57,861 bases of DNA from Chitinophagales bacterium (GTDB lineage: Bacteria > Bacteroidota > Bacteroidia > Chitinophagales > Chitinophagaceae): assembly GCA_013298665.1 (NCBI GenBank), contig JAAFIK010000010.1:44581-102441 (forward strand). The letters run 5' to 3'. The translations under genes and the position numbers were made by a program. This document shows, in pieces, positions 1 through 57,861 of this stretch; positions within the stretch are counted from its first letter, which is position 1; the number at the start of each line of letters is the position of its first letter. The notes below the pieces were generated by a model. It ran no database searches. It saw only the letters and a list, made by a program, of their open reading frames with translations, and had not been told where the DNA came from.

Positions 1-659
1 ACATTTTAGAGAGTGATGGTTCATTTTTCTTTACCCCAACTGTAAACGGTGTGCCGGCAGACAGGGAATTGGCTCCCGGCAGGTCGCTCCGGATGCGGGT
101 ACCCGACTGGCAGCCTTCCGACAGGCCAACGGCGCTCTTTACAGGTACTACCACCAGCATACCAGCAGCCAACGATCAGTTGCAGTTCAACTGGCTGCCC
201 GCAAGGGATCCCAACCAGAATCAGGTTGTTTCCAACATGAACAACTATTTTAATTTTGAAACGCAGGTATGGGATCCCATCAATTGTGACTGGGTATGGG
301 TTAGCACCGCCCGCACAACGGGTACCACCATTACGGTAGATTTGCCCAACAACCCCGGTGCAATTGCAGGTTATCAGGGTTCCGGTGGAGCCAATACTTA
401 TGTATTGCTGGCTCCCCAGGGTGCCAATGCACTCGTTCAGCTTTATACCCCCAATGGCAATAACCAGGTATCAAGCCTGCCCAACAGTATCCCGTTGGGC
501 ATCAATGCGCGTTTACTGGCCTATTCGGTGGTCAATGGTAATTACTATATTGCCCAGAAAGACATTACCACCACGGCGGGGATGACGGAATCGCTGACTT
601 TTGCCCCATCGAACGCGGCTGCACTCACGGCAGCATTAAATGCCCTGAACAGCTATTGA
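1..659 (+). CDS. Unknown protein, C-terminal part (5' end outside window)
   Basis: The reading frame (codons from base 3) is open to the left edge, so this is the C-terminal ~218 residues of a longer protein; the GTG at 51 is an internal codon, not a start. The visible part is rich in Asn, Gly, Thr and Pro with short hydrophobic strands, suggesting an all-beta fold. It ends ...LNALNSY and stops at 657-659. No catalytic motif, signal or membrane segment is seen and I do not recognise the family. A strong terminator follows 40 bp downstream. The frame is convincing because of its length, its protein-like composition and the terminator behind it; the function is unknown. Confidence 0.7.
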   Translation, partial: ILESDGSFFFTPTVNGVPADRELAPGRSLRMRVPDWQPSDRPTALFTGTTTSIPAANDQLQFNWLPARDPNQNQVVSNMNNYFNFETQVWDPINCDWVWVSTARTTGTTITVDLPNNPGAIAGYQGSGGANTYVLLAPQGANALVQLYTPNGNNQVSSLPNSIPLGINARLLAYSVVNGNYYIAQKDITTTAGMTESLTFAPSNAAALTAALNALNSY

Positions 660-698
660 TGGGAGTTTTCGCAATGATGATTGGTGTTTTGTTATTAC

Positions 699-744
699 AA
701 AAAAGGGCTGTCTCCATGTGGTGGGACAGCTCTTTTTGTATTGT
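699..744 (+). terminator. Rho-independent terminator after the left-edge gene
   Basis: An A-rich arm ending in GGGCTGTC (699-712) pairs with GACAGCTC followed by a run of T (725-737), giving a stem capped by a short loop. Position and T-run fit an intrinsic terminator for the plus-strand gene ending at 659. Confidence 0.8.
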
Positions 745-1056
745 AGCGGGAGAAGAAGACATCAGAAGCAGGAATAATAGCAAGAAAAGAAGACATCAGA
801 AGCAAGACGGGGTTCTGTCCTGATACCTGGTACTGGAAAAGACGGGCTTAGACGGGTAACCCTCGGCTTTACTACGGGGTTACCCCGGGGCTGCTATAGG
901 AAAGATGCTCTGAAGGTAGCAGGATAAGAAGACGCTGGTATCAGGAGGGGGACTAAGTACTTAGTAGCAGGATAAGAAGACGTAAGTATCAAGACGGGGT
1001 TCTGTCTGATACTTGGTACCAGATACTAAGTACCCGGTACTTGGGAATGCTTGTCT
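745..1056. repeat. Gene-free spacer filled with degenerate palindromic repeats
   Basis: No credible gene. The spacer holds imperfect copies of a motif of the form GCAGGATAAGAAG...GGTATCAGGAGGGG...CTAAGTAC: GATAAGAAGAC occurs near 925 and 969, and AGACGGGGTTCTGTC near 807 and 993. CTAAGTACTTAG (953-964) is a perfect 12-bp palindrome, and GGGTAACCC (854-862) with GGGTTACCC (877-885) forms a hairpin. The same elements return at about 19432, 48010 and other gene ends, so this looks like a dispersed intergenic repeat family. Confidence 0.6.
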
Positions 1057-2547
1057 TTATTCCACTTTGGTAATCTTCACCACATTGGTAGGCAGGTGAA
1101 GTTCAACCGGGGTGCTGCCAGTATTGATAACGGTATCCCCTTTTTTGATAAAGCCGCGTTCTTTGAGAATGGCGATCTGGTCGGCAATGATATTGTCCAG
1201 GCTCTCTTCTTCGGCATAGTAGAATGCGCGTACACCCCAGCTCAGGCTCAACTGGTTGATCAGGGTTTTTTCCTTGCTGAAAATGTACAGTGGCGATCTG
1301 GGGCGGTAACTGCTGAGCATGAAGCCGGTATAGCCGCTTTGCGTCATACCAATCAGCGCATTGGCACCCGTATCCTGTGCCAGTTTGCAGGCACTGTAAC
1401 AAACGGCATCGCTCAGAAAAGAGGGGGAGTGCGGTTGCGGGGTGAGGATATCGTCTTTGTCGTAATCGTACCCATTGCGTTCCACCTCAAGAATGATTTT
1501 ACTCATGGTTTCCACCACAAGGGTGGGGTAGCTGCCCATGGCGGTTTCACCACTGAGCATAACGGCATCCGCGCCTTCAAGTACGGCATTGGCTACATCG
1601 GTAACCTCGCTGCGGTTGGGTTTGGTACGCTCCATCATGCTTTCCATCATCTGTGTAGCTACAATCACGGGTTTGGCGCGGTGCATACATTTGCGGATGA
1701 TGTCTTTTTGTATGGTGGGTACCTGCTCAACAGGTACTTCAACGCCAAGATCGCCACGGGCCACCATGATGCCATCGCTTTCGATGATGATATCGCGCAG
1801 GTTTTTCAGCGCTTCGGGCATTTCAATTTTGGCAATGGCCTTGATCTTACTGTTGCGTGCCCTGATCCTGTCTTTCACATCAATGATGTCTGCAGCGCGA
1901 CGCACAAAGGACAGCGCCACCCAGTCTAAGTTCTGGTTGATGATGAAATCGAGATCGGCAATATCTTTTTCTGTCAGGGAAGGCATGGTGAGTGCAGAGT
2001 CGGGCAGGTTTACCCCTTTTTTTGGCAGCAGGGTACCACCGAGGCTGACCCTGATGAGGACTTCCTTATCGTTCAGTATTTCTTTTACTTCCACTTCCAT
2101 TTTACCATCGTCGAGGAAGATGCGTTCACCTGGTTTTACATCGGTGGTGAGGTTGGGGTACGAAACATAAACCTTACTTTTAGAACCCATTACCTTTTCG
2201 GTGGTAAAGATGATTTCATCACCTGTTTTGAGGTCGATGCTGCCATCCGCAAGATCGCCAACACGCAGCTTGGGCCCCTGCAGATCGCCCAGTATGGCAA
2301 TATTAAAGGGCTCCTGTTTGTTGATGCGGCGGATATTTTCGATCACCTGCTGTTTATCTTCATAAGTGCCGTGCGAGAAGTTGAGGCGGAACACATTTAC
2401 CCCGGCCCGAACCAGTTCGAGTAACTGGTCGTACGTACTGCTGGCGGGCCCTACAGTGGCCACAATTTTTGTTCTTTTCTGGGAATGCGCGATACCTGCT
2501 TCCTTGTCCATCTGGCTGTGCAGGTACTTGGTAATATGTTTGCTCAT
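1057..2547 (-). CDS. pyk: Pyruvate kinase
   Basis: Converts phosphoenolpyruvate and ADP to pyruvate and ATP, the last step of glycolysis, in the cytoplasm. The 496-residue length is slightly above the usual ~475 because of a ~20-residue N-terminal extension. Visible landmarks are RTKIVATVGPAS (25-36), RLNFSHG (54-60), the active-site signature AIAKIEMPEAL with catalytic Lys240, the metal/ATP site GDLGVE (265-270), ATQMMESM (297-304) and SEVTDVANAVLEGADAVMLS. It lies 36 bp downstream of pfkA on the same strand, so the two glycolytic kinases are very likely one transcript. ATG at 2547 is the first in frame after the pfkA stop; the family assignment is secure. Confidence 0.97.
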   Translation of the reverse strand: MSKHITKYLHSQMDKEAGIAHSQKRTKIVATVGPASSTYDQLLELVRAGVNVFRLNFSHGTYEDKQQVIENIRRINKQEPFNIAILGDLQGPKLRVGDLADGSIDLKTGDEIIFTTEKVMGSKSKVYVSYPNLTTDVKPGERIFLDDGKMEVEVKEILNDKEVLIRVSLGGTLLPKKGVNLPDSALTMPSLTEKDIADLDFIINQNLDWVALSFVRRAADIIDVKDRIRARNSKIKAIAKIEMPEALKNLRDIIIESDGIMVARGDLGVEVPVEQVPTIQKDIIRKCMHRAKPVIVATQMMESMMERTKPNRSEVTDVANAVLEGADAVMLSGETAMGSYPTLVVETMSKIILEVERNGYDYDKDDILTPQPHSPSFLSDAVCYSACKLAQDTGANALIGMTQSGYTGFMLSSYRPRSPLYIFSKEKTLINQLSLSWGVRAFYYAEEESLDNIIADQIAILKERGFIKKGDTVINTGSTPVELHLPTNVVKITKVE

Positions 2548-2583
2548 GTATCTTCTGTGTAATGGTTTGGTACTGTGTACGGG

Positions 2584-3570
2584 TTATGAGGAAAGTACCC
2601 GTATAATCTTGATCCACTCTTCGTTGATCCTCGTTTTCATTTTGGCCGCCTTTTCGAGGGGAGTATGGTTGATGCGGTTTTCCTTGATGCCGATCATGAT
2701 GTTGTAGTTGCCCTCAATAAGGCATTCTACTGCATGATAGCCCATGCGGCTGGCCACGAGCCGGTCGAGACAGGTGGGGGAACCGCCACGCTGGATATGC
2801 CCGAGTACGCAGACACGGGTATCCAGCTCAGGCAATCTTTCTTTGATCACCCTGTTCACCCCTTCTGCACCACCAAAATCGTCGCCCTCGGCTACCACGA
2901 TCAGGTTGACGAGTTTCTTTCTTTTTTCCTTTTCCTGGAGAGATTGGATGATGTCTTCAATGTCTGTTTTGCGTTCCGGAATCAATATGTTTTCAGCGCC
3001 CGTGGCAATACCACTATGGAGTGCTATAAAACCTGCGTCGCGCCCCATTACTTCAATGATAAAGAGACGATCGTGTGCATCGGCGGTATCCCTGATCTTA
3101 TCGATGGCTTCTACAGCGGTATTGACTGCGGTATCAAAGCCAATGGTAAAATCGGTACCTACAATATCTTTATCGATGGTACCCGGTAATCCGACACTGG
3201 GGATATCAAACTCTTCGTGGAATTTTTTTGCACCGCGAAAACTGCCATCGCCACCAATGATGACGAGGCCATCGATACCTCTGCTTTTAAGATTGGCATA
3301 TGCTTTTTTGCGCCCCTCATATTCAAAAAACTCTTTACACCGTGCTGTTTTGAGGATGGTACCCCCCCGCTGGATGATATTGGCCACACTCTTGCTTTCC
3401 ATGGACACGATGTCGTTGTCGATCATACCCTGGTAACCCCGCATAATCCCGAATACTTCAAGTCCGTTGTACAACCCGGTACGCACTACAGCCCTTATGG
3501 CCGCATTCATACCCGGGGAATCGCCACCCGATGTCAAAACGCCAATCTTTGTAACTTTATTTATCGCCAT
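2584..3570 (-). CDS. pfkA: ATP-dependent 6-phosphofructokinase
   Basis: Phosphorylates fructose-6-phosphate to fructose-1,6-bisphosphate, the committed step of glycolysis. At 328 residues it matches bacterial PfkA (~320). It shows the nucleotide loop GVLTSGGDSPGMNAA (10-24), GGDGS (106-110), the ATP-type signature rather than the PPi type, and the catalytic TIDKD (131-135, where TIDND is commoner). MGRDAGFIAL and GHIQRGGSPTCLDR bind the sugar phosphate. It is the first gene of a minus-strand pair with pyk. A TATTTTTG -7-like box lies on the minus strand at 3662-3655, but no clear -33 TTG was found, so the promoter remains a guess. Confidence 0.97.
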   Translation of the reverse strand: MAINKVTKIGVLTSGGDSPGMNAAIRAVVRTGLYNGLEVFGIMRGYQGMIDNDIVSMESKSVANIIQRGGTILKTARCKEFFEYEGRKKAYANLKSRGIDGLVIIGGDGSFRGAKKFHEEFDIPSVGLPGTIDKDIVGTDFTIGFDTAVNTAVEAIDKIRDTADAHDRLFIIEVMGRDAGFIALHSGIATGAENILIPERKTDIEDIIQSLQEKEKRKKLVNLIVVAEGDDFGGAEGVNRVIKERLPELDTRVCVLGHIQRGGSPTCLDRLVASRMGYHAVECLIEGNYNIMIGIKENRINHTPLEKAAKMKTRINEEWIKIIRVLSS

Positions 3571-3722
3571 TGATTAAAAATGAATAAATGCCATTCACGC
3601 TGATATTTCCGTTAAGAATAGTCAGCGGAGTTTAAATGTTTTTTAACTAAGTGTCAAAAATACATATTATTACCGAATGATCATAATTCATAAATGTACG
3701 TTTGCTTTTGTTGTTATCTTTA

Positions 3723-3736
3723 TGCAAACGTTTGCA
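3723..3736. promoter_or_regulatory. 14-bp perfect palindrome, LacI-type operator shape
   Basis: TGCAAACGTTTGCA is a perfect palindrome centred on CG, ending 2 bp before the ATG at 3739. The shape TGxAAxCGxTTxCA is the known consensus of LacI/GalR/PurR-family operators. No LacI-family gene is in the window, so the regulator is unknown. A site this close to the start would cover the initiation region. Confidence 0.5.
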
Positions 3737-3738
3737 AC

Positions 3739-5853
3739 ATGAAGTCTTTTTTTTACACGGCACTGATGAGTGTACTTTTTTTTATGAATAAGAGCACAGC
3801 ACAACTACAGTACCCGGCTACGCGCAAAGCGGATCAGCGGGACACTTTTTTTGGAAACATTGTAGCGGATCCTTACCGTTGGCTTGAGGATGATAAATCT
3901 GCCGAAACACAAACCTGGGTAGAGCAACAGAACAAAGTAACCCAGGATTACCTGACCGTTATTCCTTTCCGGGATAAGGTAAAAACACAGTTGGAAAAGA
4001 TGTGGAACTATCCCCGTCACGGCGCACCTTTTCAACGGGGGGCTTATTATTATTTCTATAAAAATGACGGTCTGCAAAACCAGAGCGTATTGTACCGCCA
4101 AAAAGGATTGGATGGTAAGCCCGAAGTCTTTCTTAACCCCAATAATTTTTCGAAGGATGGTACCGTGGCCATGTCGGGTCTCACCTTCAGCAAGAACTAT
4201 AAATACTGTGCATACTTTATTTCCACGGCGGGCAGCGACTGGCAGACGGCGGTAATTATGAACGTGGAAACCAAACAGCAGATACTGGATCGTGTTAACT
4301 GGATCAAGTTCAGCGGACTCTCGTGGAAAGGGGACGAGGGTTTTTACTACAGCCGTTACCCCAAACCGGAGCAGGGCAATGAATCGAAGCAGGATGAAAA
4401 CCACAAAATTTATTACCATAAGGCCGGCCGGCCACAGCAGGAAGATGTATTGGTGTATGAAGATGCCGCACATCCCCTCCGCAATGTGTATGGGGGACTG
4501 ACCGAGGATGAGCGCTACCTGGTTATTAATGTATCGGAAGGCACGAGCGGTTCGGAACTGTGGGCAAAAGATATCACACAACCCAATGCCAAATTCATAT
4601 TGCTGATGAAAGGCTTTGAGCATGAGGCTTCGGTAGTGGATAACGACGGACGTAAATTACTGGTGTTTACCAACCTCAATGCGCCTAATTACCGGGTGGT
4701 GGCGGTTGATCCGGACAAACCTGATCCCAAAAACTGGAAGGATGTCATTCCGCAGAAAGCCAACCGTTTGCAATCGGTATCGGCAATCGGCGGCAAGTTA
4801 TTGGCTTTTTACCTCGAAAACGCATCAGACCGTGTTTACCAGCACAACAGAGCGGGTACATTGGAAAGGGCGATTCAATTGCCGGGACTGGGTTCTGTAG
4901 CGGGTTTTGACGGGTTCAGGAATACAACAGAAACCTTTTACAGTTTTACGTCGTTTACCTCACCTTCCACCATTTATCGCTATGATATCCGGTCGGGTGT
5001 AAGTAATGTATTCCGTAAATCGGAGCTTGCGGCATTCAATGGTGATGCGTATGAAACAAGACAGGAATTTTTTACGAGTAAGGATGGTGCTAAAGTGCCG
5101 ATGTTCATCACCTGCAAGAAAGGTGTTGTGCTGGATGGTAATAATCCTGTTCTGATGTATGGCTATGGTGGCTTTAATATTCCTCTGACGCCCGACTTCA
5201 GTACCAGCAATGCTTTCTTTCTGCAACAGGGAGGTATATATGTAGTGGTTACCTTGCGTGGGGGGAGTGAGTATGGTGAAGAGTGGCATAAGAACGGGAT
5301 GCTTTTCAAAAAGCAGAATGTGTTCAACGATTTTATTGGTGCAGCGGAATACCTGATTGCCAAAAAATATACGCAAGCCAGCAAATTAGCCATCAGCGGG
5401 GGTAGCAATGGTGGCTTGCTGGTGGGGGCTTGTATGGTGCAACGCCCGGATCTTTTTAAAGTAGCCCTGCCTGCGGTGGGTGTATTGGATATGTTACGCT
5501 ACCAGCGGTTTACCATCGGCTGGGCCTGGGCAACAGAGTACGGCAACAGTACCAACAGCGTGGAGGAATTTAAAAATCTTTATGGTTATTCGCCCCTGCA
5601 CAACCTCAAACCAGGTACAGCTTACCCGGCTACAATGGTTACAACGGCTGATCATGACGACAGGGTAGTGCCTGCACACAGTTTCAAATTTGCGGCCCGT
5701 TTGCAGGAATGCAACAGTGGTAATCATCCGATGCTGATCCGTGTGGAAACAAAGGCCGGACATGGCGCGGGTGTACCCACGAGCAAACTGATTGAAAAGG
5801 CAGCAGATGTATGGAGTTTTGTGATGTATCACCTGGGGATGGAGTATAAATAG
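3739..5853 (+). CDS. Prolyl oligopeptidase family serine peptidase (S9A)
   Basis: Cleaves short peptides after proline; exported, to judge by its signal peptide (MKSFFYTALMSVLFFMNKSTAQ). I choose ATG 3739 because it starts this signal sequence, giving 704 residues; an ATG at 3694 would add 15 Cys-rich residues before it. An N-terminal seven-bladed propeller (to ~430) is followed by the alpha/beta hydrolase domain. The catalytic triad is visible: Ser556 in GGSNGG, Asp640 in DHDDRV and His675 in AGHGAG, closely matching porcine POP spacing (554/641/680). It is divergent from pfkA, monocistronic, and has the 3723-3736 palindrome directly upstream. AGTACCGGTACT (5859-5870) follows the stop. Confidence 0.95.
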   Translation: MKSFFYTALMSVLFFMNKSTAQLQYPATRKADQRDTFFGNIVADPYRWLEDDKSAETQTWVEQQNKVTQDYLTVIPFRDKVKTQLEKMWNYPRHGAPFQRGAYYYFYKNDGLQNQSVLYRQKGLDGKPEVFLNPNNFSKDGTVAMSGLTFSKNYKYCAYFISTAGSDWQTAVIMNVETKQQILDRVNWIKFSGLSWKGDEGFYYSRYPKPEQGNESKQDENHKIYYHKAGRPQQEDVLVYEDAAHPLRNVYGGLTEDERYLVINVSEGTSGSELWAKDITQPNAKFILLMKGFEHEASVVDNDGRKLLVFTNLNAPNYRVVAVDPDKPDPKNWKDVIPQKANRLQSVSAIGGKLLAFYLENASDRVYQHNRAGTLERAIQLPGLGSVAGFDGFRNTTETFYSFTSFTSPSTIYRYDIRSGVSNVFRKSELAAFNGDAYETRQEFFTSKDGAKVPMFITCKKGVVLDGNNPVLMYGYGGFNIPLTPDFSTSNAFFLQQGGIYVVVTLRGGSEYGEEWHKNGMLFKKQNVFNDFIGAAEYLIAKKYTQASKLAISGGSNGGLLVGACMVQRPDLFKVALPAVGVLDMLRYQRFTIGWAWATEYGNSTNSVEEFKNLYGYSPLHNLKPGTAYPATMVTTADHDDRVVPAHSFKFAARLQECNSGNHPMLIRVETKAGHGAGVPTSKLIEKAADVWSFVMYHLGMEYK

Positions 5854-5858
5854 TACGC

Positions 5859-5885
5859 AGTACCGGTACTTAGTACGCAGTGGTG
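5859..5885. repeat. Dispersed GTACTTAG-type palindromic repeat
   Basis: AGTACCGGTACT (5859-5870) is a perfect 12-bp palindrome followed by TAGTACGCAG, which also precedes it at 5852. Another copy (CTAAGTAC) lies near 6040. It belongs to the family described at 745-1056. Confidence 0.5.
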
Positions 5886-6105
5886 TCTTGCTGCGAGCAT
5901 TCTTTTGGAAGGGTTATAAGCTGTATTTAGTATCAGTGCTGTATGTGCCGGCTACCGACTGTGTGCTGTTCATAACTGATGATAACCTTACTCAGGAGAA
6001 CGGAGCAGCGTTATAGCACCCATTATACGCCCACGGCTAAGTACTGAGCAAGATGTGAGAAGCAAGCTTTCTGTTCCTGCTTCCTGCCACTTTTCTCTTT
6101 TGCTG

Positions 6106-6633
6106 CTATTTTTTACCCATCTGCTGGTTGAATGCCTCAGATTGTCCACGCGGAATAGAAAGGCTTTGCCAGTCTGTATTCCTGATGATTTTACCGAGGT
6201 AAATGATTTGCCCGGTATGATAGGGGTAATGCGCAATTTGCCGGTTGATGGCATCAATAACCCAAAGCTTTTCGTTGCGGATGGTAATTGTCTTCAGTAA
6301 GTCATCCGCTGTAAGCGCGCTGATGGCGCCGAGACAGCAGTCCCATCCTTTATTCCAGTATTCGAGTAACCCGATCCTGCTGGTATTACTGGTCTCAAAT
6401 TCGGCATCGCGGTTGCGCCCGGCCTTCTCTCCGTCGGAATGGAGAAAATCCGTCCAGCGACTGAGCATATTGCCCGACATATGCTGTATGATCATGGCAA
6501 TGCTGTTGCTTTCTGCATTAGGCTGGTAATGAAAGTCGGCATCGGTTAACTGTGCAAATGTTTGGTCACCCAATCCTTTATAGTAGGTCAGCCTTTTGAT
6601 GGCCGATTCGAGAAATTGTTGTCCGATGGTCAT
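6106..6633 (-). CDS. DinB-superfamily protein (DUF1572)
   Basis: A 175-residue protein of the DinB/YfiT-like four-helix fold. Members of this superfamily bind a divalent metal through scattered His residues and some act as thiol-dependent transferases; the substrate here is unknown. The pattern seen is typical of DUF1572: LTYYKGLGDQTFAQL, IAMIIQHMSGNMLSRWTDFLHSDGE with a metal-candidate His near residue 50, and the C-terminal AHYPYHTGQIIYLGKI with two His. No signal peptide, so it is cytoplasmic. It stands alone between two spacers that carry GTACTTAG-type repeats. Family assignment is good, function is open. Confidence 0.85.
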   Translation of the reverse strand: MTIGQQFLESAIKRLTYYKGLGDQTFAQLTDADFHYQPNAESNSIAMIIQHMSGNMLSRWTDFLHSDGEKAGRNRDAEFETSNTSRIGLLEYWNKGWDCCLGAISALTADDLLKTITIRNEKLWVIDAINRQIAHYPYHTGQIIYLGKIIRNTDWQSLSIPRGQSEAFNQQMGKK

Positions 6634-6814
6634 AGCTGATCGTCAGTAGTACTTAGTACCCAGCCATTGGTTTTTATTGAAGTATATCACGATCTTTTTT
6701 GTTCAACAATACCAGCGTTTGTTACTATGAACTATTGTCATTTTTTTGATAAGTAAATATATTTTTTCCTTGTTTTGGGAATCTTGCTTTGTACCCGGTC
6801 CTATGTACTGCGTA

Positions 6815-9184
6815 CTAATTTGCAATCTCCTTCTGCATCGGATTATTACCGCCACCGCCGCCGCGGGGGGTATTCCTGGCTTTAAACAATTGAAACTTAC
6901 CCGGTGTTTCTGCCACAGGCCAGGTATTGTTCTTTTCGTTGATGTCTGCGGTTTCACGCATCGGATCAAGTTTTACAGAAGCCACTTCCTTATCTTTCAG
7001 GAAGGTTTTGATCACTTTGTTTTCGTTCTTGCGCCATACCTGTACGGGTATACGGTCTACCTCAGTAGTGCCATCTTTATATGTCCACTCAATAATGATG
7101 GGCATCAGCAAACCGCCTTTGTTGCTGAATGTCAGTTCATACATGAACTTACTGCCGGCCATAGCCATCTTTTCAGCATTGGTAAGGGTGTCTGCCGCTA
7201 CTGCCGCCTGGTTAACAGTAAAAGGCGTACTGTCTACCTTAGCCAGTCCGCGATCATAGCGCCAGTAGAAGTCGCGCAGGGATTGATCGGCATCCGTAGC
7301 AAACACAATATTTTTATCTTCCCGGTTGCGTATTTTAGAAACGTCTTCAAAGCTGTTGACATTGGGCTTGGCTACGGGTATTTTCATACTGACGCCATTG
7401 GTATTCCTTGGCGGAGCAGGCTCCGTACTAAGGGTTGCCCATTTCACCGTATCTAAGGAAATGTCTACAGGATCGGTATTGTAGAACCAGCCGCGCCAGA
7501 ACCAGTCAAGGTCTTCACCGCTGGCATCCTCAATGGTGCGGAACAGGTCGGCGGGTGTGGGGTGTTTGAAGGCCCAGCGCCGGGCATATTCTTTAAAAGC
7601 ATAGTCAAAAAGATCGCGGCCTACAATGGTTTCGCGCAGTATGTTGAGGCCGGTACAAGGTTTGGAATAGGCGTTGGGGCCAAAACCGATAATGTTTTCG
7701 CTGTTGGTCATGATGGGTTCAAGCTGATCTTTGGGCAGCTTCATATAATCCACGATTTTATAGGCCGGGCCGCGGCTTACCGGAAACTTATTGTCCCACA
7801 GTTCTTCTGCAAGGTATTCGCAGTAAGTATTTAATCCTTCATCCATCCAGGACCATTGGCGTTCATCGCTGTTGACGATCATGGGGAAGAAGTTGTGTCC
7901 CACTTCATGAATCACCACCCCGAGCATACCATTCTTGGTACCTTCACTGTAGGTGCCGTCTTTTTCGCAGCGGCCAAAGTTGAAACAGATCATCGGATAT
8001 TCCATGCCATTGGCTGCTTCGATGCTCTGTGCTACAGGGTAGGGATAAGGAATGGTAAACTTAGAATAAGTTTTGATGGTATGGGCTACAGCCTTTGTAC
8101 TGAATTTGCGATAAAGATTATAGGCTTCTTTGCCATACGCACTCATGCACATGACCTTTTTACCTTCCACCATAGCGGGCATTGCATCCCAGATGAATTT
8201 ACGGCTGCTGGCCCAGGCAAAGTCGCGTACCATCTCCGCTTTAAATACCCATGTTTTTCTGGCGGTTGACTTTTTGGGTTCTTTGGCGGCAGCCTCGCTG
8301 AGGGTTACGATTTCTGTAACGTCTTTGGCATTCTGTGCCTGTTGCCAGCGCTTCATTTCTGTGGCGCTCAGCACCTGGGCATAGTTTTTACATTCACCGG
8401 TGCCCAGTACAACATGGTCGGCCGGTACAGTCATAGACACATTGAAGTTACCAAAGGTGAGGGCAAATTCGCCTGTGCCGGCAAACTGGTGGTTTTGCCA
8501 ACCCTGGAAATCGCTGTACACGCAGAGGCGGGGATACCATTGTGTCATGGTAAACAGGTGGTTGCCGTCTTCTGCAAAATATTCGTACCCGCCACGCCCT
8601 CCCTGGGTGATGCGGTTGACAATGAAATAATTCCATTCCACATTGAAAATAAACTGTTGCCCCGGTTTGAGGAGCTGCGGTAATTCCACGCGCATCATGG
8701 TTTTGTTGATCGTATAGCGGAGCGGCCGTCCCATGGCATCCGTTACTTTGGTGATATTATCGCCGTACTCTTTATCTGTTTTATTTTGCATGCGATTGAG
8801 GTCCTGCGGGGTAACCGTTTTCGACATGGGATTGCTGCCGGGATAGCCCGCATTATTTTTGGTGCTGTGCTGGTTCTCGTCCAACTGCAGCCAGAGATAG
8901 GTAAGCGGGTCGGGGGAATTGTTGTAGTACGTAATCTTTTCTTTGCCCGTCAGCCGCTGAACGGTTTCGTCGAGTTCGCAGGTAATATCGTAATCGCAGC
9001 GCTGTTGCCAGTATTTCGGCCCGGGGGCACCACTTGCCGTGCGGTACTCGTTGGGTGTGGGCAGGATGGTACCCAGTTGCTCAAAGCGGTTGCCGTGGTT
9101 GCTGCCGGGATTGTTGCGGATGTCCTGGCTGAAGCTGCTGAGCGTGGCAATGGCGAAGAAAAGCGTTACAAGAAACTTGTTCAT
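6815..9184 (-). CDS. M1-family zinc aminopeptidase, exported
   Basis: Gluzincin metallopeptidase that removes N-terminal residues from peptides. The start is set at 9184 because it begins a clean signal peptide (MNKFLVTLFFAIATLSSFSQ); 789 residues. An upstream ATG at 9385 would add 67 residues overlapping the end of the HupE-like gene. After an N-terminal beta saddle comes HEVGH (His426, Glu427, His430) with the third zinc ligand Glu449 in DEGLNTYCEY, the spacing expected for M1. The usual substrate-binding GxMEN appears as NGMEYP, as often seen in Bacteroidota members. The C-terminal third is beta-rich and ends in a Gly-rich tail. It follows the HupE-like gene by 85 bp on the same strand. 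Confidence 0.93.
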   Translation of the reverse strand: MNKFLVTLFFAIATLSSFSQDIRNNPGSNHGNRFEQLGTILPTPNEYRTASGAPGPKYWQQRCDYDITCELDETVQRLTGKEKITYYNNSPDPLTYLWLQLDENQHSTKNNAGYPGSNPMSKTVTPQDLNRMQNKTDKEYGDNITKVTDAMGRPLRYTINKTMMRVELPQLLKPGQQFIFNVEWNYFIVNRITQGGRGGYEYFAEDGNHLFTMTQWYPRLCVYSDFQGWQNHQFAGTGEFALTFGNFNVSMTVPADHVVLGTGECKNYAQVLSATEMKRWQQAQNAKDVTEIVTLSEAAAKEPKKSTARKTWVFKAEMVRDFAWASSRKFIWDAMPAMVEGKKVMCMSAYGKEAYNLYRKFSTKAVAHTIKTYSKFTIPYPYPVAQSIEAANGMEYPMICFNFGRCEKDGTYSEGTKNGMLGVVIHEVGHNFFPMIVNSDERQWSWMDEGLNTYCEYLAEELWDNKFPVSRGPAYKIVDYMKLPKDQLEPIMTNSENIIGFGPNAYSKPCTGLNILRETIVGRDLFDYAFKEYARRWAFKHPTPADLFRTIEDASGEDLDWFWRGWFYNTDPVDISLDTVKWATLSTEPAPPRNTNGVSMKIPVAKPNVNSFEDVSKIRNREDKNIVFATDADQSLRDFYWRYDRGLAKVDSTPFTVNQAAVAADTLTNAEKMAMAGSKFMYELTFSNKGGLLMPIIIEWTYKDGTTEVDRIPVQVWRKNENKVIKTFLKDKEVASVKLDPMRETADINEKNNTWPVAETPGKFQLFKARNTPRGGGGGNNPMQKEIAN

Positions 9185-9269
9185 AACTGATCTGATTTGC
9201 GTATACGTGTATAAAAAATATGCTTCGTTTTGATTGTTCTTCATGATTTGCCGCGTAAAGGTAAAATTT

Positions 9270-9845
9270 TCAGGGGAAACGCCGGATGGCAAAAATGCCT
9301 GCCCAGCCGATGGCCAGTAACCCCGTACCCCATACCCACCAATTTCGGGGCAGACGTAATTGCACCAGTACCTGACCGGTAACAAGAATCGCTGTCACCA
9401 CCAGTAGCTGTCCCAACTCCAGCCCCGCATTAAACCCCAGCAGCGGGATGCCTATTTGCTGTTGATCTGCCAGCATAAACCGGATGGTATTGGCAAACCC
9501 CAGTCCATGTACCAACCCGAAGAACAGCGCTATTGCGTAATTAAACCGGATCCGGCGCTTTTCCTGCTGCCCGCGCCACAGATTGAAAAGGGCCGTAGCA
9601 ATAATGGTACAGGGGATAAGAAACTCTACCCAGCGCGCATTGATGGTTACCAGATCATATACACTCAGCACGAGGGTGAGGGAGTGCCCGATGGTAAAGG
9701 CCGTGATCAGCACCAACACCCGTTTCCAGTCGCGCAACAGGTAGATCGAAGCCAGCGCAAGCATAAACAATAAGTGATCAAGGGCATCCCAACTGATGAT
9801 ATGTGTCCACCCGATTTTTAAGTAGAATATAAAATCTTGCATCAA
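9270..9845 (-). CDS. HupE/UreJ-like membrane protein
   Basis: A 191-residue integral membrane protein with about six hydrophobic segments. The family is named after hydrogenase/urease accessory nickel or cobalt permeases, but no hydrogenase or urease gene is here, so the cargo is unknown. Diagnostic residues are the His/Asp set in the first helices (WDALDHLLFMLAL and TAFTIGHSLTLVLS) and FFGLVHGLGFA, all polar residues inside membrane segments as expected for metal binding. It heads a minus-strand pair with the M1 peptidase and is divergent from the DUF6702 gene. Two adjacent ATGs (9845, 9842) are possible starts. Confidence 0.88.
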   Translation of the reverse strand: MMQDFIFYLKIGWTHIISWDALDHLLFMLALASIYLLRDWKRVLVLITAFTIGHSLTLVLSVYDLVTINARWVEFLIPCTIIATALFNLWRGQQEKRRIRFNYAIALFFGLVHGLGFANTIRFMLADQQQIGIPLLGFNAGLELGQLLVVTAILVTGQVLVQLRLPRNWWVWGTGLLAIGWAGIFAIRRFP

Positions 9846-9929
9846 TTGGCGGCAGTTGGTTGTTTTGGCTTTAATTTTGGTTGTTCAAATATCTCATAAC
9901 AAGCGCAAACAAGCAAAAACAATTGGTGA

Positions 9930-10445
9930 ATGGCGGCAATATGGTATAAATGGTTGATGCTGATTACCCTCATGCATGCGCCCGTTGAGGCAGCAATGAC
10001 GGTGCGGCATCCCTTTTTTGTGAGTGTAACAGAGATCAACCACAATGCAAAAGACAAAACGCTGGAGATGAGTTGCAAGCTGTTTACAGACGATTTTGAA
10101 AAGACCCTCCGGCAGGTGTACCGGACGGGGGTTGACCTTATTGCCCCCAAAGACAGGAATGCGATGAACAAATTGGTGAGTGATTATGTGCAGAAACATC
10201 TTTTATTGCGGGTGGATGATAAGGCGGTAACCCTGCAGTTCCTTGGCTTTGAACGGCAGGAGGAGGCCATCTACAGTTATTGGCAGGTGAATAATATTCC
10301 TGCTGTTAAAAAGCTGGATATAACGGATAATCTTTTATACGATTATAAAAAAGAACAGGTCAGTATCCTGCATGTTACCGTGGGTGGCGAACGGAAAAGC
10401 AACAGGCTCATCAATCCTGAGGATAAGGTGGTGGTGGAATACTGA
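9930..10445 (+). CDS. DUF6702 family exported protein
   Basis: A 171-residue protein with an N-terminal signal-like segment (WLMLITLMHAPVEA). The rest matches the DUF6702 pattern: HPFFVSVTEINHNAKDKTLEMSCKLFTDDFEKTLR near residue 30-60, then alternating strands and a final NPEDKVVVEY. Family members are small periplasmic or surface beta proteins of unknown role. It is divergent from the HupE-like gene across an 84-bp spacer, and this neighbourhood (M1 peptidase, HupE-like, DUF6702) hints at a shared process. AGTACCAGGTACT, a dispersed palindrome, follows the stop at 10451-10463. Confidence 0.8.
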   Translation: MAAIWYKWLMLITLMHAPVEAAMTVRHPFFVSVTEINHNAKDKTLEMSCKLFTDDFEKTLRQVYRTGVDLIAPKDRNAMNKLVSDYVQKHLLLRVDDKAVTLQFLGFERQEEAIYSYWQVNNIPAVKKLDITDNLLYDYKKEQVSILHVTVGGERKSNRLINPEDKVVVEY

Positions 10446-10450
10446 GGAAG

Positions 10451-10573
10451 AGTACCAGGTACTAAGTGTTCAGTTGATAGCCATGCGTTTTAGGGTAAAT
10501 ATATTAACGACCAGCAACGTACACCGGTTGCTTTACTTTGTACCGGAGGCTGAATTCTGAGTATTTGGTACTC
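10451..10573. repeat. Dispersed GTACTTAG-type palindromes
   Basis: AGTACC-A-GGTACT (10451-10463) and GAGTATTTGGTACTC (10559-10573) lie between two convergent gene ends. They match the short palindromes found at other gene 3' ends in this window. Confidence 0.45.
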
Positions 10574-11876
10574 AATCATTCTCCAGCTCCTCACGCAGTT
10601 CTTCGCTCATCGTCACCAAAAGTTTATCAATGCGCTGGCCATCCATATCCACGATCTCGAAATGGAAGCCTTTCCAGTCAAAATCATCACCTGTTTTTGG
10701 GATGCGCTCCAACTGGTGCAGCACGAACCCTGCGAGGGTATCAAATTCCTGCTCGCCTTCGTTCATCCATTCTGTTTTATCAAATCTTGTCAGGAAGTCG
10801 TAAAAGGGGAGTTGTGCATCCACCAGGAAGCTGCCGTCTTTGCGTTCGGTAATCTCATATTCTTCCTGTCCGCGCTGGGGTACATCACCCACAATGGCTT
10901 CAAGGATATCATTGAGGGTGATCATACCCTCAAGTGTACCATATTCATTTACAATAAAGCAACTGTGTATCCCCGTTTCCTTAAACTTTTCGAGCAACTG
11001 GTAGGCCGTATTGTTTTCCGGAACAAAGAGGGCAGTGCGCATGAGTTTTGACATGGGAAGGTCGGGATCGGTAGCGAGGAACAGGTCTTTCATAAAAACA
11101 AGACCCTTAATATTATCGATCATGCCCTCGCAAACCGGGTAAGAAGAATAGGGCTGGCTGCCAATCTTTGCTTTAACGGTACTGATGGTGTCGGTAATAT
11201 CCACCCAGGCGATGTCGGTACGGTGGGTCATCAGCGAAGTGATGTTGCGGTCGCCCAGGTGAAAGACCCGTTCGATGATTTCTTTTTCCTCTTCTTCGAT
11301 GGCACCATGTTCGCTGCCTTCGCTGATGATGGCCTTTATTTCTTCTTCTGTTACTAAGGTTTCATTGTATTGTTTGATGTTGAAGAGCCGGAACAGGAAA
11401 CCACTCACGCGGGTAAGGAGCCATACGATGGGGGCGGTAACTTTAGAGAAGATATCCATCGGGCCGGCCACCTGCCGGGCAATCTTTTCTGCCTTGAGCA
11501 TACCGAGGCGCTTGGGCATCAACTCGCCAAAGATGATGGTGAGAAAGGTAACAACAATAACGATCAGGGTGATGGACAGGGTAGCTGCATAGGGTTTAAA
11601 CAATTCCACTTTTTCGAGATAGGGGCGGAGGTGATCGCTGAATTTTTCGCCGGAATACAAACCGGTAAGAATAGCGACCAGGGTAATACCTATTTGAGCG
11701 GCAGAGAGGAATACTTCCGGATTTTCTGAAAGCCGGAGCGCCTTTTTGGCTTTCAGGTCTCCTTTGGCGGCCATGCTTTCGAGCCGGCTTTTACGGGCGC
11801 TGACGAGGGCAATTTCACTCATCACAAAAAGACCGTTGATGATGATTAATACTAAGAGTATGACGACTTCTACCAT
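10572..11876 (-). CDS. CNNM/CorC-like transporter, hemolysin-type family (DUF21-CBS-CorC)
   Basis: A 434-residue inner-membrane protein of the UPF0053/CNNM group, linked to magnesium or cobalt efflux and often annotated as hemolysin. Three parts are visible: a DUF21 membrane domain (1-~190) beginning MVEVVILLVLIIINGLFVMSEIALVSARKSRLE with the family hallmark SEIAL; a paired CBS region (~205-330, LMTHRTDIAWVD and GTLEGMITLNDILEAIVGDV); and the C-terminal CorC_HlyC domain (~345-430). The PAP2 gene lies 6 bp upstream, so the two are likely co-transcribed. Transport direction cannot be read from sequence. Confidence 0.93.
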   Translation of the reverse strand: MVEVVILLVLIIINGLFVMSEIALVSARKSRLESMAAKGDLKAKKALRLSENPEVFLSAAQIGITLVAILTGLYSGEKFSDHLRPYLEKVELFKPYAATLSITLIVIVVTFLTIIFGELMPKRLGMLKAEKIARQVAGPMDIFSKVTAPIVWLLTRVSGFLFRLFNIKQYNETLVTEEEIKAIISEGSEHGAIEEEEKEIIERVFHLGDRNITSLMTHRTDIAWVDITDTISTVKAKIGSQPYSSYPVCEGMIDNIKGLVFMKDLFLATDPDLPMSKLMRTALFVPENNTAYQLLEKFKETGIHSCFIVNEYGTLEGMITLNDILEAIVGDVPQRGQEEYEITERKDGSFLVDAQLPFYDFLTRFDKTEWMNEGEQEFDTLAGFVLHQLERIPKTGDDFDWKGFHFEIVDMDGQRIDKLLVTMSEELREELEND

Positions 11877-11882
11877 AATTAT

Positions 11883-12482
11883 TTATTGCAAACCGAACCT
11901 TTGCGAAAACCATTTGCCGGGCAAATATCCGATTAAAATTCCAATAAGCGCCCCCGCGGCCACATCGAGCGGGTAATGGACGCCTGCATATACCTGTGCA
12001 TAGCAGATGCTGAAGGCCCAACCCCACCAGGCATAAACGGCCTTGCCGAGTGGCTTTTTCAGGGTGAAAATGAGGTAGGTGGCGATGGCAAAATGATTGG
12101 TGGCATGGGAGGAGGTAAAGCTGGAACTCTGTGGCCGGTAGCCTACGAGTACCCGGATACTATCGGCCAGGGAGGGGTCGTTGCAGGGCCGGAGCCGCAT
12201 GATGTTCTCTTTGATGAGGTTGCTGCTGATGTAGTTGGAAAGGCTTACCAGGGCAATGGCGATGAGGATATGGATCCAGCCGGTTTTCTTAAAGTTGATC
12301 AGTATAAAGAGTATGGTGACGAGGTACAGGGGTGCCCATACGGGCGAATTACGGAGCCAGGGCATCAGCCAGTCGAAAAACCCGTTTTGCCAGCGCCCGT
12401 TGATGACGCTGAACCAGTAGCGGTCGTATTGCAGGAGGGATTGTACCAAATAATGATGCCTTGTTAAAATAAAAGAACCCAA
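11883..12482 (-). CDS. PAP2-family membrane phosphatase
   Basis: A 199-residue membrane phosphatase of the phosphatidic acid phosphatase 2 type, acting on a lipid or lipid-linked phosphate such as undecaprenyl pyrophosphate. The three motifs are present: K-x6-RP as KENIMRLRP, SSHA as SFTSSHATNHFA, and the third motif as YAGVHYPLDVAAG; the catalytic His residues sit in SSHA and VHYPLD. About five hydrophobic segments. No ATG occurs near the N-terminus; the likely start is the TTG at 12482, which leaves only 45 bp to the divergent LtaS-like gene, so the start is uncertain. It precedes the CNNM gene by 6 bp. Confidence 0.88.
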   Translation of the reverse strand: MGSFILTRHHYLVQSLLQYDRYWFSVINGRWQNGFFDWLMPWLRNSPVWAPLYLVTILFILINFKKTGWIHILIAIALVSLSNYISSNLIKENIMRLRPCNDPSLADSIRVLVGYRPQSSSFTSSHATNHFAIATYLIFTLKKPLGKAVYAWWGWAFSICYAQVYAGVHYPLDVAAGALIGILIGYLPGKWFSQRFGLQ

Positions 12483-12494
12483 AAATAATTAAAC

Positions 12495-12502
12495 TAACTT
12501 TG
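12495..12502 (+). promoter_or_regulatory. Bacteroidota-type -7 box (TAACTTTG)
   Basis: TAACTTTG fits the TAnnTTTG -7 consensus and lies 26 bp before the ATG at 12528. No TTG at the expected -33 distance was found, so the assignment rests on the -7 box alone. Confidence 0.4.
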
Positions 12503-12527
12503 CCAGCCATTAATATTTCTCTGCCTC

Positions 12528-14519
12528 ATGCCTGTACGTTTGCCCCGCCTGTTGCGCTGGTCTATTGCTGTAACCCTGTTATTGCTGCTCGTCATGACGG
12601 TGGCCAGGCTGATCTTTAACGCACAGTACAGCCCGCATGACAAGCCTTTTTCAGGGTCGGCTTTTGTGCTGGGGCTGCGATACGATCTGCGTTATGCCTG
12701 TGCCGTAGGGTTATTGATGGTCATCCTCCCGGGTTTTCGCTGGCTGAATCCTTTTGTTATGCCGGGAGCCAGGCGTTTCTGGAATATCCTGCTGCCTTTG
12801 CTGGCGATGGCCTTACTCCTTTTTTACCTGATCGACTTTTATCATTTTGATTACCTGCACCAGCGCCTCAATGCAAGTGTGCTCAATTATTTAGACGATG
12901 CGGGTATTTCAGGAAAGATGGTTTTACAGACTTATCCCATCGTAACGATTACCGTCTTTTTTGTTCTGGTGTGTATACTTGTATTTGCCGGGTTTGCGCG
13001 TTTGCTGCGGCACTACCTGCTGGCAGGAGATAGTGGGGTAAGGGGTATTGGCGCCTATGTATTGGTTGTCCTTGTTTTTGGTGCATTGGTATATGGTAAG
13101 TCGGGGCAGTATCCGTTGCGCTGGAGCGATGCTTTTTTGCAGAACAGCGATTATAAAGCACACCTGGCGCTGAACCCCATGCAGAGTTTCCTCAGTTCGC
13201 TCAATTTCCGTAAGGCCAAACCCGACCCTGTAAAGGTCAGGGAAAGTTATGCGATGATGAGCAGTTATCTTGGGGTACAGCAGCCGGATGCGGCGAATCT
13301 CTCGTTTACCCGGCATACGGCCCCTGCCAAACAACCACGTCGGCTCAATGTGGTACTGGTGATTTGCGAAAGCTTTTCCGGCTACAAGAGCAGTATGTGG
13401 GGTAATCCGCTCAATACCACTCCTTTTTTTGACTCGCTCTGTAAAGGTGGTGTTTTCTTTGACCGCTGTTTTACACCGGCATATGGAACGGCGCGTGGGG
13501 TATGGGCTACAGTAACGGGTATACCGGATGTGGAGGGCACCAAGACGGCCAGCCGCAACCCGGCCGCGGTTGACCAGCATACCATCATCAACGATTTTTC
13601 CGCCCATGAAAAATTCTACTTCCTGGGCGGCGACCCTACCTGGGCGAATATACAGGGGCTATTGGCGAATAACATCAACGGGCTCCGTATATACAGCCAG
13701 GATAATTTCAATGCTAAAAAAGTTGATGTTTGGGGCATCAGCGATAAAAACCTTTTTTTGGAAGCCAATGCCGTGCTGGCCAAACAGGACAAGCCTTTTT
13801 TTGCCATCATCCAGACGGCTGATAACCACCGGCCTTACACGATACCGGCTGAGGATGCAAAGCAGTTTACCACCCAAACCTTTCCGCAGGACATCCTGAA
13901 AAAATATGGCTTTGAAAGCAATGCGGAAATGAATGCCTTTCGTTATACAGACTATTGTTTTCAGCAGTTTATGACTGCTGCAGCAAAAGAAAAGTACTTC
14001 GATTCAACGGTATTTGTGTTTGTCGGCGATCATGGCGTCCGGGGATCTGCGGGTGCCATGTTTCCCGCAAGCTGGACGGATATGGGGCTGACCTGTGAAC
14101 ATGTACCCCTGTTGTTTTATGCCCCCGGTCAATTGCCGGCCAGAAGAATTGGTACCATCAGCTCGCAGGTGGATATATTGCCCACGATTGCGGGACTGCT
14201 CAACCAGCCCTGCCGCAACACCACGATGGGGCGCGATCTCTTTAACGGCATGGGGCCACTGGCCTATCGGGAAAACAGCAACGTGCCGGCGCGTGCTTTT
14301 ATTATTGACCATGATGATAAGACCATTGGTATGATCTGCGACCGCTATGTTTACCGCAAAAACCTCAGTAGCGGAAAAGAAGACCTGGTTTCTTTTACCG
14401 ATAATAGTGTACTACCTCCCGGACCTGTTACCGACAGCGTACGGCAATCGTTGCGCAGTTATACCATTGCTTTTTTGGAAACGGCGAAGTGGATGCTGGT
14501 GAATAATAAAAAGCAATAG
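12528..14519 (+). CDS. LtaS-type sulfatase-fold membrane enzyme
   Basis: A 663-residue protein with five N-terminal hydrophobic segments (to ~190) and a large extracytoplasmic alkaline-phosphatase-fold domain. Lipoteichoic-acid-synthase relatives transfer or hydrolyse phosphoglycerol or phosphoethanolamine; Gram-negative Bacteroidota lack LTA, so the substrate is more likely a membrane glycan or lipid. Catalytic features: VICESFSGYKSS (metal Glu), nucleophile candidate Thr321 in GTARGVW, TADNHRPYTIP, and VGDHGVRG. It is divergent from the PAP2/CNNM pair. Its stop is followed 30 bp later by the 43-bp tandem array. Confidence 0.9.
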   Translation: MPVRLPRLLRWSIAVTLLLLLVMTVARLIFNAQYSPHDKPFSGSAFVLGLRYDLRYACAVGLLMVILPGFRWLNPFVMPGARRFWNILLPLLAMALLLFYLIDFYHFDYLHQRLNASVLNYLDDAGISGKMVLQTYPIVTITVFFVLVCILVFAGFARLLRHYLLAGDSGVRGIGAYVLVVLVFGALVYGKSGQYPLRWSDAFLQNSDYKAHLALNPMQSFLSSLNFRKAKPDPVKVRESYAMMSSYLGVQQPDAANLSFTRHTAPAKQPRRLNVVLVICESFSGYKSSMWGNPLNTTPFFDSLCKGGVFFDRCFTPAYGTARGVWATVTGIPDVEGTKTASRNPAAVDQHTIINDFSAHEKFYFLGGDPTWANIQGLLANNINGLRIYSQDNFNAKKVDVWGISDKNLFLEANAVLAKQDKPFFAIIQTADNHRPYTIPAEDAKQFTTQTFPQDILKKYGFESNAEMNAFRYTDYCFQQFMTAAAKEKYFDSTVFVFVGDHGVRGSAGAMFPASWTDMGLTCEHVPLLFYAPGQLPARRIGTISSQVDILPTIAGLLNQPCRNTTMGRDLFNGMGPLAYRENSNVPARAFIIDHDDKTIGMICDRYVYRKNLSSGKEDLVSFTDNSVLPPGPVTDSVRQSLRSYTIAFLETAKWMLVNNKKQ

Positions 14520-14549
14520 CAGGTACAACCCGGTAGCAGGAGGGGTCAA

Positions 14550-15108
14550 CCTAAACTTTTGATAGGTCGACCTATTCCTGCCCATAGGAGGACCTAAACT
14601 TTTGATAGGTCGTCCTATACCTGCCTATAGGAGGACCTAAACTTTTGATAGGTCGTCCTATACCCACCCATAGGAGGACCTAAACTTTTGATAGGTGGAC
14701 CTATACCTACCCATAGGCCGACCTAAACTTTTGATAGGTCGTCCTATACCTGCCTATAGGAGGACCTAAACTTTTGATAGGTCGACCTATACCAACCCAT
14801 AGGAGGACCTAAACTTTTGATAGGTCGACCTATACCAACCCATAGGCCGACCTAAACTTTTGATAGGTCGACCTATACCTACCTATAGGCCGACCTAAAC
14901 TTTTGATAGGTCGTCCTATACCTACCTATAGGCCGACCTAAACTTTTGATAGGTCGACCTATACCTACCTATAGGAGGACCTAAACTTTTGATAGGTCGT
15001 CCTATACCTACCCATAGGAGGACCTAAACTTTTGATAGGTCGACCTATACCTGCCTATAGGAGGACCTAAACTTTTGACAGGACGACCTGCCTGGGGAGG
15101 GACAGATA
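14550..15108. repeat. Thirteen-copy 43-bp tandem repeat array
   Basis: The 17-mer CCTAAACTTTTGATAGG begins at 14550, 14593, 14636, 14679, 14722, 14765, 14808, 14851, 14894, 14937, 14980 and 15023, an exact 43-bp period; a diverged thirteenth copy begins at 15066. All twelve cores are identical. Variation is confined to a few columns: TCGTCC/TCGACC/TGGACC, then TACCTGCC/TACCTACC/TACCAACC/TACCCACC, and AGGAGGA/AGGCCGA. GACCTA and TAGGTC flank an AACTTTTGA loop in each unit, and TAGGTCGACCTA is itself palindromic. Period 43 is not a multiple of 3 and no frame is maintained, so it is non-coding. It fills the spacer between the LtaS-like gene and the gene at 15285. Confidence 0.97.
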
Positions 15109-15284
15109 CAGATTGTGTAAACTGCCTCAGGATTCTTGGGGTCATTCCACAGCCCCCGGCGACGGAGAGTATTGGGTGGGTAGTGAGACCGTTTCAGCCC
15201 GTTTGCCAGTACCACTTTGTGGTATTGACCGGGGTTTGGCGGATGGCTATCTTGCGACATCTTTTCATTAAAACCTTATTTTTT

Positions 15285-16211
15285 ATGTCAGTCAAAGTCA
15301 CTATTGATATTTTTAGTGGTCGCCCCAACCCCGAACTGGTACTCAGTGCCGCAGCAGCAAAAGCCCTGTTTAACGAAGTATCGCCGGTGGGTGCCATGCG
15401 GAAAGCGGGTGCCGCTAATGTACCTGCGGCTCCGGAGCACCTCGGGCTTCGTGGTGTACAGGTGGAACAGTTGAAATCGGTAACCAAAGAGTTTCCCGAA
15501 TCCTTTTACCTTTCGCACGAAACGATGTTTACCGGTACGCGCGCAGCCGCTATGAAAGATACCGGTACTATGGAGCGACTGCACAAACTGATTGTGTCTA
15601 AAAGCAGCCAGATTACAGGTGCAGGCAAGATTCGTCAGTTTTTAAAGGTTTACAAAGATGAACTCAATGCCTCAGCGGGTGCCCGGGAAAAATCGCTTGC
15701 GGCAGGACCAATCATTCCTGCCCCCTTGCCATTGGCTACCTGCAAGTGCGGCCCGGTGTATGAACCCGACTGGTGGAACCTGAATCCTGCCATCAAGGGC
15801 AATAATAACTGTTACAATTATGCCTGCAACCAGCGTACAGACAGTTTTGCGCAACCGGGCCTTGCTACGGGTAATAAATATACTTCACTGGCTGGTTGTG
15901 CTGTGGCTGCCGGTCAGAAAAGTGCAAAAACGGGCGCCATCAGCGATGCCCTGATTGATACCCCTTTGGCGAATAATAAATGTCCGGATAAGGGCCATCT
16001 TGTAGCACTGGTGATCTGGCCGGATGTTGATTTCCATTGGTACCGCAAGGGCGTGAATACCTTATGGAGCCATAAACCCGGCCCTACATCCGTTACCAAC
16101 TTAGACAATGCAGGCGCCATCATTACCGATCCGCGTACCGCCAATCGTGGTAGTTATACGCAGTTCTGTACCTTTATGAACGTATTGAATGGACATATCT
16201 GCATCAGGTAA
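15285..16211 (+). CDS. Unknown protein: FSGRPNP domain plus papain-like C-terminal half
   Basis: 308 residues from ATG 15285; an upstream GTG/ATG extension to 15075 runs into the tandem array and is improbable. The N-terminal ~110 residues begin KVTIDIFSGRPNPELVLS (residues 4-21), a domain shared with the next gene. After a linker, the C-terminal half has NNCYNYACNQRTDSFAQPG (Cys near 179), GHLVALVIWPDVDFHWYRKG and LWSHKPGPTSVTNLDNAG. The spaced Cys...His order in this half recalls papain-like cysteine hydrolases, but this is inference. No signal peptide, so cytoplasmic or non-classically exported. The stop overlaps the next gene by 23 bp, so the two are translationally coupled. Confidence 0.8.
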   Translation: MSVKVTIDIFSGRPNPELVLSAAAAKALFNEVSPVGAMRKAGAANVPAAPEHLGLRGVQVEQLKSVTKEFPESFYLSHETMFTGTRAAAMKDTGTMERLHKLIVSKSSQITGAGKIRQFLKVYKDELNASAGAREKSLAAGPIIPAPLPLATCKCGPVYEPDWWNLNPAIKGNNNCYNYACNQRTDSFAQPGLATGNKYTSLAGCAVAAGQKSAKTGAISDALIDTPLANNKCPDKGHLVALVIWPDVDFHWYRKGVNTLWSHKPGPTSVTNLDNAGAIITDPRTANRGSYTQFCTFMNVLNGHICIR

Positions 16212-16539
16212 TATCTTTTTTGCTTCTGCGCTGGTTTTTTCCGGCAGAAAAAATCCTTCCTGGGAAGTGCAGCAAGGCACGGCTGAAAAGGCCTTGCTGC
16301 TTTTTCAGGATGCGCCTGCAGCGGCAGACGATAACCCGGCAGCATCGCTGTTGGGGTATAATGGGTTGCAACTGAAGCATGGCAACAAGCTCTGGCATGC
16401 CATGAAAGGGCGTATTTTCTTTAAGGTAAAAGATGAAACCGTGCTCGTCAAAGAGGATCCCGACCGTCGGTTTGAACAAATGCTGTTGCGTACTGCCCCC
16501 CGGGAAATTGCGGAGTTGCTGGCTGCCATGGGGGAATAA
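16189..16539 (+). CDS. Stand-alone FSGRxNP-domain protein
   Basis: A 116-residue protein starting inside the end of the preceding gene (23-bp overlap). It carries VFSGRKNPSWEV (16-27), then LGYNGLQL, a strand pair and RRFEQMLLRTAP. The upstream protein has FSGRPNPELVLS, LGLRGVQV and TMERLHKLIVS in the same order, so this looks like a second, shorter copy of its N-terminal domain. Function is not known. The overlap and shared domain suggest the two proteins act together, perhaps as enzyme and partner or inhibitor; that is inference only. Confidence 0.7.
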   Translation: MDISASGNIFFASALVFSGRKNPSWEVQQGTAEKALLLFQDAPAAADDNPAASLLGYNGLQLKHGNKLWHAMKGRIFFKVKDETVLVKEDPDRRFEQMLLRTAPREIAELLAAMGE

Positions 16540-16607
16540 CCTTTTTGAGCATCGGTTATGTTTTATAGATACGCCAATCGTGGCAGACATCAATTTGTCG
16601 CAATTGC

Positions 16608-18101
16608 TCAGGAACGGGATTCTGCCACCTTACGGATCAGGTGATCGGGAACGGGTCTGAATATAACCGGTATAACCATGCCCGGTATTACTTTAGCCGA
16701 ATATTTGCACTGGAAAAATGTCTTTCCCCATTTGCTGTACACCAGAAATTCAACATCTTTACCAAGGGGCAGGGGTTCCTGTATGCGGAGTTGCTGGCTG
16801 GTGATGCCGTATTTTTTTATAGCCGCAACAGATTGCTGGTTCCTGAATATGATGTAGATACCGATGTCCTTTACCGGCATACCCTTTATATCAAGGGTGA
16901 ACTCAGGTACCATCTCAATATTTTCCCGATAAAACTGATCAATGTTGATCCAGCCCAATGCATCCAGCTCAACAGGCGCATAATAACGAACCTCAACATT
17001 GACCCGGCCAGGCACATTAAATTTCCCTTTTTGCTTACTTGGTGCAGTCAGCGTGGTAGCTGTATCTATTATGGTGTTGAGGGTTTCTGCCGGTGCGGAG
17101 ATGTTTGCAGGAAGGGATTGTCTGCCGGCGAAACCGCTTAAGGTCTTTAGCGTATCCAGCACATACCAAACGGAGTCGCTTTTGGGATCCGGGTCGCCAA
17201 AGTAACAATCGAATGCTTCAAAATCAGACTTGTATTGATAAATCCTGCCATTGAAACATGTTGTCCGTACTATCGTTCGGGGACGGATCATTTTCCTCAT
17301 ATCGGCAACGGCTATTTTGCGTGGGGCAAGCATAACGCTGCGTATATCGGCCTGTGTCATTTGTTTGAAGTTTTTCCGTACGATTGCCCGGCGTTTTGCC
17401 GTAATGCTGTCATCCCACGCTTTCAGCCAGGCTGTGCTACTGATGAACCGCCCGGTAAGGGCATTTGATTCAGCACGGTTGCGCGAGGGGATGGCCGCGG
17501 TTATTACGCCGGTATTCCTTTGCTGCTCACGATTTGTTTCAGCAAGCCGGGGTGTATTGGTGAGTGATTTGTCCATGGGTTTCCAGTTCATAAGGCCATC
17601 TGCCCGGCGCTGCCCATAGAACAGCGCCATGCCGTCTGCTACTTTCGGGAAACGCACGCGAATAGTTTTCCCCCTTTTGAGCCGCAGCGTACTGCCGTTG
17701 CTGGTTATGCCGATAAAGTAAGATCCTCCGCTTATGAGCAAACGGCCGTCTGAAACCGTAGGACAGTCATTGGCGACCATATCGGCAGTTGTTGTGAGTT
17801 CCCTGAGGGTAACGGTAAGAGAATCGCCGGGGGGATGTCCATCCATCGTTTCAAGGGCAGCGGTGTCGATTTGCACAAGCAAACCCTTACTTGCTGTAAT
17901 GGTCCGGCTTTTTCGCGTACTGATCCTGAAGACCTGTGGTGATGCTGAAAGTGCCATGGGGAGTATTGGAGGATCAGCCGTAATACTGTCTGGCGCTGTA
18001 ACCCCGATTGTGTTATGCTGTGCATTTTCGGGTCCTTTACGGGTATGTGACGTACAGGAAAACAGGAGCCAGCCTGGCAGGAGGAATAGTAAGGAGCGCA
18101 T
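16608..18101 (-). CDS. Surface lipoprotein with ZU5-like N-terminal domain, function unknown
   Basis: 497 residues with a lipoprotein signal (MRSLLFLLPGWLLFSC, lipobox Cys16). Residues ~55-155 have the order FRISTRKSRTITASKG, DSLTVTLREL, DMVANDCPTVSDGRLLISGGSYFIGI and GKTIRVRFP. This is the arrangement of a common Bacteroidota domain resembling ZU5 (IPAxxF...LLETGGMxxI), here in a diverged form. The remainder has no motif I recognise. It is convergent with the FSGRxNP pair and divergent from prfB. Likely anchored in the outer or inner membrane by a lipid. Confidence 0.75.
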   Translation of the reverse strand: MRSLLFLLPGWLLFSCTSHTRKGPENAQHNTIGVTAPDSITADPPILPMALSASPQVFRISTRKSRTITASKGLLVQIDTAALETMDGHPPGDSLTVTLRELTTTADMVANDCPTVSDGRLLISGGSYFIGITSNGSTLRLKRGKTIRVRFPKVADGMALFYGQRRADGLMNWKPMDKSLTNTPRLAETNREQQRNTGVITAAIPSRNRAESNALTGRFISSTAWLKAWDDSITAKRRAIVRKNFKQMTQADIRSVMLAPRKIAVADMRKMIRPRTIVRTTCFNGRIYQYKSDFEAFDCYFGDPDPKSDSVWYVLDTLKTLSGFAGRQSLPANISAPAETLNTIIDTATTLTAPSKQKGKFNVPGRVNVEVRYYAPVELDALGWINIDQFYRENIEMVPEFTLDIKGMPVKDIGIYIIFRNQQSVAAIKKYGITSQQLRIQEPLPLGKDVEFLVYSKWGKTFFQCKYSAKVIPGMVIPVIFRPVPDHLIRKVAESRS

Positions 18102-18338
18102 AATGGTTGGGTTGATGTGTTGATGCCGGAAAACAGTTGAGGCGCGAAATTTATTGCCAGGTTGTTGTTAATGATTTCTTAAAAGCAGGATCATGCAGCG
18201 GAAGCACCGGGCGTACAATAGTGTTATGCTGTACAAGGGTGCGACGCCGATGCCGCTCAAAATGGTTGTAACAGCCCGGCACAAAAAAACCGCGCTGCTG
18301 ATGAATAAACCATTCATTTATTATACATTTGCGGCATT

Positions 18339-19428
18339 ATGACAACAGAATATCTTAAAGATATGAGGGACCGTGTTCTCGTCCTGAGGAGGTTTCTTTG
18401 ACGTCGAGAACCGAAATGCTAAAATAAGCAACGACAAACAACTTTCGCTTTCTCCTGGGTTCTGGGATGATAACCAGCGCGCTACAGCCATCCTCAAAGA
18501 CATTAAGCTCAACGAATACTGGGTCAATCTCTACGATACCGTTTCTTCTTCGGTAGAAGATTTTGCCGTGCTTTTTGATTTCTGGAAAGCGGGTGAAGCA
18601 ACAGAGGAAGAAGTAAAGGAAGCGTATGACCAGGCCATCACCAATATTGAGGATGCGGAGTTTAAAAGTACCCTTAACGAGCCGGAGGACGAATTGCCCG
18701 CCGTATTGCAGCTCAATTCTGGTGCGGGCGGTACGGAAAGTCAGGACTGGGCCATGATGCTGGCGCGTATGTACCGGATGTATGGGGAAAAGCAGGGTTG
18801 GAAAGTAACGGAAATGGACTGGCAGGATGGTGATGGTGCGGGGATCAAAACCTGTACCTACCAATTTGAAGGGCCCTTTGCATACGGGTTCCTGAAATCA
18901 GAAACGGGTGTTCACCGCCTCGTGCGTATCTCTCCTTTTGACAGTAATGCCCGGCGGCATACCTCCTTTGCATCGGTTAATGTCTATCCGCTGGTGGATG
19001 ATACCATCACCATTGAGATCAACCCGGCCGATGTAAAGATGGAAACATCAAGAAGCGGTGGCGCGGGTGGCCAGAATGTTAACAAAGTGGAAACCAAGGT
19101 ACAACTGACGCATATTCCTACAGGTATTGTGGTGGTGTGCCAGCAGGATCGGAGCCAGTTGGGCAACCGGGAGCTGGCGATGCAGATGCTGAAAAGCCGG
19201 CTCTACGATATCGAAATCCAGAAACGGAACGCACTCAGGGATGCGGCCAACTCATCCAAGAAAAAGATAGAATGGGGCAGCCAGATCCGCAGTTATGTAT
19301 TTCATCCCTATAAGATGATCAAAGACCACCGTACGGATTATGAAACGGGTAATCTGCAGCCGGTGATGGATGGGGAACTGGACGGGTTTATCAAGGCTTA
19401 CCTGATGCAGGCGAAGGAGGAGGGGTAA
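18339..19428 (+). CDS. prfB: Peptide chain release factor 2, with programmed +1 frameshift
   Basis: Terminates translation at UGA and UAA. The gene is split between two frames: ATG 18339 codes [20 protein letters not shown] and reaches TGA at 18399-18401; translation then continues in the +1 frame from GAC 18400. The slip site is AGGAGG-TTT-CTT-TGA-C, the same layout as in E. coli prfB, where an internal Shine-Dalgarno sequence 3 nt before CTT promotes slippage and RF2 shortage drives the shift. The full product is 362 residues (E. coli 365). SPF (198-200) selects the stop codon and GGQ (243-245) enters the peptidyl-transferase centre. This is autoregulation, not a broken gene. CCAAGTACC-T-GGTACTTGG follows the stop. 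Confidence 0.96.
18387..18402 (+). promoter_or_regulatory. prfB +1 frameshift signal
   Basis: AGGAGG (18387-18392) stands three bases before CTT (18396-18398), followed by TGA (18399-18401) and C. The spacing equals that of the classical E. coli signal. Codon 21 would be the in-frame UGA; the +1 frame reads GAC. Confidence 0.95.
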
Positions 19429-19431
19429 ATA

Positions 19432-19465
19432 CCAAGTACCTGGTACTTGGTACTTAGTCGTTAGT
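19432..19465. repeat. Dispersed GTACTTAG-type palindrome after prfB
   Basis: CCAAGTACC (19432-19440) and GGTACTTGG (19442-19450) form a 9-bp inverted repeat around one T, followed by TACTTAG. It may also serve as a weak hairpin behind prfB. Same family as at 745-1056. Confidence 0.55.
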
Positions 19466-19538
19466 AGGATGCAGGGAAGAAGATATGTGACTGAAAAGCG
19501 TTCATGCTACTCAATAATCTTATTACTTTAAATCAGCA

Positions 19539-19940
19539 ATGAAAATTAAAGGTATCGGCGGTATGACCGTTCAGGATATACAGGATGAAGTGTACAGTGG
19601 TGGTAAATTTGTCATTTACGTGTATGCGGTATCCATTATTGTGATGTCGTTTAAACAGGGTACGGATATCCATTTTGTACGGCACAATGAGAGCCGGTTT
19701 GCAAAGGGGCTGCCCTGGTTTCTGTTGTCGTTTTTTCTGGGCTGGTGGGGTTTTCCGTGGGGATTTGTTTATACACCTTCGGCGCTTTATACCGGGATCA
19801 GGGGTGGTAAAGATGTAACAGCGGAAGTGATGAATTTTATACACAGCCAGACTTCAGGTCCGGTATTCGATTTTGAAAAAGACGTAACAGCAGATGAGGA
19901 GCAACAACTGGCCGCGCTGCAAAAGGGGGTTGCGGAGTAA
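19539..19940 (+). CDS. Small membrane protein, unknown family
   Basis: 133 residues. Two hydrophobic segments are seen: FVIYVYAVSIIVMSF (~24-38) and WFLLSFFLGWWGFPWGFVY (~64-82), with a soluble acidic C-terminus. The pattern (an N-terminal membrane anchor, then a Trp/Gly-rich second helix) is common in small Bacteroidota proteins with no known role. It precedes the ATPase/HNH pair by 96 bp but has the ordinary base composition of the surrounding housekeeping genes. Confidence 0.65.
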   Translation: MKIKGIGGMTVQDIQDEVYSGGKFVIYVYAVSIIVMSFKQGTDIHFVRHNESRFAKGLPWFLLSFFLGWWGFPWGFVYTPSALYTGIRGGKDVTAEVMNFIHSQTSGPVFDFEKDVTADEEQQLAALQKGVAE

Positions 19941-20013
19941 GGCGGTTAAAGGGCGCCATGACCGAAATATACAATTGTGATGCAGATGGTGGAATCTTCT
20001 GATTTTTCTTAAC

Positions 20014-20021
20014 TATCTTTA
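20014..20021 (+). promoter_or_regulatory. Candidate -7 box for the ATPase/HNH pair
   Basis: TATCTTTA matches seven of eight TAnnTTTG positions and lies 16 bp before the ATG at 20037. The short leader suggests the pair has its own promoter rather than relying on the upstream gene. Confidence 0.35.
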
Positions 20022-20036
20022 GCCTGTAACTCAATA

Positions 20037-21443
20037 ATGAAGATTTGTAAGATATATTTAAAGGGCTACCAGCAGTTCCAGGATGTGGTATTAGACTTCA
20101 CACACCCTGAAACGGGTGAGCCATTGGATAAAATTTGTCTGATTGGGAGCAATGGGACGGGGAAGACGACATTGCTGGAAATGCTGAACGATGTGGTGGA
20201 TATATTGAAGTATGGAAAGCGTAATTTTTTTACGTTCTTTAATGCGATGACAACTTTTGTAGCAGTCATGTTCAAAGATAAAAACAAGCGTTATTATTTT
20301 TTGGGTAATGGATATGATTTAAAAGGGTACTTTTTTTCCTGCGATATAGATTTTGAGTTGATTGATGAGGATGATTTTAGCAATCTTAACTCTGGGTCGG
20401 ATTGGCCGAAATTCTTCAGTGATCTTACCCAAAACCCATTTATTGAGGATGTAAAGGAGTCGTTTATAGGATACGTTAAAAGTAATATTTTTCTTCAATT
20501 ATTTTCCTCTCATGAAGGTCAAAATAACGGGTATGCTAAAATCAAAGATGTTCCCACTACAAATGTCAATGAAGCCATAAGGCTATTTGATAATCTTCCC
20601 AGTGACGCGATGATTAGCCCCGATACTGTCAATGACTTCTGGAGACTATTAGTTTACAATATAAAGAAGCGAGAAAATGACCGGAATGCCTTTGAGGAAA
20701 TGGATGGAAATATGCAGCGTATCAAGGCCGATTTGGTAAATGAATTTAATAATAAAAACCCAAATGTGCTGGAAGAGTTAGCCATCATTTGGGATAGGAT
20801 TTTGGATAAAGCTGGTCTGTTTTTTAATTACAAAGCAGCAAAAAACCCTGTTCAGCTAAATGAAAACCTGCACGCATACATCTGCCTGAAGGGAAGCAAT
20901 AAGGTAGTGCCGTACAATCGGCTCAGTTCAGGTATAAGGGATTATATCTTCAGGGTAGGCCATATTTTCGCCATGTATTTCAACCGGGAAGTTGACCAGG
21001 CTGTTTTGCTGGTAGATGAGCCGGATAACAGCCTCTACACCGATTTTGTGCTGGATTTATTGGATGTGTATAAGCAGATTACTACAGATAAGAGGGGCGA
21101 AAACCATACGCAGATGATATTTGCTACACATAATCCGTTGTTTGCAGGTCAATTTAAGCCTTATGAGCGAATAATTTTGAACTGGAATAATGATGGTAGT
21201 ATCTCTGCCCGGAAAGGAACAGCACCGGTGGGTGATGACCCGAATGACTTGCTTAGTGAGGATTTTGGCCTGGCAAACCTGATGAGCAAAGAAGGACAAA
21301 AAATGTGGGAAAAATATATTAATCTGAAAAAACAGTTGATACGCTCAACTGATATGAAAGAAAAAGATACACTTGTTGAAGAAATAAACCAGATTGCAAG
21401 TTTGTATAAGTTTAACCTGTATGAAATTCCTGTCGAAAAGTAA
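20037..21443 (+). CDS. ABC/SMC-type AAA ATPase, PtuA-like (putative defence)
   Basis: 468 residues of the RecF/SMC-like ATPase group. Walker A GSNGTGKTT (37-45), ABC signature LSSGIRD (from 296), Walker B LLVDEPDNS with Asp327/Glu328, and a switch His in ATHNPL (365) are all present, so ATP hydrolysis is expected. Between Walker A and the signature lies a ~220-residue helical insertion; the C-terminus is a short helical segment. The next gene overlaps by 23 bp and codes an HNH-like protein; an ATPase followed by a ~200-residue HNH protein is the Septu (PtuA/PtuB) layout, also seen beside retrons. No reverse transcriptase or other partner is nearby. The DNA is clearly more AT-rich than its neighbours, consistent with transfer. 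Confidence 0.85.
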   Translation: MKICKIYLKGYQQFQDVVLDFTHPETGEPLDKICLIGSNGTGKTTLLEMLNDVVDILKYGKRNFFTFFNAMTTFVAVMFKDKNKRYYFLGNGYDLKGYFFSCDIDFELIDEDDFSNLNSGSDWPKFFSDLTQNPFIEDVKESFIGYVKSNIFLQLFSSHEGQNNGYAKIKDVPTTNVNEAIRLFDNLPSDAMISPDTVNDFWRLLVYNIKKRENDRNAFEEMDGNMQRIKADLVNEFNNKNPNVLEELAIIWDRILDKAGLFFNYKAAKNPVQLNENLHAYICLKGSNKVVPYNRLSSGIRDYIFRVGHIFAMYFNREVDQAVLLVDEPDNSLYTDFVLDLLDVYKQITTDKRGENHTQMIFATHNPLFAGQFKPYERIILNWNNDGSISARKGTAPVGDDPNDLLSEDFGLANLMSKEGQKMWEKYINLKKQLIRSTDMKEKDTLVEEINQIASLYKFNLYEIPVEK

Positions 21444-22023
21444 AGAATCTGTGATACTGGCAGAGGGGCTTGTTTACCGGCAAAATTCCTCAAAAAACAA
21501 CCAGCGGCTGAAAGAAATGCTGGTGGCTGAACAAAAAGGATATTGTGCTTACACAGAAAAGTACCTGCAGCCGTTGGATTCAGTGGAGGTAGAACACCTG
21601 GATGCTGCAAGAAAATATGCAGATGATTATTATAACTATTATGCTGTTATAAGAAACGCCAATCTTTACAAGCAGGATGAAAAATACAAAGGTGCATATT
21701 TTTTGGAGAGTTTATTCTTTCATAATGAAGTAGCCGTGGGTGAAAGAATAGGATTTAGCGAGAATGTATTTTACGAACTGGATGAAAATGATACAGAGGC
21801 AAAAGATTTTATAGACTTTCTGAACCTGAATCATCCTAAGCTGTCCGGACAGCGTTCGACACACCTGGCAAAATTGAGGGATACTTTCAGGGATGCCCAA
21901 TATGGTAAAGAAGACATTCTTCGCTACTTTGAAAAACATCCCGCCGAACTTAGTTATGTAACAGCGCTTGAACATGGATTAGAAATAAATTTATTTGAAC
22001 TATTGATTAATATAAACGATTAA
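21421..22023 (+). CDS. HNH-like protein, PtuB-like (putative defence effector)
   Basis: 200 residues from ATG 21421 inside the ATPase end; an earlier GTG-type start would only lengthen the overlap. The region EMLVAEQKGYCAYTEKYL (32-49), VEVEHLDAARKY (56-66) and YYNYYAVIRNANLYK (70-84) follows the HNH order seen in TIGR02646/PtuB proteins, where CAYCE, IEHFRPK and NLLLxC..CN are usual. Here Glu58-His59 and Asn81 are kept, but the partner Cys is Thr45 and the second Cys pair is absent, so the zinc site seems lost. Either it works without zinc or its nuclease activity is reduced. The stop lies 2 bp before the pruA ATG. Confidence 0.7.
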   Translation: MKFLSKSKESVILAEGLVYRQNSSKNNQRLKEMLVAEQKGYCAYTEKYLQPLDSVEVEHLDAARKYADDYYNYYAVIRNANLYKQDEKYKGAYFLESLFFHNEVAVGERIGFSENVFYELDENDTEAKDFIDFLNLNHPKLSGQRSTHLAKLRDTFRDAQYGKEDILRYFEKHPAELSYVTALEHGLEINLFELLININD

Positions 22024-22025
22024 CT

Positions 22026-23660
22026 ATGCAATACGGTGATTTTTATTTTCCTCTTCCGGCTAATGAACCCGTGCTGGGTTATGCACCGGGCAGTCCTGAA
22101 AAGGCAGCATTAAAAGCAACATTAAAAGTACTGAAAAGTGGTAAGATTGATGTACCGATGTATATCGGCAGCCAGGAAGTACGAACGGGTAAAAAAGTAG
22201 AGATGCGCCCACCCCATGAGCACAAGCATGTATTGGGTCATTTTCATGCCGGTGATGCCAGCCACGTAAAGCAAGCCATTACGGCTGCACTTGCGGCAAA
22301 AGATGGATGGGCAGCCATGAGCTGGGAAAACCGGGCTAATATTTTTCTGAAGGCTGCCGACCTGATGGCAACCAAGTACCGTACCTATATGAATGGTACC
22401 ACCATGCTGGGGCAGAGTAAGAACGCCTACCAGGCGGAAATCGATTCGGCTTGTGAACTGATTGACTTCCTGCGTTTCAACGTACATTTCATGAGTGAGA
22501 TTTACCGGCAGCAGCCCATCAGCGGCCCGGGTATGTACAACCGGATGGAATACCGTCCGCTGGAAGGTTTTGTACTTGCCGTAACGCCTTTCAACTTTAC
22601 CGCTATTGGTGGCAACCTGCCTACGAGTGCGGCCATGTGCGGCAACGTAGTGGTATGGAAACCTTCCAATACCCAGGTGTACAGCGCACAGATGATCATG
22701 CGTATCCTGCGGGAAGCGGGTTTGCCGGATGGTGTGATCAACCTGGTATATGTGGATGGACCAACCATCGGGGATGTGTGCTTTAATCATCCCGACTTTG
22801 CCGGTGTTCACTTTACAGGCAGCACGGGGGTATTTAATAAAATGTGGGAGATCATCGGAAAGAATATGAGCATGTATAAATCTTATCCGCGTATTGTTGG
22901 GGAAACGGGCGGTAAGGACTTTGTAATTGCCCATCAATCGGCTGATCCGGATGTGGTGGTTGCGGCACTGGCCCGTGGTGCTTTTGAGTACCAGGGACAG
23001 AAATGTTCGGCAGCATCGCGTGCATATATTCCTTCCAATATTGCCGGAGAAGTAAAAAAGAAACTGGTGGCTGCCATCAAAACCATGAAGATGGGTACGG
23101 TGGAAGATTTCAGCAATTTTATCAATGCGGTGATTGACGAAAAAAGCTTCGATCGCCTGGAGACGTATATCAAGGCGGCTAAGAAAAAAGGATCAGGGGT
23201 TAAGATACTGGTGGGTGGCAACTGCGATAAAAGTAAGGGCTACTTTATTGAACCAACGGTTATCGAAACAACCGATCCGCGTTATGTAACCATGTGCGAA
23301 GAACTCTTTGGCCCGGTGTTGACGCTCTATGTATACGACGCCGGTAAATTTGAAGAAGCAATGACCCTGGTGGATACCACTTCTCCTTATGCCCTTACCG
23401 GTGCCATCATTGCGCAGGACAGGCAGGCTGTAGAACGTGCCACCAACAGGCTGCGCAATAGTGCGGGTAATTTCTACATCAACGATAAACCCACCGGTGC
23501 CGTGGTGGGGCAACAACCCTTTGGTGGCGCGCGGGGTAGCGGCACCAACGATAAGGCCGGCTCCATCCTGAACCTGTACCGCTGGCTCAGTGCGCGTACG
23601 ATCAAAGAAACCTACAACCCGCCGGTTGATTACCGTTATGCCTTCCTTGGTGAAAAATGA
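22026..23660 (+). CDS. pruA: L-glutamate gamma-semialdehyde dehydrogenase
   Basis: Oxidises glutamate-5-semialdehyde (from proline) to glutamate using NAD+, the second step of proline catabolism. 544 residues, as in the stand-alone 1-pyrroline-5-carboxylate dehydrogenases. NAD site TPFNFTAIGGNLPTSAAMCGN, the catalytic Glu in GETGGKDF, the catalytic Cys in YQGQKCSAASRAY and the C-terminal QQPFGGARGSGTNDKAG are typical of this aldehyde dehydrogenase group. The ATG is 2 bp behind the HNH-like gene, so its upstream control sequence must lie inside that gene or in a read-through transcript. A perfect terminator follows at 23684. Confidence 0.97.
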   Translation: MQYGDFYFPLPANEPVLGYAPGSPEKAALKATLKVLKSGKIDVPMYIGSQEVRTGKKVEMRPPHEHKHVLGHFHAGDASHVKQAITAALAAKDGWAAMSWENRANIFLKAADLMATKYRTYMNGTTMLGQSKNAYQAEIDSACELIDFLRFNVHFMSEIYRQQPISGPGMYNRMEYRPLEGFVLAVTPFNFTAIGGNLPTSAAMCGNVVVWKPSNTQVYSAQMIMRILREAGLPDGVINLVYVDGPTIGDVCFNHPDFAGVHFTGSTGVFNKMWEIIGKNMSMYKSYPRIVGETGGKDFVIAHQSADPDVVVAALARGAFEYQGQKCSAASRAYIPSNIAGEVKKKLVAAIKTMKMGTVEDFSNFINAVIDEKSFDRLETYIKAAKKKGSGVKILVGGNCDKSKGYFIEPTVIETTDPRYVTMCEELFGPVLTLYVYDAGKFEEAMTLVDTTSPYALTGAIIAQDRQAVERATNRLRNSAGNFYINDKPTGAVVGQQPFGGARGSGTNDKAGSILNLYRWLSARTIKETYNPPVDYRYAFLGEK

Positions 23661-23683
23661 TCATACAACAGTTCGCTATATAA

Positions 23684-23716
23684 CAATGGCCGGGTTATCC
23701 CCGGCCATTGCTTTTT
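23684..23716 (+). terminator. Rho-independent terminator of pruA
   Basis: CAATGGCCGGG (23684-23694) and CCCGGCCATTG (23700-23710) form a perfect 11-bp stem around TTATC, followed by CTTTTT. It separates pruA from the convergent peptide gene. Confidence 0.9.
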
Positions 23717-23732
23717 GCGGGTACGGCCCGTA

Positions 23733-23915
23733 CTACGAGCAGTACCAGTTGCGGCAACTGCAACCGGTCTTGCAAACCCCGGCACCCGCACCGCATTCGC
23801 CATAGCAAACAACGTTCGGATCTTTGGGGCCTACCAGGCCACCAAGCAATTGCTTCATCTCTTCACGCTTCAGCGGCTTCATTTCCGCCAGCATGCTTTT
23901 CTTCATTGTTTTCAT
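23733..23915 (-). CDS. Cys-rich GG-leader peptide (putative RiPP/bacteriocin precursor)
   Basis: A 60-residue peptide. The leader MKTMKKSMLAEMKPLKREEM followed by KQLLGG has the Lys-rich, EMxxLxGG shape of the GG-Bacteroidales natural-product leaders (TIGR04149 group), with the cut expected after Gly25-Gly26. The 34-residue core (27-60) holds six Cys at 37, 41, 48, 52, 54 and 59 and small residues between, fitting a compact disulfide or thioether peptide. I choose ATG 23915; ATG 23906 is a possible alternative and a longer frame to 23984 lacks leader features. It lies 100 bp behind the VKOR-fusion gene on the same strand. The modification or bactericidal role is inference. Confidence 0.75.
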   Translation of the reverse strand: MKTMKKSMLAEMKPLKREEMKQLLGGLVGPKDPNVVCYGECGAGAGVCKTGCSCRNWYCS

Positions 23916-24015
23916 AATACCTGTTTTGGATGATCGTGCAGTGATTGCCAACTGTACGGTTTGATGATAACCAAAGGCAATCATAAACCTTGCGGTTTAT
24001 CTTTGGTGCAAACTG

Positions 24016-25590
24016 TTATGGTTTGGGTAAAACACCGGGTAATTGCGGCAGCAATTGTGCAAGGTCATCAAGGTTGTACCTGCCGGGAATTTTCCGGCCA
24101 TTGATAAAAAGGGTAGGTGTGTACTCAATATTATGCTGCGCTATCCATTGCTGGTGACGCAACAGCGCTTCATGTACATCCATGCCTGCATCAGTTTTCC
24201 ACTTCTCCTGCCAGGTGTCATCATTCATCCATTCAAACCAATCGCTGAGCATCTGGTGTACATCCTTCTCTGTATTGGCTTTACGCGCAGCCCTGAGGAT
24301 GGATTTTACCGCAACCGTGTATTTATTGGCTTCGTCGTCGGGAACGGATAACAGCCGTACCTGCACCTGCAGGATGCCACTGAACCGATGCAACAGTTGA
24401 TCGAGTTGGCGATGGGTGATGGCACAGGGGTTGCAGTAAGGACTGCAGGCAGCGGTAATGCGTAGTGGGCTGTCAGCTTCACCCATCAGTAAATCCTGTG
24501 GCCATACCGTCGTATCAACGGGCTGCTCTTTTGCCCATTCCCCGGCAAAAAGCACCGGGTCAAGCTTCCATTTTTTCAATTCGGCAAGTTTCAATTTTGC
24601 TTTACTGCTTTCTTTGACCAGGGTTTTTATCGGGAAAAAGCCCGCACTCAGTAATAACAGCAAACCCGCAAAAGACAATATGGTCCAATAGGTTATTGGT
24701 GTGCGCGGTATGGCAAAAGCGAGACCGGCCTGTAACAGGAGTACGAGTACAATGGCCAGGCAGAGTGCGCACCATTGCCTGATCTTTGTGGCCTGGATAA
24801 ACAGGCTCCAGGCAGAAACAGCGATACCACCAAATGCGAACAGCCACATGGCAGACAGCAAGGGGGGATAAAAAATGCCCGCAGCATAGCAAATGAATTG
24901 CGTGCAGAAATACAGTAAGGATACATCAGCAGGGGTAATGCCCAGCCATCCCACAGCATATTTACTTTGTAAAACACGCTCGCAACCACCTTTGCTGATG
25001 GCGCCACATACCTGTTTAACCAATTGATTCTGTAAGCCCATTTCCACCCCCGAGGCATATACACTGATGCAGAGGCCGCATAAGGAGAGAAAACCAAAGA
25101 CAGGATAGAGGGGATTGCTGAATATGGACACCGTATATACAAGTATAGCCAATCCTGTTAATGAAAGAACCAGGGCAGTTAGTTGCTGCTGCTTTGCCCG
25201 TTTACGGTAAGCCGTATGCTGTTCGGTTGCCCAGTGGGTATTCTTTTCCGGAAAAATAACAACCCCCGTCCAATGTTCTTTTAAATCCGTATCCGTTTCC
25301 CAACTGCCGCTGCTGGTTACCGTTTTCAGGTATTGGTATTCCGGCAGGCGGATATGTGCCAGCACCGGATAATTAAATTCATGGATGAGTGAATGATCGG
25401 CTCTTACCGCCTGATAAGCCATTCCGCCGCTGTCTAAGAAATCGATAACCGAGGTCAATGCGGGATAATCCGGATGTGTGGTGATCTCTTCCCTGCAGTA
25501 ATTGGCATCTGGCTTATAGCCGCAGGCTTTCAGCCATTGGTGTGTTACCCTCCAAAGCAGGGTGTCGGGGTTGGATGTATGATTTGTCAT
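24016..25590 (-). CDS. C39-like/VKOR/DsbA-like fusion, disulfide-forming membrane protein
   Basis: 524 residues in three parts. Residues 1-~115 resemble the C39 peptidase fold seen in bacteriocin exporters: Cys32 in YCREEITTHPDYPALTSVID and a strand order ending WTGVVIFPE; a catalytic His/Asp set is not evident, so it may bind rather than cut leaders. Residues ~135-320 are a membrane VKOR domain with Cys195, Cys203 in GGCERVLQSKYAVGWLGI and the redox pair CALC (274-277). Residues ~375-524 are thioredoxin/DsbA-like with CNPC (386-389) and TPTLFINGRKIPG, carrying the cis-Pro. The design couples quinone reduction to disulfide formation. It precedes the Cys-rich peptide gene, so its likely substrate is that peptide. 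Confidence 0.88.
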   Translation of the reverse strand: MTNHTSNPDTLLWRVTHQWLKACGYKPDANYCREEITTHPDYPALTSVIDFLDSGGMAYQAVRADHSLIHEFNYPVLAHIRLPEYQYLKTVTSSGSWETDTDLKEHWTGVVIFPEKNTHWATEQHTAYRKRAKQQQLTALVLSLTGLAILVYTVSIFSNPLYPVFGFLSLCGLCISVYASGVEMGLQNQLVKQVCGAISKGGCERVLQSKYAVGWLGITPADVSLLYFCTQFICYAAGIFYPPLLSAMWLFAFGGIAVSAWSLFIQATKIRQWCALCLAIVLVLLLQAGLAFAIPRTPITYWTILSFAGLLLLLSAGFFPIKTLVKESSKAKLKLAELKKWKLDPVLFAGEWAKEQPVDTTVWPQDLLMGEADSPLRITAACSPYCNPCAITHRQLDQLLHRFSGILQVQVRLLSVPDDEANKYTVAVKSILRAARKANTEKDVHQMLSDWFEWMNDDTWQEKWKTDAGMDVHEALLRHQQWIAQHNIEYTPTLFINGRKIPGRYNLDDLAQLLPQLPGVLPKP

Positions 25591-25967
25591 GCAGGCAGCG
25601 AAAAGTTAATCTGTGTTTGGTTAATTGTGTAAACAAATGTATGTAAAATTCAGGATAAGTGCCCGGGCGGGTGAGCCAGGGACAGGCACCGGCACGGCAA
25701 CGCCACTGCATAAGGGCAAGGAACACTTTCAGGAGATATTGCCGGAGTGGCATAGTACTGAACCGGGAGCTGCGGTAATTCCCTGCAACAGGAGCCTGGC
25801 CTGTGCAGTCAATTGCCCCGGAGTTCAACAATACAGGCGCCAATGAAACAGTTTCGTTACAGCCGGGTACAGGATATACGAACTGGCATTTTACACGAAA
25901 AGCGGACAAATTTAACCCTGATCCTGCAGCTGCAAAATCAGGGTTACCGTATCTGAATCACACAGGT
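25591..25967. other. Intergenic region, no gene supported
   Basis: Short frames exist on both strands but show no signal, leader or protein-like composition. The only structure is the hairpin at 25914-25945. Confidence 0.6.
25914..25945 (-). terminator. Hairpin behind the MoxR-type gene
   Basis: AACCCTGAT (25914-25922) and ATCAGGGTT (25937-25945) form a 9-bp perfect stem; the loop carries GCAGCTGC, itself palindromic. It lies 22 bp beyond the stop of the minus-strand ATPase gene. The T-run is weak, so function as a terminator is likely but not certain. Confidence 0.5.
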
Positions 25968-27494
25968 TTACTGCTGGTCGTCGTCAGCGAAATCGCTCTC
26001 GTCAAAATGCACATTGCCAAGGTTAATCATACTACCCATGAGGTCTTTAAACTCAATCTTGCCATCAATCACTTTTTTGCTGATCAGCGAATGTGCAGCG
26101 AGGCCATGCAATACAAATTCCATCAACAAGCCGGTTTCGGTTTCGGAGGCTGTGTTGAAATACTTTTTGACTAAGGCATACAGGCCATCTACTTTATAGA
26201 GCAACTGTACCTTATCGGCATCCCTGGTTTCCAGAAACACATCCAGGCTGTTGCCGGCGTCAAACCAGCGTGTAATGCCCTTGTATGGGTTATCTTCCTG
26301 TCCTTCTGTTTTTGATTTCTTCTTTTTAAAACTGTCGGGATTGGGGAAGTATTGACCAAATATCGTGCGTGTTGCTTTTTCAAGAAGGTTATAAGCTACC
26401 TGGTATGGTCCTTCCTGCTCACCTTCATATACAAGTTCTATTTTGCCGGTTACCGATGGAATGATCCCTACGAGGTCACTCATCCAAACCTGTGTGGTTT
26501 TTTCTTCATTGATGATGGCTCTTCTTTCTGCAGCACTCACCGCGTTTTCATAAGCCGCGATGGTGAGGCGTGCAGATACCCCGCTCTTTTTATCTACAAA
26601 CTCACTGCCCCTGGCTTCAAAAGCAACCTGTTCTATCAGCCGCCTGATCATGTCGCTTATGCTTACACGGTCCAGTTGAATCTTGTCGATATTGGCTTCC
26701 TGTTCAGTAATCTGCAGGGAGGTTTCAATTGATTTGGGATAGTGCGTCAGTATCTGGCTTTGTATCCTGTCTTTGAGCGGGGTAACGATGCTGCCGCGAT
26801 TGGTATAGTCTTCCGGGTTGGCCGTAAACACAAACAGAATATCCAGGGGCAACCGCAGTTTAAAGCCACGGATCTGGAGGTCGCCTTCTTCGAGGATATT
26901 GAACAGGGAAACCTGTATCCTTGCCTGTAAATCCGGCAACTCATTGATCACAAATATACCGCGGTTGCTGCGGGGGATGATGCCGTAATGCAATACACGC
27001 TCATCGGCAAAACTCAATTTCAGGTTCGCAGCTTTTATGGGGTCAATATCCCCAATCAGGTCTGCAACACTTACATCAGGCGTGGCCAGTTTTTCGCCAT
27101 AGCGCTGGCTGCGGTGTATCCATTCAATGGGTGTGTCGTCACCTTGTGCTGCAATAATATCCTGTGCAAAACGGCTCATCGGCAACAACGGATCGTCGTT
27201 GATTTCACTCCCGGCAATTACAGGAATATATTCATCCAGCAGGTCAACCATCTGCCGGGCCATACGCGTTTTTGCCTGGCCGCGCAAACCGAGAAAGAGA
27301 ATATTGTGGCGACTGAGGAGTGCCCGTTCGGTATCCGGAATAACGGTATCTTCATAACCAAGAATACCCGGGAAAGGGTTCTCTTTCGATTGTATTTTTT
27401 GTATGAGGTTCTGCCTGATCTCGTCTTTAATACTTCTGGGTTGATAACCGCTTTTTTTTAATGCTCCGATCGTTTTGATCAATGTTTTATCCAT
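25968..27494 (-). CDS. MoxR-type AAA ATPase (often mislabelled magnesium chelatase)
   Basis: 508 residues of the ChlI/MoxR AAA+ clade. The nucleotide site reads LFLGLRGQAKTR (about 68-79), with Arg following Lys-Thr, and the Walker B region reads GIFVINELPDL with Asn in the usual Asp place; the second region is FTANPEDYTNRG. The C-terminal half has a helical lid and a unique tail ending in acidic residues. True magnesium-chelatase genes for chlorophyll are absent, so the common name is not meaningful. MoxR proteins usually work with a VWA-domain partner; none is adjacent. The next gene downstream is the VKOR-fusion on the same strand, past a hairpin. Confidence 0.85.
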   Translation of the reverse strand: MDKTLIKTIGALKKSGYQPRSIKDEIRQNLIQKIQSKENPFPGILGYEDTVIPDTERALLSRHNILFLGLRGQAKTRMARQMVDLLDEYIPVIAGSEINDDPLLPMSRFAQDIIAAQGDDTPIEWIHRSQRYGEKLATPDVSVADLIGDIDPIKAANLKLSFADERVLHYGIIPRSNRGIFVINELPDLQARIQVSLFNILEEGDLQIRGFKLRLPLDILFVFTANPEDYTNRGSIVTPLKDRIQSQILTHYPKSIETSLQITEQEANIDKIQLDRVSISDMIRRLIEQVAFEARGSEFVDKKSGVSARLTIAAYENAVSAAERRAIINEEKTTQVWMSDLVGIIPSVTGKIELVYEGEQEGPYQVAYNLLEKATRTIFGQYFPNPDSFKKKKSKTEGQEDNPYKGITRWFDAGNSLDVFLETRDADKVQLLYKVDGLYALVKKYFNTASETETGLLMEFVLHGLAAHSLISKKVIDGKIEFKDLMGSMINLGNVHFDESDFADDDQQ

Positions 27495-27641
27495 TTGTTT
27501 GGTTTATGCCTGAGAAAGATGTTGCTGCTGAACATTCCCGTGTGCATGGCGAGGTAAATACCTGCACCGTCCACCGTATCTTCTGCGGCTTGCAAGTTCG
27601 CTGATTTTTAACGATTCCAGCTATTTTGTTGAGAGAAGTGG

Positions 27642-29561
27642 TCAATATTTCCAGCGCACAAACGCCTCCATGGCCGCGTATTGGGTAAGCCCGAGTTGCG
27701 CATACCGCCGGGCCGTATCCGCATTGCGTTCTTCTGCCCGCTGCCAGAATTCGCGACTATCGCTGCCCTGAAAGGGTACGCTGTCCTTTTGTGATTGGTG
27801 AATAAATATACCGTTGCGCTTTTTTACCACCTGGTCGGGACTCATGGGTATCGCCATTTCAATTTCCGCAATATCCCATTCCTGCCATGCGCCTTTATAC
27901 AGCCATAGCCAGCAATCATTCATCCAGGGCAGGTTTTCCGCTCTGAGGCGGCGCAGCGCTTCCAGCACCACATCGAAGCAGACTTTATGCGTACCATGCG
28001 GATCAGCAAAATCGCCGGCACAATAAATCTGTTGCGGTTGTATGCTGCGGATCAGCTCCATCGTTTGCACAATATCCGCTTCTCCCATCGGGTTCTTTTC
28101 AATGGTGCCCGTTTCATAAAAGGGCAGGTTCTGAAAGTGGATTTGCTCCTCGGTTAACCCCACATACTTACAGGTAGCCCTTGCTTCGCAGCGGCGGATC
28201 AGTCCTTTGATCTGGCGGATGTCTGCGGTATCTTTCTCGCTTGATTTCTTGGTTTTGAGGAATGCGGTTGCTTCTGCCAGTATATGTCTGCTCCTGGTAT
28301 CGTCGATGGCAAACATTTTTTCGAAACCCACAGCAAAATCAATAAAGCGGGTCACAAACTCATCCGTTACCGCAATATTGCCACTGGTCTGGTAAGCCAC
28401 ATGTACTTCATGCCCCTGGTCGTGCAGACGCATAAATGTACCCCCCATGCTGATGATATCATCGTCGGGGTGGGGGGAGAAGAGGATGACTTTTTTCGGG
28501 AAAGGGGTATTGCGCTCGGGGTGGCGGCTGTCATCCGCATTGGGTTTACCCCCCGGCCAGCCCGTGATGGAATCGCGCAGCATATAATATACTTCGAGGT
28601 TGATCTCGTAAGCATCACCTTTTTCCACCAGCAGATCGCTCAGGCCATTGTCGTTGTAATCATTATTCGTCAGGCTCAGTACCGGTTTTTTCAGTTTCAG
28701 CGCCAGATTAATCACGGCCCTGCGCACGATAGCTGTTGTCCATTCACACTCACCCGTCAGCCACGGACTTTTAAAGCGCGTGAGTTCAGCCGCAGCAGGC
28801 GTATCAATAACAAATGTGCAATCGTCGTGGTTTTGCAGCAGCGAAGCAGGTACATCTTCCGTATCATCTTCCTCCACCGCTTTTTTGATGATGGGAGCCT
28901 TGTTTTGTCCCCAGGCCATCAATATGATCTTTTTAGCTTTCAGAATGGTACTGATGCCCATTGTAATCGCCATACGCGGCACCTCTGTCATATTGCCAAA
29001 CTCGTAGCTGTTGGCCATCCGCGTACTGTTATCGAGTGTAATGAGGCGCGTCCTGGTATAGATACCACTGCCTGGTTCATTAAAGCCAATATGTCCATTG
29101 ACACCGATGCCAAGAATCTGCAGATCCAACCCACCTGCTGCTTCAATCTGCCGTTCATATTCGCGGCTGTGTTCCTTTACCTGGTCTTTGGGAATCATGC
29201 CATCAGGCAGGTGGTAGTTTCGAGGATCAATATCGGTCTGCTCAAACAGGTTTTTGCGCATGAAGTAATGGTAACTCTGAAGGGCATCCTTCTCCATAGG
29301 ATAGTATTGATCGAGGTTGAAGGTAACCACATTTTTAAAACTCAATCCTTCTTCCCGGTGCATCCGCACCAGTTCTGTATACAAGGTTTTGGGCGAGGAT
29401 CCGGTGGCGAGCCCGATGACGCAGGGCAGACCGGCAGCTTCTTTTTCCCTGATGATGGCAGCAACCTGACCGGCTACAAATGCCGATCCCTCTTTGCTGG
29501 ATGAAAATATTTTGACGGGAATCCTTTCCAATGAATCTGTGAGGTCGATCTTATTCAGCAT
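27642..29561 (-). CDS. nagB: Glucosamine-6-phosphate deaminase fused to LmbE/PIG-L-like domain
   Basis: Residues 1-~290 match NagB, which converts glucosamine-6-phosphate to fructose-6-phosphate and ammonia: GLATGSSPKTLY, FNLDQYYPM, LGIGVNGHIGFNEPGS. Residues ~355-639 are an LmbE/PIG-L deacetylase-like domain with the metal site FSPHPDDDIISMGG and DPHGTHK. The 639-residue fusion is the form known in Bacteroidota. The deacetylase half may remove the acetyl group of GlcNAc-type substrates, which would let one protein do two steps of amino-sugar use; that is inference. It sits 185 bp behind the GH20 gene on the same strand. Confidence 0.93.
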   Translation of the reverse strand: MLNKIDLTDSLERIPVKIFSSSKEGSAFVAGQVAAIIREKEAAGLPCVIGLATGSSPKTLYTELVRMHREEGLSFKNVVTFNLDQYYPMEKDALQSYHYFMRKNLFEQTDIDPRNYHLPDGMIPKDQVKEHSREYERQIEAAGGLDLQILGIGVNGHIGFNEPGSGIYTRTRLITLDNSTRMANSYEFGNMTEVPRMAITMGISTILKAKKIILMAWGQNKAPIIKKAVEEDDTEDVPASLLQNHDDCTFVIDTPAAAELTRFKSPWLTGECEWTTAIVRRAVINLALKLKKPVLSLTNNDYNDNGLSDLLVEKGDAYEINLEVYYMLRDSITGWPGGKPNADDSRHPERNTPFPKKVILFSPHPDDDIISMGGTFMRLHDQGHEVHVAYQTSGNIAVTDEFVTRFIDFAVGFEKMFAIDDTRSRHILAEATAFLKTKKSSEKDTADIRQIKGLIRRCEARATCKYVGLTEEQIHFQNLPFYETGTIEKNPMGEADIVQTMELIRSIQPQQIYCAGDFADPHGTHKVCFDVVLEALRRLRAENLPWMNDCWLWLYKGAWQEWDIAEIEMAIPMSPDQVVKKRNGIFIHQSQKDSVPFQGSDSREFWQRAEERNADTARRYAQLGLTQYAAMEAFVRWKY

Positions 29562-29746
29562 GGATATAATTTGTACAAAAATAAGCAGTAAGACCTAAGC
29601 AGCAAGACCGGATAAATTAACACCGGATTTTGCCTCAGGACAGATTTTGCAGCCAACTTAAATCCGGATTAAGAAATCCATACACGCCCGGCAATAACCA
29701 CAATCAAGGGATATGACTTGTGAAACCTTCTCCGGTACCGGCTGCC

Positions 29747-32131
29747 TTATTCTATTTCCACCTCATCCACAAACAGCCATGCCGGGTTGCCTGCCCCGGG
29801 ATGGCCGGGCGGGATATTCCCGTGGTTCTCAATCACCAATTTTACATAGCGTGCCTGAACAGCAGGGAACCCAACCGTCATCACCCCATTGGCATTACCC
29901 GTGTTGATGAATTGATCGGTACTGGCTGCTTTGGTAAAATGCACGCTGTCCGCAGAAGTATAAACCGTAACCGCTTTGGGCGACCAGATCCAGTTGGAAG
30001 GCTCGTGTAACGCATGTACAAGCACCTTGCTGATTGCAGTGGTTGTACCAAGGTCGATCACTGCCACACCATCTGTGCCCTCAAAACCCAGAAACTCTGC
30101 TGACCGGGCAAATCCCATTTTGTTTTGTACTGCATTTACAAGAGTGAAAGCACCATCGCCAGGGTATTTACCGGAAGGAGCTGTGGCCAGTTGAATGGGT
30201 TTTCCCGTAGCCTTGTTAAAGGAAAATGACTGGCTTACCGTGGATAGTACTTTGGCTATATTTCTTCGGGGACTTCCTTTGTAAATGGAAAGCAACTGTA
30301 CTGTATAGTTACCCGGTCTGCTGATAGCCAGGTTACAGGCAGTTGAGTCAGCCATTGAAATAAGTTCTTTTTTTCCATCAGGATCAATCAATTGTACTGA
30401 CTGGTCTTTCAGTTTATTGGTAATGCGCCAGACAATACCCGGCTTCACGGGGGCAGGTATTACAGTTGTACCAGGTTCAAAATATGCCAGGCTGTAATGG
30501 GCTTCCCAGTCCTGATACTGCCTGACTAAAGTGGGTATTCTGCGCCCGAAAGATGGCCAGTTCCGTTTTGCCTTTGGTGTCCAGAGTACTTCTGATAGCG
30601 CGCTCAGGCGCGGAAAGATCATGTATTCGAGTTTGGACATATTGGTGATGTATTCCGTCCATACATTACCCTGTGCCCCCAATACATACCGGGCTTCCTG
30701 CGGCGTCAGCACAGCCGGTAAAGGTTCATAAGCATACACTTTTTCCACAGAAGTGTAGCCACCGATGGTAACGCTGTCCTCCTGTCTGGATTGGCTATGG
30801 TCAAAATAACAATGACTCCCGGGTGTCATTACTACCGTATGCCGTTGCTGTGCGGCAGTAATACCCCCTTCTTCTCCACGCCAGCTCATCACTGAGGCAT
30901 TAGGCGCCAGGCCACCCTCAAGAATCTCATCCCAACCGATGATTTTGCGTCCCTTACCATTGAGGTATTTTTCAATGCGCTGTATAAAATAGCTCTGCAA
31001 CCCATGTTCATCCTGCAGGTGTTTTTCTTTGATGAGTTGCTGGCAGAACGCCGATCGCTTCCAGGCTTCTTTCGGGCACTCGTCTCCGCCGATATGGATA
31101 TAGGTGGACGGAAACAAGGCCATTACCTCATCCAGTACATCCTCCAGGAAATGAAAAGTATAATCGGTGGGTGCAAATACGTCTTCAAACACCCCCCAGG
31201 TTTCCTGTACCAGCTTTCCACCCGCTTTTCTTCCCGACTCAGATACCCACTTACCCGGAATCACGGTAGGCTCTTCCGGAAAACAGCTCAGTTGCGGATA
31301 GGCAGCGATCGCCGCACTGCTGTGGCCGGGCATTTCAATTTCGGGTACGATGGTGATGTATCGCTGTGCGGCATATTGCACGACTTCTTTAATCTCTTCC
31401 CGGGTGTAGAAACCACCATACCGGGTATTGGTATTGCCGCTGCCGGGATACCGGCCAATGATGGTGCCGTTGCGCCAGCCACCAACACTTGTAAGGCCGG
31501 GGTATTTCCTGATCTCAATACGCCAGCCCTGGTCATCGGTAAGGTGCCAGTGAAAGCGGTTGTATTTGTGAAAGGCGAGATAATCGATATATTTTTTTAC
31601 TTCAGGTACTGTAAAGAAATGCCGGGCCACATCCAGGTGCATACCGCGGTAACTGAAGCGTGGCTGGTCGTTGATGCTGAAGGCAGGCAGACGGATACCA
31701 TTCTTATTTTTTTCATAGGGCAATAGCTGCAGCAATGATTGTATGCCGTAAAAAACCGACCGTGCGCTACCGCTGATGCGGATCGTATTGCCCGATGCCA
31801 GTATCCGGTAGCGTTCTGAGCTGCTGCTGTCTGATACCTGCAGTATAATGTTTGATGTAGGCTGCTTTGGCCCGGACGGCGTCTTACCGATGATACGCAG
31901 GCTGGCAATATCCCGCATGCCCAGTTCTTTCCCCAGATAGGCCGCATTAAAATCATTTCCTTCCTGCTGCCCTTCCGTACTGATGTGAACAGGGAGGCTG
32001 AGTTGTACCATACCCTTGCCGGCCATATAGCGCTCCGGGGTTGGGGTGATGGCTGGCTGGGCTGTTGCAGCAGTATAAGCGAAGCAAAACACGCTGAACA
32101 AAATATTGCGCAGCACAACTGATTGTGTCAT
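29747..32131 (-). CDS. Exported beta-N-acetylhexosaminidase (GH20)
   Basis: Hydrolyses terminal GlcNAc or GalNAc from chitin fragments, glycoproteins or peptidoglycan fragments. 794 residues with a signal peptide (LFSVFCFAYTAATAQ). The N-terminal GH20b-like domain (~25-155) precedes the TIM barrel, where HLTDDQGWRIEI (196-207) and HIGGDEC with the Asp350-Glu351 catalytic pair are seen; substrate is held by Trp residues such as VMSWRGEEGG. The C-terminal ~140 residues resemble an F5/8-type C (discoidin) carbohydrate-binding domain. It is 9 bp behind a CocE hydrolase gene, so they share a transcript. Confidence 0.95.
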   Translation of the reverse strand: MTQSVVLRNILFSVFCFAYTAATAQPAITPTPERYMAGKGMVQLSLPVHISTEGQQEGNDFNAAYLGKELGMRDIASLRIIGKTPSGPKQPTSNIILQVSDSSSSERYRILASGNTIRISGSARSVFYGIQSLLQLLPYEKNKNGIRLPAFSINDQPRFSYRGMHLDVARHFFTVPEVKKYIDYLAFHKYNRFHWHLTDDQGWRIEIRKYPGLTSVGGWRNGTIIGRYPGSGNTNTRYGGFYTREEIKEVVQYAAQRYITIVPEIEMPGHSSAAIAAYPQLSCFPEEPTVIPGKWVSESGRKAGGKLVQETWGVFEDVFAPTDYTFHFLEDVLDEVMALFPSTYIHIGGDECPKEAWKRSAFCQQLIKEKHLQDEHGLQSYFIQRIEKYLNGKGRKIIGWDEILEGGLAPNASVMSWRGEEGGITAAQQRHTVVMTPGSHCYFDHSQSRQEDSVTIGGYTSVEKVYAYEPLPAVLTPQEARYVLGAQGNVWTEYITNMSKLEYMIFPRLSALSEVLWTPKAKRNWPSFGRRIPTLVRQYQDWEAHYSLAYFEPGTTVIPAPVKPGIVWRITNKLKDQSVQLIDPDGKKELISMADSTACNLAISRPGNYTVQLLSIYKGSPRRNIAKVLSTVSQSFSFNKATGKPIQLATAPSGKYPGDGAFTLVNAVQNKMGFARSAEFLGFEGTDGVAVIDLGTTTAISKVLVHALHEPSNWIWSPKAVTVYTSADSVHFTKAASTDQFINTGNANGVMTVGFPAVQARYVKLVIENHGNIPPGHPGAGNPAWLFVDEVEIE

Positions 32132-32140
32132 AACAGTGAA

Positions 32141-33952
32141 TTATTGTAAAACGGGAAGCAGTACCCTGCTGGCATTACCTGCATCGTGATATACCCGTAT
32201 ATTGGCTTTTTGAAAATCAGTTGATTGCGCATCCGGGATACGCATGAATTTTTGCGGATTGCGGTCTGCCAATGGAAACCAACTGCTCTGCACCTGTATC
32301 ATGATGCGGTGCCCTTTTTTAAAGGTGTGCATCACGTCGTTGAGTGCAAACGATACTGTTTCAACTTTACCTGGAACAAAGGGAACAGGTTTCTCAAAAC
32401 TTTTCCTGAATTTACCCCGCATTACTTCGGCCCTTACCAATTGGTGCAGGCCTGCGCTGTCGCCCGTACCGGGAGATACGTCAATCAGTTTTACAATAAA
32501 ATCCGCATCGGTGCCCGTAATGCTTACTTTGAGGTCTGCTTTGATTTCTCCGGCCAGGGTAATGTCGTTGCTGAGTACGACTGTTGTATAAGCGAGTACA
32601 TCCGGACGCAGCAGGGCAAAATACTGGTCTTCCACCATGTATTTATTATTGCGGAAGGCAAACACCCCGTTGGTATAGGGAACAGGGTTCGCCGGGTCGC
32701 TGGTGTATTCATCAAACGATTCACCGCCCGGAGGCTGATCTGTACTGAGCGCTTTACCTGGCTGCAGGTAATAGGCAACGGGTTTGGACGCTGCCGGTGG
32801 CCAGGTATTGAATGTACGCCATTGGTTATTGCCTGTTTCGAATACTGTGGCTTCATGGGCAGGGAAGCGTCCCTTATCCTTGAGGTAATAGTTAAAGAAA
32901 ACCGTTTCTATAGAATCCTGGTAAAAAGCCGATGTATTGCTGCCAAAAGAAAGCGGCCCGTATCTTGTCCAGTTGCCGCTGGCCCAGGCCCCGTGCGTCC
33001 ACGGCCCCATCACCAGAAAGTTTTTGTTTGCCGGACTCTGCTTTTCTATGGCTGAATAGGTGCGCAGGGCACCAAAAAGATCTTCCGCATCAAACCATCC
33101 GCCTACTACAAGCGTAGGAATGCTGATGTTTTTCAGGTGCTGGCGGATATTCCGCGCTTTCCAGTATGCGTCATACGTATCGTGTTGCAGGTATTCATTC
33201 CAGATATAGCTTTTTCCATTGTAATATTTTTCACCATTGGTATTGCCAACCGAACCCATCTCTAAAAAAAACTGGTAGGCATCTTTAAACTTGACCGGAA
33301 ATACCTGGCTGCCATAATCTGCAACGGGCCCCTTTCGCTCTTTGCCAAAATAATTCATAAAGCTGAAGTTGTCCATCAGGAAAAAAGCCCCGTTGTGGTT
33401 GGCATCATCGCCCATAAATTCATCTGTTACCGGTGCCTGCGGGCTTACCGCTTTGATGGCCGGGTGTGCGCCCGGCAGACAGGCCGTTGCATAAAACCCG
33501 GGATATGAAATGCCATGTAAACCTACGCGCCCATTGTTGTTTTTGACGTTTTTCAGCAACCAATCCACTGTGTCATAAGTGTCGCTGCTTTCATCCACGT
33601 CCTTTTTACCTTTTTTAACGGCAATATGCGGCGTTACTTCAAGGTTCATGCCCTCACTCATATAGCGTCCCCGAACATCCTGTATCACGAATATGTATTT
33701 CTCCTTCATCAGGTTTTTGTTCGGCCCCAGGCTGCCATGAATATCCTTGCCGTATGGCCCGGCAGAGTAGGGCGTCCGTTCCATAAGAATAGGGTAGGAG
33801 CCGGTTTCCTTAGGGGTGTAAATAACGGTATGCAGGTGGATGCCATCACGCATTTTAATGTCTGCTTCTGTTTTATCATAGTTTTCCTTTACGTACTGTG
33901 ATCTGCCGGACAGTGCTGCAAATAAAAAAACAATAAGGCTGATCCTTTTCAT
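32141..33952 (-). CDS. CocE/NonD-type alpha/beta hydrolase (peptidase S15-like), copy 2
   Basis: 603 residues with a signal peptide (MKRISLIVFLFAALSGRSQ). The alpha/beta hydrolase part carries GLHGISYPGFYATAC with the nucleophile Ser in GISYPG, and a C-terminal jelly-roll of the X-Pro dipeptidyl-peptidase type (FKKGHRIMIQVQSSWFPLADRNPQKF). Homologues hydrolyse acyl or X-Pro peptide bonds; substrate here is unknown. It lies 44 bp behind the paralogue at 33997 and 9 bp before GH20. Confidence 0.92.
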   Translation of the reverse strand: MKRISLIVFLFAALSGRSQYVKENYDKTEADIKMRDGIHLHTVIYTPKETGSYPILMERTPYSAGPYGKDIHGSLGPNKNLMKEKYIFVIQDVRGRYMSEGMNLEVTPHIAVKKGKKDVDESSDTYDTVDWLLKNVKNNNGRVGLHGISYPGFYATACLPGAHPAIKAVSPQAPVTDEFMGDDANHNGAFFLMDNFSFMNYFGKERKGPVADYGSQVFPVKFKDAYQFFLEMGSVGNTNGEKYYNGKSYIWNEYLQHDTYDAYWKARNIRQHLKNISIPTLVVGGWFDAEDLFGALRTYSAIEKQSPANKNFLVMGPWTHGAWASGNWTRYGPLSFGSNTSAFYQDSIETVFFNYYLKDKGRFPAHEATVFETGNNQWRTFNTWPPAASKPVAYYLQPGKALSTDQPPGGESFDEYTSDPANPVPYTNGVFAFRNNKYMVEDQYFALLRPDVLAYTTVVLSNDITLAGEIKADLKVSITGTDADFIVKLIDVSPGTGDSAGLHQLVRAEVMRGKFRKSFEKPVPFVPGKVETVSFALNDVMHTFKKGHRIMIQVQSSWFPLADRNPQKFMRIPDAQSTDFQKANIRVYHDAGNASRVLLPVLQ

Positions 33953-33996
33953 ATGTATATGTTTTATTGTTACCGTTGATTGCCGGGGGTAACCCT

Positions 33997-35910
33997 TCAG
34001 CGGATTACCGGGAGTATAATCCTTGAAGCAGCACCTGCTTCATGAAAAATGCGGATATCAGCTTTCTGAAAATCGCTGTCGCTGCAATGATAAATATCGG
34101 TAAACTTTTGCGGATTGCGATCTGCCAGCGGAAACCAACTGCTTTGTACCTGTATCATTACCCGGTGTCCCTTCCTGAACGTATGGGCCACATCCGGCAG
34201 CGCAAAACTTACGTCTGTTTTTTTAAAAGGGAGAAAGGGTTCGGGCCGTTCAAAACTGTTGCGGAATTTACCCCGCATGATTTCGCCCCGCACCAGCATC
34301 TGGTAACCGCCCATCGGGTAGTCTTTGCCATTGCCCTTACCATACTCCCGTTCATTGTATACAAAATCGTCAGGAAAAACATCAATCAGTTTCACCACAA
34401 AATCAGCATCTGTAGTGGAAATGCTTACTTTCAGTTCGGCCGTTAGCGGGCCGCCTAGCGTAAGGTCTTCCGTCAGCACAGCACTGGTAAAGCAAACAAC
34501 GTCCGGGCGGCGCGAAGCAAACCGCTGATCATCCGTCATGTATTCGCGGGTACGGCCAAGGTGTACAGCCTCGGTATAGGGTACAGGTTTTGCCGGGTCG
34601 CTGGTATATTCCGTTGAGGTAAGGGTCTTGTCGCCAAACAATCCGCCAGATCCTTTCAGCGCGGGAGCAGTGGTGGATAGTACACCCTTATTGTTAAAGT
34701 AATAGGGAGTGTATTGTACCTGTTGTGGCGGCCATTGTTTGAGGCGGCGCCACTGGTTTTCACCTGAGAAGAAGATACTGGCTTCTGCAATCTCGCCCAC
34801 CGTTCCTTTCAGGGTAAGGTAAAAATTGAAGAAAGGAATTTCAATTTCCTGTTGATAATACTCACTTGTTTTACTGCCAAAGCGCACATTACCAAGAAAA
34901 CTGCCATCGCCACGGCCACCCCACGCCCCATGAAACCAGGGTCCCATCACGAGGCGGGTATCTACCTGTTTGTTTTTCTCTTCAAGTGCCTTGTAGAGGT
35001 TCCAGGCACCAAAACAATCCTCGGCATCAAAGAGTCCGCCTACCACCAGCATCGCCGGTTTTACCCGGTCGGCAAAGTTGCGCGTATTGCGGGCCTTCCA
35101 CCAATCATCGTAGACAGGGTGGTTCATCAGGTCGGTCCAGAATTTGATACTGTCGCCCATCAGCTTTGAAAAATTCTTAAGCGCACCCGTACGCAGAAAG
35201 AAATCATAATTGTCGGATGAAGGATAATCGTACGATTCCTCCCGGTCAGTAGTTGGCTTTGGGCGTGGTTTGCCAAAGCCGGAATAAAAGTCAAAACCAT
35301 CCATCAGCATCAGCGCGCCGTTGTGGTGAAAGTCATCGCCGATAAACCAATCCGTAACCGGCGCCTGTGGAGATACCGCCTTGAGTGCCGGATGACCGCT
35401 CAAAGCAGCCATGGTACTGTAGAACCCGGGATAGGAAATGCCGAATACGCCTACACGACCATTGTTGGATGGAATATTTTTTACCATCCAGTCAATGGCA
35501 TCATATGTATCACTTGCTTCATCAAACTCAGTGCCTTTTTTGCCGGGATTGAACGGACGTACGTCCACAAAATCGCCTTCACTCATGTACCGGCCGCGTA
35601 CATCCTGTATCGCAATGATATAGCCCATCCTGGCATAGTTGATCCAGTAAGTACTGTAAAGCCTCGCCGAAAATTTGTTTGGCCCGTAAGGTGCACAGGC
35701 GTAAGGTGTACGGTTGAACAGGATGGGATGCGGGGTGCTGTTGTCTTTGGGTGCATATATAGCGGTGTACAACCGGCTGCCGTCCCGCATGGGAATCATC
35801 TGTTCCTGCTTGGTGTAGTTTTCACGGAGCCATATACTGTCCTGATTGTTTTGCGCAATGGCCAGTAAAAAAATAAAAGTACATACTGCTGTCAGAACTA
35901 TTTTTTTCAT
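33997..35910 (-). CDS. CocE/NonD-type alpha/beta hydrolase (peptidase S15-like), copy 1
   Basis: 637 residues; the ATG at 35910 (MKKIVLTAVCTFIFLLAIAQ) starts a signal peptide, whereas a frame begun two codons earlier would need TTG. It has GVFGISYPGFYSTMAALSGHPALKAVSPQAPVTDWFIGDD, as in copy 2, and the same C-terminal jelly-roll ending (VMIQVQSSWFPLADRNPQKF). The paralogues differ mainly in surface loops, for example the ~30-residue segment around PKPTTDREESYDYPSSDNY. First gene of a minus-strand set with copy 2 and GH20; divergent from the NTF2-like gene by 59 bp. Confidence 0.92.
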   Translation of the reverse strand: MKKIVLTAVCTFIFLLAIAQNNQDSIWLRENYTKQEQMIPMRDGSRLYTAIYAPKDNSTPHPILFNRTPYACAPYGPNKFSARLYSTYWINYARMGYIIAIQDVRGRYMSEGDFVDVRPFNPGKKGTEFDEASDTYDAIDWMVKNIPSNNGRVGVFGISYPGFYSTMAALSGHPALKAVSPQAPVTDWFIGDDFHHNGALMLMDGFDFYSGFGKPRPKPTTDREESYDYPSSDNYDFFLRTGALKNFSKLMGDSIKFWTDLMNHPVYDDWWKARNTRNFADRVKPAMLVVGGLFDAEDCFGAWNLYKALEEKNKQVDTRLVMGPWFHGAWGGRGDGSFLGNVRFGSKTSEYYQQEIEIPFFNFYLTLKGTVGEIAEASIFFSGENQWRRLKQWPPQQVQYTPYYFNNKGVLSTTAPALKGSGGLFGDKTLTSTEYTSDPAKPVPYTEAVHLGRTREYMTDDQRFASRRPDVVCFTSAVLTEDLTLGGPLTAELKVSISTTDADFVVKLIDVFPDDFVYNEREYGKGNGKDYPMGGYQMLVRGEIMRGKFRNSFERPEPFLPFKKTDVSFALPDVAHTFRKGHRVMIQVQSSWFPLADRNPQKFTDIYHCSDSDFQKADIRIFHEAGAASRIILPVIR

Positions 35911-35969
35911 TTCCAATGTTTAGAGTGCTAAATTTACTGAATGTAAGTCAACCACTTGCATAAAATTTT

Positions 35970-36452
35970 ATGAATGAGCATGTTGCACTGATGACAAAAT
36001 TCTACGACGCACTGGGGCGTCGCGACTGGCAGACCATGGCAGATTGTTATGCGCCTGATGCTGTTTTCAACGATCCCGCTTTTGGGATATTGCAAAATGG
36101 CGACCCGCAACTGATGTGGGAAATGCTCTGTACCCAGGCAAAGGACATCCGCATCCGTTTTTCAGACGCCACCGCTGATGAAGCGTACGGTACAGGCAAA
36201 TGGGTGGCCAATTATTCTTTTTCCAGAACAGGGCGACCCGTAGAAAACCATATTAAGGCCTATATGCGCTTTGCCAATGGTAAAATCATAGAGCATACCG
36301 ACGAATTTAACCTTTACAAATGGAGCCGCATGGCGCTGGGGTTACCGGGACTATTGCTGGGCTGGAGCGGGTTTATGCAACGCAAAATCAGGCAGACCGC
36401 ACTTGGTAGCCTGGAGAAGTTCAAGGCGCAAAAAGCTGCGGGCAGCAAATAA
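35970..36452 (+). CDS. NTF2-like (SnoaL-type) protein
   Basis: 160 residues. MTKFYDALGRRDWQTMADCYAPDAVFNDPAFG is the hallmark N-terminal helix-loop of the SnoaL-like NTF2 fold, with a cone-shaped pocket built by the following strands (WVANYSFSRTGRPVENHIKAYMRFANGKIIEHTDEF). Family members are small-molecule-binding or isomerase proteins; no substrate can be read here. The C-terminal 40 residues (MALGLPGLLLGWSGFMQRKIRQTALGS) are a common tail in Bacteroidota members. Cytoplasmic. Confidence 0.85.
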   Translation: MNEHVALMTKFYDALGRRDWQTMADCYAPDAVFNDPAFGILQNGDPQLMWEMLCTQAKDIRIRFSDATADEAYGTGKWVANYSFSRTGRPVENHIKAYMRFANGKIIEHTDEFNLYKWSRMALGLPGLLLGWSGFMQRKIRQTALGSLEKFKAQKAAGSK

Positions 36453-36464
36453 TCAGCCCAATAC

Positions 36465-36494
36465 TTGCAAAAACAGGAAAAGGATACTATTTTG
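36465..36494 (+). promoter_or_regulatory. Bacteroidota-type promoter for the DUF1761 gene
   Basis: TTG (36465-36467) and TATTTTG (36488-36494) are 20 bp apart, matching the TTG/TAnnTTTG sigma-ABfr type arrangement with one base missing from the -7 box. It lies 45 bp before the ATG at 36539. Confidence 0.45.
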
Positions 36495-36538
36495 TTACCA
36501 TTCTTTAACCCCGCCGCTTCCGGCACAAATGCAAGTAT

Positions 36539-36961
36539 ATGCAAGATGTATTTATTGACTTCCCCTGGTTGCAGGTATTCGTAGCCACCTTAGCCTTTTT
36601 TATGTTTGGCGCACTCTGGTACTCCAAACTGCTTTTTGCCAGCACATGGGTCAGGCATACGGGTATTAAAATGGATGATGCTGAGGCCAAAAAAGGTGTA
36701 GCCGCCATTATGGGCGGATCGTTTGTGCTGATGCTGATCAGCGTATTTGGTCTTGCCATCCTCGCACAAAAACTCGAACTCGAAGGCGGCTGGATAAGTG
36801 GCCTGAAACTGGGTGCTGTTACGGGCATCTGTTTTGCCGCAACGGCCATCAGCGTAGCTTTTATTTACGAAAAGCGTCCCCTTGCCCTGCACCTGATTGA
36901 TGGTTTATATATGGTTTGCGGACATATTATCGCCGCAATCATTCTCTGTGTATGGCATTAA
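36539..36961 (+). CDS. DUF1761 membrane protein
   Basis: 140 residues with four hydrophobic segments: ~10-30, 55-75, 85-106 and 118-138. FGALWYSKLLFASTWVRHTGI and the polar KKGVAAIMGGSFVLMLISVFGLA fit DUF1761, a small inner-membrane family without known function. It has its own promoter candidate and is followed by a very strong hairpin at 37007-37050. Confidence 0.85.
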   Translation: MQDVFIDFPWLQVFVATLAFFMFGALWYSKLLFASTWVRHTGIKMDDAEAKKGVAAIMGGSFVLMLISVFGLAILAQKLELEGGWISGLKLGAVTGICFAATAISVAFIYEKRPLALHLIDGLYMVCGHIIAAIILCVWH

Positions 36962-37006
36962 GCAGCCGGCCATCAGGGAAAACAACAGCGCAATCCGCAA
37001 AAGATC

Positions 37007-37050
37007 AACCCAATCCTCCTGCCGGTAAGCACCGGCAGGAGGATTGGGTT
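37007..37050. terminator. Perfect 20-bp stem hairpin
   Basis: Arm 37007-37026 and arm 37031-37050 are exact reverse complements (20 bp, 4-base loop AAGC). Such a long perfect stem with no T-run suggests a bidirectional or RNA-stabilising hairpin; it ends the DUF1761 transcript 46 bp after its stop. Confidence 0.75.
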
Positions 37051-37202
37051 GTCAGTTTAGCCAGCCTGCGTCGCCAGGCAGACAGCAGCAGGTAACCCCC
37101 TGTTTTTTGTCCGGAAAAATCATTGTACCCCTTTCCAAACTTCCAATTTTTTCTTTCCCCGCCCGCACCTAATTTCGCACGCTCCCAAAAGGGTATTCTA
37201 TT

Positions 37203-39449
37203 ATGACATCGTTTGCAACCCCCATCGCACAAAAGCTCAGTATCAGACCCGCACAGGCCCAGGCCGTTCTTGATCTGCTGGAAGAAGGCTCAACCATTCC
37301 CTTTATTGCCCGCTATCGTAAGGATAAAACGGGTGGACTTGATGAAGTACAACTGCAACAGGTACAGGAGGAAGCCCGTTTTCTCAAGGAATTTACCGAA
37401 CGCAAAGCATTTATCGAAAAAACGATTACCGAACAGGGTAAAATGACGGATGACCTGCAAAAACGTCTGGATACAGCAACGACCCTCAACGAACTGGAAG
37501 ATATTTACCTGCCCTTTAAACCCAAACGTAAAACCCGCGCACAAACCGCCCGGGAAAATGGTTTGGAACCACTCGCCATGCTGCTGCTGGAGCAGAAAGA
37601 CGCGGATGTGGAGCAGGAAGCAGGCCACTACCTCAATGAGAAAATAACAACTGCTGAAGAAGCGCTCCAGGGCGCACGCGACATCATTGCTGAGCTGATC
37701 AATGAAGATGCCGCCATTCGTGCCAAAATGCGCAACTGTTTTGAGAAAGAAGCTGTACTCATCAGTAAGGTGGTTACCGGTAAGGAGGCAGAAGGTGTCA
37801 AGTACAAAGACTATTTCGATTTCAGTGAACCCATCAGCCGGATTCCCTCACACCGCATACTGGCCGTACTTCGTGGTTTCCTGGAAGGCTTTCTGCGCAT
37901 GTCTGTTGAGCCGCAGGAAGAGCAGGCCATTGCATTGGTGGAAGCTGTTTACCTCAAAGGCATGAGTTCGGCTTCAGCACATATCCGCAAAGCCATTAAA
38001 GATGCTTACCGCCGCCTGTTGCAACCCAGCCTGGAAGCAGAGTTCCGTACAGCACTCAAAACAAAAGCCGATGAGGACGCGATCAATGTGTTTGCAGAAA
38101 ACCTGCGCCAGTTATTACTCAGTGCCCCATTGGGCAGTAAAAAAATACTCGCGATAGACCCCGGCTATCGTACCGGTTGTAAAATCGTTTGTCTTGATGA
38201 AAAGGGTGTGCTGCAAAAAACAGCCCTGATCTTTATACACGAACCGGGTAAGCGACCAGCAGCAGAAAACACCATCCGCGGGTTGGTTACCCAATACCTT
38301 ATAGAAGCCATTGCTATTGGTGATGGTACCGCGGGCAGGGAAACCGAGCAGTTCATCAAGGAACTGCGGCTTGAAATACCTGTTTTCATGGTAAACGAAG
38401 ACGGTGCGTCGGTCTATTCAGCCAGTGAAACTGCAAGAGAGGAGTTTCCCGACCAGGATGTGACCGTTCGCGGCAGTGTGAGTATCGGCAGACGCCTGAT
38501 GGATCCGCTGGCTGAACTGGTAAAGATCGACCCCAAGAGCATCGGGGTGGGGCAGTACCAGCACGATGTAAATGCGTTCCGGCTCAAAGAGCGGCTCGAC
38601 CAGACCGTGGTGAGTTGTGTAAACAATGTAGGTGTCAACCTCAATACGGCCAGTAAACATTTACTCGCTTATGTAAGCGGTATCGGCAGCACCCTTGCCG
38701 CAAATATTGTGCAGTACCGCAATGAGATCGGTCGCTTCTCCAGCCGTCAGCAACTCCTGAAGGTACCACGCCTCGGCGGTAAGGCCTTTGAGCAATGTGC
38801 CGGGTTCCTGCGCATCAAAGACGGCGATAATATACTCGACCAGAGTGCAGTGCATCCCGAAGCTTACCCCATTGTTGAGCGAATGGCGACAGACATGGGT
38901 GTGACGGTAACGGCGCTGATCGGCAAACAGGAACTGCTGTCCTCCATCGATCCAAAGCAATATGTGACTACAGAGCTGGGCGAGATGACCATCCGCGACA
39001 TCATCCGCGAAATGAATAAACCAGGTCTTGACCCACGCGCGGATGTGCAGCAATTTGCCTTTGCCGATATCTTTACAATTGAAGACGTAAAAGTTGGGAT
39101 GGAAGTACCCGGAATGGTCACCAATATCACCCGCTTTGGTGCCTTTGTAGACATCGGGGTAAAACAGGACGGACTGGTACATGTGTCCGAAATTGCGCAT
39201 AAATACATCACCGACCCTGCCGAAGTCCTCAAACTCAACCAGCAGGTACGCGTAAAAGTGGTAGAAGTGGATATTGCCCGTAAAAGGATTGCCTTGTCCA
39301 TCAAGCAGACGCAGGAACCACCAGCAAGGGAGCAGCGTCACAAGCCTGGTGGCAAACCCTTTCAGCAGCCCCGCCACCCACAGAAACCTGCAGCCGAACT
39401 CCCCATGAGTGACGCCCTCAGTTTACTGAAGAAAAAATTCGGAAAGTAA
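37203..39449 (+). CDS. tex: Tex-family RNA-binding transcription accessory protein
   Basis: 748 residues of the Tex/YhgF family: an N-terminal helical region (SIRPAQAQAVLDLLEEGSTIPFIARYRKDKTGGLDE), a YqgF-like RNase-H-fold (LAIDPGYRTGCKIVCLDE), HhH motifs (NTASKHLLAYVSGIGSTLAANIVQYRNEIGRFSSRQQLLKVPRLG) and a C-terminal S1 domain (about 640-712, MEVPGMVTNITRFGAFVDIG). The tail is basic and Pro-rich. The protein acts in the cytoplasm on RNA, in transcription or RNA quality control. Family assignment is secure; precise role in this organism is not. Confidence 0.96.
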   Translation: MTSFATPIAQKLSIRPAQAQAVLDLLEEGSTIPFIARYRKDKTGGLDEVQLQQVQEEARFLKEFTERKAFIEKTITEQGKMTDDLQKRLDTATTLNELEDIYLPFKPKRKTRAQTARENGLEPLAMLLLEQKDADVEQEAGHYLNEKITTAEEALQGARDIIAELINEDAAIRAKMRNCFEKEAVLISKVVTGKEAEGVKYKDYFDFSEPISRIPSHRILAVLRGFLEGFLRMSVEPQEEQAIALVEAVYLKGMSSASAHIRKAIKDAYRRLLQPSLEAEFRTALKTKADEDAINVFAENLRQLLLSAPLGSKKILAIDPGYRTGCKIVCLDEKGVLQKTALIFIHEPGKRPAAENTIRGLVTQYLIEAIAIGDGTAGRETEQFIKELRLEIPVFMVNEDGASVYSASETAREEFPDQDVTVRGSVSIGRRLMDPLAELVKIDPKSIGVGQYQHDVNAFRLKERLDQTVVSCVNNVGVNLNTASKHLLAYVSGIGSTLAANIVQYRNEIGRFSSRQQLLKVPRLGGKAFEQCAGFLRIKDGDNILDQSAVHPEAYPIVERMATDMGVTVTALIGKQELLSSIDPKQYVTTELGEMTIRDIIREMNKPGLDPRADVQQFAFADIFTIEDVKVGMEVPGMVTNITRFGAFVDIGVKQDGLVHVSEIAHKYITDPAEVLKLNQQVRVKVVEVDIARKRIALSIKQTQEPPAREQRHKPGGKPFQQPRHPQKPAAELPMSDALSLLKKKFGK

Positions 39450-39611
39450 TACCGTTCGGTTTAAAAGTACATCATTAAAGGCGTGCGTTTCTTTTACGGT
39501 CCGGGTACAGTAACATTACGTTACAGGGCAAGAGCCCTGAAAGGATGACAGGTTCCCCGTACACCAGGCTGTAGCCCATGCAATGGTTACCCATCCAATA
39601 CCCAAATGATT

Positions 39612-39619
39612 TACCTTTG
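39612..39619 (+). promoter_or_regulatory. -7 box (TACCTTTG) before the DUF3347 gene
   Basis: TACCTTTG fits TAnnTTTG exactly and lies 17 bp before the ATG at 39637. The -33 element is not clear. Confidence 0.4.
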
Positions 39620-39636
39620 CAAAAAAAAATCCTGGT

Positions 39637-40242
39637 ATGAAAAGAATACTTCCCCTGCTGATACTCTTACTCGCAGCATTTGGCGTGTATTGGTTTTTCT
39701 TTCGCAGCAAAGGTGGGGGAGATCATGGCCCCAAACAGGAACCCCTGAAAGTAAAAAAGCATGACAAGGCTTTCAACGACTCCGTAGAAAATATCCTTAC
39801 CGCCTATTTTAACCTCAGTACCGCTTTTGTAGAGGGCGATACGGCCAGGGTCAAACAAAGTTGTACGACCCTGGTGCAGACTGCCGGTGCATTTAAGTTG
39901 GAAGCGCTCAAAAAGGATACTGTGGGTATTTATGAAAGCGCTTCCGGGCAGATGGGGGATATACTGGCCAATGCGCAGAGCCTGCTCAGCCAAACGGATA
40001 TTACTGAAATGCGTAAGGATTTCAGCATGGTGAACGAAAACCTTTATCCTTTCCTCAAAACCATTAAGTATGAGGGCAAACCGCTCTACTGGCAGAGCGA
40101 TGCCAATGCGTTTGGTGAAGGGAAAGTGGCCAGTTGGCTCAGCAATACCATCGCCGTGGTAAATCCGTATAAAGGTAAGGTACACCCCGACTTTAAAGAT
40201 ACGCAGCTCAATACCGGCGAAATAAAAGATACCATAAAATAG
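39637..40242 (+). CDS. DUF3347 family protein
   Basis: 201 residues with an N-terminal hydrophobic anchor (LPLLILLLAAFGVYWFFF). The DUF3347 core has a helical bundle (SVENILTAYFNLSTAFVEGDTARVKQ, ~48-72) and the typical ending YWQSDANAFGEGKVASWLS. Some members sit beside heavy-metal efflux or copper proteins, but no such gene is here except the TonB receptor 40 bp downstream. Periplasmic, membrane-anchored. Confidence 0.85.
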   Translation: MKRILPLLILLLAAFGVYWFFFRSKGGGDHGPKQEPLKVKKHDKAFNDSVENILTAYFNLSTAFVEGDTARVKQSCTTLVQTAGAFKLEALKKDTVGIYESASGQMGDILANAQSLLSQTDITEMRKDFSMVNENLYPFLKTIKYEGKPLYWQSDANAFGEGKVASWLSNTIAVVNPYKGKVHPDFKDTQLNTGEIKDTIK

Positions 40243-40282
40243 GCGGCACGGGCTGCCAATGTATAGTGCATAAAATATTGAT

Positions 40283-42643
40283 ATGATGAGAAAGCTGAGC
40301 ACATTACTGCTCTTTCTGTTACCCCTTGTTACCGTCGCACAAACCAAATACACGTTGAGCGGATATATTAAAGATTCCCTCAGCGGAGAGACACTTATCG
40401 GCGCCACGATCACGGTTAAAGGCCAGAGCCGGGGCATCAGCAGCAACCAGTATGGTTTTTATTCCATTACCCTGTTGCCCGGTAATTACACGCTCGTTTG
40501 TTCGTATGTTGGTTACCAGCCCAAAGTGGTTACGATCGACCTGAGCAGCAACAGCCGCCAGTTCAACTTTGAGGTATTACCGAAAATCAGTACGGCACAG
40601 GAAGTCATTGTCACTTCCAAAAGACGGGACGCGAATGTAAAGAATGCCCAGATGGGCCGGTTTACGTTGTCGCAGGAACAGATTAAGGCTGTACCGGCTT
40701 TTCTGGGCGAGGTGGATCTGCTCAAAACCATACAGTTGTTGCCGGGGGTGCGTAATGCGGGGGAGGGCAGTGCAGGAATTTATGTACGGGGTGGTGGTCC
40801 CGACCAGAACCTGATTATGCTGGATGATGCAGTGGTGTATAACACCGGGCATCTCTTTGGTTTTTTTTCCATTTTCAATTCGGATGCGATTAAGAATACC
40901 ACACTCATCAAAGGGGGTATGCCTGCACAGTATGGGGGCAGGCTCAGCAGCGTACTGGATATCTCCATGAAGGAGGGTAATAATAAACAGTTCCAGATGG
41001 AAGGTGGTATTGGGTTGATTGCCTCCCGCTTCTCCATACAAGGGCCCATTAAAAAGAACAAGGCTTCATTTATCCTCTCGGCCCGCCGCACTTATATTGA
41101 CGCATTGGTAAAACCTGCCATCAGCAAGACGAGCCAGTTTTACGGCTCCGGTTATTATTTCTACGACCTCAATGCAAAAGTGAATTACCAGTTTTCGCAG
41201 AAAGACCGGCTTTACCTGAGCGGTTATTTTGGCCGAGATGTGTTTGACTTTGTAAATGGCCAGCGATCGCTTAATGTCAATATCCCCTGGGGTAATGCCA
41301 CCGGTACACTGCGGTGGAACCATGTATTTAACAAACGGCTCTTTGGTAACACCACGGCGGTGTACAACGATTACAATTTTACCTTTAAAGCCGCACAGAA
41401 TAATTTTACCGTCAAGCTGGCTTCGGGTATCCGCGACCTCAGCCTGAAACAGGACTTTGATCTTTATCCTTTTACCGGGCATAAGGTGAAATTTGGCGCG
41501 CTCTATACCTATCATCGTTTTACGCCTTCGGTGGTGAGCGGCCAGCAGGACTCTGTGGTATTTAAGCCCAATAATGCCCAGATCAAATATGCACACGAGG
41601 CGGCCGTTTACATACAGGACGACTGGGAAATCAACGACCAGATTAAGGTTAATGCGGGTATCCGCTACAGCATGTTTCAGCAGGTGGGGCCCTTTAAGAT
41701 ATACAAAACGGATGCAGATGGAAACCGGTTAGACAGTACGGTTTACCGCAATGGCCAGCCCATCAAAACCTATGGCGGTTTTGAACCGAGACTTACGGTT
41801 CGTTATGCACTCGATGATGAAACCTCCCTGAAAGCATCTGTAACGCGCAACCTGCAATACATTCACCTCGTGAGCAATGCAGGCACCACCCTCCCCACCG
41901 ATCTGTGGGTGCCCAGTACATACAAAGTAAAGCCACAGATCAGTTGGTTGTATGCGGCGGGCTTGTTTAAAAACTTTAAAGACAATATGTTCGAGACCTC
42001 GGTGGAAGTGTATTTCAAGAATATGGAGAACCAGATTGAATACGCAGAAGGCTATACCCCCAATACCCTCGAAGACACAGAGAATTTTTTCACCTTTGGC
42101 CGTGGCTGGAGTTATGGCACAGAACTTTTTGTTAACAAGACCAAGGGCAGACTCACGGGCTGGGTGGGGTATACCCTGAGCTGGACCTGGCGTAAATTTC
42201 CCCAGCTCAACTTTGGGGAACGCTACGCGGCCAAGTACGACCGTCGCAACGACCTGAGTGTGGTGGCTGTATATGAGTTGAGTAAAAAATGGAGACTCTC
42301 CGGCACATTTGTGTATGGCAGTGGTAATGCGGCTACTTTGCCGCAGCGTTTTTATATTGTAGGTGGTGTACTCTCACAAGAATACAGCCGTATCAACCAG
42401 TACCGCCTACCTGCCTACCATCGTTTAGATTTTGCGGCTACACTAACGCCGAAGAAGAATGCCAATCGCAAAATGAAAACGGAATGGGTGTTCAGTATCT
42501 ATAATGCTTACAGCCGCCAGAACCCTTACTTTATTTATTTCGACCAGACGGGCAACCCTTTAGACGGGTCACTCCGGGTGCAGGGTAAGCAGGTGAGCAT
42601 ATTCCCCATCATCCCTGCAGTAACCTGGAATTTTAAGTTCTGA
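40283..42643 (+). CDS. TonB-dependent receptor with CarboxypepD_reg-like domain
   Basis: 786 residues: signal peptide (LSTLLLFLLPLVTVAQ), CarboxypepD_reg-like Ig fold (~22-105, YTLSGYIKDSLSGETLIGATITVKGQSRGISSNQYG), plug (VPAFLGEVDLLKTIQLLPGVRNAGEGSAGIYVRGGGPDQNLIMLDD) and a 22-strand barrel whose final strand ends in an aromatic Phe (PAVTWNFKF). Imports an unknown substrate across the outer membrane using TonB. No SusD-like partner, no sigma/anti-sigma pair adjacent. Co-transcription with the DUF3347 gene is likely (40-bp gap). Confidence 0.94.
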   Translation: MMRKLSTLLLFLLPLVTVAQTKYTLSGYIKDSLSGETLIGATITVKGQSRGISSNQYGFYSITLLPGNYTLVCSYVGYQPKVVTIDLSSNSRQFNFEVLPKISTAQEVIVTSKRRDANVKNAQMGRFTLSQEQIKAVPAFLGEVDLLKTIQLLPGVRNAGEGSAGIYVRGGGPDQNLIMLDDAVVYNTGHLFGFFSIFNSDAIKNTTLIKGGMPAQYGGRLSSVLDISMKEGNNKQFQMEGGIGLIASRFSIQGPIKKNKASFILSARRTYIDALVKPAISKTSQFYGSGYYFYDLNAKVNYQFSQKDRLYLSGYFGRDVFDFVNGQRSLNVNIPWGNATGTLRWNHVFNKRLFGNTTAVYNDYNFTFKAAQNNFTVKLASGIRDLSLKQDFDLYPFTGHKVKFGALYTYHRFTPSVVSGQQDSVVFKPNNAQIKYAHEAAVYIQDDWEINDQIKVNAGIRYSMFQQVGPFKIYKTDADGNRLDSTVYRNGQPIKTYGGFEPRLTVRYALDDETSLKASVTRNLQYIHLVSNAGTTLPTDLWVPSTYKVKPQISWLYAAGLFKNFKDNMFETSVEVYFKNMENQIEYAEGYTPNTLEDTENFFTFGRGWSYGTELFVNKTKGRLTGWVGYTLSWTWRKFPQLNFGERYAAKYDRRNDLSVVAVYELSKKWRLSGTFVYGSGNAATLPQRFYIVGGVLSQEYSRINQYRLPAYHRLDFAATLTPKKNANRKMKTEWVFSIYNAYSRQNPYFIYFDQTGNPLDGSLRVQGKQVSIFPIIPAVTWNFKF

Positions 42644-43048
42644 GACGAGGTGCCATTTACACGCACAGGCATTGTAAAAAAATGTGCTGTCTTTTGTAAA
42701 GGGCTATACGGCAAATGCATGTTGTATAATAGTGGTGATACAGGGTGTGACAGTTTTATCCTTTCTTCTATTCCCCTTATTATTTGTTTCAACCCATATT
42801 TTACAGGGTTCAACTCCAAAATATGGGTTGAACCCTGTAGTACCCGTAAAACTCAGGTGAATATTGCCGGTGAAAATAAAATCCTTAGCCGGATAATTTT
42901 TTGGTGAAACGGGTCGCCAGTATCACTTTATAAAAAGGGCTTTTTTCCGGGTGGTGTGGTAACGATGAAGAAGGTATCTTGTGGCAGGTATGATAGGTAT
43001 GGAGTACGATGATGTATAGTTATTTCACAATACCCAAAACCAGTTGTT
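42644..43048. other. Intergenic region with an interlocked inverted repeat
   Basis: No credible gene. It holds the structured element at 42788-42838 and little else; a GGGCTTTTTT stretch near 42938 is too weak to name a terminator. Confidence 0.6.
42788..42838. promoter_or_regulatory. Interlocked inverted repeats (pseudoknot/switch-like element)
   Basis: Two perfect inverted repeats overlap. A: 42788-42802 pairs with 42818-42832 (15 bp). B: ACAGGGTTCAA (42803-42813) pairs with TTGAACCCTGT (42828-42838) (11 bp). Arm B lies directly behind arm A, and the second arms share five bases (42828-42832). The order A-B-A'-B' is that of a pseudoknot, and because A' and B' overlap the two stems compete. 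It lies 145 bp behind the TonB receptor gene and 211 bp before the next start, so it could end the first transcript or control the second. Confidence 0.7.
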
Positions 43049-43480
43049 ATGATCAGGAAAACAATGATTTTTATTATAACACTGCTCACCCTGAGTATTA
43101 TCGGTGCGCTGGTACTCACGCTTTTTGGCAAAAATATTACCCATTCACTCAGCAGCCGGATGGGCTTCTTTCAATATATGGGCTACTACACCATTATGCG
43201 CTTCATCATACAATTGTTATCGGGGTTAGTACTGGTGTATTATGGCGGATATTACCTGCTGCGCCGCTTACACCTGTACAAATGGGTCCTGCCGGTTATT
43301 ACGGGTATCGCCGCTTTTATACTGGTCTGTCTGCTCAGGGGTAATATTGAAACCTATCATTTTGAACCACAGAAACATTTTTATCAGATCACCATCTTCC
43401 TGCTGTTGGGTTTTTGTTTTCCCATTGTTTACAGCATAGCCCGGAAATTATTGGGGAAACATACTCCGGGGCTTACCTGA
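43049..43480 (+). CDS. Small membrane protein, unknown family
   Basis: 143 residues with four hydrophobic segments (about 5-25, 45-66, 80-97 and 110-130) and loops rich in Tyr. No conserved motif is recognised. The ATG at 43049 is preceded by a plausible leader. It is convergent with the response-regulator gene and lies behind the interlocked repeat, which may control it. Confidence 0.65.
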   Translation: MIRKTMIFIITLLTLSIIGALVLTLFGKNITHSLSSRMGFFQYMGYYTIMRFIIQLLSGLVLVYYGGYYLLRRLHLYKWVLPVITGIAAFILVCLLRGNIETYHFEPQKHFYQITIFLLLGFCFPIVYSIARKLLGKHTPGLT

Positions 43481-43600
43481 TGCACGGTTACAGCATGTTA
43501 TCGTGAGTGCATTCCCGGGGAATACCCTGGTTATTGAACCCGGATTTTGCAGCAGTAAATTTTGGGCTGAGCCGGATGATCTTTATGGATATTTTTTCGG

Positions 43601-44263
43601 CTACACCTGTACCAGCCCATGTTTTACGGCATACAGTACCGATCCGGTACGGCTTTTTACATGAAGTTTCCGGTAAATGGCATCGCGGTAATTGTCTAAG
43701 GTATGATAACTGATGTGCATAATGCCGCAGATTTCGTTGTAGCTGAGTTCTGTGCAGAGCAACTCAAGAAAGCGCTTTTCCTGCTGGTTGAGCAGCGTGG
43801 AGTCGGTGAGGGAGGGTTGTGGCATCAGGCTGCGTTTGATGATGGCCGTGAGGTGCCCCTGCATCCGTGCGGAAAAGTAATAGCCGTATTTCCTGATCTC
43901 GCGGAATGCCCTTAAAATTTCTTCTATATCGCTTTCTTTGAGTACGAAGCCGTTTACCCCGGCCTTAACCATCTGGTAAAGTGTTTCCTGCGAATCGTTG
44001 ACCGACATAACCAGTATTTTTACATCGGGATAATGCGCTTTGAGCCAGAGCGTACATTCGTAACCGTCCATCTCGGGCATGGCAATATCAAGCAGTACGA
44101 TTTCCGGAGCCTGGTGCCGGCTGAATTGCTGCTGCATATCAATACCGTTGGAGGCGTCAAAAGTAACGAGATAGGCATCACTGGAGTTGATGAGGCTGGA
44201 GAGTGCCTGGCGGATGAGTGCGTGGTCATCAACGATAGCAATGGTTGTTTTTTCAGTGCTCAT
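43601..44263 (-). CDS. NarL/FixJ-type response regulator, orphan
   Basis: 220 residues from ATG 44263 (MSTEKTTIAIVDDHALIRQ); a frame to 44311 adds a non-homologous 16-residue stretch. Receiver domain (~1-125) with Asp12, Asp13 and the phosphorylation site Asp59 in VLLDIAMPEMDG. LuxR-type HTH (~155-220): LLNQQEKRFLELLCTELSYNEICGIMHISYHTLDNYRDAIYRKLHVKSRTG. No histidine kinase is adjacent, so its partner is elsewhere. It is divergent from the 44673 operon, whose promoter region carries a dyad at 44609-44632, a candidate for its binding site. Confidence 0.93.
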   Translation of the reverse strand: MSTEKTTIAIVDDHALIRQALSSLINSSDAYLVTFDASNGIDMQQQFSRHQAPEIVLLDIAMPEMDGYECTLWLKAHYPDVKILVMSVNDSQETLYQMVKAGVNGFVLKESDIEEILRAFREIRKYGYYFSARMQGHLTAIIKRSLMPQPSLTDSTLLNQQEKRFLELLCTELSYNEICGIMHISYHTLDNYRDAIYRKLHVKSRTGSVLYAVKHGLVQV

Positions 44264-44672
44264 ATAAGTTGTTGTGTGTTTGCCTTTGCAAATATAAGTC
44301 CACCCCTGCATTTTTAAAATTCTGCTGTTGGTAAGGGGGAATACTAAAACCTCAGGTTGTTTTTTTCAATTTCTCTTTCTAAAATTAAGTATTTTTCTTA
44401 AGCACATCATTAATTTTCCCCCATTCTGAACCGGAAAATCCACTTTTCTACGCATGCAACGCTGTTTTTCCGGTGTTTCTTCAAATGCCGTTGTGGCATA
44501 AGGGTTATCTTTTTCTAAAGATACCCTTTTAAATCGGGTGAAAATTAAATTTTAAAAGGGGAAAGCTATAGTGGTTTCTCAAAACGGCAAACTTACCTTT
44601 AATCAGCTAATTGTCACATTCTTATGACAATTAAGATTTGCAATCAATGTTATAACAATCAAAACCAAGCTT
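44264..44672. other. Divergent intergenic region
   Basis: 409 bp between the response regulator and the operon at 44673. No gene is supported. It holds AAAGATACCCTTTTAAATCG-type AT-rich stretches and the dyad at 44609-44632. The unusual length for a divergent spacer suggests room for regulation on both sides. Confidence 0.5.
44609..44640 (+). promoter_or_regulatory. Promoter with internal dyad (44609-44632) before the 44673 operon
   Basis: TTG (44611-44613) and TAAGATTTG (44632-44640) are 18 bp apart, close to the Bacteroidota -33/-7 arrangement. AATTGTCA (44609-44616) and TGACAATT (44625-44632) form an 8-bp perfect inverted repeat across the spacer, an operator-like position where a bound regulator would cover both promoter boxes. 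Confidence 0.5.
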
Positions 44673-46949
44673 ATGCTTAAACATTTCAAACATCGAAACA
44701 AGGTGATCGCAGCCACCCTCCTGTGCTGCATTGTTGCCGGCGTTACCATGACGTCCTCGAAAGACAAGGGAGCTGGTGCGGCCAGTTCAGGTGGTGAAAT
44801 TGATCCGGCTAATCCACCACTTGCGCTTAAGGTAACAACACGCCTATTGAGACCTGGCGAAGGCCCCAATGGAGAAACCATGCAACTTAAAGTGGCGTAT
44901 GACAGAAATACGATTTCCACCCCAACCGTTACGGTATATACAAGCAGCGATGTTAAAGTAACGCTGGCCGATGATGGCCGCACGGGTGGTGATGAGGTAG
45001 CTGGTGATGGTGTTTTTGCGGCTTTTATTACGGAAGATGTTACCGCTTTCAGAGAAGGAATGGTGGCTTTTGACCGCACACTCCAGGAAAACGGAAATAA
45101 TCTCCTCGTGTTTGATAAACGTGCGGGTAGTATCCAGAAACGCGACCGCCCCTTCTTTGACGATGCAACTTTTGGCAGAAACGAGGAAATCGAAATCTCA
45201 AAAGATTTGTTTAACCTGCAGCCCTATACTGAAGCAGCAACCATCAAAGCAAGTGGCCAGGGTTTCCAGGGAAGGGACTATGCAGGTGGCAGCATTACAT
45301 CAAAATTTTCCGGACCATCCAGCATCAGCAAGGGTTATGGTCCGCCACCATTACCATTTCCCATCAAGAAACACCATTCTCTGCTGATCACCAGCCTCGC
45401 GGTGGTAGAAGACCCTGTGCGTACTTTCAACCCCTGTACCAATGTGGGCAATCCCAATGGTGCCTGGACGTTTAAAACGCTCATGAGGGGACTTGCCGGT
45501 GGTGGTGCAGCACCAGCTACCCGCCTGTTTGTAAAGAACTGGCTGAACAAATGGATGGTGAACCAGGTGGTAAACGGCGAAACGGTGCAAAACCGTTCGG
45601 TACGTATGCTCAGCCAGGTCATCAAACCATGGATTGATAAAGCAAGGGGTAGTGTGCTTCCCACCGTTACCGCTGCCAACTGGCAGGCACTCTGGGATGG
45701 CCTTACCGAAGACGCGTTGCTCAATGTGTCACCTTTCAAATTAACGGCTATCGTTAACCGGCAGGATCTGCGTACCAACCCCGGCTATTCGGGCGGAACC
45801 AGCAACTCCGGCGAAACAAGGTTTATTTATTCTGTAATTAAAAATACCACCACAGCCAACTGCCGCGATTCCGTTGGTACCGGTGGTTTTGATGGCATGA
45901 CCTGTATCTTCGAGTATGGCAACGTGCAAACCAACTGCAACAGCATCAAAGCCTTTGCCAACTTGTGGTACCAGTTGAGCAGACCAGGTTTGGTACTGGG
46001 TTCAGCCACGTATCTTTCCGAACTGCAAACCATTACCAATTCAGTAACCCTGGCTGGTGCGGCTCCGGCCAAAGGTAATGGCAGCGCACTCAACCAACTG
46101 CGCAGCAATGAAATTGCGCTCACCAATTCAGCCAATACGCTTAATGACCGGTCGCCACGCTGGCAGTTCCGGGAGTTTAAAATACCCGCTGTACTGGGTG
46201 TACAACAAATTGCCCAGGTACCAACGGCGCAGGAACCGGCCGGTAAGTTTAATGCTGCAGGTAATGTGCCTTTTGTGGCTGCCTTTACACCACTTCCTGC
46301 TGATGTGGCCACGATGGCCAACTGGGTAAATACCAACAGTGTGGCCATTCAGAATGGTACCTATGTCGTTCCCACTGTTATCGGATCTACCGATTTCCTC
46401 GCGGGCAAAGTCAACTACCCGAGTACTTCCGCATTGGTTTCGCCCGGTTTTTGGGACGGCAATGCCGCAAGCCCGATTATTGATGACAAGACGCGTGAGA
46501 ATTTTTCGGTGGGTACCTGTACCGGCTGTCATGGTGGTGAAACGCAGACGGATTTCACCCATGTGAACTATGTGGGCAACGGCGTATCCATGAACTATAC
46601 CACAACGCTCAATTTTATCTTCAGTGGTCTGCAGCACAAAACATTCATTTCACCTTTCCTTACCGGGGTGGACGTAATCCCAACGGCTCCCAATGTATTT
46701 GTCTTTGGCGATGATTCCACATCTGCCATCGAAGATGCTACCGATGCCACACTCACCGGGTTATTTTATGCAAGGGATCCGGCAGGTCGCGTCTATCCCG
46801 GCACCGGTGTCGTGCGGAAATGGGGGTTCAACGACCTGGAAAGAAGGGCGCAGGATATGACCAATATCCTCAATTCCAATTGTTTCCGGGTATTGCCGAT
46901 CTCATTTGCCAGTGCAGTATTCTTCCGGCCATTAAACATGGTACACTAA
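44673..46949 (+). CDS. Large exported protein with one CxxCH (haem-c-type) motif
   Basis: 758 residues with an N-terminal anchor or signal (VIAATLLCCIVAGVTMTS). Residues ~50-130 resemble a choice-of-anchor or Ig-like fold (LALKVTTRLLRPGEGPNGETMQLKV ... LADDGRTGGDEVAGDGVFAAFI). The remainder is long and soluble; near the end VGTCTGCHGGETQTDF gives a single CxxCH with Cys616, the haem-c attachment motif. A single-haem protein of this size resembles surface proteins of social or predatory bacteria, but no clear match is known to me. It is followed after 21 bp by a T9SS cargo gene, so both are likely exported together. Confidence 0.75.
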   Translation: MLKHFKHRNKVIAATLLCCIVAGVTMTSSKDKGAGAASSGGEIDPANPPLALKVTTRLLRPGEGPNGETMQLKVAYDRNTISTPTVTVYTSSDVKVTLADDGRTGGDEVAGDGVFAAFITEDVTAFREGMVAFDRTLQENGNNLLVFDKRAGSIQKRDRPFFDDATFGRNEEIEISKDLFNLQPYTEAATIKASGQGFQGRDYAGGSITSKFSGPSSISKGYGPPPLPFPIKKHHSLLITSLAVVEDPVRTFNPCTNVGNPNGAWTFKTLMRGLAGGGAAPATRLFVKNWLNKWMVNQVVNGETVQNRSVRMLSQVIKPWIDKARGSVLPTVTAANWQALWDGLTEDALLNVSPFKLTAIVNRQDLRTNPGYSGGTSNSGETRFIYSVIKNTTTANCRDSVGTGGFDGMTCIFEYGNVQTNCNSIKAFANLWYQLSRPGLVLGSATYLSELQTITNSVTLAGAAPAKGNGSALNQLRSNEIALTNSANTLNDRSPRWQFREFKIPAVLGVQQIAQVPTAQEPAGKFNAAGNVPFVAAFTPLPADVATMANWVNTNSVAIQNGTYVVPTVIGSTDFLAGKVNYPSTSALVSPGFWDGNAASPIIDDKTRENFSVGTCTGCHGGETQTDFTHVNYVGNGVSMNYTTTLNFIFSGLQHKTFISPFLTGVDVIPTAPNVFVFGDDSTSAIEDATDATLTGLFYARDPAGRVYPGTGVVRKWGFNDLERRAQDMTNILNSNCFRVLPISFASAVFFRPLNMVH

Positions 46950-46970
46950 TCATCAAATAAAAAAACTGAT

Positions 46971-47879
46971 ATGAAAAGATATAAAATAACCCTGTTTGCA
47001 ATGGCCTTACTCTGTTCGGGAGCAGGCTTTGCACAGGAACGTAACCAACCCACCACGAAGAACTGCAGCAATTGCGGAGCCGTAGCGCCGGGTGTAAGCG
47101 TGTTTCATTATGTTACCAACAACCAACGCCACTATGTGGTAGGCAACTGTGTGCCCAACAGCGATGTGGAATTGTACAACAGTCCGGATGGTGGTACATT
47201 AGTGGCCAGTACCATTGCCAATGCAAAGGGGGAAGCCCATTTTTACATCGACAATGAACTGCCGGTTGCATTTGCCATCAACCACAACCGGGTGAATGAA
47301 CTGGGTGTGGCCGGTACGGGTATGGTAATGCCGGTCGACCAGCCGGGCGTGGTGATCCGCAATACGGATGTCAGCAGAACCACAGACGAAGTATTGCTGA
47401 ACTGGAATGCAACGGTTGCCACGGGCGACTGGGTATTTGTGATCCAGAAAAGTGAAGACAATATTCATTTTACCGATGCGGCTACCGTGGCAGCGAGGAG
47501 TGCAGGCACCGCAGCAGCGTATAGCTGGACGGACAAACAGGCGGCCGACCAACCCGCTGTTGTCTACTACCGTGTAGAAGCACGCAACCATGCCGGCAAC
47601 AAAGCGGCAACGGATGCAGCAGCGGTAAAAGGAAATGGTAAAGCCTTGTTTGCTGTACAACCCACGGTATTTGAATCGGTGGTGCAACTGAGCATTGCCG
47701 CGGATAAACTGCCTGCTTCGTACATCATCACCGATGTACTGGGCCGCAACAAATACGCTACGGGTGTGGTCAACTCACCCCGGCAGAACATCCGGCTGAC
47801 ACTGCCCACAGGTACCTATGCCTTGTCGGTTACCGACAATAAGGCCAGGCGTTCCTCGCAGATCATCATCCGCAAATAA
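46971..47879 (+). CDS. T9SS type A sorting-domain protein
   Basis: 302 residues: signal peptide (ITLFAMALLCSGAGFAQ), a Cys pair (NCSNCGAV, 33-40), a beta-rich middle with a fibronectin-like pattern (TDEVLLNWNATVATGDWVFVIQKSEDNIHFTDAATV) and a C-terminal T9SS type A sorting domain (~230-302, VFESVVQLSIAADKLPASYIITDVLGRNK ... LPTGTYALSVTDNKARRSSQIIIRK). The C-terminal domain directs the protein through the type IX secretion system to the cell surface. Second gene of the operon begun at 44673; a perfect terminator follows. Confidence 0.88.
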   Translation: MKRYKITLFAMALLCSGAGFAQERNQPTTKNCSNCGAVAPGVSVFHYVTNNQRHYVVGNCVPNSDVELYNSPDGGTLVASTIANAKGEAHFYIDNELPVAFAINHNRVNELGVAGTGMVMPVDQPGVVIRNTDVSRTTDEVLLNWNATVATGDWVFVIQKSEDNIHFTDAATVAARSAGTAAAYSWTDKQAADQPAVVYYRVEARNHAGNKAATDAAAVKGNGKALFAVQPTVFESVVQLSIAADKLPASYIITDVLGRNKYATGVVNSPRQNIRLTLPTGTYALSVTDNKARRSSQIIIRK

Positions 47880-47950
47880 TCATTCGGGAGAATCGTAGAA
47901 TCATTCGTTTAAATTTTGTTGATATCGTTTGGCTGACCTATTAGTGCTAT

Positions 47951-47977
47951 CCCCTCCAATCGTGGAGGGGTTTTTTT
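47951..47977 (+). terminator. Rho-independent terminator after the T9SS cargo gene
   Basis: CCCCTCCA (47951-47958) and TGGAGGGG (47963-47970) form an 8-bp stem with an ATCG loop, followed by seven T (47971-47977). Textbook intrinsic terminator. Confidence 0.9.
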
Positions 47978-48004
47978 GTGGAAAGATATGAGAGGCAAGA
48001 TATG

Positions 48005-48075
48005 TGAAGCAGGATAAGAAGCAGCGGGTATCAGGAGGGGTGCTCAGTACTCTGTACTAAGTACCATGTACTCAG
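48005..48075. repeat. Dispersed repeat copy with GATAAGAAG and GTACTTAG parts
   Basis: GCAGGATAAGAAGCAGCGGG, GTATCAGGAGGGGTGCTCAG and TACTAAGTACC run in order, closely matching the block near 921-964. It is at a gene junction between convergent genes. Confidence 0.55.
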
Positions 48076-48695
48076 TTGCCGCCCATCAGCTTTTTCTTTT
48101 GCTGCAGATATTCATCCTGCGTGATCGCACCTTTTTGCAGGAGCTCAAACCATTTGTGGAGTTCGTCGGCAATAAGCTGGGGGCTGCCGGCCACGACACC
48201 GCTGCGGGCAATGGCCTCGGCAAGCTGACTGGCCTGGTGGCTGATCTGTGTGCGTTTGTATTCTTCCTGTGCCTGGGTGATGGTATCCTTCAATAATTTG
48301 GGGTGGTGAATCAGGTTGTACGTGGTATCGCCCATTTCAGCAGCGGTCTGAATTTTTACATCGCCATAACCCATGATGCGGCCAATGATGGACTGGTCGT
48401 ATTCTACATTGTTGATTTTATCAAGCGGACTCTCCTTGGAGTAACGGGTAAAAAAACCGCTTTCGTCCACCACCCGGTAATTGGTTACGGCCCAAAGGTT
48501 ATGTTTCCATTCGAGGTAGAAATACAGGGGAACGGTAGCAGCGAGGAGTGATATGAGGAGTGTGCTGCCTACGCTGACCCAGATGGCCAGCAGGATGGTA
48601 AACAGCAGCCAGGCAACGGCCGGCAGCACTAATTTGAGCCAGTGCTGCCGGATAATCACCAATAATTTTTCGTCTTTTTTGAATTGTGTGCGCAT
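48072..48695 (-). CDS. PH-domain (bPH2) membrane protein with SHOCT tail
   Basis: 207 residues. Two hydrophobic segments lie near residues 20-55 (LKLVLPAVAWLLFTILLAIWVSV, LLISLLAATVPLYFYL). The bPH2/YdbS-like domain follows (NLWAVTNYRVVDESGFFTRYSKESPLDKINNVEYDQSIIGRIMGYGDVKIQT). The C-terminal ~30 residues are a SHOCT motif (LIADELHKWFELLQKGAITQDEYLQQKKKLMG). Such proteins sit in the membrane with a lipid- or partner-binding PH domain; role unknown. Convergent with the T9SS cargo gene. Confidence 0.85.
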   Translation of the reverse strand: MRTQFKKDEKLLVIIRQHWLKLVLPAVAWLLFTILLAIWVSVGSTLLISLLAATVPLYFYLEWKHNLWAVTNYRVVDESGFFTRYSKESPLDKINNVEYDQSIIGRIMGYGDVKIQTAAEMGDTTYNLIHHPKLLKDTITQAQEEYKRTQISHQASQLAEAIARSGVVAGSPQLIADELHKWFELLQKGAITQDEYLQQKKKLMGGN

Positions 48696-48714
48696 ATAGC
48701 CTGTGGTTTCAGGG

Positions 48715-50733
48715 TTACCAGATCTGTACCCGTTTGCCGGTTTCGCGATACATTTTATCCGTTGGCTTTACACCAAAAGCCTCATAAAATTCGGGCAGGT
48801 TCACCACCGGGCCGTTTACCCTTTCTTTGGCCGGGGCGTGTACATCGGTCATGACCAATACGGCCAGGCGTTCTTTTTTGGATTGTGTCATCCAGCCAAA
48901 AGCATACCCAAGAAAATAACGTTGTATGGGGGTGAGTCCGGCAATAGACTTACCCTCTTTATATTGAGCCGTTTTCTTAAACGCATCAAGTCCGATCACC
49001 ATACCCCCGAGATCGGCAATGTTTTCGCCCTGCGTTACCTCGCCATTGACATGGAGGGTATCTACAGGTACAAATTCGCTGAACTGCTGAATGATGGATT
49101 TAGCCCTTTTGTTAAACTCATCCACGTCCTCTTTTGTCCACCAGTCTTTGAGGTTGCCCTCAGCATCATACTGGCGCCCCTGGTCGTCAAAGCCATGCGT
49201 GATTTCGTGCCCGATGGTACTGGCGCCCGCATATCCATATACAAAAGCATCGTCGAGATCTTCGTCTTTCATGCCGGGCACCGCAAAAATGCCCGCAGGG
49301 AGTACGATTTCGTTGTTGCTCGGGTTGTAATAAGCGTTGTAGGTTTGCGGGGTGATCTGCCACTCGGTACGGTCTACCGGTTTACCCAGCTTATTAATAT
49401 TGTATGCCCGCCAGTAGATGCTGGCACGCAATACATTTTTAAAATAGCTGGCAGCACTGATCTCTAAGGAAGAGAAATCTTTCCATTTGTCCGGAAAGCC
49501 CACTTTTTTCTCTACTTTTTTGAGCTTATCGAGTGCGCGCTGGCGGGTAGCATCGCTGATCCAGGAAAGGTTGCGGAGCCGCTCGGCATAATTGTCGCGT
49601 ATGGCTTCCACAAGATTGCTGTAGCGCTCTTTTGCTTTTTCGTTGAAATAAGCCGAGGCAAAAAGCTGGCCGAGCAGTTCACCCATACAGGCTTCTTCAA
49701 TATCAAGCACCCTTTTCCAGCGGGGACGCATCACATTGGCACCGGTCAGGCTGCGGCGGTAGTTGAAATAGTTGACATCGGTGGTGTGGTCAAGAAATTC
49801 TGCATAGTTCATCACCATCTGGAATTTGATGTAATGCTTCCATACCGCAATGGGAGTGGTGGTGAGGAGTTTGCTGAGGGCTTTAAAAAAATCGGGCTGA
49901 CCCACCACTACAGAATCTTTCGGGTTGGGTAAGGCCGAATGTTTGGCATACGCATTCCAGTCGATGGCCGGGCAGAGCTGGTTAAGCTGGCCAAAAGTCA
50001 TCTTGTTGTAATTGAGGTAAGGATCACGAAGGTCTTCAAGCTTACGGCTGGCTACGGCCATTTTCTTTTCCAGTTCATATACACTGGTCATGGCGGCTTT
50101 GGCCTGTGCAGCGCTGTAACCCAGTTGAAGAAGGGTTTGCAGCATATACTGGCGGTATGCCTCACGTACCTTCAGCGTACGGGCATCAGTTTTAAGGTAA
50201 TATTCCCGGTTGGGCATACCCAGGCCACCCTGGTCGATTTTAAAAACCATGGCTACACTGTTTTTATCATCCTGTGCGGCATAATCGGAAAAAAAACAAT
50301 TCACACCGGCAAAGTGAAGACTGGCGGCCGCTTTTGTAAGGTCTTTGTAGCTGCCGATCTTGTCTATTGCGGCCAGTTCTTCTTTTAGTGGGGCGAGACC
50401 AGCCTTATTGCGGGCAACGGTATCCATACCGGAGATCCAGAAATCGCCAATTTTTTGGCTGGTGCTGCCGGTCGCTGCTTTTTCTGCTGCCGCTTTTTTA
50501 TTGATGTCGAGAATGCGGGAGTAAATTTCTTCCTGTACCAGGTTGCCCACGCCCCAACTGCTTTCGCCGGGAGGAATGGGGGTGCGCTTGATCCAGCCAC
50601 CATTGGCATACTGAAAAAAATCGGCGGCAGGCGAAGTGGCGGGGTCAATATTGGCCGCCAGGAAATCCGGTTTGGTTTGTGCGGTGGCATTGAGTGAGGC
50701 AGCAAGCGTGAACGTGAAGAGTACTCTTTTCAT
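48715..50733 (-). CDS. M13-family (neprilysin-type) zinc metallopeptidase
   Basis: 672 residues from ATG 50733, which begins a signal peptide (MKRVLFTFTLAASLNATAQ); an upstream ATG at 50781 would add 16 residues. Catalytic HEITH in GHEITHGFDDQGRQYDAEGN, the third zinc ligand in GENIADLGG, and the substrate-binding YNPSNNEIVLPAGIF (as NAYYNP) are typical. Cleaves peptides in the periplasm or outside. It lies 19 bp behind its neighbour on the same strand, so may be co-transcribed with the PH/SHOCT gene. Confidence 0.95.
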   Translation of the reverse strand: MKRVLFTFTLAASLNATAQTKPDFLAANIDPATSPAADFFQYANGGWIKRTPIPPGESSWGVGNLVQEEIYSRILDINKKAAAEKAATGSTSQKIGDFWISGMDTVARNKAGLAPLKEELAAIDKIGSYKDLTKAAASLHFAGVNCFFSDYAAQDDKNSVAMVFKIDQGGLGMPNREYYLKTDARTLKVREAYRQYMLQTLLQLGYSAAQAKAAMTSVYELEKKMAVASRKLEDLRDPYLNYNKMTFGQLNQLCPAIDWNAYAKHSALPNPKDSVVVGQPDFFKALSKLLTTTPIAVWKHYIKFQMVMNYAEFLDHTTDVNYFNYRRSLTGANVMRPRWKRVLDIEEACMGELLGQLFASAYFNEKAKERYSNLVEAIRDNYAERLRNLSWISDATRQRALDKLKKVEKKVGFPDKWKDFSSLEISAASYFKNVLRASIYWRAYNINKLGKPVDRTEWQITPQTYNAYYNPSNNEIVLPAGIFAVPGMKDEDLDDAFVYGYAGASTIGHEITHGFDDQGRQYDAEGNLKDWWTKEDVDEFNKRAKSIIQQFSEFVPVDTLHVNGEVTQGENIADLGGMVIGLDAFKKTAQYKEGKSIAGLTPIQRYFLGYAFGWMTQSKKERLAVLVMTDVHAPAKERVNGPVVNLPEFYEAFGVKPTDKMYRETGKRVQIW

Positions 50734-50858
50734 CCTTTTATGGTTTACATGTATAAATGATGTGTTTGTGCCTGTTGGCATTAAGGGAGATAAAAATAAG
50801 GAATCCTGTGCATGGGGCAGTATTTTTTTGATGAGTGCGGCAAGTGCGGCCTTTCCCG

Positions 50859-52334
50859 CTATTGCACCACTTTAATAAAGTAATTCTGCACCGGAGGATC
50901 AATGGCTGTTGCGGAGAAATTACCAAAAGCAATCTCAATGGTATTAGCTGCGCTTACCCTGGCCCAGGCAACAGACATGCCATTGATCGGGGCACCATCA
51001 GGAGAAACCGTAACCGTATTGCCCAACTGTGCCCCCGCAACGATGACGATAATGCTAACCGTACCATTGGTTGGAATGGCCGGTACATCCAATGCCGCTG
51101 TAATGGGCAGCACGGGATTTTTTAAGCTGATCCATGTTGTGCCGGTATAAGCCTCAGGACTTCCGATATCAGTATTATAACGCAGCATACCGGGATACAG
51201 CAATGGGGGACGTTGCAGGTTTGTACCCGCAGGAATGATCATGGCTGAGTTTGCGTTTACATCCAGCACTGCACGCGGCCGGCTGGCAACCCCATCCGTC
51301 ACCAGCACAGAATCACCAAAACGGTTGGCTCCCTTGTTGGTAAAAATGCCATAATTGCGGTTTGCCCCGGCCGCCGTTACGTTGCCCAAAAAAATACCGT
51401 ATGCATTTCCATCCACTTTATTGGTAAAAGCTGTGGATACCGAAGAAAAGTAACCATAATAATTACCCGTTATACGCGGCGTACCCAATGGTGAAGTATA
51501 ACTCAGCCTGTTTTGGATGCCATACACAAAACCAACGGTATTAACACTGTCCCTGATGGCTACAGTATTGTTGATGCCCGTCAACAGGTCTGCATACCCT
51601 TTACCCCTTGCCAGCGTTGAATTTAAAATACCATTGATTACATTGATTGAATCCAGCCCGCTATGGGTGGTGAATATCCTTGTTCCATATAAAGCATCTA
51701 TTTTTTGTGTAGCCAGCCTGTTAACAGTAGCATCTACCCCCAGGCCATTATAAGTGGATTCAAACGGATGGCTTACCGCTACGGTATCATTATCCACCTC
51801 ATATATGGTGTATATGGCAGCACTGTTCAGGTTAACAGGATCACGCGGAAAACGCGATGCCGTTACCTTAAAAATATATTTATCGCTGTTGCCCTCGTCG
51901 AGGTTAAATGTATTGCCGCTGCTCAGCGTGTAAAACCGCGTGTCTGTAAATAAAAATTTCTTTTTGGCCGTATGGTAATAAATCGAATCCTGGTTAGCCA
52001 ATCCGTATTTGAGGTAAAGTTTGGCCGAACTGGTATCAAGAAACCAATCGCTGCTATCGGAGCGCAGGGGCATCCACAGGCCATTGCTTTCCTTAAACTG
52101 GTAAATACTCCTGGCCGTGCTGTTGTACACCAGCAAACCATCCGGCGGGGTGGCAATCGCATGCATCTGTACCTGCGAGAGGCGCGGCAGCAAAAAGCCC
52201 CGGGCCGTATCCGACAATTCCAGTACAGCTTTTGCGTTAGGCGCTCCCTCAGCACCGCCAATTTTTACCTGTGCCGCCGCCGCCTGGCCCAGTATGATAA
52301 ACAGAATTGCGGCGATTGTGTTTTTGACATGCAT
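50859..52334 (-). CDS. Exported structural protein, Bacteroidota-type, unknown function
   Basis: 491 residues with a signal peptide (TIAAILFIILGQAAAAQ). The opening VKIGGAEGAPNAKAVLELSDTARGFLLPRLSQVQMHAI is a widespread Bacteroidota sequence found at the start of surface or appendage proteins with collagen- or tail-fibre-like features. The middle is Asn- and Ser-rich and the C-terminal part (VLPITAALDVPAIPTNGTVSIIVIVAGAQLGNTVTVSPDGAPI) has beta strands. No catalytic motif. Probably an adhesin or structural protein. Confidence 0.75.
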   Translation of the reverse strand: MHVKNTIAAILFIILGQAAAAQVKIGGAEGAPNAKAVLELSDTARGFLLPRLSQVQMHAIATPPDGLLVYNSTARSIYQFKESNGLWMPLRSDSSDWFLDTSSAKLYLKYGLANQDSIYYHTAKKKFLFTDTRFYTLSSGNTFNLDEGNSDKYIFKVTASRFPRDPVNLNSAAIYTIYEVDNDTVAVSHPFESTYNGLGVDATVNRLATQKIDALYGTRIFTTHSGLDSINVINGILNSTLARGKGYADLLTGINNTVAIRDSVNTVGFVYGIQNRLSYTSPLGTPRITGNYYGYFSSVSTAFTNKVDGNAYGIFLGNVTAAGANRNYGIFTNKGANRFGDSVLVTDGVASRPRAVLDVNANSAMIIPAGTNLQRPPLLYPGMLRYNTDIGSPEAYTGTTWISLKNPVLPITAALDVPAIPTNGTVSIIVIVAGAQLGNTVTVSPDGAPINGMSVAWARVSAANTIEIAFGNFSATAIDPPVQNYFIKVVQ

Positions 52335-53018
52335 ATAAACAATAGTTAATCATAAATATCGCAAAACCAGCCGGGAAACTGAAATATATTTGGCCATGCA
52401 TTCCCCAAAAAAGACGCTTATGCTTTGTGGCCACATCTTTTTCCCGGTATCGATGCAGCCGTTTTTGAATGTTCCAGGCGTGATTGATGCGTGCTTTTGA
52501 ATGGTTCCGTTTTGCGGATTTCTTTTTATGCTCCGGCGATTCCGGTTCTTAACCCAAAACTTATGCGTACAAACAGGTAGTACTACCTGTTTCCGATTCC
52601 GGTATAAATACGTTACCCTGTTTTTAATAAGCTGTTTACCTTGCAGGTAACAAATTGAAACATCAATATTTATTAAAAACCTTCTTCAACAGTTATGCAC
52701 CAAACCTCGCCTCGAAAAAACAAACCATAACACCGTGTCGTGAAATATTGAACCGGTAAACGTAAAAAGCCACGCATTTTGCAGCAGCCCTGTCTGTTTA
52801 CCGGTCATGATTTTGCACCGGCAGTTTTTCAACCTGTTTATTGATCGTCATCCCTTTTGGTATGCGTACGGGTCTTTTTTCCGGACGACCACACGGACAT
52901 AATGGCCTGCGCCGCTGATGCGGTAACATACAGCCCTGTTCTTTCAGGATGGCATTCAAAACAGACCGGTATCACTGCCAGTATACAACTTCTATTTTCT
53001 ATCATCAACATTCTACCA
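52335..53018. other. Long upstream region with palindromes
   Basis: 684 bp without a credible gene. It holds a perfect 22-bp palindrome (52571-52592) and an inverted repeat (ACCGGTAAAC 52752-52761 with GTTTACCGGT 52796-52805). It separates divergent genes and is the long leader or control region of the gene at 53019. Frames that extend the 53019 gene to 52857 lack a signal peptide and are rejected. Confidence 0.6.
52571..52592. promoter_or_regulatory. 22-bp perfect palindrome, operator-like
   Basis: The half-site AAACAGGTAGT (52571-52581) is followed directly by its reverse complement ACTACCTGTTT. Perfect over 22 bp and placed about 430 bp before the alkylsulfatase start, it is a candidate dimeric regulator site. 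Confidence 0.6.
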
Positions 53019-55073
53019 ATGCTAAAAAAAAGTACAATCCTGATCAGTCTGTTTGCCTTAAGCTTAGCCAGCACCAGGGCCCAGCAAAAATTTACCCGCA
53101 ATCCCAAACCAGCGAGCTCCTTTACCATTGCCAATTATTATGATGTGCGGGACAGTAGCCACCTGAACTTCAACAGCAAAAAGGATTACCTGGATGCGCA
53201 TGCCGGGTTACTGGCTTCATGGCCGGGCCTGCGTATAAATGATGCCGGTTCCGGGTTGCCGGCGTGGAACATGGCTGCCTTTGGTTTCCTTGATGCGAAA
53301 GACGCGCAGCAAGCGCCTTTTACCGTTAACCCCAGCCTGTGGCGTCAGGCCAGACTCAACTATATTCCCGGTATATTTAAAATTGCCGATAGCCTCTACC
53401 AGGCACGCGGTTTTGGCCTGGCCAACAGTACCTTTATCCAGGGTAAAACAGGCTGGATATTGATTGATCCGCTGGAGTCTTCTGTAACAGCCAGGGCAGC
53501 CTTCGACTCATTGCTCAGCGTACTCACCAGTAAGAACATTCCGCATACCAATAAAATTTCCGCCGTTATATTTACCCATAGCCATATCGACCATTACGGG
53601 GGCATTCTTGGCATCCGGGATTATTTACTGGCGAATGCCGGTATTTATGCGCCGGCCGGTTTTCTGGACCATGCCATCAGCGAGAATACCATTGCAGGTA
53701 ATGTGATGGGCAGACGCGCTACTTATATGTACGGCTCGCTTTTACAAGCCGATACGGTAAGGATGGTGGATGCAGGTCTTGGCAAAAGAATTGCCTCAGG
53801 CAAATCGGGTATCCTGGCCAACACCGTTTCCATCAATAATGGTATCCTCCATCCTGCCCGGTTGACCATAGATAGTATTGCTGTTGAATGCTGGAGTACA
53901 CCCGGAGCAGAAGCGCCATCAGAAATGATGTTTTATTTTCCTTCCTTTAAAGCCATCTGCGCTTCCGAAGAAGTAACGCATACCATGCACAATGTATATT
54001 CGCTGCGGGGGGCAAAGGTGCGGGATGCGCTGGCCTGGAGTAAGTTTATCGATTCCACGCTCGACAGGTATGGCAATGTAGCCCGGGTTATTTTTGCCAG
54101 TCACCACTGGCCCGTAACCGGCAGCAGCGATATCAAACGCCTGCTGGTTGCGCAGCGCGATTTGTACCGCTATATGCACGACCAGAGTATGCGCATGGCC
54201 AACCAGGGCAATACGCCGCTGGTTATTGCGCAGAAAATTACGCTTCCCGAAAGTTTGGATACCGTTTGGGCAAACCGTGGTTATTACGGCACACTGAGCC
54301 ATAACTCCAAATCAGTCTATAACTATTACTTAGGCTGGTTTGATGGCAACCCGGCTAACCTTAACCCGCTTCCGCCACAAGCCGCCGCCGCTAAATATGT
54401 TGAGTTTACGGGCGGAGCTGCGGCCACTTTGGGTAAAGCTTTCACCTCATTTTCAAACGGAGAATACCGCTGGGCAGCCATGGTATTAAACCACCTCGTT
54501 TTTGCCAATCCGGATTATACGGAAGCCCGGCTTCTGCTGGCCGATACTTACGAGCAATTGGGTTACCAGGCCGAGTCTGCCCCCTGGCGCAATTTTTACC
54601 TTACCGGTGCACAGGAACTCCGCTTTAAAAACGAAACCACTGCACTGGCGAAAAACAATGTGTATCCGGAAAATGAAGTGATGAATACCATGCCGCTTGA
54701 TCAGTACCTCGATTTTATGGCCATTCACCTGGTGCCTGATTTGAAAACCAACTACAACTTCAATTTTAACATCAGGTTCAACAATCCCGGCGCAGATACC
54801 TCAACAATGATCGTCAGCCTGGAGAACAATGCCATCCATTATAAAATTCTGAAAGAAGTGCCTGCTGCCGTAAAATATGATGCCACCATTTACCTGCCGC
54901 AGGACACCATGAATGTAATCATTACCCGCGGGCCCGTTACCGGAAAAAAGTCCATGCTGGATGCTGTTGCCAAAGGGGTAGCCACCATCCGGGGCGATGC
55001 AGACAAATGGTACCGCTTTATCGGTATGCTGGAGGAGTTCAAATTCTGGTTCAATATTGTGGCACCGCAATAA
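53019..55073 (+). CDS. Alkylsulfatase-type metallo-beta-lactamase-fold hydrolase (BDS1/SdsA-like)
   Basis: 684 residues from ATG 53019, which starts a signal peptide (MLKKSTILISLFALSLASTRAQ). The MBL zinc site THSHIDH (His187, His189, Asp191, His192) lies in the N-terminal domain, followed by an alkylsulfatase dimerisation domain (~390-540) and an SCP2-like C-terminal domain (~550-684). This three-domain order matches SdsA/BDS1, which cleave long-chain alkyl sulfates such as SDS by inverting C-O cleavage. Exported or periplasmic. Its neighbour is a sulfatase, so the pair may serve sulfate-ester use. Confidence 0.94.
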   Translation: MLKKSTILISLFALSLASTRAQQKFTRNPKPASSFTIANYYDVRDSSHLNFNSKKDYLDAHAGLLASWPGLRINDAGSGLPAWNMAAFGFLDAKDAQQAPFTVNPSLWRQARLNYIPGIFKIADSLYQARGFGLANSTFIQGKTGWILIDPLESSVTARAAFDSLLSVLTSKNIPHTNKISAVIFTHSHIDHYGGILGIRDYLLANAGIYAPAGFLDHAISENTIAGNVMGRRATYMYGSLLQADTVRMVDAGLGKRIASGKSGILANTVSINNGILHPARLTIDSIAVECWSTPGAEAPSEMMFYFPSFKAICASEEVTHTMHNVYSLRGAKVRDALAWSKFIDSTLDRYGNVARVIFASHHWPVTGSSDIKRLLVAQRDLYRYMHDQSMRMANQGNTPLVIAQKITLPESLDTVWANRGYYGTLSHNSKSVYNYYLGWFDGNPANLNPLPPQAAAAKYVEFTGGAAATLGKAFTSFSNGEYRWAAMVLNHLVFANPDYTEARLLLADTYEQLGYQAESAPWRNFYLTGAQELRFKNETTALAKNNVYPENEVMNTMPLDQYLDFMAIHLVPDLKTNYNFNFNIRFNNPGADTSTMIVSLENNAIHYKILKEVPAAVKYDATIYLPQDTMNVIITRGPVTGKKSMLDAVAKGVATIRGDADKWYRFIGMLEEFKFWFNIVAPQ

Positions 55074-55504
55074 ACAGCCATTTATTCCGCTATGGATTTT
55101 TTATCTATAACCTGCTGTGCTATTAAAATGATGATCAAAAAATCAACACAGTATATTAAGTTACCAGAGAACTTAGACCAAGGTACAAAAGTTCAGTTTA
55201 CACTTGCCCGGCGGAACGCGGGGGTAGTACAGGAGTGGCGCATTTCAAATTGTCGCAAGCCGTTGCGCTGATCTTCGCTAAGATGTAGTATTGCTGAAGG
55301 TGAGTTTACAGTAGTACAGGAGTTACATCAGGGAACGAACCAGAAAACGGGGGGTAATCGTTTTCCGGGCTCTTTTTTTGTTGCTTTTTTGGAGCGGCAA
55401 AAAAGTAAAAGACGATGATTTTGAACGTAACCAAATAAACAATTGTATTCATAAATATAATAATAGCACAACGTGTTATCTCTAATCAAAAAAATAACAA
55501 CACT
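55074..55504. other. Intergenic region with a short frame, direct repeats and hairpin
   Basis: A 47-codon frame (55128-55271, MMIKKSTQYIKLPENLDQGT...) is the only candidate and has no confirming feature. GTAGTACAGGAGT occurs twice (55224-55236 and 55311-55323). CTTTTTTG (55384-55391) and CAAAAAAG (55398-55405) form a hairpin after a T-run. Nothing else is recognised. Confidence 0.45.
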
Positions 55505-57016
55505 ATGCAGATCAAAGAAAAACTGAAGGCATTAGGTCATCAGCCCGACATCATTTTAATCCTCACCGACGAGCAACGGGCCACCCAGCATTTTCCGCCG
55601 GGCTGGGAAGAAAAAAACCTGCCCACACTCACCTTTCTTAAGCAGAACGGGTTCAGCTTCGACAGGGCATTCTGTAATACCTGTATGTGCTCGCCCAGCC
55701 GCGCCACTCTGTTTACCGGTATTTATCCGGCCAAACACCAGGTTACCCAAACGCTTACCATCGGCGGCCCGTTATCACCCGCCGAACCCACCCTCAGTAA
55801 TACCACGCCCAATATCATGAACGTACTTTGGGGCGAGGGATATGATGTGCAGTACAGGGGCAAATGGCATATGAGCAAGGGCGTTGCCGGTAATGGCTCC
55901 ACCACCAATTACGACGACCTTACGTCTGCCGACATTGCCCTGTATGCCGCGATGGGCTGGGTGGCACCCGATGCCGGTGAAGATGTAAACCCGCTGAATT
56001 TTGGCGGCGGCTACGCCAACCATGATGCCCGTTATACCGCAGAAGCCATACAATACCTGCGGCAGGTAAAAGCGAGAAGGGCTGCGGGCGACCACCAGCC
56101 CTACTGTCTCATCCTGTCGCTGGTTAACCCGCACGATGTACTGGCTTATCCCAATTCGGCCGGCGCCAATGGCTACCATTCCTCCAGTTGGTCGGGCCGC
56201 GAAATAGGGTTGCCGGGCTCCATCAACGAAAACCTGCTGCGCAACAAAAAGCCCATGGCGCAGGAGCAGATTTTACTGGGGATGGTGCCGCTTTTAGGTC
56301 CCCTGCCCAATGAGGAGCAGCAGTTGAACTACATCAATTTTTACGGGTATCTCTTAACGCTCGTTGACAAAGAAGTCGGGCATTTTATTAAAGAATTATA
56401 TGCCGAAGACGCGCACGGTAAAAGACTGGCCGATTCCGCCATTGTTACCTATACCTCCGATCATGGCGAAATGGGACTGGCCCATGGCGGTTTGCGGCAG
56501 AAAACTTTTGTGGCTTATGAAGAAGCGCTGCGGGTACCGCTTGTCGTTTCCAACCCTGTGGTATTTGGCGGGCACAGCAGAAAGCACTCAATGGCGCTGG
56601 CCTCACTCATCGATATTTTTCCCACATTTATTGAGCTGGCCAATGTAGCTAATCCACCCGCAGGACTGGCCGGTACCAGTTTGCTGCCCGTTATTGAAGA
56701 CGGCACACCCGTGCAGCACAGCATCCTGTTTACTTTTGATGATACCAAAGCGGGCTCCAACAGCAATTGGTCGGTGGTAAGGGCAGCCAACCGCATCCGT
56801 TGCATCCGCACCGAAAAATGGAAATTCGATTATTATTTTGATGCCCTCGGGGCCTATTACAACCAGTACGAACTCTACGACCTGGAAAATGATCCCGATG
56901 AAATGGTAAACCTCGCTTACGATCCGGCTTACCGGGCTGTAAGAGATGATTTGCAAAAACAATTGCATGCACTTGAAACAGCAAAGCTTCGGGTAAATAC
57001 GCCTTCGGATATTTAA
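55505..57016 (+). CDS. Cytoplasmic sulfatase-type hydrolase
   Basis: 503 residues without a signal peptide. The sulfatase fold shows DIILILTDEQRATQ (metal Asp), the formylglycine site Cys62 in CSPSRAT (the C-x-P-S-R motif modified by a maturase), GYDVQYRGKWHMS and YTSDHGEMG. This type splits sulfate esters from sugars or small molecules. Modification needs an FGE or anSME, not seen in the window. It lies 431 bp behind the alkylsulfatase gene, so is probably a separate transcript. Cytoplasmic location suggests an intracellular sulfated substrate. Confidence 0.92.
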   Translation: MQIKEKLKALGHQPDIILILTDEQRATQHFPPGWEEKNLPTLTFLKQNGFSFDRAFCNTCMCSPSRATLFTGIYPAKHQVTQTLTIGGPLSPAEPTLSNTTPNIMNVLWGEGYDVQYRGKWHMSKGVAGNGSTTNYDDLTSADIALYAAMGWVAPDAGEDVNPLNFGGGYANHDARYTAEAIQYLRQVKARRAAGDHQPYCLILSLVNPHDVLAYPNSAGANGYHSSSWSGREIGLPGSINENLLRNKKPMAQEQILLGMVPLLGPLPNEEQQLNYINFYGYLLTLVDKEVGHFIKELYAEDAHGKRLADSAIVTYTSDHGEMGLAHGGLRQKTFVAYEEALRVPLVVSNPVVFGGHSRKHSMALASLIDIFPTFIELANVANPPAGLAGTSLLPVIEDGTPVQHSILFTFDDTKAGSNSNWSVVRAANRIRCIRTEKWKFDYYFDALGAYYNQYELYDLENDPDEMVNLAYDPAYRAVRDDLQKQLHALETAKLRVNTPSDI

Positions 57017-57765
57017 CCCGGAATTTGCAGTAGAAATTGTTATGAAAGTCGGGAGTGTAATAAAGACGGGTACCGCCAGGTCGGCATTGTGAATATTCCC
57101 GCAAGGTTTTTCTTTGAAAGCGTAGCAATTCCTGCGCTGAGCAGAAAAATCGGGGAAACGCCCTTGTTTGCAGGAATTTCGGCTTGCAATAGATTTTCTA
57201 TGGCAAAATTCCGGGTTTAAGTCCGGCCCGTTGGCCCGATGAAACCAGTGCGCGGTAAAACCGGTCGGGTATATGCCTGGCCGGTTTGCCGTATAAGGGG
57301 ATAAGCCGGTCGGGTTACCGGCATACCCTTGTGTCAGGCTTTGTGTCCCGGCAATTTTGTCCGCTCCCCGGTGTTATCTTTTTTTCAGCAAAATAAAATA
57401 ATAACAAAACTGTTATCTTTTTTTTGTTATCAAAAAAATGATAACAGGAAAAAGATAACGGGAGGGGGGGGAGAAGGGGAGGCGGTATGCTGCTTTTACG
57501 CCCGGCAATTAAAAATAAATTTCAAATTTTGGAAACTATTGCTATACTCGCTAAAAAGATTTTCATTGGCATATTTTCAAGCCCGGGTTTTAGAAGGGGA
57601 GCCTACAATACCGTGTTAAATTTTTTTAAGGCATTAAAAGCTGATATTCATTTTAATGTGACAGTAGAAAAAAAATTTTGTAACTTGTTTGATCATGGGG
57701 GATGTGCAATAGTCGGCTGTTTTGAAAAAAGCAGCGTATCCGTCCGAGCAAGTACATCTTTAAGC
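57017..57765. other. Gene-free region before the IS66 end
   Basis: No credible gene in 749 bp. Contains AATTCCTGC (57127-57135) with GCAGGAATT (57170-57178), a block of GTTATC/GATAAC motifs at 57373-57459 and a G-rich run near 57460-57483. AT-rich tail from 57500 may belong to the end of the IS element. Confidence 0.5.
57373..57459. repeat. Cluster of GTTATC/GATAAC motifs
   Basis: GTTATC occurs at 57373-57378, 57412-57417 and 57426-57431; the inverse GATAAC at 57440-57445 and 57454-57459. CTGTTATC and GATAACAG form an 8-bp arm pair, with a second pair nested inside. The stretch between them is T- and A-rich. Confidence 0.6.
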
Positions 57766-57861
57766 TTATTGCATTAGCGTCCACTTATGTGGCAGCAGTT
57801 CTTCAATCCTGTTGATGGGATGATTACTGATACGTTGCAGTATATCCCGCAGCCAGACAAA
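57766..57861 (-). pseudogene. IS66-family transposase, C-terminal end (runs off window)
   Basis: On the minus strand 31 codons and a stop (57768-57766) encode VWLRDILQRISNHPINRI and then EELLPHKWTLMQ, the well-known C-terminal end of IS66-type transposases (LxDVLxRLxxHPxxRIxELLPxxW). The rest of the gene lies outside, so it is listed as partial; whether the element is intact cannot be judged. Confidence 0.85.

Follow-up and report, generated by a model that had tools for sequence, protein, structure and literature searches.

The tandem array of 43-bp units in the window (the whole stretch of 57,861 nucleotides of a Chitinophagales draft genome that was analysed) belongs to a dispersed palindromic minisatellite of which this genome holds 24 pieces, and in which mirror-image modules of 17 and 18 nt alternate with 4-nt linkers. 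It is considered about an even chance that the copies of this minisatellite spread and remain alike because they recombine, or switch templates, with one another. It is of a known general kind, closest in style to BrickBuilt and to BIMEs, and its strict grammar of two modules on a pitch of two DNA turns recurs in a genome from another family of the order.

In the window, the array occupies positions 14550..15108 of the + strand, as twelve full 43-bp units followed by a diverged thirteenth. TRF reports a single array in the window, at 14549-15089, with a period of 43, 12.6 copies, 92% matches and 0% indels. The 17-bp core is found there twelve times exactly and once with a single mismatch, at strict 43-bp spacing; the 13 occurrences compare with a mean of 0.12 and a maximum of 1 in 100 shuffles used for comparison. 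Both results confirm the sequence-only reading in its description of a 43-bp array with twelve identical cores and a diverged thirteenth. The span that it gave stands for the array proper, while the last ~20 bases up to 15108 belong to it only weakly; the last copy (15066..15108, +) begins with the one-mismatch core, and divergence starts soon after the core. The left boundary is formed by GGAGGGGTCAA (14539..14549, +), which contains GGGTCAA. On the upstream side, the gene of a sulfatase-family membrane protein (PF00884; 12528..14519, +) ends 30 bp before the array, and on the downstream side lies the gene of an FSGRxNP protein without a Pfam match (15285..16211, +). The array had been called non-coding, and no long ORF runs through it: among the ORFs of at least 80 aa listed for the window only one touches it, and this one begins with a TTG at 15075, within the last copy.

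The source genome is a draft of 4.83 Mb in 108 contigs, 98.7% complete. Three units used as a blastn query gave 74 matches in it, and the pattern CCTAWACTTTTGATAGG occurs in it 134 times. Twenty-five genome regions, chosen for holding the array, were fetched, and 24 of them contain a piece of at least two units. Ten of these pieces are complete and 14 stop at contig ends (7 left ends and 7 right ends), so that the true number of arrays is likely 17, with 17 to 24 possible. The 24 pieces hold 171 cores (up to three mismatches allowed), and all 147 core-to-core distances are exactly 43 bp. With the cut-off loosened to four mismatches, an extra core-like stretch appears in one region (L076), 21 bp and not 43 bp before the first unit. 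Two single decayed copies are also present, in L091 and at 10712 on the minus strand of L078. According to a crude longest-ORF caller, from which the gene neighbours are also taken, the complete arrays are intergenic, one of them overlapping the 3' end of a gene by 21 bp, and a few short ORFs begin inside a last copy. No known repeat family or transposon end that would account for the unit, which the sequence-only reading had named as a refuting result, was found, but the array does belong to a genome-wide dispersed family, which is invisible from the window.

The fact that 14 of the 24 pieces stop at contig ends is also what could be expected if the assembler had shuffled or multiplied the units, and in a draft of 108 contigs the unit order may hold assembly errors. 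Such an assembly artefact is considered very improbable, as ten pieces lie inside contigs, a one-contig relative (G060) has dispersed arrays of its own with a 42-bp period, and hardly any two-unit word is repeated (125 adjacent pairs are of 122 types), so that long words can order the units.

Each unit is composed of module A (17 nt), a 4-nt linker, module B (18 nt) and a second 4-nt linker, both modules having CCTA and TAGG as feet. In unit 1 (all + strand), module A is at 14550..14566, with a 9-nt middle between its CCTA and TAGG feet, and recurs in each unit at +43; the first linker, with the variable columns 19-21, is at 14567..14570; module B, of the form CCTAT..ATAGG, is at 14571..14588; and the second linker, with the AG/CC variant of columns 40-41, is at 14589..14592. 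Unit statistics were derived from 149 full units, 22 of the 171 cores being excluded because they are cut by a contig end or have more than 12 differences. The 149 units represent 73 distinct sequences, and 29 of the 43 columns are invariant. The cells that differ from the commonest base number 5 of 2682 in the stems, 177 of 2533 in the loops and 193 of 1192 in the linkers; that is, the stems are near-invariant and the linkers variable. Five base pairs of module B are kept in all 149 units. Pairs 2 and 3 of module A likewise never vary, whereas pair 1 varies in two units and pair 4 in three, and at the fifth position of this module all 149 units have A-A. These features support the palindromic design that had been proposed for the unit, in the form of two palindromic modules. 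The pitch of the modules equals two DNA turns (21 + 22 bp) and may be kept by the amplification process or by DNA geometry.

When 181 nt of the array are folded, they surpass shuffled sequences (z -5.3 as RNA; z -4.0 as DNA of the other strand), as inverted repeats must. Such folding, and the position of some arrays whose ends lie 14 and 21 bp before a gene (crude ORF calls), would suit a structured RNA or local gene regulator, in which transcribed hairpin arrays would tune the neighbouring genes. A role of this kind appears very improbable, because columns 21 and 40 show no association above shuffles in the 149 units of this genome, in agreement with the earlier remark that the arms do not covary strictly; because Rfam yields over 14000-15700 only three matches far below the gathering score (best E 0.82); and because promoter-like and terminator-like sites are at chance level and the neighbours are unrelated.

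The variation among the copies bears on how they were spread. Units differ by 3.29 positions within pieces and by 3.52 between pieces, and with shuffled piece labels the mean difference is 3.51 (S. D. 0.084; lowest of 500, 3.249). Since the two distances are near the shuffled value, the variants are almost fully mixed between loci, although units of the same piece are slightly more alike. As many as 12 of the 24 pieces contain the commonest unit, in accord with the absence of CRISPR-like spacers that had been claimed; the unique spacers of a CRISPR array are lacking, the variable segments being common to several loci. Two types of adjacent-unit pairs are common to two pieces, versus 4.5 expected under random order, and therefore whole runs of units have not been copied recently.

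Association among the seven common variable columns is strongest at 1–3 bp (V 0.33; null 0.13), is lower at 4–8 bp (V 0.18; null 0.09), and is at the null level from 9 to 30 bp. That between columns 21 and 30 reappears at an offset of one unit, and weak associations of longer range are seen for columns 12-34, for columns 27-41 and once at 97 bp. The double-base variant CC (columns 40-41), present in 35 units and 15 of the 24 pieces, combines with common alleles of six other columns, and all four combinations exist in 20 of the 21 pairs of common columns. Mixing is incomplete, as 71 distinct segment combinations are observed versus 78.2 (S. D. 2.8) under free shuffling. First units are slightly more diverged than the others (3.12, n = 16, vs 2.44, n = 133), which may reflect, though weakly, the edge effect that unequal exchange should produce.

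Mixing between loci, together with variants that are mostly unlinked beyond ~9 bp, points to exchange, and short-tract exchange among the copies would explain the mixing of variants best. Part of this pattern could also arise if a few columns that tolerate change had mutated repeatedly. The proposal, made from the window alone, that copies had spread by unequal exchange or conversion is supported by the mixing, the decay of linkage and the allele combinations. The exchange that acts as the agent of spread would be gene conversion, unequal crossing-over, or template switching prompted by the hairpins. No enzyme or mobile element tied to the arrays was found in this analysis. The array would then be chiefly a repeat of selfish or neutral character, without the role of an operator for the neighbouring genes, which it may still affect through the structures that it can form. 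The zero length change in 147 steps and the near-invariant stems could equally mean selection for function.

A function of this sort would be provided by a phased binding platform, on which a dimeric protein would occupy CCTA..TAGG dyads spaced about two helical turns apart, the arrays serving as anchoring or segregation sites by analogy with the F-plasmid centromere. This is the main rival to exchange among the copies, and it is regarded as rather unlikely. It would fit the exact 43-bp spacing and the 29 invariant columns, as well as the conservation of the feet in a relative (G146, see below) whose loops differ. The F centromere, sopC/parS, for its part consists of twelve 43-bp tandem repeats with ten 16-bp inverted repeats, as given in PMC6238139. 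The likeness to sopC/parS is one of numbers (twelve 43-bp repeats that hold inverted-repeat sites), a comparison that does not extend to the sequences; the F site is, in that description, a single plasmid locus with a known partner protein, whereas here there are 24 pieces in a draft genome and no known partner. Against a binding platform also stand the absence of a candidate protein from the findings, the presence of about 17 loci instead of one, and the A-A at the fifth position of module A, which leaves the dyad short. Moreover, other arrays of G146 have different palindromes at the same pitch, which one sequence-specific protein hardly fits.

The 43-bp unit itself is confined to the source genome within the sets searched. 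The genus-wide comparison that the sequence-only reading had proposed gives a match in one of 93 genomes, namely the source genome, and none in the 92 others; the source genome is also the sole match in a mixed set of 59 relatives. The exact 17-mer core is found in 32 stretches of the GTDB collection, one match each. None of the 32 has a second CCTA..TAGG module within 45 bp, and these solitary matches are therefore taken as chance. There is no match of the array in plasmids or phages, of the 19-mer in viral contigs, or of the G146 array in plasmids. A word search of titles and abstract starts of open-licence papers found none that describes the 43-bp unit or its grammar.

In viral contigs, the A-A form of the grammar pattern matches 22, whereas a control pattern with different feet matches 24; multiple matches or a three-module chain occur in 3 of the 22 and in 1 of the 24. 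For the A-B form there are zero matches in both orientations, where the other two patterns would suggest some tens, and these zeros are treated as uninformative. Two of the 22 were read: L281 is a dispersed element that looks unrelated, and L284 (with L277, which has the same module) looks, in an untranslated reading by eye, like a coding glycine-proline repeat.

The grammar, as distinct from the sequence, does recur. The pattern CCTA-N9-TAGG-N4-CCTA-N10-TAGG, with only feet and spacing fixed, was run on 396 genomes of the order; 13 of the 395 others belong to the same genus, most of which lies outside this sample. Beyond the source genome, it is found six times in one contig of G146 and once each in G210 and G374, and the reversed control pattern gives five single matches over the 396 genomes. 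Tandem matches outside the source genome are seen in G146 only, a member of another family. The G146 array (L269, 233-568) comprises 16 modules, each 17 or 18 nt long, and the linker between them is 4 nt in 15 of 15 cases, in a search that admitted modules of these two lengths only and left the linker length free. Between its module types the inner stem pairs 5 and 6 are changed on both sides (G-C, C-G vs A-T, T-A). A similar pattern has 22 matches, on both strands, in the contig of this array versus 0 in 1.28 Mb of other relatives. Two further G146 arrays (L336 and L338) have palindromic modules of 21/22 bp, with ACCTAAACTTTT present 10 and 5 times. For the 15-mers of the source-genome units there are 19 matches in 0.53 Mb of G146, of which the twelve listed all lie in L336, and none in 1.18 Mb of other relatives.

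Periods near two DNA turns are frequent in G146. The sample covers 0.53 of 5.4 Mb and is made up of contig starts, where repeats are over-represented, including the contig chosen for its array; it has 40 arrays above threshold, 33 of them with periods that deviate by no more than 1 from a multiple of 21. For the 28 arrays without a long open frame, 26 periods are within 1 bp of a multiple of 21 and the other two are 235. The binomial p value for these periods (3e-20) is only indicative, because some of the arrays with 21-bp periods may be related to one another or be coding repeats of 7 codons. At L317-L355 of G146 there are many arrays of 21-bp period with unrelated units, several of them at contig ends.

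In the fetched regions of the source genome, the periods are 43 (23), 42 (2) and 21 (2). Five other relatives were sampled: G061 lacks such arrays, and each of the remaining four has one or two. In the one-contig relative, G060, there are three dispersed 42-bp arrays (L224, L225 and L229), and the hairpin of the 42-bp array switches on both sides, TCTAC/GTAGA vs TCCGC/GCGGA. Within the genus, a 43-bp array of 2.6 copies with a GTTTGTC..GACAA hairpin is present in G003 (L153, 5526-5638), where it adjoins an apparent RAYT reading frame, as read by eye. This array and a 33-bp RAYT array of G025 indicate that other periods and arrays exist in the genus. It is a tentative and rather doubtful idea that in some genomes of the order repeats are amplified by a process with a fixed step of two DNA turns, making 21-, 42- or 43-bp units from unrelated, often palindromic sequences and shuffling them between loci; the 43-bp array (21 + 22) would be one family of its products and G146 an active host.

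Transposase-driven multiplication offers another origin. The arrays may be BIMEs, that is, REP-like hairpins multiplied by a Y1 transposase (RAYT) since lost or lying in an assembly gap; this is judged improbable. As PMC2817692 describes it, the BIME-2 plan has two alternating palindromes and two linkers, which the 43-bp unit resembles, and the unit shows the regularly spaced palindromes in modular tandem order that characterize REP/BIME (147 of 147 spacings). The same paper reports that a third of RAYTs adjoin BIMEs, and the RAYT counts in the genus agree. Y1_Tnp (PF01797) is present in 82 of the 93 genus genomes, and tandem arrays of varied periods are carried by 12 of 30 genus RAYT loci (one per genome, the best-scoring; L199-L223 among them), versus 7 of 293 background windows. 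Yet Y1_Tnp has 0 matches in the source genome (within its 98.7% complete draft), and a constant GTAG or CGTC tag is lacking from the units: CGTC (columns 19-22) is possible only with a T at column 21, which 72 of the 149 units have, and the loop columns able to give GTAG on the other strand also vary. The periods at RAYT loci are mostly different (26, 33, 38, 41, 51-53, 112-113, 142, 146 and 170); the 42-bp arrays of G060 are not at its RAYT, and the 33-bp RAYT array of G025 is at one locus only. Since the constant tag and the enzyme are both missing, the array is not filed as a BIME, though it may work like one.

The likeness to BIME-2 and REP elements with RAYT, as these are described in PMC2817692 and PMC3733652, thus extends to alternating palindromes, two linkers, head-to-tail order and intergenic position, and ends at the tag and the enzyme. 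BrickBuilt of Porphyromonas gingivalis, reported in PMC4596501 as a minisatellite in a MITE at 19 loci, is like the 43-bp arrays, by that account, in being a set of dispersed intergenic tandem arrays in a Bacteroidota genome, with variable copy number and long predicted stem-loops, and in that some loci have shared leader or tail segments, as do some 43-bp arrays. It differs in having a 23-nt unit with 0–6% indels, whereas the 43-bp array has no indels and two palindromes per unit, and in having a leader and tail whose terminal inverted repeats resemble those of IS5-family elements, in contrast to the 43-bp arrays without constant ends. The LTRR of heterocystous cyanobacteria, according to PMC2408588, are likewise tandem, genome-wide and intergenic, some of them hairpin-forming; they belong to another phylum, and the likeness is one of description and not of compared unit sequences.

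The ends of the arrays are not constant. Of the 17 left ends seen, 6 have GGGTCAA before the first unit, and a tail of 134–146 bp, with 95–98% identity, is common to four right ends. The tail repeat has at least 23 matches in the genome (a lower bound from 40 of 45 candidates scored), of which 8 adjoin an array or are at most a few hundred bp away from one, the other 15 being elsewhere; being mostly far from arrays, it is a separate dispersed repeat. A MITE with fixed ends was rejected, the shared tail being independent and GGGTCAA being found at only 6 of 17 left ends. A copy of the tail repeat is also in the window, at 835-964 (-). A second set of tandem arrays, with 21-bp and 42-bp units, lies directly beside the 43-bp array at two contig ends (L082, 397-692, and L090, 9106-9569); such adjoining arrays are recorded for C30 and C33. 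The upstream flanks of L068, L069 and L070 are alike (72–95%), and these three arrays may have travelled with a duplicated gene region.

The genes next to the arrays are diverse. Thirty array-adjacent proteins were compared with Pfam, and they include a sulfatase, DnaG, TruB, LspA, a biotin ligase, a dehydrogenase, a response regulator and others; six have no Pfam match. Three sensor proteins with propeller and Y_Y_Y domains are the sole neighbour type seen repeatedly. A special tie to the FSGRxNP genes, before which the array had been noted to sit, is not supported, as the other arrays adjoin unrelated genes, and a regulon likewise lacks support, no common function being seen among the 30 proteins.

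Two other loci of the window were seen in passing. A Septu-like defence pair (PADLOC-DB) lies at 20037-21443 and 21424-22023 (+), with a PtuA-type ATPase (E 3.7e-86) and an adjoining PtuB-type protein (E 4.9e-38). A small peptide with a double-glycine-like LLGG stretch, read by eye, is encoded at 23733-23984 (-) beside a VKOR and thioredoxin-like protein (Pfam; 24016-25590, -), and the two may form a secreted-peptide locus, as far as the sequence suggests.

If spread by exchange among the copies is true, the genome holds a palindromic minisatellite at many loci, with its copies mixed between them almost at random, which would mean unusually active exchange without a recognised transposase. The common geometry (17/18-nt modules, 4-nt linkers and a two-turn pitch) would tie the array to arrays in another family of the order. 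The arrays would then provide a testable system for the multiplication of short repeats, and would help to explain the positions at which draft genomes of this kind are broken.
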